This document shows positions 1 to 25,820 of a DNA stretch of 25,820 nt, piece after piece. Position numbers and translations under genes: made by a program. The notes beneath the pieces were generated by a model. That model worked only from the letters and a program-made list of their open reading frames with translations. It did no database searches and was not told where the DNA came from. Origin of the DNA: Treponema sp. (GTDB taxonomy: Bacteria > Spirochaetota > Spirochaetia > Treponematales > Breznakiellaceae). Where the stretch lies: the NCBI GenBank assembly GCA_031288005.1, contig JAITSE010000097.1:1-25820 (forward strand), read 5' to 3'. How positions within the stretch are numbered: the first letter of the stretch is position 1; each line of letters begins with the position of its first letter.

Positions 1-995
1 CCGAAGGACGAGATGTTGGGGAACACATAAAAAGCCCCCTCGGGCAGCACGCAGTGGATGCCGTCGATATGATTCAGGGCGTCCACCATATAATCCCGCC
101 GTTCCTTAAAGGCCGCCACCATTTTGGCCGGTTCGTCCTGGGGGCCCTTCAGGGCCTCAATGGCCGCCCACTGGGTCATGGTGGCGGCGCAGGAATTGGA
201 GTTGACCATCAGCATGGTCATGTGTTCAGCCAGCTCCCGGTTCATGATGCCGTAACCCAGCCGCCAGCCGGTCATGGCGTAGGTCTTGGAAAAGCCGTCC
301 AGAATGATGGTCCAGTCCTTCATGCCCGGCAGGGTGGCGATGGAAAGGGGCTTTTCGCCGAAAATGATCCGGTCGTATATTTCGTCCGACAGTATGTAAA
401 TTCCCCTGCCCCGGACCATGTCGGCGATGGCGTAAATATCATCCTTTGTAAACATACCCCCCGTGGGGTTGCCGGGGTTATTTACAATGATGAGTTTCGT
501 TTTTTCGTTGATATCTTTTTTGAGTTTGTCCAGATCCACCCGGAAGCCCTTGTCCTCAAGGAGGGGCATGGAAACCGCCCTGGCGCCGGAAAATTTGATC
601 ACCGACTCATAAATGGGAAAGCCCGGATCGGGGAAGATCACCTCGTCGCCCGGCTGGGCCAGCATCAGCATGGTGAAGAACATAACCGGCTTACCGCCGG
701 GAACAACCACGATTTCGTCGATATTGGTCGTAACGTTTTTATAATTCCGGCAGTGTTCCGCGATGGTTTCCCGGAGCGGAATGATGCCGCCGGTGGGCCC
801 GTAACCGGTTTTCCCCTCGTTCATGGCCTTGTATGCGGCTTCGATAATATTTTGCGGGGTTTTGAAATCGGGCTGGCCTATTTCAAGGTGGATAATACTC
901 CGGCCCTGCGCTTCAAGGGCGTTGGCCCGGGCCAGGATCTGAAAGGCTGATTCAGTGTGGAGGAGGCTCATCCTTTCCGCTACTTTATTGGTCAT
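1..995 (-). CDS. PLP-dependent aminotransferase, class I/II (aspartate aminotransferase-like), 3' end cut by window edge
   Basis: The minus strand stays open from ATG at 995 to the window edge, about 331 codons. An AGGAG ribosome site lies 8 bases upstream of the ATG. The reading shows fold-type I aminotransferase landmarks: an N-terminal LEIGQPDFKTP segment, GPTGG, the substrate/PLP-binding NNPGNPTGG, SDEIYD (the Asp that pairs with the PLP nitrogen), and SKTYAMTGWRLGY, in which the Lys forms the PLP Schiff base and the Arg contacts the substrate carboxylate. Enzymes of this family move amino groups between amino acids and 2-oxo acids in the cytoplasm. Aspartate is the usual substrate of this subgroup, but specificity cannot be read here. 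The gene starts 43 bases after the URO-D-family stop on the same strand, so the two are probably co-transcribed. The last residues are outside the window. Confidence 0.9.
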   Translation of the reverse strand, partial: MTNKVAERMSLLHTESAFQILARANALEAQGRSIIHLEIGQPDFKTPQNIIEAAYKAMNEGKTGYGPTGGIIPLRETIAEHCRNYKNVTTNIDEIVVVPGGKPVMFFTMLMLAQPGDEVIFPDPGFPIYESVIKFSGARAVSMPLLEDKGFRVDLDKLKKDINEKTKLIIVNNPGNPTGGMFTKDDIYAIADMVRGRGIYILSDEIYDRIIFGEKPLSIATLPGMKDWTIILDGFSKTYAMTGWRLGYGIMNRELAEHMTMLMVNSNSCAATMTQWAAIEALKGPQDEPAKMVAAFKERRDYMVDALNHIDGIHCVLPEGAFYVFPNISSF

Positions 996-1038
996 CTTTG
1001 TTTCTCCTATAAAAAATTACCCGCTCTTTTTTCAGAGC

Positions 1039-2049
1039 TTACAGGGTTTGCAGTTTTTCGCGGACCCAGCGTAAATGATCCCAGGAAATATCGCCCGGCA
1101 CGGTACAATCGGCGCCGATAAGCAGTCCTCTTTTTCCGAAGCCGCGGACAATTTTTTCCGCGAAGTTTTGTATCTCTTCTTTGGTACCCCTATTGAGTAT
1201 ATCGGTTCTGTTGTTGGCGTAACCACCCAGAACGGAGGCGCCCTTGAACAGGGCCCGGCCTTCTTCCAGGGAAATACCTTCCACGTTAACCGCCCAGTTG
1301 TACACCTTCGCCTTATAGCCGGTAAAATCGTTCAGGTTGTTTCTGTTGCCCTCATAACCGCAGATATGCAGCATATTGTTATCGCTTGCCGAGTTGGCGG
1401 CCTCCAGAACGATTTTATCCGAAGGGGTGACGTATTGGCGGTACACCTCGTCGCTGATTCCGGCGCGGTCGGGATTGCCCACGCTGAGGTAGACTCCGTC
1501 CGCGCCGCCTTTCGTGATGACGTTTTTGGCAACCAGGGCAAGATTGTTCGCCAGTATCTCCAAAGATTTCGCCACCCGGGCGGGATCTTGCCGCAAACAC
1601 CGGGTAAGCAGTTCGCTTTTAAACGCGGCGGCGTTGGGGCCCAGCATCAGAATTTTCAGCGAGGTAACCGGACAAAAAATATTATAAATATAAAGGAGGT
1701 CTTTGTCCATGGCGGTAACTTCCCGCGCCAGTTCAACCTGCTTCTGTACCCAGGGGTTGTTTTCGTCAATAGGTTTGATCGCGTCCAGGTCCTCCATGGA
1801 GGTTATGACTTCTTTGCCGTCCGCCAGGGGATGCCGGAAATAGCCATCGGACATGATTTTTACAAAGTCGGGGGCAAATTCCCTGATGTAAGTTCTGTGG
1901 CCGGCCAGGTTTTGCTCCAAATAACCGGGGTCCCGGAGGCTGTCGGCCCATCCGACGTTCCCTTTGACAAAATGAAACCAAAAGCCCATGGGAACATGAT
2001 CCGCTTCCTCACCGTTAAAGGCCTTCAAAACCCATTCCTTTTTCGTCAT
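1039..2049 (-). CDS. Uroporphyrinogen decarboxylase (URO-D) family protein
   Basis: A 336-residue protein with a strong ribosome site (GAGGAGGAG just upstream of the ATG). It shows the URO-D-superfamily pattern: an N-terminal NGEEADHVPMGFW (R/H-VP start of the barrel), a central LHICGYEGN segment, and a C-terminal LIGADCTVPGDISWDHLRWV segment that matches the family's closing 'G-C-x-VP...' region. This superfamily includes haem-pathway HemE and many corrinoid or methyl-transfer proteins. The HemE N-terminal Arg-rich coproporphyrinogen motif is not obvious and there are no haem genes nearby, so a methyltransferase-like or unknown role is more likely than HemE. No corrinoid protein or MtaB/MtbB-type partner is next to it. 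It is probably the first gene of a two-gene unit with the aminotransferase. Confidence 0.8.
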   Translation of the reverse strand: MTKKEWVLKAFNGEEADHVPMGFWFHFVKGNVGWADSLRDPGYLEQNLAGHRTYIREFAPDFVKIMSDGYFRHPLADGKEVITSMEDLDAIKPIDENNPWVQKQVELAREVTAMDKDLLYIYNIFCPVTSLKILMLGPNAAAFKSELLTRCLRQDPARVAKSLEILANNLALVAKNVITKGGADGVYLSVGNPDRAGISDEVYRQYVTPSDKIVLEAANSASDNNMLHICGYEGNRNNLNDFTGYKAKVYNWAVNVEGISLEEGRALFKGASVLGGYANNRTDILNRGTKEEIQNFAEKIVRGFGKRGLLIGADCTVPGDISWDHLRWVREKLQTL

Positions 2050-2105
2050 CTTCCCGCTCCTCCTCGCTTAATTGTTCATTCGCCGCGGGGTCTAATCCCC
2101 TCTGC

Positions 2106-2125
2106 CCGGGGAGGCTTTTCCCCGG
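2106..2125. repeat. Short inverted repeat in the URO-D gene leader
   Basis: CCGGGGA and TCCCCGG form a 7-bp perfect stem with a 6-base loop, 57 bases upstream of the URO-D start codon. It has no U-tract on the minus strand, so it does not look like a terminator. It may simply belong to the palindrome-rich DNA that follows. Confidence 0.4.
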
Positions 2126-2161
2126 ATAAAAGGCCGCTGTGAAATCTCATTTTTTAACGAA

Positions 2162-2196
2162 AGTTATTCAATAACTTCAGTTATTGAACAACTCTA
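2162..2196. repeat. Palindrome with TC loop followed by GAACAACTCTA tag
   Basis: Arms 2162-2176 and 2179-2193 are 15 bases each, with one mismatch, around a two-base TC loop (core AACT-TC-AGTT). The right arm runs into the 11-mer GAACAACTCTA (2186-2196), which recurs exactly at 3202-3212 and 24234-24244. No T-run follows on either strand, so this is not a typical terminator. It lies in AT-rich DNA between the URO-D gene and the modC remnant. Confidence 0.7.
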
Positions 2197-2247
2197 TTGT
2201 AAAACAAAGAATTAAGGTAAGGTGATTTTCTTCACAAAGCGGGAAAT

Positions 2248-2273
2248 CATCTAAAAACTTCAGTTTTTAGATG
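2248..2273. repeat. Perfect 12-bp hairpin with TC loop
   Basis: CATCTAAAAACT and AGTTTTTAGATG are exact reverse complements separated by TC. The core AACT-TC-AGTT is the same as in the palindrome 75 bases upstream, but the outer arms differ. No terminator-type T-run follows. It belongs to the same family of TC-loop palindromes. Confidence 0.7.
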
Positions 2274-2312
2274 GTCCATATAGTGTGTTTTGTGATTATA
2301 TTCGGCGGATGA

Positions 2313-2894
2313 TTATTCATCGTGGAAAAGGCCGCTTCCTGGATGGAAGTCATGGAATTGACAGACCTTGAAAACCGGCTGCCCTCACAGCTCTCAGTCG
2401 GCCAGTAGCAGCGGACGGCCCAGTCGCGTAGGCTCATCTGGAACCCCGCTGTCATACTTTTGGACGAACCCTTTTCAACTCTGGATTCGGGCCCTAGAGA
2501 ACAGATGCAAAGTCGTTTTCTGGACCTTGTGCAGGCGGGAAGGCCACTGCTTTCAGACGCTCCAGTGGCGATAGTCATGGTTACTCGCAGCCGGGATGAA
2601 GCTTACAAGCTCTGCGATTCCATTCTGGCGATGGAGGAAGGTCGGATTCTGGGTGGAGGCCCGGTCAGGGAATTCTTTGCCAACCCCCACTCGGTTCAGT
2701 CCGCACGTCTTACGGGCTGCAAAAAATATCCCCCAATCAAGCGTTGCGGGGAATGTGAAATGATTCCCCTCAACTGGGGCTCCCGCCTCTCCCTTCCCAG
2801 CCCGGTCCCCATTGACGTAACCCATATAGGTATACGGGCCCGGGTGAACTGCCGGAGCAGCTTTATGTCCCTCCCGAAGCGATACTTTTACTAA
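2313..2894 (+). pseudogene. Remnant of a molybdate/tungstate ABC transporter ATPase (ModC-like)
   Basis: A plus-strand frame reads as the C-terminal two thirds of an ABC ATPase: LPSQLSVGQ, then a TAG stop, then QRTAQSRRLIWNPA, then VILLDEPFSTLD (Walker B and D-loop), then VMVTRSRDEAYKLCDSILAM, and a ModC-like tail with RLTGCKK and HIGIRA. In an intact transporter this subunit would power molybdate or tungstate uptake. Three defects show that it is dead. The Walker A half is missing. The signature LSGGQQQR is cut by an in-frame TAG (one change from CAG). The catalytic switch His of the H-loop is Arg. No permease or binding-protein gene adjoins it. The longest stop-free piece starts at 2460. 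The 5' limit at about 2313 is approximate, because a TGA lies just before it. Confidence 0.8.
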
Positions 2895-3303
2895 GCAGTC
2901 GGCAATCAACAACTCCGTCCTGAAAACGGGGTATAAACCCTTCGCTGTGGATCAATCTTGGTCAAAAACTGGTTTTTAAATACCTTCCGCTGAAACACCA
3001 CAGTTTTGCAGGCTGCAAGCCTAAGATTCGGCAAACCTCTGGTTAGTTAGCAGCAAATTGAACAATCCGTAATGCTTGATTCGTGAATGCCTCGCAGAAA
3101 TTTTATACAGATAAACAGCATTGGCATCTGAGGTTTTACAAAGAATATTGGATTTGTTCAACAACTGAAGTTACGGAAACTGCGGAAGCTTCGTTTCCGA
3201 TGAACAACTCTATTTTTTGTATGCGCATGCTTGCACAAACGCTTAATACCACGCAGCGGAGATCGCTGTAAACTGTCAGCGGAAACATAAACCAGCAGTA
3301 AAA
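2895..3303. other. Gene-free stretch between modC remnant and fprA
   Basis: No credible coding frame was found in these roughly 410 bases. The only notable structure is the nested palindrome at 3154-3212. A 62-codon frame (3083-3271) runs straight through that palindrome and resembles no protein family I recognise. Confidence 0.5.
3154..3212. repeat. Nested palindrome ending in the GAACAACTCTA tag
   Basis: The outer arms TTGTTCA (3154-3160) and TGAACAA (3201-3207) enclose the inner arms CGGAAAC (3174-3180) and GTTTCCG (3193-3199), with a GGAAGCTTC core in the middle. The right outer arm is part of a second exact copy of GAACAACTCTA (3202-3212), followed by TATTTTTTG. The layout parallels 2162-2196, although the arms have a different sequence. 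Confidence 0.65.
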
Positions 3304-4539
3304 CTATAGTTCTTTTATTGCTCTGGCAAATTCACGGCCCCGCTCTTCAAGAAGGACGAATTCTTCAGCGGTAGGAGCGCCTGCCCATTCCAAGGCATCC
3401 ATGTGGGACCATTTGAAATTCGCGGCGACAGCATCGAATTCCTTTTTTGCGCCTCCAGCCCAGCCCCAGGAACCGATACGGAGAACTGTTTTATGGTTTA
3501 TATGCTTGCGGCGAAAGATATCCAGCACGTACGCCATAGGAGGAAAGACGGAGTATTCATAAGTTGGCATTGCCAAAAGCAGACCTGCGCTTTTATAAGC
3601 ATCCGCCAGAACAAAAGAGACGTTTTCATCCGGGATGCGGTGCATAGTGTATGGAACCCCTTCCGCTTCAATTCCCCGGATAACCGCGTCAAGGCCCTGT
3701 TTTGTATTGCCGTACATGGAACCCCAAACAATGGCAATTTCTTTTTCCGTTTTACCTTTGGCGTATGCGGCGTATTTTAGGTAACGTTCAATTATTTTCC
3801 TGGGTTCTTTACGCCAAATCATGCCGTGACTTGGAGCTACACAGTTAATTTTTTTATCCGCGAGTTTTTCTAAAGCCTTTTCCACAAAAAGTGAAAAGGA
3901 AGAGACAATGTTTGCGTAATAGCGAAGAGTTTCTTTTTCAAAAAAGGCATGTTCTTCGGCGGTAAATTCATCATCAAAAACCCTGGTTCCGGGAACCTCG
4001 TCAAAGGTCCCCAATGCGCCAAAAGAACCGAAAGCGTCGCAGGAAAAGAGAACGCCTGACTGCTTTTCCCAGGTAACCATGGTTTCTGGCCAGTGAATAT
4101 TGGGGGTCTCCACAAAAGTAATGGCTTTGCCGGCCCCCAGATCCAAAATTTCCCCATCTTTTACCGTCCGCAGTCCGGTCTCGATCTTGTAGAAGGTCTT
4201 TACCAGATTTATGCCCTTGGCGGTGGCGATTATTTCAGCCCTGGGGTTTTTAGCCCGGAATTCTTTCAGCCAGCCTGTGTGGTCAGGCTCCAGGTGGTTC
4301 AAAATCAGATAATCGACCGCTCCGAAATCAATGCCTATGGAAGCAAGTTCTTCCTCAATTTGTTTCGGCGCATCTGTCCAATCCCGGATAAGATCAATAA
4401 GAGCTATCTTTTCCCCCCGTACTATATAGGAATTCAAAGACACTCCATTTGGAATGGGCCATATACCTTCAAACAAATCTTCGGTTTGAATATCGGCATG
4501 AAGTCCATAAACTCCTTCTCCGATAATGTGAGCTTTCAT
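3304..4539 (-). CDS. fprA: Flavodiiron protein (FprA / A-type flavoprotein)
   Basis: 411 residues, the normal two-domain length. The N-terminal metallo-beta-lactamase-like domain carries the diiron ligands: H82-x-E84-x-D86-H87 (NHLEPDHTG), H149 (NIHWPE), D168 (SCDAFGSFG) and H238 (APSHGMIW). The C-terminal flavodoxin domain (about 265-411) has the FMN phosphate loop SMYGNT (274-279) and MPTYEYSVFPP plus GSWGWAGGA for the isoalloxazine ring. Members reduce O2 to water, or NO to N2O, in the cytoplasm of anaerobes, taking electrons from rubredoxin or a similar carrier. No rubredoxin domain or gene is attached. AAGGAAAG precedes the ATG. It starts 60 bases after the cheY stop on the same strand. 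A weak AAAAC/GTTTT hairpin followed by T-rich sequence lies in that gap, so co-transcription with cheY is possible but uncertain. O2 reduction is the more likely main role, by inference. Confidence 0.93.
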   Translation of the reverse strand: MKAHIIGEGVYGLHADIQTEDLFEGIWPIPNGVSLNSYIVRGEKIALIDLIRDWTDAPKQIEEELASIGIDFGAVDYLILNHLEPDHTGWLKEFRAKNPRAEIIATAKGINLVKTFYKIETGLRTVKDGEILDLGAGKAITFVETPNIHWPETMVTWEKQSGVLFSCDAFGSFGALGTFDEVPGTRVFDDEFTAEEHAFFEKETLRYYANIVSSFSLFVEKALEKLADKKINCVAPSHGMIWRKEPRKIIERYLKYAAYAKGKTEKEIAIVWGSMYGNTKQGLDAVIRGIEAEGVPYTMHRIPDENVSFVLADAYKSAGLLLAMPTYEYSVFPPMAYVLDIFRRKHINHKTVLRIGSWGWAGGAKKEFDAVAANFKWSHMDALEWAGAPTAEEFVLLEERGREFARAIKEL

Positions 4540-4599
4540 ATTTTGTTACTTTCCTTGCAATAATATATGCGGTAATGCCTTTAGCGGTAAAAACAAAAA

Positions 4600-5037
4600 C
4601 TAGTGTTTTAGTACAGAAATAACCCGTTCCAGTACTTTTTTTCGATCCAGCGGCTTTACAATATAACTCTTGGCGCCCAACAAAAGAGATTTTTTTACAA
4701 CATCTTCTTTCCCCAGGGCGCTTACCATGATTACCTTTGCATCTTTATCAAATTCCAGAATTTTTTCCAGGGCGGAAACCCCATCCATTACCGGCATTGT
4801 GATATCCATGGTGACGAGGTCAATGTTTGGATACAGTTCTTTATATTTTTCTACTCCCTGGGACCCGTCTGCGGCCGTAGCGGCAACTTCAAAACCCTCG
4901 GATGTAAAAATTTGTCCCAATTGTTTAGCAATAAACATGGAATCGTCAACCACAAGAACCCGGTACGCCGTCCCCTCAGGCTTTAATCCCTCAGGCGGCT
5001 TATCATTAATATTGGGCATCTCACTCTTTGTTATCAT
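4600..5037 (-). CDS. cheY: CheY-like single-domain response regulator
   Basis: 145 residues: an approximately 24-residue polar N-terminal extension rich in Pro, Lys and Glu, then one receiver domain. The acidic pocket is D31-D32 (VLVVDDS), the phosphorylated Asp is D78 (VTMDITMPVMDG), the switch Ser/Thr is S106, the aromatic switch residue is Y125 and the conserved Lys is K128 (IVKPLD). It has no output domain, so it acts by protein contact, as CheY does at the flagellar motor. No cheA, cheW or cheX gene lies beside it. It is therefore an orphan copy and may serve another kinase; the symbol reflects similarity only. GAGGAG sits 8-9 bases before the ATG, and a candidate promoter lies at 5063-5091. 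Confidence 0.88.
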   Translation of the reverse strand: MITKSEMPNINDKPPEGLKPEGTAYRVLVVDDSMFIAKQLGQIFTSEGFEVAATAADGSQGVEKYKELYPNIDLVTMDITMPVMDGVSALEKILEFDKDAKVIMVSALGKEDVVKKSLLLGAKSYIVKPLDRKKVLERVISVLKH

Positions 5038-5062
5038 GCGGAACGCTCCTCTTCTCTCTTAT

Positions 5063-5091
5063 ACTCTATGATATAGGTTTTTACCTGTCAA
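5063..5091 (-). promoter_or_regulatory. Candidate sigma-70 promoter of cheY
   Basis: On the minus strand TTGACA (5086-5091, exact consensus) is 17 bases from TAGAGT (5063-5068). Transcription would begin about 20 bases before the ATG at 5037. The -10 box matches only 4 of 6 bases. Confidence 0.5.
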
Positions 5092-5099
5092 GTCTTTTG

Positions 5100-5368
5100 C
5101 CCAGGCGGCAAAATTTAATATACCTGGAATCGGAGACCTAAAATCCGTGGTTCCCTGGGTCTCAGTGTTGCAGCTTTCTTCTGGTTCGGACTGCATCTTA
5201 CGAAATCCTTCGTATTTTGCTGTTTTAAACGGAATTTGGCGAACTTAGAGTTCCGCGAACCTTGAACTCTTAAGTTCAGCGAACCCTAAATTCGGTGCTA
5301 ACTGATTTATCGGACAAGTCTATTAAAAAATTCCATACAAAAACCGCATATATCTATATAATAATAAT
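5100..5368. repeat. cheY-dus intergenic region with short inverted motifs
   Basis: No gene is visible between the divergent cheY and dus. GAGACC (5133-5138) faces GGTCTC (5158-5163), the same hexamer pair that is massed upstream of deoA. Further on, GAAC/GTTC motifs repeat (about 5241-5285), including TGAACT-CTTA-AGTTCA (5263-5278). The segment next to dus (5300-5368) is very AT-rich and holds the dus -10 box. Confidence 0.5.
5357..5362 (+). promoter_or_regulatory. -10 box TATAAT placed for a leaderless dus transcript
   Basis: An exact TATAAT ends 6 bases before the ATG at 5369, so a usual start point 6-8 bases downstream would fall on the start codon. No Shine-Dalgarno is present (only ATAATAATATG precedes). 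The -35 region (about 5334-5339) is a poor match. Confidence 0.45.
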
Positions 5369-6358
5369 ATGTCTATACCGTTCTTGCTGGCGCCGATGGC
5401 GGAATTAAGCCACCGGGCCCTTAGGGAACTGATTGAAGGATTCGGCGGCTGTGACGAATACTTTACCGAGATGATCAGCGCCGGCGCCCTCTTAAGCGGC
5501 GGCCCTTTCGAAGCCTATTACCTTGACGCCAGTCCCTGTCCTGAACGCGTGGTCTATCAGCTTGTGGGCGCCGACCCGGGCCAACTCGCGGACGCCGCCG
5601 CGCTACTGGACCAGCGCGACTGCGCCGGTATCGACCTGAATATGGGCTGCGCCGCTCCGGCCATAACCAGGCGCGGCGCGGGTGTCCGTTGGATGGCCTG
5701 CCCTGATAAAGCCGCGGCCCTTGCCGCTTTGGTCAGGAAGCGTACCCGGAAACGCCTCAGCGTCAAGCTTCGTTTGGGTTTTGAGGCGGACCTTGGCTAT
5801 CTCTCGAACTTCTGCCGCCGTCTTGAGAATGAAGGCGTGGACTTTATCACCCTTCATCCTCGTACCGCCAGGGAAAAGTTTCGCCGCACCGCCAGATGGG
5901 AATTTGTAGGAGCCCTAAGACGAAACCTTCATATTCCCGTGGCCGGCAACGGCGATATAGACAGCTCAGGCGTTCTCCTTAGCCGGGCCGCCGGGAACTG
6001 CGATGCGGTAATGGCAGGCCGCCTCGCCGTCCGCGCTCCTTGGATTTTTGCCCAGACCAGGAGCATGGAAAAGGGGACGTTCTGGGAGGAAAAGCCTCAT
6101 GGGATCAATCTTGAAGAAACCGCCCTCCGCTTTTTGGAACTCCTTGCTATGTATCAGCCTGCTGAGTTTCACTTGAGCCGGGCTCTCCGTTTTTTTGCTT
6201 ATTATTGCGGCAACTTAACATGGGGGAACTACGTGAAAACTCTCCTGGGCCGGGAAACCAGCCTTGCCGGGATGGAAAGAATTCTCACAACATATTTTAG
6301 GGAACATCCGGAGGAGCGCTGTGTACCCGGCGTTTTACAAGAAACCGGAACGCTATAA
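5369..6358 (+). CDS. dus: tRNA-dihydrouridine synthase
   Basis: 329 residues with a flavin TIM barrel of the Dus family, which reduces uridines in the tRNA D-arm using NADPH and FMN. Visible landmarks are LLAPMAELSHRALR at the start, DLNMGC with the catalytic proton-donor Cys at C94, SVKLRLGF (K133, R135) and TLHPRT (H163, R165), and AGNGDI plus DAVMAGRLAVRAPWIF for FMN phosphate binding. The loop after the catalytic Cys reads GCAAPAITRRGAG, where the common form is GCPxxKV...GGAALL, so the usual Pro and Lys are replaced. The subfamily, and hence the target position in tRNA, cannot be assigned. The ATG at 5369 has no ribosome site but a TATAAT very close upstream. Convergent with adk. Confidence 0.92.
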   Translation: MSIPFLLAPMAELSHRALRELIEGFGGCDEYFTEMISAGALLSGGPFEAYYLDASPCPERVVYQLVGADPGQLADAAALLDQRDCAGIDLNMGCAAPAITRRGAGVRWMACPDKAAALAALVRKRTRKRLSVKLRLGFEADLGYLSNFCRRLENEGVDFITLHPRTAREKFRRTARWEFVGALRRNLHIPVAGNGDIDSSGVLLSRAAGNCDAVMAGRLAVRAPWIFAQTRSMEKGTFWEEKPHGINLEETALRFLELLAMYQPAEFHLSRALRFFAYYCGNLTWGNYVKTLLGRETSLAGMERILTTYFREHPEERCVPGVLQETGTL

Positions 6359-6396
6359 AACCGGCTAAAATGACTCTCCCCGCTCTGAAGCTCCAG

Positions 6397-6480
6397 GGAA
6401 ACTTGTTTCCAGAACCCTAGAACCTTCGGTCCCATGACTGTGGGTTCCACGAACCTGTGAGTTGGTTCTTGGGCCTGGGT
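6397..6480. repeat. Short palindromes between the convergent dus and adk
   Basis: GGAAAC-TT-GTTTCC (6397-6410) is followed by several GAACC/GGTTC motifs, including GGTTC-CAC-GAACC (6443-6455). There is no clear T-run, so a standard terminator is not evident for either gene. The motif family differs from the GAGACC cluster but has the same design: one short word and its complement repeated. Confidence 0.5.
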
Positions 6481-6512
6481 CCGCGTGCGAATCAGAGCGA
6501 GGTCTTACGGCC

Positions 6513-7172
6513 TCAGTGGTTTAGGGAATTTACCCCGGAAATGTCAGCGGCCAGGGCCTTCCTAAAATTTTTCAAAACATTCTCCGCAGACGGGCTGGCG
6601 TCCACGTCAATCAATATCCCTTTATTCCGGTAGAAATCAATGAGTGGAGCGGTCTGGGTACGGTATACTTCGAGGCGTTTTTGAACCGCTTCAGGTTTAT
6701 CGTCATCCCGGATGTAAACATCACCTCCGCAGTAATCGCAGACACCTTCCCGCTTGGGCTTATCAAAGAGTACATGGAAATTATGGCCGCATTTACGGCA
6801 GACACGGCGTCCGCCCAGCCGCTCCAGAACTCCGGTATCGGGAATATCAAAGTTGACTACCCTGTCCACCGTGGTGAAAGCCTCTAGCGCCTCGGCCTGA
6901 AAAATAGTCCTGGGAAAACCGTCCAAAATATAACCCGGCCTTAGATCCGGCAGGGCGAGACGCTCCCTCACCAGGGCTATGGTTGTTTCATCATTTACAA
7001 GTTTTCCCGCGTCAATGACGGCCTTCACCTTGATCCCCAGCGGACTTTTGTCGGCAATGGCGGAACGAAAAATAGCGCCCGTGCTTATGTGGGGTATATT
7101 CAGAATTTCAACCGCTTTAGCCGCCAGCGTGCCTTTACCAGCGCCGGGCGGCCCAAGAAATATCAGGTTCAT
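6513..7172 (-). CDS. adk: Adenylate kinase with zinc-binding LID
   Basis: 219 residues from the ATG at 7172, which has AGGAG six bases upstream. The frame stays open 17 codons further, but that extension has no ribosome site and the family begins at MNLIFLGPPGAGKGT. It interconverts ATP+AMP and 2 ADP in the cytoplasm. Landmarks are the P-loop GPPGAGKG (7-14), STGAIFR for AMP binding (30-36), DGFPRT (84-89), and a long-form LID (about 120-158) with C125-x2-C128 and C145-x2-C148, the four-cysteine zinc site of Gram-positive and many anaerobe enzymes. The C-terminal QKRLEVYRTQTAPLIDFY segment is typical. No neighbouring ribosomal-protein genes, which often carry adk, are present. Confidence 0.96.
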   Translation of the reverse strand: MNLIFLGPPGAGKGTLAAKAVEILNIPHISTGAIFRSAIADKSPLGIKVKAVIDAGKLVNDETTIALVRERLALPDLRPGYILDGFPRTIFQAEALEAFTTVDRVVNFDIPDTGVLERLGGRRVCRKCGHNFHVLFDKPKREGVCDYCGGDVYIRDDDKPEAVQKRLEVYRTQTAPLIDFYRNKGILIDVDASPSAENVLKNFRKALAADISGVNSLNH

Positions 7173-7287
7173 TGTATGCTCCTTGTACCCCATACTATAA
7201 CCCGCGGATTGAATTTCATCCAAGCCCCCCGCCAGGGGATGCCGAGACAGGCGCGCAAATTTTTAATTCAGCGCCTGCCTATAGCGT

Positions 7288-7320
7288 CCCGGTAATTTAG
7301 TTTGAGAGAAAATTGCCGGG
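7288..7320. repeat. 11-bp inverted repeat downstream of the sulfhydrylase gene
   Basis: CCCGGTAATTT (7288-7298) and AAATTGCCGGG (7310-7320) pair with one mismatch and an 11-base loop. It lies between the metY-like stop and adk on the transcribed strand. The absence of a following T-run makes an intrinsic terminator doubtful. Confidence 0.4.
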
Positions 7321-7412
7321 CTGCCTGACGGGAAGAATAAACCTTTCCGTTCTCAGGCGAAGATGGCCGGATTTTGCTCCTGTTTCCCTCTCCGCGCTAT
7401 TTTTCCCGTAGA

Positions 7413-8702
7413 TTATTTTACCGCCCCAAACCCGTGCTTCAAATCGTCAATAATATCGTCGATATGCTCCACGCCTATAGAAAGACGCACGGTATTCGGC
7501 TTGATGCCCCCTTCCAGAAGCTCCTGCTCGCTCATCTGGGAGTGGGTTGTGGAGGCCGGGTGAATGACCAGGGACTTCACATCCGCCACATTGGCAAGCA
7601 GGCTGAAAAGTTCAAGACTCTCGGTGAATCTCTTCGCTTTTTCAGCGCCGCCTTTGAGTTCAAAGGTGAAGATGGAACCCGCGCCCTTGGGAAAGTACTT
7701 TTTATACAAGGCGTGATCCCGGTCGTTGGGCAGGGAGGGATGATGCAGCGCTTCTACCTGGGGATGGCTCTTCAGGAAGTCCACCACTTTGAGGGCGTTG
7801 GCAATGTGGCGCTCTACCCGGAGGGAAAGAGTCTCCAGCCCCTGGAGGAAGAGGAAGGCGTTGAAAGGCGAAAGGGCGGCCCCTGTGTCCCGGAGCAAAG
7901 TGGTCCGGGCCTTGATGATGTAAGCCAGGTTCTTCACCGCGTCGGTAAAAACTACGCCATGATAGCTGGGATTCGGCTTGGACAAGCCGGGGAACTTATC
8001 ATTCTGGGCCCAGTCGAATTTACCGCCGTCCACGATAACCCCGCCTAGAGAAGTGCCGTGGCCGCCTATGAATTTAGTCGCCGAATGAACCACAATATCC
8101 ACGCCGTACTCAATGGGCCGGAAGAGGTAGGGGGTAGCAAAAGTGTTGTCAACGATCACCGGGATGCCGTGGGCGTGGGCGATCTTTACCACCGCCTCAA
8201 TATCAACGATAGAAGAATTGGGATTTCCCAAGGTTTCAAAGAAAACAGCTTTGGTGTTCGGCTTGACAGCCTTTTCAAAATTTTCCGGCTTGCTGCCATC
8301 CACAAAAGTGGTTTCCAGCCCCAGGTCCTTAAAAGTATTGGCAAAGAGGTTGTAGGTTCCGCCATAGATCTGGGAATCCGACACGATGTGGTCCCCCGCC
8401 CGGGTGATATTCTGGATCGCATACGTGGTGGCCGCGGCCCCCGAAGCCAGGGCCAGAGCCGCCGCGCCGCCTTCCAGGGCGGCAATGCGCTTTTCAAAGA
8501 CATCCCAGGTTGGGTTCATGAGCCGGATGTAGATATTGCCCGGTTCCGTCAAGGCAAACCGCCCAGCCGCCGCGCTTGACGAAGGGAACACGTAAGATGT
8601 CGTCTGGTAAATGGGTACCGCCCGGGCATCCGTAGCGGGGTCTGGTTTCTCCTGGCCCACATGGACTTGCAAGGTTTCAAATTTGTAGTTTTTCTCTCTC
8701 AT
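7413..8702 (-). CDS. O-acetylhomoserine sulfhydrylase (Cys/Met metabolism PLP enzyme)
   Basis: 429 residues, the length typical of the MetY-type branch, which is longer than cystathionine gamma-synthase. These PLP enzymes join sulfide or methanethiol to O-acetylhomoserine, giving homocysteine or methionine. Landmarks are the N-terminal ETLQVHVGQEKPDPAT and the YQTTSYVF and YIRLMNPTWDVFEKRIAALEGG segments, SGAAA for the phosphate, VDNTFATPYL with the PLP-pairing Asp, HSATKFIGGHG with the Schiff-base Lys K210, and the C-terminal SLVIHPASTTHSQ and VRLSIGVEHIDDI. AAGGAG lies 7 bases before the ATG. The gene stands alone with its own promoter. No SAM or T-box leader is visible in the short (about 60-base) leader. 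The exact sulfur donor is not readable. Confidence 0.92.
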   Translation of the reverse strand: MREKNYKFETLQVHVGQEKPDPATDARAVPIYQTTSYVFPSSSAAAGRFALTEPGNIYIRLMNPTWDVFEKRIAALEGGAAALALASGAAATTYAIQNITRAGDHIVSDSQIYGGTYNLFANTFKDLGLETTFVDGSKPENFEKAVKPNTKAVFFETLGNPNSSIVDIEAVVKIAHAHGIPVIVDNTFATPYLFRPIEYGVDIVVHSATKFIGGHGTSLGGVIVDGGKFDWAQNDKFPGLSKPNPSYHGVVFTDAVKNLAYIIKARTTLLRDTGAALSPFNAFLFLQGLETLSLRVERHIANALKVVDFLKSHPQVEALHHPSLPNDRDHALYKKYFPKGAGSIFTFELKGGAEKAKRFTESLELFSLLANVADVKSLVIHPASTTHSQMSEQELLEGGIKPNTVRLSIGVEHIDDIIDDLKHGFGAVK

Positions 8703-8767
8703 TTCATTCTCCTTAAAATGTAGTATAATGCTTATAATTTACATTAGTTTAATATGAATTATTGCTC

Positions 8768-8796
8768 AATATAGACCCCTATATCAACGCTGTCAA
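8768..8796 (-). promoter_or_regulatory. Strong candidate promoter of the sulfhydrylase gene
   Basis: On the minus strand an exact TTGACA (8791-8796) and TATATT (8768-8773, 5 of 6) are separated by 17 bases. The predicted start is near 8761, giving a leader of about 59 bases ending in AAGGAG. Confidence 0.7.
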
Positions 8797-9358
8797 GGGG
8801 TATTTTACCTTTCAGCTAAAAATTTTGCCTCCCTAACAAAACATCCGTTGAATTTGCGGTGTATGCGTCCTTTGGCGAATAGCGGAAATAAGTCTTATTT
8901 CTAGTTTAGCAATGATAACGCCGATGGGCCGCTGATTAATCATATCTTATTTTTCCGGACCATAGACAAATTCCGCCGACAAATTTATCACATTTTAAAA
9001 TTAGGGACGCCTATGAAAACCCCGGCACGGTTCCCAAAAGCGGCGGCAAACAGATTTTGCCACTGGAAAAATTAACTTAATGGCTGCCGTCAATTATTTG
9101 TAATATAAGTAATTGCACTAAGGCGATTTCCCATAAAATAAGAAAACAGCGGCTAAAGCTGTCTCTAAAAGCTTAAATTTTTTGAGTTTTCCATTAGTAT
9201 CGCCAGAATTTAAATTAAGAATATACCGCATATCTAAGGATTACATTCTATGCCGGAGCGCTAATTTTGACTATCATAGATTTGCGCCCAAAATCCAAAT
9301 ACAGTTTCATAAAGGCGATTTGCTTTGAAAAATCTGGGCAAAGAAGCGGTTTCACCGA
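8797..9358. other. Gene-free AT-rich stretch
   Basis: About 560 bases with no credible coding frame, no tRNA-like fold and no obvious repeat. It separates the sulfhydrylase promoter from the TPR remnant and may itself be decayed coding DNA. Confidence 0.4.
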
Positions 9359-9688
9359 TTGAGGATGCCACACGCATACCGGCGCGGAATCGGAGTCAAG
9401 GGCTATGACAAAGCCATAGCCCTTGACTCCGATTCCGCGCCCATGAAGATCAACCGGGGTGTCGCGTATCTCGCAAAAGGGTCTCGCGGTTGGACTGTCA
9501 CAGGCTATATCATTGAAATCGGCGCCGGCTCTAGCAGCGCCGCCGCGTACCCTAAGCGCGGCTTATCGTATTACAAAAGCGGCGATATGGTGAAAGACAT
9601 CGCGGACTGTACTACGGCTATAAAGCTTGCCCGTGATGATATAACTACCGTCATATCGTTCCTCCTTTGGCAATCGCTCTATAATTGA
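9359..9688 (+). pseudogene. Fragment of a tetratricopeptide-repeat (TPR) protein
   Basis: A 109-codon frame (TTG start, no ribosome site) reads as TPR helices: GYDKAIALDSDSAP, then INRGVAYLAKG, then AAAYPKRGLSYYKSGDM, then DIADCTTAIKLA. These match the 'AYxxRGxxYxxxGDxxxAIxDxxxAIxLDP' repeat roughly twice. TPR proteins are protein-interaction scaffolds. The fragment has no signal peptide, no start region and an unrelated tail (ISFLLWQSLYN). The second repeat is degraded (SRGWTVTGYIIEIGAG replaces the expected GDYDxAIADYxxAIEIDP). Its first 16 codons overlap an inverted copy of its own sequence. It looks like a rearranged internal piece of a larger gene, with no parent copy in the window. Confidence 0.6.
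9381..9441. repeat. Perfect 27-bp inverted repeat, 7-base spacer
   Basis: Arms 9381-9407 and 9415-9441 are exact reverse complements over 27 bases, separated by ACAAAGC. The right arm encodes TPR-consensus sequence (AIALDSDSA), so the right arm is probably original and the left arm its inverted copy. The inner GGCTATG/CATAGCC could have been the seed for a fold-back copying event. Confidence 0.9.
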
Positions 9689-9890
9689 CATATTCAACTA
9701 GTACGATTTTAGGTAGAACTATACAATTTATCAAGCAAAATTTTCAAAAGGGTAAAAAATTTTATAAACCTGGATTTTTAAAAGGTATTAAAAAATTTTA
9801 GCTGCCGGAGGGATGAGTCGTATATACGTCCGACTTGAATCTATCGATGCGGGATTATTCTTGCCGGGGACAGACTGCGGTTTAAAAACT
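9689..9890. other. Gene-free spacer downstream of recJ
   Basis: AT-rich in its first half, with many AAAATTTT-type runs. No gene and no clear recJ terminator were identified. Confidence 0.4.
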
Positions 9891-12026
9891 TCAGACAGCG
9901 GTTTTCCCGGAACGGCGTAAATCAATCACTTTGAGTTGGGCGGTCTCAGAGCGATTAAACCAGTTTTTTTCCGCCGTGTAAACCAGATCTACCAGGTCTC
10001 CAAGGTCAAAATCTTTCTTTACCTTGCAGGCGGCTTGCCAGTATACCGCAGGCCACCTATGCTTCCCGGTATCCAGAGTGAGTTTAACGTGTTTGACCTC
10101 GGTTTTCCCCATAAAGGCAATATCCGCTACCTTGAGGCATCGAGTCATAAAGACAAGCTGGCTGTTCTGCTCGCCATAGGGATCAAAACGGTCCACCAGT
10201 TTGAAAATATCCGGGGTGAGGTACGCGAGGGGAAGCTCCGCGTCTATCGTAACAGTTTCCTCTCCTACACCCTCTTTCAAGTCCATAATCCGGACCAAGT
10301 TCTTTATACGCTCCAGAAAAAGCTCCCAATTTGACCTGGCCAAGCTGAATCCGGCGGCAAAATCATGTCCGCCCCAATCTATGCAAAGGTCCGCGCAGGG
10401 TTCTACCAAAGACCTGACGTTAAAACCTCGGACCGAACGGAGGGATCCGATGGCTGTGACCGGGTTAAAGGAAACGACCATCGCCGGGGTCTTGAAATAA
10501 TCCGCCATACGGCTTGCCATAAGCCCCGTAACTCCCCGGACTATATCTTCGCCGCAGGCCAAGGCCAGCTTGCCGTCAAAATCTGCCAAGCTTTTCGCGG
10601 CCCGGGGCTCCACAAGGACCCACATATCTCCGCCTAACTTTTTCCGCTCCCCATTCATAGTTATGACTTCTTCCGCAAGCCTATCCCTTTCCGCCGGATC
10701 CTCCGAAAGCAGGAGAGCCGCAGCCTTTTCCGGGTATCCCATGCGTCCGGATGCGTTGACCGCCGGGCATAACTGCCAGGAAACTTCTCCGGCTCCAAAA
10801 CGCCGCCCCGCCAGGCCCAGCTTAAAAAGCAATTCCTGAATCCCCGGCCTGGGCTTCTCTTGGAGAGAAGCCACGCCTATGCGGACCATGATACGATTCT
10901 CATCCCGCAAGGGCATGATGTCAGCTATGGTTCCCAGCGCCGCAAGCTGAAGGTCCTCCGCATCCTCAGCGGTGAAGTGTTTGTCTTTACGGAGAATAAA
11001 AGTGGTAAACAGGTTGATAAATACATCCAGTTCATCCGGGGCCTTGTCAGAATATTTTGCAAATTTGGAGAGTTCCCGCACCCTAAGGAGGCTTTTCCCC
11101 GCTGTTTGGGGGATTTCTCTGCCTATTTCCTCCGCTATGTCGAGTATATAGAACTCCACTCCGTTTCCGAATATTTTGGCCAGCATCTTTTTTTGAAGCG
11201 GCGCATCCCAGGCAAATATCTGATGCCCCTCAAGAAAAGCCGGTAGCCTGGTCTCCGTTATACCCAGCATTCCGGGGATCACTGTTTCCGTCAGGCGTTT
11301 TACCACAACAAGATTCCGCAGTCTGGCCATTTCGATGACATAGGCGTCATTGGAAGGCCGGATATTGAGAAGACAGATAGAATGTCCGTAGATTTCGCTT
11401 TTGCGGGCAAAGCGCAGGGCCGAGACGAGCTTATAGGCCACCGCGCAGCCGCATAAGTCCCGGAAACCATAGGTGGAATCCTCAATCTTTGGGTTCACGA
11501 TGGCCACTGCATCCGGCGCCGCGTCTTTTGGATTGTGATGATCCGTGATGATCACATCTATCCCAAGCGCATTGGCCCTTTCCACCTCGGCTATGCAGGA
11601 TATGCCGCAGTCCACGGTGATGATGAGGGTTCCCGAAGCCCCGGCGAAGTCTTCCACCGCCCGTATCGAAAGCCCGTAAGGCTCGTCTCCCACAGGAAGC
11701 CGCCAACTCACGTCAATGCCCAGGCCGCGGAGATATCTCGTGAGGAGGGCCGTACCGGTAATTCCGTCGGCATCGCGGTCCCCGAAAACCAGAACCTTTT
11801 CCCCTTCGTCCGCAGCCGCCAGGATACGGTCCACCGCGTCCTCCATGCTCGGAAGCTCAAAAGGATTCCGCAGATGCCGGGGATCGTCCTCCAGGAAGTA
11901 GCGTATATCCTCTCCGCCGCTAAGCTCCCGGCGCAGCAAAATGGAAGCGGTCAGCAGATCGCAGTCATACCTGGCCGCTATGCTTTTTACCGCCGCCTGG
12001 GAAATATCTTTTTTACTCCAAATCAT
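9891..12026 (-). CDS. recJ: Single-stranded-DNA-specific 5'-3' exonuclease RecJ
   Basis: 711 residues. RecJ degrades single-stranded DNA 5'-3' in RecFOR recombination, mismatch and base-excision repair. DHH-phosphoesterase motifs are FGDRDADGIT (81-90; the family usually has GDYDADG, so Tyr is Arg here), ITVDCGIS (D139), TDHHNPKDAAPDAVAIVNP (DHH 162-164) and LGTIADIMPLRDENR (about 364-378). The DHHA1 part has NASGRMGYPEKAAALLL (424 onward) and WGGHDFAAGFSL. Typical RecJ is about 570 residues. The extra length includes a segment of roughly 150 residues (about 205-355) between the DHH motif and motif IV that resembles nothing I recognise. The start ATGA overlaps the phosphorylase stop by four bases, so translation is probably coupled. 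Together with recO upstream, this operon carries two recombination-repair proteins. Confidence 0.94.
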   Translation of the reverse strand: MIWSKKDISQAAVKSIAARYDCDLLTASILLRRELSGGEDIRYFLEDDPRHLRNPFELPSMEDAVDRILAAADEGEKVLVFGDRDADGITGTALLTRYLRGLGIDVSWRLPVGDEPYGLSIRAVEDFAGASGTLIITVDCGISCIAEVERANALGIDVIITDHHNPKDAAPDAVAIVNPKIEDSTYGFRDLCGCAVAYKLVSALRFARKSEIYGHSICLLNIRPSNDAYVIEMARLRNLVVVKRLTETVIPGMLGITETRLPAFLEGHQIFAWDAPLQKKMLAKIFGNGVEFYILDIAEEIGREIPQTAGKSLLRVRELSKFAKYSDKAPDELDVFINLFTTFILRKDKHFTAEDAEDLQLAALGTIADIMPLRDENRIMVRIGVASLQEKPRPGIQELLFKLGLAGRRFGAGEVSWQLCPAVNASGRMGYPEKAAALLLSEDPAERDRLAEEVITMNGERKKLGGDMWVLVEPRAAKSLADFDGKLALACGEDIVRGVTGLMASRMADYFKTPAMVVSFNPVTAIGSLRSVRGFNVRSLVEPCADLCIDWGGHDFAAGFSLARSNWELFLERIKNLVRIMDLKEGVGEETVTIDAELPLAYLTPDIFKLVDRFDPYGEQNSQLVFMTRCLKVADIAFMGKTEVKHVKLTLDTGKHRWPAVYWQAACKVKKDFDLGDLVDLVYTAEKNWFNRSETAQLKVIDLRRSGKTAV

Positions 12027-13345
12027 AGCTTTCGCCTTAGCTCCTTTAGTATCAGCTTTCTGGGTGGAGGCGCTGTTTCGCTGTACTCCACCGCCTCTCC
12101 AAGCAGGGGCAGCGCAGACTCAAGGCCCTCAAGGTCACGGGCCCATAGGCTCATAACGAGTTCCCCGGCGCTGACTTTAGCCCCGCGCTTTTTGTGAAGC
12201 CGCGCCCCCGCGGTAGGACTTACCGCGTCCCCAGTCCGGTTCCGCCCGGCCCCAAGCAGCGTCCCGGCGCGGCCCACCTTCCCGGCGTCTATCCGGCTGA
12301 CATACCCGGAAACTGCGGCCCTGACTTCCCCCCGGAACTGAGAGCGGTACTTACCCCTGAGTTCCAGCAGTTTTTCCACATCTCCGCCCTGGCTTCTAAC
12401 ATTGTCAAGGAAACGCCGCAGCGGCTCGCCCCCGGCAAGACATTCCTCGCAGAGCCGCCTCCCCTCTTCCGGATACGCCGCCCTGCCCCCCAACACGGCC
12501 ATCCGGGACGCCAGGCTCAGAGTAAGCTCCATAAGATCGGCGGAGTCCCCGCCCGCCTTCCCTTCCATGCAGTCAAGGCACTCCTCAAGCTCAAGGAAAT
12601 TGCCCACCATGCTCCCCAGAGGCTCGTCCATATCCGTGATAAGCACGGCGAGCCGCTTCCCCATGGCCGCCCAGGTATCCGCCAGGGACAGGGCCAGCAG
12701 TTCCGCGTCTTCCGTGCGCTTCATAAAGGCCCCGGAGCCGCACTTCACATCCAAAACCAGGGCTTCCACGCCCTCAGCCGCCTTCTTCGACAGAATACTC
12801 GCTGTGATAAGGGGGATGGATTCCACCGTGCCTGTCACGTCCCGCAGCGCGTAGAGCAGCCTGTCCGCGGGTACAATGTCCTTCGTCTGCCCCATCATGG
12901 CGAAGCCGCACTTCCCGGTAATTTCAAGGAATTCCCCCGCGCTAAGGTTCGTCCTGTAGCCCGGAATCGACTCAAGCTTGTCCAGGGTTCCCCCCGTATG
13001 CCCAAGCGCCCGCCCCGAGATCATGGGGTCCCGTATTCCAAGAGCCGCCGCCAGGGGCGCCAGAATAAGACTCGTCTTGTCGCCCACTCCCCCGGTGGAA
13101 TGTTTATCCACGAAGGGGCCGGGTATCCCGGAAAGGTCGATGACCGTCCCGGAGCGCAGCATTGCCAGAGTCAGCGCCGCCGTTTCCGCCGCGCTCATCC
13201 CCTGAAAGAACACAGCCATAGCCCAGGCAGCCATCTGGTAATCGGGAATCTCCCCGGAAGCGCAGCCGGCTGTTAGAAACTCAAGCTCCTCGCTGGAAAG
13301 CTCCTCCCCGTCCCGTTTCTTTATGATGATGTCAAGCGCTCTCAT
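12023..13345 (-). CDS. deoA: Thymidine / pyrimidine-nucleoside phosphorylase
   Basis: 440 residues, full length for the family. The enzyme phosphorolyses thymidine or uridine to the base and (deoxy)ribose-1-phosphate for salvage. Landmarks are the N-terminal helical domain with ELSSEELEFL and MAAWAMAVFFQGM, the phosphate-binding KHSTGGVGDK (81-90), the family signature SGRALGHTGGTLDKLES (110-126), and VLDVKCGSGAFMK. The C-terminal GRNRTGDAVSPTAGARLHKKRGAKVSAGE matches the family's last domain. GGAGGA lies five bases before the ATG. The stop overlaps the recJ start (ATGA). Whether it prefers thymidine (DeoA) or is a broader Pdp type cannot be decided, so the symbol is provisional. Confidence 0.93.
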   Translation of the reverse strand: MRALDIIIKKRDGEELSSEELEFLTAGCASGEIPDYQMAAWAMAVFFQGMSAAETAALTLAMLRSGTVIDLSGIPGPFVDKHSTGGVGDKTSLILAPLAAALGIRDPMISGRALGHTGGTLDKLESIPGYRTNLSAGEFLEITGKCGFAMMGQTKDIVPADRLLYALRDVTGTVESIPLITASILSKKAAEGVEALVLDVKCGSGAFMKRTEDAELLALSLADTWAAMGKRLAVLITDMDEPLGSMVGNFLELEECLDCMEGKAGGDSADLMELTLSLASRMAVLGGRAAYPEEGRRLCEECLAGGEPLRRFLDNVRSQGGDVEKLLELRGKYRSQFRGEVRAAVSGYVSRIDAGKVGRAGTLLGAGRNRTGDAVSPTAGARLHKKRGAKVSAGELVMSLWARDLEGLESALPLLGEAVEYSETAPPPRKLILKELRRKL

Positions 13346-13378
13346 ATTTCCTCCAGGCGATTTGCGAAGCGCGGCTCG

Positions 13379-13617
13379 GAGACCTGAGACCTCCGGTCTC
13401 AGCGCGTTATAACCCTTGTACCTGGCAGGCGCTAACGCTTGCGCCTGCCAAGAGACCCTGGAAACCGGAGAAACCGGAGGTTTAAGGTTTCAAACCTCCG
13501 GTTCCTTAGGGTCTCACGCTAACGCCTGCGCGGTCTCAGCGGTCTCCTGCTGTCTCCGGTCTCAGAGCGGTTTCAAGTGCGAGAGACCGCTTTGAGACCT
13601 TCGGTCTCACGGTCTCA
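13379..13617. repeat. Dense GAGACC/GGTCTC palindrome cluster between recO and deoA
   Basis: About 240 bases hold twelve copies of one hexamer: GAGACC at 13379, 13386, 13452, 13583 and 13594, and GGTCTC at 13395, 13510, 13532, 13541, 13558, 13603 and 13611. They build hairpins. TGAGACC-TCC-GGTCTCA is at 13385-13401, and the matching TGAGACC-TTC-GGTCTCA is at 13593-13609. A 10-bp stem is at 13423-13450. A two-level structure has an outer GAGACCCT/AGGGTCTC (13452-13515) around a 12-bp stem AACCGGAGGTTT (13472-13503). The last copy includes the recO stop codon (TGA in TGAGACC on the minus strand). Confidence 0.9.
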
Positions 13618-14391
13618 AAAATCCCATGTAGAAAGCCGCTTCCCCAGGGCTCCTGAAAGAACCGCCGAGGCCAGGGCTTTTGCTTCCTTCTCAACGGCCC
13701 TGTCCAGGGTGAGCCGCCCCGCCAAAGCGGGAGAGCCTCCCCTAAGCGCTGCGAACCAACGTCTGAGGCCGGGACCCGCCGGCAGGTATCCCGCCGTTTC
13801 AGCCTCCCTTCCACCCGCGGCGTATCCTGATGGAAGGCCGGCGCAGGAAGGGCAGAGCGCGGTCCCGTCCCGCGGCGAATACCACAGCGTCCCATCCTCC
13901 GGAACTTTACAAGCGCAGGAGGCGCAGTTGTCAATTTCAGGCCGCTGGCCCAGGACCTCCGCCCAGTCCCAAAGGAAGCGGATGATAAGCCTCCGGCAGG
14001 CGTCTCCGTCGGCCTCGTCAAGAGCGTCCAGCGCGCCGCCCGCCATGTCGAGGGCCTCCGCCCATCCTCCTCCACCGCCCAGGGCCTCAAGAACAGTCTC
14101 AGCCACCGCCTGAGCCGCCATAGCCCGCTCGTAAAGCTCCCGTATGCCCGGCCTCCAGGCGTGAACGTCAAAATCCGTTACCTTCATAAAGCCTTTCACC
14201 GGGTCCCGGTATATCCACAGCCTTCCCTGGTGGTAAAGGGATGCGTGGGAGCGGAGTCTGCTTTTTGGCCCGCCGAAAACAGTGGCGCGAATCAAGCCCT
14301 CCTCCGCGGTGAGAAAGGTGATTTCCCTGTTGGATTCTCCCGAAGGCCGCGCCCGCAGGACCAGGGCGGTGTAGGTAAAGTTCCGGGCCAT
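13615..14391 (-). CDS. recO: DNA repair protein RecO
   Basis: 258 residues from the ATG at 14391, the normal RecO length. The frame is open upstream, but that part overlaps the preceding gene and lacks homology. RecO, with RecR, loads RecA onto SSB-coated DNA and anneals strands. Landmarks are the N-terminal OB-fold (TYTALVLRARPSGESNREITFLT, GLIRATVFGG, and SRLRSHASLYHQGRLWIY), the central helical domain (RELYERAMAAQAVAETVLEAL), and the C-terminal zinc ribbon CASC...CPSC (NCASCACKVPEDGTLWYSPR, LCPSCAG). No good Shine-Dalgarno precedes the ATG; TATCCT lies six bases upstream. It starts 49 bases after the alaX-like stop. Its stop codon is inside the first unit of the GAGACC palindrome cluster. 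Confidence 0.9.
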   Translation of the reverse strand: MARNFTYTALVLRARPSGESNREITFLTAEEGLIRATVFGGPKSRLRSHASLYHQGRLWIYRDPVKGFMKVTDFDVHAWRPGIRELYERAMAAQAVAETVLEALGGGGGWAEALDMAGGALDALDEADGDACRRLIIRFLWDWAEVLGQRPEIDNCASCACKVPEDGTLWYSPRDGTALCPSCAGLPSGYAAGGREAETAGYLPAGPGLRRWFAALRGGSPALAGRLTLDRAVEKEAKALASAVLSGALGKRLSTWDF

Positions 14392-14440
14392 GACACAAGG
14401 ATAGCACAAGCCGGGACAAAGCAGAAAGGAGCCACGCGGG

Positions 14441-15631
14441 TTATCCTGACAGGCGGAAGGACTCAAGAAAGGCCGTGAGGCTTTCAGACGAATCAAAGGC
14501 CCCCTGGAAGAACGAAGCGCCGCCGCCGCCCCGTCCTCCCGCGGCTTCAAGACGCTCCCGGAGCAGAGGCCGGAGGTCGGCTCCCTTGGCTGAACAGAAA
14601 GCGGCGAATTTGCTTTCCTTCTCCGCGCCCAGGATTATCACGGCGGAGGAGAGCTTCTGCGCCGCCCGGCCTATCCGCAGCGTTTCCGCCATATCCGCTC
14701 CAGCTATGACGGAGGCGCATATCCGCTCCGCGCCGGCGTCCCCAAGCATGGTTTCAAGCAGAGCTTCCGCCCTGGCAAGAGCCGCCGCCTCTTCCAGGTC
14801 TTTGACGCGCCTTTCAAGCTGCCCCGTGCGTTCAAGAAGGGCCAGCGCAGCCTTTCCTGTCTCCTGTATAGGCGTTTTAAGCGCCTTTGAGATAAGCTCC
14901 CCGTTCCGCCTGAGAAGCCGGTAATCCCGAAAGGCCCGGCGGCCCGCGGCAAAGGCGATGCGGGTCATCCCCTTGTACTTCTCAGCGTCCAGTATCTTTA
15001 GGACGCCGATGGGTCCTGTGGATTTAAGATGGGTCCCGCAGCAGGGGGAAAAATCGCAGCTCTGTATCTCCACCACCCGGATCACATCCGCTCCCCGGGG
15101 CGGCGTCTTACGCAGGGGAAAATCCTCAACCTTTTCAGGCGGACAGAGGTGTATGATTACCGGGAAGTCAGCCTCGACAGCGTCCGCCGCCGCATCTTCC
15201 GCCGCGGAAAGGGCCTCCGCGCTTAATTCCGGGGTGTCTACGTCTATCGTGCAGACTTCCTCCCCAAGGCGCATGGACGCCGTGGGCTTCCCGAAAAGCC
15301 TGAGTATGGTCCCCGAAAGGAGGTGCTGGGCCGTGTGATGGAGCGTAAAATCCCGTCGGCGGGCCGCATCCAAAACGAGTTCCGCCGTGCCTGTTGACAA
15401 GCGGGCCGCGTCAGAGGCGGCAAGAAAGTGCAGTATCTCGCCGCCTTCCTCCCGTACGTCCAGTACAGGCGCCCCGTTGATGGTCCCGCGGTCGGCCCCC
15501 TGCCCGCCGCCTTCGGGGTAGAAAATGGTCGTCTCGAGGATGAGCGCCGCGGTATCGCCTGCCTTCCTGATTTCCACTATCTTCGAAGGAAAAGGTTCGG
15601 CGGAAAAGTAATCGTAATAAGCTGCTTTCAT
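14441..15631 (-). CDS. AlaX-type alanyl-tRNA editing protein, long form
   Basis: 396 residues from the ATG at 15631, with AGAGG seven bases upstream. An earlier ATG at 15685 lacks a ribosome site. It matches the free-standing editing domain of alanyl-tRNA synthetase, which hydrolyses Ser or Gly mischarged on tRNA-Ala. Landmarks are the N-terminal TTIFYPEGGGQGADRG (34-49), the zinc/catalytic HHTAQH (98-103), and CCGTHLKSTGPIG with C198 and H201 completing the HxxxH + CxxxH site. After a coiled, Ala/Glu/Arg-rich linker (about 260-310) comes a DHHA1-like C-terminal domain ending in AAGGRGGGGASFFQGA, as in AlaRS. There is no aminoacylation domain, so it is not an AlaRS. First gene after the groL terminator; recO follows. 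Confidence 0.88.
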   Translation of the reverse strand: MKAAYYDYFSAEPFPSKIVEIRKAGDTAALILETTIFYPEGGGQGADRGTINGAPVLDVREEGGEILHFLAASDAARLSTGTAELVLDAARRRDFTLHHTAQHLLSGTILRLFGKPTASMRLGEEVCTIDVDTPELSAEALSAAEDAAADAVEADFPVIIHLCPPEKVEDFPLRKTPPRGADVIRVVEIQSCDFSPCCGTHLKSTGPIGVLKILDAEKYKGMTRIAFAAGRRAFRDYRLLRRNGELISKALKTPIQETGKAALALLERTGQLERRVKDLEEAAALARAEALLETMLGDAGAERICASVIAGADMAETLRIGRAAQKLSSAVIILGAEKESKFAAFCSAKGADLRPLLRERLEAAGGRGGGGASFFQGAFDSSESLTAFLESFRLSG

Positions 15632-15738
15632 GGGGACGCCTCTTTGAAAACGGGCCCTGACCTGGAGCTTCGCATTAGGCCGCATCAGAATGTAATGCCG
15701 CCATTATACTATCCGCCGCCGCGATCAACCAAGTCCCT

Positions 15739-15771
15739 AAAAAAAGCCGCCCGGAAGGGCGGCTTTTTTTT
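15739..15771 (-). terminator. Intrinsic terminator of groL
   Basis: GCCGCCC and GGGCGGC form a 7-bp GC stem with a GGAA/TTCC loop, flanked by A-run and T-run (7-8 T). The A/T runs extend the stem and provide a U-tract on the minus strand, about 35 bases after the groL stop. Confidence 0.9.
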
Positions 15772-15803
15772 CAGACGCGGCGCAGCCTTAGGCCGCGCTG
15801 AAT

Positions 15804-17468
<1,665 letters not shown>

Positions 17469-17565
17469 TTACCGGGCTTCGGGAAATCAGGACCCGCTCC
17501 TGTCCGCGAATGCTCCGGTTTAGTATGAAATGGATTCGTCCCTCTAAAAAACAAGGAACATCTAT

Positions 17566-17595
17566 AAAATACTAATAGAGGACAAAAAAAGTCAA
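17566..17595 (-). promoter_or_regulatory. Candidate promoter of groL
   Basis: On the minus strand TTGACT (17590-17595, 5 of 6) and TATTTT (17566-17571) are 18 bases apart. The leader would be about 110 bases. No inverted heat-shock operator overlaps it. Confidence 0.45.
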
Positions 17596-17597
17596 TT

Positions 17598-17954
17598 AGA
17601 TAAAGCAATCTTGTGAAATAAACGCATGAAATTTGTATCTCCCTGTCTTGAGCCGTCTTCCGGCGGACATTTGCCCGCGGTACGGCTTCCGGCCAAAGGG
17701 ATAAAATTTTTTCCAGACTAGGGCGGAACCTTGCGTGAAGGGAGAAGAATATAATAGACTCAAAGCGTTCCCCAAAACGCCCAGGTTCGTTTTTGGCGGA
17801 TTTTCAATCTAAATTAACTCAACCAAACCCGCCGCAGATCTCAAACCTGCGGTTTTCAAACCGTAGGTTTGACATAGTATGGTTGTTCTTGATGGGTATT
17901 TAGACTCTGGTTTTAATATTCTGGAGCGCCCTAAAATTTACGAGGCGGGTTTCT
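17598..17954. other. Divergent intergenic region between groL and the HDOD gene
   Basis: No gene is visible. The clearest structure is the palindrome at 17842-17871. An exact TTGACA (overlapping that palindrome's end, 17869-17874) points toward the HDOD gene, but no good -10 box lies at the usual distance. Confidence 0.4.
17842..17871. repeat. 14-bp palindrome with TC loop
   Basis: CAAACCTGCGGTTT and AAACCGTAGGTTTG pair with a single mismatch around a TC loop, the same loop as at 2162 and 2248. It sits about 85 bases before the HDOD gene's start codon. Confidence 0.75.
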
Positions 17955-19448
17955 ATGACTGATATTCAGGAACTGGTTGTTGATGAGGCAAAAGTTAAAA
18001 ATGCCATACAATCGGGTATCCCCTTAACAATAACTACATTTACGCTTCCCCGGGATGTAGAAATGTATATTGAACAGCTTGTAACCGTATTTCTAAAGCA
18101 ATTTAATAAGGAAAGTCTACGGGATTATATTGTCTACTGTATTCAGGAACTGGCGGTAAACGCAAAGAAAGCCAATACCAAGCGGGTATATTTTATGGAG
18201 CGCGGTTTGGATTTGAACAAGCCAGGTGACTACAAATTGGGGATGGCCGGTTTTAAGCGGGATACGATAAACAACCTTGCCCGTTACCTTAGACTCCAGA
18301 GGGAAAAGGGATTCTATATAAAAATCATCCTCCGCAGCACGAAAGACACCATTTATCTTGAAGTATGCAACAATGCCGAAATTACCAAAAACGAGCTTGC
18401 TCGTGTATATGACAAGCTTGCCAGCTCGCGGCAGTACCTCAGCCTGGAAGACGCTCTGTCCCAGGTTCTTGATGATTCCGAAGGCGCGGGCCTCGGCCTT
18501 GTGATCATGGCGCTGATGCTGAAAAAAATCGGTCTCACCGGAGACTGCTTTGATATTTTCGGGAACGGAACGGAAACCGTCGCCCGCATCGTCATCCCTA
18601 TTGAACAGGCCCGCGTTGAAAGGCTGGGCAATCTGGCTTCAACAATAGCGGATTACGTTAATTCCATGCCCCAGTTCCCGGAAAATATTATTGCCGTTCA
18701 GCGCCTCATAAACGATCCAAAATCGGAAATGACCGATATTGCCCGCAAAATATCAATGGACCCCGCCATGACAGCGGATCTCTTAAAAATCGTCAACTCC
18801 GCTCAGTATATGGCCGTTAAAAAAGTGGACAGCATCCCGGAAGCCGTAAAAATGGTAGGCATGAAGGGCCTCAAAAACCTTCTCTACTCCTACGGCACCC
18901 AGAAAATCCTGGGCGATGACACCATAAGCAAGAAGGAGTTGTGGGAACATTCATATAAAACCGCTTTCTACGCGTATAACCTTGTAAAAAACTTCAACAA
19001 AGACCAGAACATCCTTGATGACGCATATATCGCCGGCATTCTGCATGACATGGGAAAGATCATTTTTTCTAATATCCATCCTGAACTGCTGGCGAAAATT
19101 AAAGATTTTTGCGTAGAAAAAGCCCTTCCCCTTTCAACCCTGGAGGACCTGTCCGCCGGCCTTAATCACGCTGAAATCGGCGCCATGGTCGCGGAAAAAT
19201 GGAACTTTCCCGAAGCCCTCATCTGCGCCATACGCTTTCACCATGATCCTCTTGCGGCTCCTCCCGGACACAGCGCACTCACAGAGACCGTATACCTGGC
19301 GAATATGTTTTGCGAATACGAGAAAAACGCCGTTTCTTTTGATCAATTTGACACTGAGGCGCTGAGGCGTTTCGGCATCTCCTCGAAAAAACAAATCGAC
19401 AGCCTGCTTGAACGCTTTAGCGCCGGCTTCAGGCGGCTGAGCGTCTAA
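17955..19448 (+). CDS. HATPase-like / HDOD two-domain signalling protein
   Basis: 497 residues. The N-terminal half (about 30-220) resembles a GHKL/histidine-kinase ATPase: an N-box-like IQELAVNAKKAN (E65, N69) and a G2-box GAGLGLVIM (177-185). The G1 box that normally holds the adenine-binding Asp reads VCNNAEIT, so ATP binding may be altered or lost. There is no phospho-acceptor His domain. The C-terminal half (about 225-430) is an HDOD domain: LPQFPENIIAVQRLIND-type start, ISMDPAMTADLLKIVNSA, and a retained HD pair in AGILHDMGKIIF (H364, D365). HDOD proteins act as signalling or adaptor modules linked to motility and c-di-GMP. GAGG lies 9 bases before the ATG. No partner kinase or receiver gene adjoins it. 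Its stop is 28 bases from the convergent nuclease-like gene. Confidence 0.82.
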   Translation: MTDIQELVVDEAKVKNAIQSGIPLTITTFTLPRDVEMYIEQLVTVFLKQFNKESLRDYIVYCIQELAVNAKKANTKRVYFMERGLDLNKPGDYKLGMAGFKRDTINNLARYLRLQREKGFYIKIILRSTKDTIYLEVCNNAEITKNELARVYDKLASSRQYLSLEDALSQVLDDSEGAGLGLVIMALMLKKIGLTGDCFDIFGNGTETVARIVIPIEQARVERLGNLASTIADYVNSMPQFPENIIAVQRLINDPKSEMTDIARKISMDPAMTADLLKIVNSAQYMAVKKVDSIPEAVKMVGMKGLKNLLYSYGTQKILGDDTISKKELWEHSYKTAFYAYNLVKNFNKDQNILDDAYIAGILHDMGKIIFSNIHPELLAKIKDFCVEKALPLSTLEDLSAGLNHAEIGAMVAEKWNFPEALICAIRFHHDPLAAPPGHSALTETVYLANMFCEYEKNAVSFDQFDTEALRRFGISSKKQIDSLLERFSAGFRRLSV

Positions 19449-19476
19449 GGGCGAGGCTGTTTGCTGCCCATGCCGC

Positions 19477-20730
19477 CTAATCCCGCATCTTAAGCCTCAG
19501 CAAAAGGGGAAGATGATCGCTTAGGCCGTTCCCCGTGCGCGGGTTATAAGCCCGGGGAATTCCCCTTGAGTCCGCAAAAGGCTCCTCCCGCGGCGCTTCG
19601 CAGTCATCGAACTCCCAGCCCAGGCCGTCAAACAAAGCCTCTGAAAGCAGGAAATGGTCAATCGTTTCCCAGCCCCCCTGGTAATAATAGGAGCCTTTTT
19701 CCAGTTCCTGTCCCCAGGGCGAATAGAGAACTGCCGTGTCTGAGGGAAAATACTCAGGCTGAGGGGGCTTCTTCCCGCTGATAACGAGAAAATCCGCCGC
19801 CTTTATGGAGCCGCTCCCGGAAGCCCCCGTTTTGCCCGGCTCCGCGAAGCCCGAAAGTTCCCAGGCAACTGCGGAAGCCCCGCTTCCGTCGGAAGCTGTA
19901 GCTTCCGCAACTGCCCAGGCTGCGGGATCGTCAGGGAGGAGAGCGCTTAGCGCCGCCTGGGCCAGGCGGTAGAATTCATCGTGGTTTTCATTGAGGTCCC
20001 CCATAATAATTACCGGCAAATCAGGCTCCGCCTCCCTTGTTTCCAGCAGCCTCCTCGCAAGCGCCTTGGCCGAAGCCCTGCGCCTGCTTTCCGTCTCCCC
20101 GCCTCCAGTCTTGGACTTCCAGTGGCAGACAAACAAGACCAGGGGCAGGTCCCCGGCCAGCGCCCGCGCCTCAAGAAGCGGCCTGGGACTGGTTTCCCCC
20201 GCGATTGTAACGGAATGAACCTTGAGTTCCGAAAGCGGCAGCCTGCTTAGAAGCCCCGTTCCCAAGACGGCGCCCGGATTAGCGGCGAAATATGACCATT
20301 GATAGCCGTACTTTGCCAGCGCCCCCCCGGCAAGCTCCCGCAGAACCTCTCCGTTTTCCAACTCCTGAAGCGCAAGGATATCCGGGGCGCCTTGAGCCAT
20401 ACTCCCCACGGCGTCTGACAGAGCGCTAAGCCTGGCCTGGTATTTTTCTTCAGACCATCCCGCCGGGCCAAGGTATTCAGAGTATTCCGTTCCGTCCTCC
20501 CTGCCGTCAAACAGAGCTTGAACATTCCAACTTGCGATGCTCAGGGTCTTAGCCCCGTCCGCGGCCTGCCCGTCCTGGACTCCGGAAAACGCGCCGCAGC
20601 CCGTGAGCCAGACGGCAAGAACCCGGGGAAACCAGGCCGCCCGCTTGCCCCGGCTTCCGTCGGAAGCTGTGGCTTCCGCGGATGCCCGGCTTCCGCGGCG
20701 CGTTGTGAAAAAACCTTTGCGAAACTTCAC
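19477..20730 (-). CDS. Secreted endonuclease/exonuclease/phosphatase-fold lipoprotein with two in-frame palindromic inserts
   Basis: 417 residues from GTG at 20730, chosen because AGGAGG lies seven bases upstream; a TTG two codons earlier would leave a one-base spacing. The fold is the DNase I-like EEP superfamily, metal-dependent phosphodiesterases or nucleases: SWNVQALF (N69), LALQELEN (E123), FVCHWKSK (H203), IIMGDLNE (D245, N247) and GLSDHLPLL (D405, H406). All catalytic positions are kept. A basic start (MKFRKGFFTTRR) and AVWLTGC (lipobox Cys about residue 45) suggest a lipid-anchored exported protein; the hydrophobic core is short and holds an Arg. AEATASDGS appears twice, at residues 18-26 inside the signal region and at 275-283 in a loop between catalytic motifs, encoded by near-identical GGAAGC/GCTTCC palindromes. 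Substrate unknown: extracellular DNA or a phosphoester. Confidence 0.82.
   Translation of the reverse strand: MKFRKGFFTTRRGSRASAEATASDGSRGKRAAWFPRVLAVWLTGCGAFSGVQDGQAADGAKTLSIASWNVQALFDGREDGTEYSEYLGPAGWSEEKYQARLSALSDAVGSMAQGAPDILALQELENGEVLRELAGGALAKYGYQWSYFAANPGAVLGTGLLSRLPLSELKVHSVTIAGETSPRPLLEARALAGDLPLVLFVCHWKSKTGGGETESRRRASAKALARRLLETREAEPDLPVIIMGDLNENHDEFYRLAQAALSALLPDDPAAWAVAEATASDGSGASAVAWELSGFAEPGKTGASGSGSIKAADFLVISGKKPPQPEYFPSDTAVLYSPWGQELEKGSYYYQGGWETIDHFLLSEALFDGLGWEFDDCEAPREEPFADSRGIPRAYNPRTGNGLSDHLPLLLRLKMRD
19865..19914. repeat. Palindromic insert 1 in the EEP gene, with 8-bp flanking direct repeats
   Basis: GCAACTGC occurs at 19865-19872 and 19907-19914. Between them, 34 bases consist of two hairpins, GGAAGC-CCC-GCTTCC and GGAAGC-TGTA-GCTTCC, joined by GTC. 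The 27 bases 19882-19908 match 20653-20679 at 26 of 27 positions. The unit stays in frame and encodes AEATASDGSGAS. Confidence 0.9.
20649..20695. repeat. Palindromic insert 2 in the EEP gene signal-peptide region
   Basis: GCTTCC-GTC-GGAAGC-TGTG-GCTTCC at 20653-20677 is the second copy of the repeat at 19882-19908. Here an 11-base direct repeat, CCCGGCTTCCG, flanks it (20649-20659, 20685-20695). It lies between the basic start and the hydrophobic part of the presumed signal peptide. Confidence 0.88.
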
Positions 20731-21063
20731 AGCCAAACCTCCTGATATATATATGGGGCGGGGATGCAGGGCGCTTCAATCTGTGCGTCCCTGCGGGCCG
20801 CTTAGGAGTTTTGCGGCCTCAAAACAGTCTCCCCTAGAGTCATAACAGCCCGCAAAACTCCACCGGCGGGCGGCTTGTAGAATGTTTTATTCTACACGTA
20901 GAATTCTTTATTCGACATGTAGAATTCTTGCGTCCCTTGCGGGCCGCTTAGGAGTTTGGACGCCGCGGCCTTTGCTGCTGGGTCCCTGGTCCAAAACTCT
21001 ACCAAATGGGCGGACAAAATTAGGCCGTAGAAGCAAATCCCGGTTTTATACTATCATGCCTTC
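20731..21063. repeat. Divergent intergenic region with duplicated palindromes and a 21-bp tandem repeat
   Basis: No gene is seen. A 27-28 base direct repeat (GCGTCCCT(T)GCGGGCCGC, then TTAGGAGTTT) occurs at 20785-20811 and 20930-20957. Each copy begins a larger palindrome: GGAGTTTTGCGG (20805-20816) pairs with 20850-20861, and GAGTTTGGAC (20952-20961) pairs with 20989-20999 with one bulge. Between them, GTAGAAT starts at 20877, 20898 and 20919, an exact 21-base period. The first two units also fold back (GTAGAAT-GTTTT-ATTCTAC). Confidence 0.85.
21047..21052 (+). promoter_or_regulatory. -10 box TATACT close to the MBL start codon
   Basis: TATACT ends 11 bases before the ATG at 21064, so a usual start point would leave a leader of only about 4-6 bases. 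No Shine-Dalgarno is present. No good -35 match was found. Confidence 0.4.
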
Positions 21064-22479
21064 ATGGACGTCCTTTTTTATTCCCTCGGAGCGGCTGAAG
21101 AAGTAACAGGCTCAAAGCACATACTTGAAGTAGACGGGCGGATTTTCCTTATAGACTGCGGGGCCTTCCAGGGGAGCCGGGCTGAAACAGACAGGAAGAA
21201 CAGGAGTCTGGAACTGAAGCTTCCCATAGACCGGATAGAAAGCGTCATCCTGACGCACGGCCACTATGACCACTGCGGCCTGCTGCCTGTGCTTGCAAAG
21301 CTGGGCTACCGGGGTAATATCTACGCCACCCCCGCAACGCGGGACCTGGCAAGCCTTATCATGATGGATTCCGCCAAGATACAGGCCCGGGATGCTGAGT
21401 ATCTTCGTAAGCGGGCCCGGAAAAGGGATGAAAAGTTTGACTGGCAGCCTCTTTTCAACGAAGCGGATGTGATAGCCGCGGCGAATCAAATCGTAACGGC
21501 CTCCTACAGGCGGCCTGTTTACATCGCGGATGGGGTGAAGCTGGAATTTTTCGACGCCGGGCATATCCTGGGCTCCGCTATGGCTATGATCACCATAAAG
21601 AAGGGGCGGGAAGAACTGCGGGTTCTTTGTTCAGGAGACCTGGGCAGGCCGGGGAAACCTATCATCCGCGACCCTGACAGGGAACTCCCCGCGGCGGATT
21701 ACATAATCCTTGAAAGCACCTACGGCGACAGACGCCACGATACAGCCTTTGACGCCATGAAAAAGCTTGAGGGCATAGCGAAGAGGACGGCGGAAAAGCG
21801 GGGGCGCATCATCATTCCCGCCTTCGCCGTTGAGCGGACTCAGGAACTGGTCTACTATTTCCACCTCCTCTTTGACGCGGGGGACATCCCGGAAATTCCC
21901 ATCTATGTTGATTCGCCCATGGCCTCCAACGCCACCGCCATTTTTCAAATTCATCCTGAATGTTATGACGAGGCCGTGCACGCGGCCTTCATCAAGCATC
22001 ACAAAAACCCCTTCGGTTTCAACGCCCTGCATTTTACCGCCGGAGTGGACGAATCCAAAGCCCTGAACAGCCGGGAGGGGCCGCTCATCATCATCTCAGC
22101 CGACGGTATGTGCGAAGCCGGGCGCATCCAGCACCACCTCATAAACAGCATAGGGGACCCAAATACCTCCATTCTGCTCGTGGGCTATATGGCCAGGGAC
22201 ACGCTTGGCCGGCGCATAAGAGACAGGGAAACCCGCTTAAAAATTCACGGCGAGTGGTTTACGCGCCGCGCGGAAGTTCTGGAACTCAACGCATTCAGCG
22301 CCCATGCGGATTATGCCGAAGCCGGAGAATGGCTCGGCGCTCTTGACGCATCCCGGCTTAAGCGCATCTTCCTGGTCCACGGAGAGCCGAAAGCCCAGGC
22401 CGCTTTTAAAAGCTATCTTGCCGGAAAACGTTTCGATTCTGAAATTGTAAAATACGGCGGGAGCTACGAACTGTCATGA
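21064..22479 (+). CDS. Metallo-beta-lactamase / beta-CASP RNA-processing exonuclease
   Basis: 471 residues. The N-terminal metallo-beta-lactamase part has the zinc motif THGHYDHCG (H65, H67, D69, H70), DAGHILGSAM (H167) and SGDLGRPG (D192). The beta-CASP insert follows: ESTYGDRRH, IIIPAFAVERTQELVYYF (motif A region), YVDSPMA, and SADGMCEAGRIQHHL. The closing LNAFSAHADYAE and FLVHGEPKAQ supply the last metal ligands. This matches bacterial CPSF/YSH1-like (mRNA 3'-end processing) nucleases rather than RNase J, whose C-terminal domain is missing. The family cuts or trims RNA in the cytoplasm. It lacks a ribosome site and may be leaderless. The stop overlaps the next start (ATGA), so the methyltransferase is coupled to it: an RNA-cleavage and RNA-methylation pair. 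Confidence 0.9.
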   Translation: MDVLFYSLGAAEEVTGSKHILEVDGRIFLIDCGAFQGSRAETDRKNRSLELKLPIDRIESVILTHGHYDHCGLLPVLAKLGYRGNIYATPATRDLASLIMMDSAKIQARDAEYLRKRARKRDEKFDWQPLFNEADVIAAANQIVTASYRRPVYIADGVKLEFFDAGHILGSAMAMITIKKGREELRVLCSGDLGRPGKPIIRDPDRELPAADYIILESTYGDRRHDTAFDAMKKLEGIAKRTAEKRGRIIIPAFAVERTQELVYYFHLLFDAGDIPEIPIYVDSPMASNATAIFQIHPECYDEAVHAAFIKHHKNPFGFNALHFTAGVDESKALNSREGPLIIISADGMCEAGRIQHHLINSIGDPNTSILLVGYMARDTLGRRIRDRETRLKIHGEWFTRRAEVLELNAFSAHADYAEAGEWLGALDASRLKRIFLVHGEPKAQAAFKSYLAGKRFDSEIVKYGGSYELS

Positions 22480-23243
22480 TCTATCTGACAGGATTTCACG
22501 CCATTGAAGAAGCCATAAAGGCGGCGGAAGCCGCTTCAGCGGGCGGGCAGCAAGCGGGCGGGCAGAGTCCAGGTCCCATGTTCATGGCAAAGCCCGGCCC
22601 CAGGGCAAGGGAGCTTGCGGCTCTGGCCCTGGCGCACAAAATCCGGGTGGACCGGGTGGGGACTCACGAGCTTGACCGCATTGCTCCAGGACACCGGGGC
22701 ATAGCCCTGGCCGCGGATGGCCGCCTGAGCCGCCTTGGCCCGGAGACAGACCTTGACGCCTTTATCGCCGGTCTTGGGGACAAAAAGGACGCCCTTGCGC
22801 TTATTCTGGACGAGATTACAGACCCCCACAATTACGGCGCCATACTCAGGTCCTGCGATCAGTTCGGCGCCGGCCTGGTAATTTCCCGGAACCGGCGGAC
22901 GGCCAAACACGCGGAAGTCATCGCCCAGACCTCATCCGGCGCGTCCTCCTGGGTTCCCGCGGCGGAAGAGGCGAATCTGCCCAGGGCCGTGGAGAAGCTC
23001 AAAAGTGCGGGATTCTGGATCTACGGCGCCGACGCGGAAGGCGAAGCGGTTTACACCCGGGACCTTAGAGGCCGCGCCGCGCTTGTCCTGGGCGGGGAAG
23101 GCTCAGGCATTTCCCGCCTCCTAAAGGAAGCCTGCGACGGGCTTGTAGGTATACCAACCGCGGGCAGACTTGACTCCCTTAACGTGTCGGTAGCCGCGGG
23201 CATACTGCTTTACGAAGCGGCAAGACAGCGGCGGAAGGCTTAA
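22476..23243 (+). CDS. SpoU/TrmH-family RNA 2'-O-methyltransferase (RlmB-like)
   Basis: 255 residues. The N-terminal RNA-binding part begins YLTGFHAIEEAI. The C-terminal SPOUT domain shows motif 1 LDEITDPHNYGAILRSCDQFG (N119, R125), motif 2 LVLGGEGSGI (E208) and motif 3 GIPTAGRLDSLNVSVAAGILLYE, forming the knotted SAM site. Enzymes of this family methylate ribose in 23S rRNA (RlmB) or tRNA (TrmH); the RlmB-like N-domain favours rRNA, but the target is not proven. A 15-base near-tandem duplication (AGCGGGCGGGCAG at 22538 and 22553) adds GGQQ/AGGQ in the linker at residues 23-30, preceded by an AEAAS stretch. Its start overlaps the MBL stop by four bases. Convergent with ferritin, 20 bases apart. 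Confidence 0.9.
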   Translation: MIYLTGFHAIEEAIKAAEAASAGGQQAGGQSPGPMFMAKPGPRARELAALALAHKIRVDRVGTHELDRIAPGHRGIALAADGRLSRLGPETDLDAFIAGLGDKKDALALILDEITDPHNYGAILRSCDQFGAGLVISRNRRTAKHAEVIAQTSSGASSWVPAAEEANLPRAVEKLKSAGFWIYGADAEGEAVYTRDLRGRAALVLGGEGSGISRLLKEACDGLVGIPTAGRLDSLNVSVAAGILLYEAARQRRKA

Positions 23244-23263
23244 GCCCGCTGTAAACTCAAGCC

Positions 23264-23776
23264 CTACGCTTCTTCAGGAAAGGGATCGGTAAAGCGCCGG
23301 GCGGCAAGCTGCGCGTCCAGGGTGTAGAGCAGCCCCGGATTATCCCCGATGCGGCTGAATTTCACGAGCAGCTCTTCCGCATCCGCCTCTTCCTCAACCT
23401 GCTCATTTACATACCATTGGATAAAACTATACGTAGCGTGATCTTTTTCCTCCAGGGCAAGACAGGCTATCCGGTCCACAGCTTCCGTCACACTCTTCTC
23501 GTGGGCCAGGACCTTTTCAAAAAGCTCCTTAATTCCGCCGAAGGAATCAGGCGGCGCTTTGACAGTCTGAAAAGAAGGCGCCGCGCCCCGGTTAAGCAGA
23601 TGCCGGCAGATATGAGCGCCGTGGGCCGCTTCCTCCCTGGCCTGCACGGAAAGCCAATTCGCCGCTCCCTTATACCCCAAAGCCACGGCATAGGCCGACA
23701 TGGAAAGGTAAAGATAGGACGAATAGTATTCCCTATTGAATTGATCGTTTAAAGCTTTGACAAGTGAATCTTTCAT
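23264..23776 (-). CDS. ftnA: Ferritin (FtnA-type iron storage protein)
   Basis: 170 residues, one four-helix ferritin subunit; 24 would form the iron-storage shell. The ferroxidase ligands are all in place, shifted by one from E. coli FtnA numbering: E16 (NREYYSSYLYL), E49 and H52 (REEAAHGAH), E93 (AHEKSVTEAV), Q126 and E129 (NEQVEEEADA). No haem-binding Met suggests ferritin rather than bacterioferritin. The protein oxidises Fe(II) and stores Fe(III), limiting Fenton damage, which fits an anaerobe exposed to some oxygen. GAGGAG lies 11 bases before the ATG. A promoter is proposed at 23800-23828; no Fur box is obvious. Confidence 0.93.
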   Translation of the reverse strand: MKDSLVKALNDQFNREYYSSYLYLSMSAYAVALGYKGAANWLSVQAREEAAHGAHICRHLLNRGAAPSFQTVKAPPDSFGGIKELFEKVLAHEKSVTEAVDRIACLALEEKDHATYSFIQWYVNEQVEEEADAEELLVKFSRIGDNPGLLYTLDAQLAARRFTDPFPEEA

Positions 23777-23799
23777 TGTTTTTAATGCTCCTCAATATA

Positions 23800-23828
23800 A
23801 ATCTAGGGTATCCATGTCCTGAAATCAA
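23800..23828 (-). promoter_or_regulatory. Candidate promoter of ferritin
   Basis: On the minus strand TTGATT (23823-23828) and TAGATT (23800-23805) are 17 bases apart, placing the start near 23793, just before the GAGGAG ribosome site. Confidence 0.45.
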
Positions 23829-24248
23829 CAAGCCCCCTTGAAGGTTAAACTTGACCCGCAAATACCAGAAATTTAACTACGGACATTAGATCCGATGCGG
23901 TAAATCTTCCTTAGAAATTGTCTTTTCTCTATAATAATGCTTTATCAATAAAACCAAGTGAGTTTATAAAAGAATTGAAAATGGACTATCGGATTAACTA
24001 TAGCTTTCATTATGTTTCTGATCTTTCTGTTAATGCAGAAAATGTTATTCGTATTGGGGGTTTAACACCCCGCTACTCTGCGGCGGAGTATGGTTGATTA
24101 ATGCGGTTATTAAAGCAAACGCTGCATTGTTAAGAATTTCAGTAAACTTATATCGTACTGTTGGCTTAAAACATCAAGTGCTATCTTGGGAGCTATATTT
24201 TATTATTGGACTTGACGAACCGATGTTTCTGACGAACAACTCTAATGT
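23829..24248. other. AT-rich gene-poor stretch with a short unidentified frame
   Basis: Base composition drops sharply compared with the genes to the left. A 38-codon plus-strand frame from ATG 23981 to TGA 24097 (MDYRINYSFHYVSDLSVNAE...) has protein-like composition and is open upstream to about 23915, but I recognise no family. It may be a relic. Small hairpins GGGG-TTTAACA-CCCC (about 24057-24071) and TACTC...GAGTA follow. A third copy of GAACAACTCTA is at 24234-24244. Confidence 0.35.
24234..24244 (+). repeat. Third copy of the GAACAACTCTA tag
   Basis: Exact match to 2186-2196 and 3202-3212, in the same orientation and again in AT-rich DNA without a functional gene. The sequence before it contains GACGAACCGATG and TTTCTGACGAAC rather than a clear palindrome. 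Confidence 0.6.
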
Positions 24249-25198
24249 TTATATATTTCCGATGGTCACCGGGGTATTCTTATCATCCAATTTGATATTA
24301 AAAGATGGGGTACAATATCTGGAACAACAGACAGGAACATAAAAATTTATGGGATGGCCGCTACAGGACAAACAAAAGTGAAAAATGGATAGTAATTCAT
24401 GAAAAATATGCATCGAAATACAATCAATTACTATAAAAAATTCCGATTGTATTTTTTGTACGTGTGATTCATAAAATATCTTTTCTTGACTTGTTTTGCC
24501 TACAGCTCCTTTTAATGAAATGAGTGAAACAAAAGGTAAATAATCACCATGTTCGTCTTCACAAAAAATAACCTCTCCTTTTCTTGATTTTGCCCAAGCA
24601 GCTAATTTTGTATAATCTATCAGATTTGAGCCATAGCCATAGCCATAGCCCATGCCCGGTTCACCTTTATACGGAGGATCAATAAACCAAGCGGCCTCAA
24701 TATTAGGAGACTCAGAATAATCACCACAAATTATTTTTTAGTGGTTGATTTTATATAAATTTTCCGCAAACACTCTTCTGCTGATTTCCCAATTTCTCTC
24801 TATAAAGAAGAGTAACTTTTATTCGTTTAAATTTGAACGCCATCTCTGTTGCAGCATGAACTATGTGTAAGAATTCAGTGGAGTGATCGCCAGCCTTCAA
24901 ATCTGGTAATAGATGAATATCTGAAACAGTTGCTTCATCTATTAGCCAACGCCAAATTTCAGCAACACGAGGGCCTTTTTCAATCAATATAACCCTTTTC
25001 TTCCAAATTATCCCCATATAATGAATATGCGGCGGCGCCAGCAAACGGTTCTATGATAGCCGCACAATTTGGAAAGGGGTAATACTTGGCTATTTGTTTC
25101 TTGCGTCCATAATGATAAAAAATACTATAGTATTCGATGTAATCCCCACCTGTCAAGATATTTTTGATTATTTTGCGAAATTTTGCCCTGCTGTGCAT
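24249..25198 (-). pseudogene. Decayed D12-class (Dam-like) N6-adenine DNA methyltransferase
   Basis: Three minus-strand frames join into one methylase. The first (from 25198) gives YYSIFYHYGRKKQIAKYYPF and IIEPFAGAAAYSLYGDN (SAM-binding FAGxxxxS motif). After a frameshift near 25010 the next frame gives RVILIEKGPRVAEIWRWLI and HLLPDLKAG, ending KSVCGKFI-stop at 24751. A third frame resumes about 12 bases on with KIICGDYSESPNIEAAWFIDPPY (catalytic DPPY), then SNLIDYTKLAAWAKSRKG and VIFCEDEHGDYLPF. About 40 residues normally present before 'GDY' appear to be missing. The start region has no ATG before YYSIF. Homology fades near 24450, while the open frame runs on to 24249. An intact version would methylate adenine, as an orphan or restriction-linked enzyme. 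No restriction nuclease is nearby. GYGYGYG comes from a triple CCATAG repeat. Confidence 0.8.
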
Positions 25199-25215
25199 AA
25201 CAAATAGTCATGTGA

Positions 25216-25528
25216 TTTTTTTACATTTCCTTAACTGCTATTTCCGGCGCGATATTCGCTGTTTTTATTCTGGTATTTAGTTCCTGCACAGCATTAAATT
25301 ATTCAGCGCAGCTCCGGACGGTTCTCCGGATTTTTCCAGCAGCGCCACTAACGGATATTTTGTTACCGGAAAAAATGGGCAAAATGACATAATAATACGG
25401 CAGATATTTTTCCGAGGTTTTAATCTGTCGTCATTTTCAAATTCGACAAATAAATTTAATATATGGACAGGAAAAATAATAACCGGAGATAAAGAACACG
25501 GTGTAAAAATTATAGCCGAATCATCCCG
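25216..25528 (+). pseudogene. Possible lipoprotein relic, frameshifted
   Basis: One plus frame from 25216 reads a signal-peptide-like FAVFILVFSSCTALNYS with a spirochaete-style lipobox Cys. The adjacent frame then carries SAAPDGSPDFSSSATNGYF, IIIRQIFFRGFNLSS, WTGKIITGDKEHGVKII, which also looks like protein. A shift between frames near 25285-25310 would join them. The only nearby ATG (25210) is followed directly by TGA, and no ribosome site is clear. I do not recognise a family. The second frame stays open through the folded element that follows. Confidence 0.35.
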
Positions 25529-25701
25529 GCCTAAAACGTTCCGGCTGTTTACGACTTTTTGGCCCGCCCATAAAGCAATGCGTAGCATTGCGGCGGGCCA
25601 AAATGTGGCGGAGAAAAACCGCACAAAGGCCGTAGGCCGACTGCGGTTTTTCGTAGCCCGATCCGCCGTAAAGCGGCGAAGGGTATACAGCCTCGTTAGG
25701 C
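25529..25701. repeat. 173-bp multibranched palindrome with attC-like ends
   Basis: The ends GCCTAA (25529-25534) and TTAGGC (25696-25701) are complementary, followed inward by GGCTG (25543-25547) and CAGCC (25688-25692). Inside are two strong arms. TTTTGGCCCGCC (25557-25568) pairs with 25592-25603 around an inner hairpin GCAATGC-GTA-GCATTGC. GGCGGA (25607-25612) pairs with TCCGCC (25662-25667), enclosing AAAAACCGCA/TGCGGTTTTT (25614-25651) with GGCC-GTA-GGCC at its tip. On the minus strand it begins GCCTAAC (25701-25695), fitting the integron core RYYYAAC, and ends GTTTTAGGC, which departs from GTTRRRY. Confidence 0.7.
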
Positions 25702-25706
25702 GCAGT

Positions 25707-25820
25707 TCAATTTTTGTTTTTATATAACATCGGCGTATAAATTATATCTTTGTTATTGTTATATTCCGCAAAATCAATATCAAATAATTTTTTTAGCATA
25801 TCACAATTCAATTCGGCAGT
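25707..25820 (-). CDS. 3' end of an unidentified protein gene, cut by window edge
   Basis: The minus strand is open from the right edge to TGA at 25709-25707, 37 codons, with a Lys/Asn/Ile-rich reading (LNCDMLKKLFDIDFAEY, then IIYTPMLYKNKN at the end). I recognise no family. The stop lies five bases before GCCTAAC, the outer end of the folded element, as cassette genes commonly stop just before attC. Its AT-rich codon use resembles the methylase relic, not the housekeeping genes. Confidence 0.4.
   Translation of the reverse strand, partial: TAELNCDMLKKLFDIDFAEYNNNKDIIYTPMLYKNKN

What the first reader, a model, noticed from the sequence alone, without database searches (positions are those of the whole stretch)
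19865..20695. A palindromic repeat has entered one gene twice, in frame, with flanking direct repeats
Two 27-base copies, identical at 26 positions, sit 771 bases apart in the EEP lipoprotein gene and both encode AEATASDGS. One lies in the signal-peptide region, the other in a loop between catalytic motifs. Copy 1 is a 34-base double hairpin bracketed by GCAACTGC repeats, which looks like an insertion with target duplication. All catalytic residues survive. This resembles the Rickettsia palindromic elements known to insert in genes, but with another sequence. A shorter AEAAS stretch with GGAAGC/GCTTC occurs in the trmH-like gene at about 22523-22540.
Basis: partly seen in the sequence, partly recalled or inferred. 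Interest (0 to 1): 0.8.

Follow-up and report, generated by a model that had tools for sequence, protein, structure and literature searches.

The report
Hairpin DNA inserted inside a gene
A short self-complementary piece of DNA sits in frame in a loop of a spirochaete enzyme gene where its aligned relatives have nothing, and a cultured relative carries an unrelated but similar repeat almost at the same place and in dozens of other reading frames.

Summary
In detail: two 27-nt copies (26/27 identical, 771 nt apart) lie in frame in an EEP-domain gene and encode AEATASDGS. Copy 1 is a clean in-frame insertion: 53 of 53 aligned orthologues lack the same 18 residues (54 nt). Copy 2 is not a clean gap. 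The GCAACTGC boxes are better read as parts of two 20-nt inverted arms that pair fully in the mRNA through G-U pairs; CCCAGGC, 54 nt apart, is the better candidate for a target duplication. No further copy was found, but the host genome is not held: 390 sampled genomes of the order give chance-level matches and 41 protein candidates only the window's own. Spread of this element is unproven. The kind is real in the clade: Treponema primitia ZAS-2 has three tandem copies of an unrelated hairpin repeat 2-4 residues from the same place in the same gene. That repeat has 98 matches in its genome, 48 of 64 sites examined lie in ORFs, in all six frames, and 8 of 19 ORF readings with a spanning homologue show a gap there. 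It behaves like Rickettsia palindromic elements but is not shown to be one.

The parts
19477..20736 (-). EEP-domain (endonuclease/exonuclease/phosphatase) putative lipoprotein gene holding both copies; likely start is GTG at 20730, downstream of an AGGAGG
   Evidence: start codon and lipobox (LTGC) read from the sequence
19860..19920 (-). Insertion 1 with its candidate target repeats; net 54 nt (18 residues) absent from aligned orthologues
   Evidence: 53 of 53 gapped over 18 columns
19860..19879 (+). Arm of a 60-nt imperfect palindrome
   Evidence: 15 of 20 positions Watson-Crick with 19900-19919; all 20 pair in the coding-strand RNA
19900..19919 (+). Other arm of the 60-nt imperfect palindrome
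19860..19866 (+). CCCAGGC, candidate target-site duplication, copy a
   Evidence: spacing 54 equals the gap in orthologues
19914..19920 (+). CCCAGGC, candidate target-site duplication, copy b
19882..19908 (+). 27-nt repeat unit, copy 1 (AEATASDGS on the minus strand)
20653..20679 (+). 27-nt repeat unit, copy 2 (AEATASDGS on the minus strand), before the hydrophobic part of the signal peptide
   Evidence: not a clean gap in orthologues
22515..22560 (+). N-terminal expansion of the SpoU/RlmB-type methyltransferase gene with a small GAAGC/GCTTC hairpin; possible but unproven relative

Best explanation
Copy 1 is a short hairpin repeat of about 47 nt (54 nt with a possible 7-nt target duplication) that entered a probably disordered loop of an EEP lipoprotein in frame and is read as AVAEATASDGSGASAV. 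It is tolerated because its length is a multiple of three, it has no stop in that frame, and the loop is permissive. Copy 2 is a second copy of the 27-nt core in the n-region of the signal peptide; whether by a second insertion or by copying from the first is open. It most likely belongs to a lineage-private family of coding-tolerant palindromic repeats, such as T. primitia ZAS-2 has with another sequence. Shown here: the sequence, the clean gap for copy 1, the hairpin potential, the low-confidence loop in the model, and the T. primitia repeat in ORFs. Inferred: insertion in this lineage rather than loss in all relatives, translation, mobility, and a family in the host genome. The enzyme or process that copies it is unknown.
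For: 53 of 53 aligned orthologues lack the 18 residues. Coding-strand RNA of copy 1 folds to -44.3 kcal/mol, z -5.96; copy 2 to -37.3, z -4.84 (stretches chosen because they looked palindromic). Both copies lie in model stretches with pLDDT below 50 (1-38 and 267-296), while ten-residue blocks of the EEP domain outside them are mostly 70-96. T. primitia ZAS-2 has 3 tandem 24-nt units 2-4 residues from the same place. That repeat has 79 hits at up to 1 mismatch against 0 in the control, and 98 at up to 2 mismatches with a longer pattern, control 0. 48 of 64 separate sites lie in ORFs of 120 aa or more, all six frames used. In 8 of 19 ORF readings with a spanning homologue, at least one homologue is gapped at the element. 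One compensatory stem change was seen in its long form, CCGACTAAAGTCGG against CCGGCTAAAGCCGG.
Against: Only two copies are known, both in one 1.26-kb gene, and nothing above background was found elsewhere in 25.8 kb. A 23-nt core gives 12 matches in 390 genomes of the order, all at 3 mismatches, against about 37 for the reversed control pattern. Copy 2 is not a clean insertion. In T. primitia the repeat is in ORFs somewhat less often than random positions are (48 of 64 against 503 of 600), and in 11 of 19 ORF readings no spanning homologue meets the gap rule. No transposase is linked to it: the T. primitia repeat is absent from the 3.3-kb loci of its three Y1_Tnp genes.
Confidence: 0.6

Rival explanations
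1. No dispersed family: the 27-nt core arose once, for example by template switching on a quasi-palindrome, and was copied inside the same gene by gene conversion or local duplication.
For: Two copies in one gene; none above background elsewhere in the window or in the genomes searched. 26 of 27 identity, with similarity reaching 39 nt at 87% (family D2).
Against: The flanks differ beyond about 39 nt. T. primitia shows that dispersed repeats of this kind exist in the clade.
Confidence: 0.27
2. An mRNA or DNA structure under selection: the hairpin is kept for a regulatory role such as mRNA stability or translational pausing, and its peptide is incidental.
For: All 20 outer arm positions of copy 1 pair in the coding-strand RNA because the 5 non-Watson-Crick positions are G-U there (-44.3 against -34.5 kcal/mol on the other strand).
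Against: Absent from 53 of 53 aligned orthologues. The G-U pairs come mostly as two self-complementary boxes, so they are not independent events. Copy 2 shows little strand difference (-37.3 against -35.1).
Confidence: 0.08
3. Chance or composition: alanine-, serine- and glycine-rich loop coding in a G+C-rich gene gives palindromes by itself.
For: Eight of 87 other EEP ORFs have a longer perfect palindrome somewhere, and L062 has a palindromic alanine-rich stretch in the same loop.
Against: A 27-nt repeat is far outside 50 resampled windows (longest 19) and outside 86 of 87 other EEP ORFs (16 or less; the exception is T. primitia).
Confidence: 0.05

Closest known systems
Rickettsia palindromic elements (RPE)
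   Same: Hairpin repeats found in frame inside genes of ordinary proteins
   Different: RPEs are given as 105-146 bp, in intergenic places and in 19 reading frames (passages of PMC2229807); here about 47-54 bp and two copies known, in one gene. No RPE sequence was compared.
Intragenic GTAG and CGTC REPs (Di Nocera 2013, PMC3733652; abstract and passages seen)
   Same: Short (20-40 bp) palindromes, some inside ORFs; different REPs at about the same site of recB in two Xanthomonas species parallel the same-loop case here
   Different: Our core has a 6-bp GGAAGC/GCTTCC stem without the AT pairs, no CCA tail and no proven spread
T. primitia ZAS-2 24-nt GCGC-bordered repeat
   Same: Hairpin repeat, in frame, 2-4 residues from the same place in the same gene, few genomes
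   Different: Unrelated sequence, 24-nt unit often in tandem, 98 matches in the genome
Palindromic amphipathic repeat coding elements, PARCEL (PMC2996958; passages seen)
   Same: Palindromic repeats that are translated
   Different: Tandem arrays; not compared by sequence here

Membership tests
Rickettsia palindromic element (RPE) | Palindromic sequence with terminal inverted repeats | tested here: met
   (copy 1)
Rickettsia palindromic element (RPE) | In-frame insertion in a gene whose orthologues lack it | tested here: met
   copy 1: 53 of 53 aligned orthologues; copy 2 inconclusive
Rickettsia palindromic element (RPE) | Length 105-146 bp | tested here: not met
   about 47-54 nt; length range from PMC2229807
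Rickettsia palindromic element (RPE) | Many dispersed copies in the genome | not testable with these tools
   host genome not held; chance-level matches in relatives
CGTC REP | Unpaired CGTC tag, 8-9 bp stem starting with AT pairs, 4-5 nt loop, CCA-like tail | tested here: not met
   CGTC occurs between the two small hairpins and the loop is 4 nt, but the stem is 6 bp GGAAGC/GCTTCC and the tail is GCA or GCG (sequence; definition)
GTAG REP | GTAG at one end | tested here: not met
   copy 2 has TGTGG where copy 1 has TGTAG, and the motif is in a loop
GTAG REP | Association with a RAYT (Y1) transposase | not tested
   Y1_Tnp was not searched in the window; the ZAS-2 repeat is absent from the loci of its three Y1_Tnp genes
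MITE | Terminal inverted repeats plus target-site duplication | tested here: inconclusive
   CCCAGGC 54 nt apart fits the gap, but it is part of self-complementary arms

The most novel reading that the evidence does not exclude
Termite-gut treponemes, which are not reduced intracellular bacteria, carry fast-turning, lineage-private families of short hairpin DNA that spread into protein-coding genes in all six frames. Different families independently land in the same permissive protein loop, and the window shows a second such family at the EEP gene.
Probability: 0.4. Interest if true: 0.7.

Novelty: new member of a known kind. Interest (0 to 1): 0.5.

Why it matters
Coding palindromes are reported mainly from Rickettsia and a few others (passages), and how they move is not settled there. 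T. primitia ZAS-2, which to my knowledge is in culture (recalled), with 98 matches of a coding-tolerant hairpin repeat, would be a workable organism in which to ask how such DNA is copied and whether the peptides are made. The window adds a second, unrelated hairpin in the same loop of the same enzyme.

Tried and rejected
Rejected: GCAACTGC as the target duplication (42 nt apart, does not fit the 54-nt gap). Rejected: the trmH-like stretch as a proven third copy (background-level similarity). Rejected: the blastn hits of the 71-nt insert in the family (155 of 195 genomes with a match at E up to 1; best E 3e-4 over 26 nt). By my count about 40 genomes have a best E of 0.05 or less where about 10 would be expected, an excess. 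The 30 best loci were realigned; the matches are short pieces from different parts of the query without a common extended sequence, so I put the excess down to composition, but this was not tested. Rejected: clustering of the ZAS-2 copies (p 0.06-0.44 over four distances). Rejected: a coding palindrome in every genome. In 400-kb samples Breznakiella homolactica shows repeats mostly outside ORFs (4 of 15, 3 of 12 and 1 of 8 copies in ORFs), and none of the 14 k-mer groups listed for Leadbettera azotonutricia had a long common extension. Led nowhere: viral contigs exact pattern (0); Rfam at gathering threshold (0); literature searches, in whose listings (4-20 rows each) I saw no title or abstract on coding palindromes in Treponema. 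The bias towards ARGTSLQVA in ZAS-2 (16 of 48, p 0.004 against 1/6) is not explained.

Full report
What is there. The EEP gene (window 19477-20736, minus strand; two EEP Pfam matches) holds two 27-nt copies of a GGAAGC/GCTTCC repeat, 771 nt apart and 26/27 identical, both read as AEATASDGS. In 50 order-2 Markov resamplings of the window the longest repeat found with one mismatch was 19 nt. Among 88 EEP ORFs (the window's and 87 from fetched loci) the window's internal repeat is the longest (27 nt), that of T. primitia ZAS-2 the second (26, tandem), and the next 16. The loci's titles say Treponema sp., Spirochaetaceae or Spirochaetia; that T. primitia and its relatives are termite-gut bacteria is recalled, and that the window comes from such a bacterium is inferred.

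Is it an insertion? Of 1358 homologues 120 were listed, one of them the window's own. 53 of the other 119 (the best 49 and four more) were aligned with the window protein. All 53 lack the same 18 residues at the loop LLPDDPA-[18]-AWELSG, that is 54 nt. The seven closest by profile score are 60-68% identical in that alignment. Copy 2 is different. From the start codon to the lipobox cysteine the window has 45 or 47 residues, depending on the start; of the first nine relatives with that cysteine found, seven have 43, one 49 and one, perhaps cut short, 9. An insertion of 9-12 residues would in most comparisons need a compensating loss. 'Entered twice' is thus shown for one copy only.

Target duplication. 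GCAACTGC (19865-19872, 19907-19914) is 42 nt apart and CCCAGGC (19860-19866, 19914-19920) is 54 nt apart; only the latter fits the gap. Both belong to two arms, 19860-19879 and 19900-19919, that are complementary at 15 of 20 positions. The other five are G-U pairs in the coding-strand RNA, so that all 20 pair (-44.3 kcal/mol, z -5.96; other strand -34.5, z -4.05; copy 2 -37.3, z -4.84, and -35.1, z -3.18). The boxes are nearly self-complementary, so they read as direct and as inverted repeats at once. The data do not decide between a 47-nt element with a 7-nt duplication and a 60-nt hairpin that replaced about 6 nt. The z-scores are post hoc because the stretches were chosen for looking palindromic.

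Effect on the protein. AlphaFold2 on the 54-row alignment gives mean pLDDT 71.8. Both copies are in stretches below 50 (1-38, 267-296); the ten-residue blocks of the EEP domain outside the low stretches are mostly 70-96, with 58-61 in three. The GDLNEN, DH and SDH residues are kept. The protein database holds a shorter prediction of this gene (307 aa).

Search for more copies. No whole genome is held for the window. The 26-nt core with up to 3 mismatches is in 0 of 8 genomes and in 0 of 98 sampled from the family. A 23-nt core gives 12 matches in 390 genomes sampled from the order, all at 3 mismatches, against about 37 for the reversed control pattern (my count). blastn of the 71-nt insert in 195 family genomes gave short matches, more of them at E up to 0.05 than expected, but without a common extended sequence in the 30 loci looked at again. 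The viral collection has no exact match. Of 41 protein candidates that share words with the insert region and fit the length limits, only the window's own passed E 10. A family of this sequence is therefore not demonstrated.

Almost the same place in T. primitia. One listed orthologue, from T. primitia ZAS-2, carries ARGTSLHVARGTSLQVARGTSLQV 2-4 residues from the window's insertion point. The DNA is three tandem 24-nt units with GCGC borders. The core motif occurs 79 times in that genome with 0 in the control; a longer pattern gives 98 matches there and matches in 7 further genomes of 195 (16 in G178, 12 in G048, 1-2 in the others). G043 was identified as ZAS-2 by its 4,059,867-base contig and the 100% protein match. 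Long forms contain CCGACTAAAGTCGG or CCGGCTAAAGCCGG, one compensatory change. Of 64 separate sites (copies within 120 nt merged, sites within 300 nt of a locus end dropped), 48 lie in ORFs of at least 120 aa, in all six frames (16, 7, 5 on one strand and 4, 6, 10 on the other), against 503 of 600 random positions. ORFs were called mechanically and not annotated. Nineteen ORF readings had a homologue spanning the site in the partial reference DNA at hand. In eight, at least one homologue lacked six or more of the eight residues at the element (sites in L128, L132, L135, L136, L138, L139, L240, L251); in eleven none did. In fetched stretches of the seven other genomes, 21 sites were recognised, in six of them, and 11 of the 21 lay in ORFs by the same ORF rule. 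The repeat is absent from the 3.3-kb loci of the three Y1_Tnp genes of ZAS-2.

Reading. Copy 1 most likely is a short coding-tolerant hairpin insertion of the kind known from Rickettsia and from intragenic REPs. Different REPs at about the same site of recB in two Xanthomonas species are a precedent for the same-loop case (PMC3733652, passage). In-frame palindromic coding insertions are also mentioned for Wolbachia and Methanocaldococcus jannaschii (PMC2996958, passage). It is not filed as an RPE or as a tagged REP, because length, stem and tail were not met and spread could not be tested in the host. The rival, a local duplication inside one gene, stays open.

Noticed in passing
window 2160-2200, 3150-3222, 24200-24254: Three places with GAACAACTCTA preceded by hairpins or hairpin-like arms; a similar ending follows similar sequence in L004, L010, L014 (twice), L015 and L045, so it looks like a clade-wide REP-like family.
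   Followed up: partly
window 2245-2275: Hairpin CATCTAAAAACTTCAGTTTTTAGATG with the same ACTTCAGT core.
   Followed up: no
window 9381-9441: 27-bp perfect inverted repeat with a 7-nt loop inside a short ORF (9359-9688); could be a fold-back artefact of assembly or a real hairpin.
   Followed up: no
window 2460-2894: Short ORF that reads like an ABC-transporter ATPase fragment (MDEPFSTLDSG), probably a gene remnant; named from recall, not tested.
   Followed up: no
window 20789-20964: A 30-nt repeat beginning CCCTGCGGGCCGCTTAGGAGTTT (87%) and GTAGAAT repeats upstream of the EEP gene.
   Followed up: no
L015, EEP ORF nt 10-40: A perfect 14-bp hairpin with the ACTGAAGT core lies at the predicted start of another EEP gene; the true start may be downstream.
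   Followed up: partly
L062, EEP loop: A palindromic alanine-rich stretch in the same loop; may be composition only.
   Followed up: partly
G008 (Breznakiella homolactica), L209-L228: REP-like family CGGCCTGCGGCCTCGAAAGTCGCTCAT, 15 copies in 400 kb, 4 of them in ORFs.
   Followed up: partly
T. primitia ZAS-2 (G043): Copies of the 24-nt repeat in ORFs favour the frame ARGTSLQVA: 16 of 48, p 0.004.
   Followed up: partly
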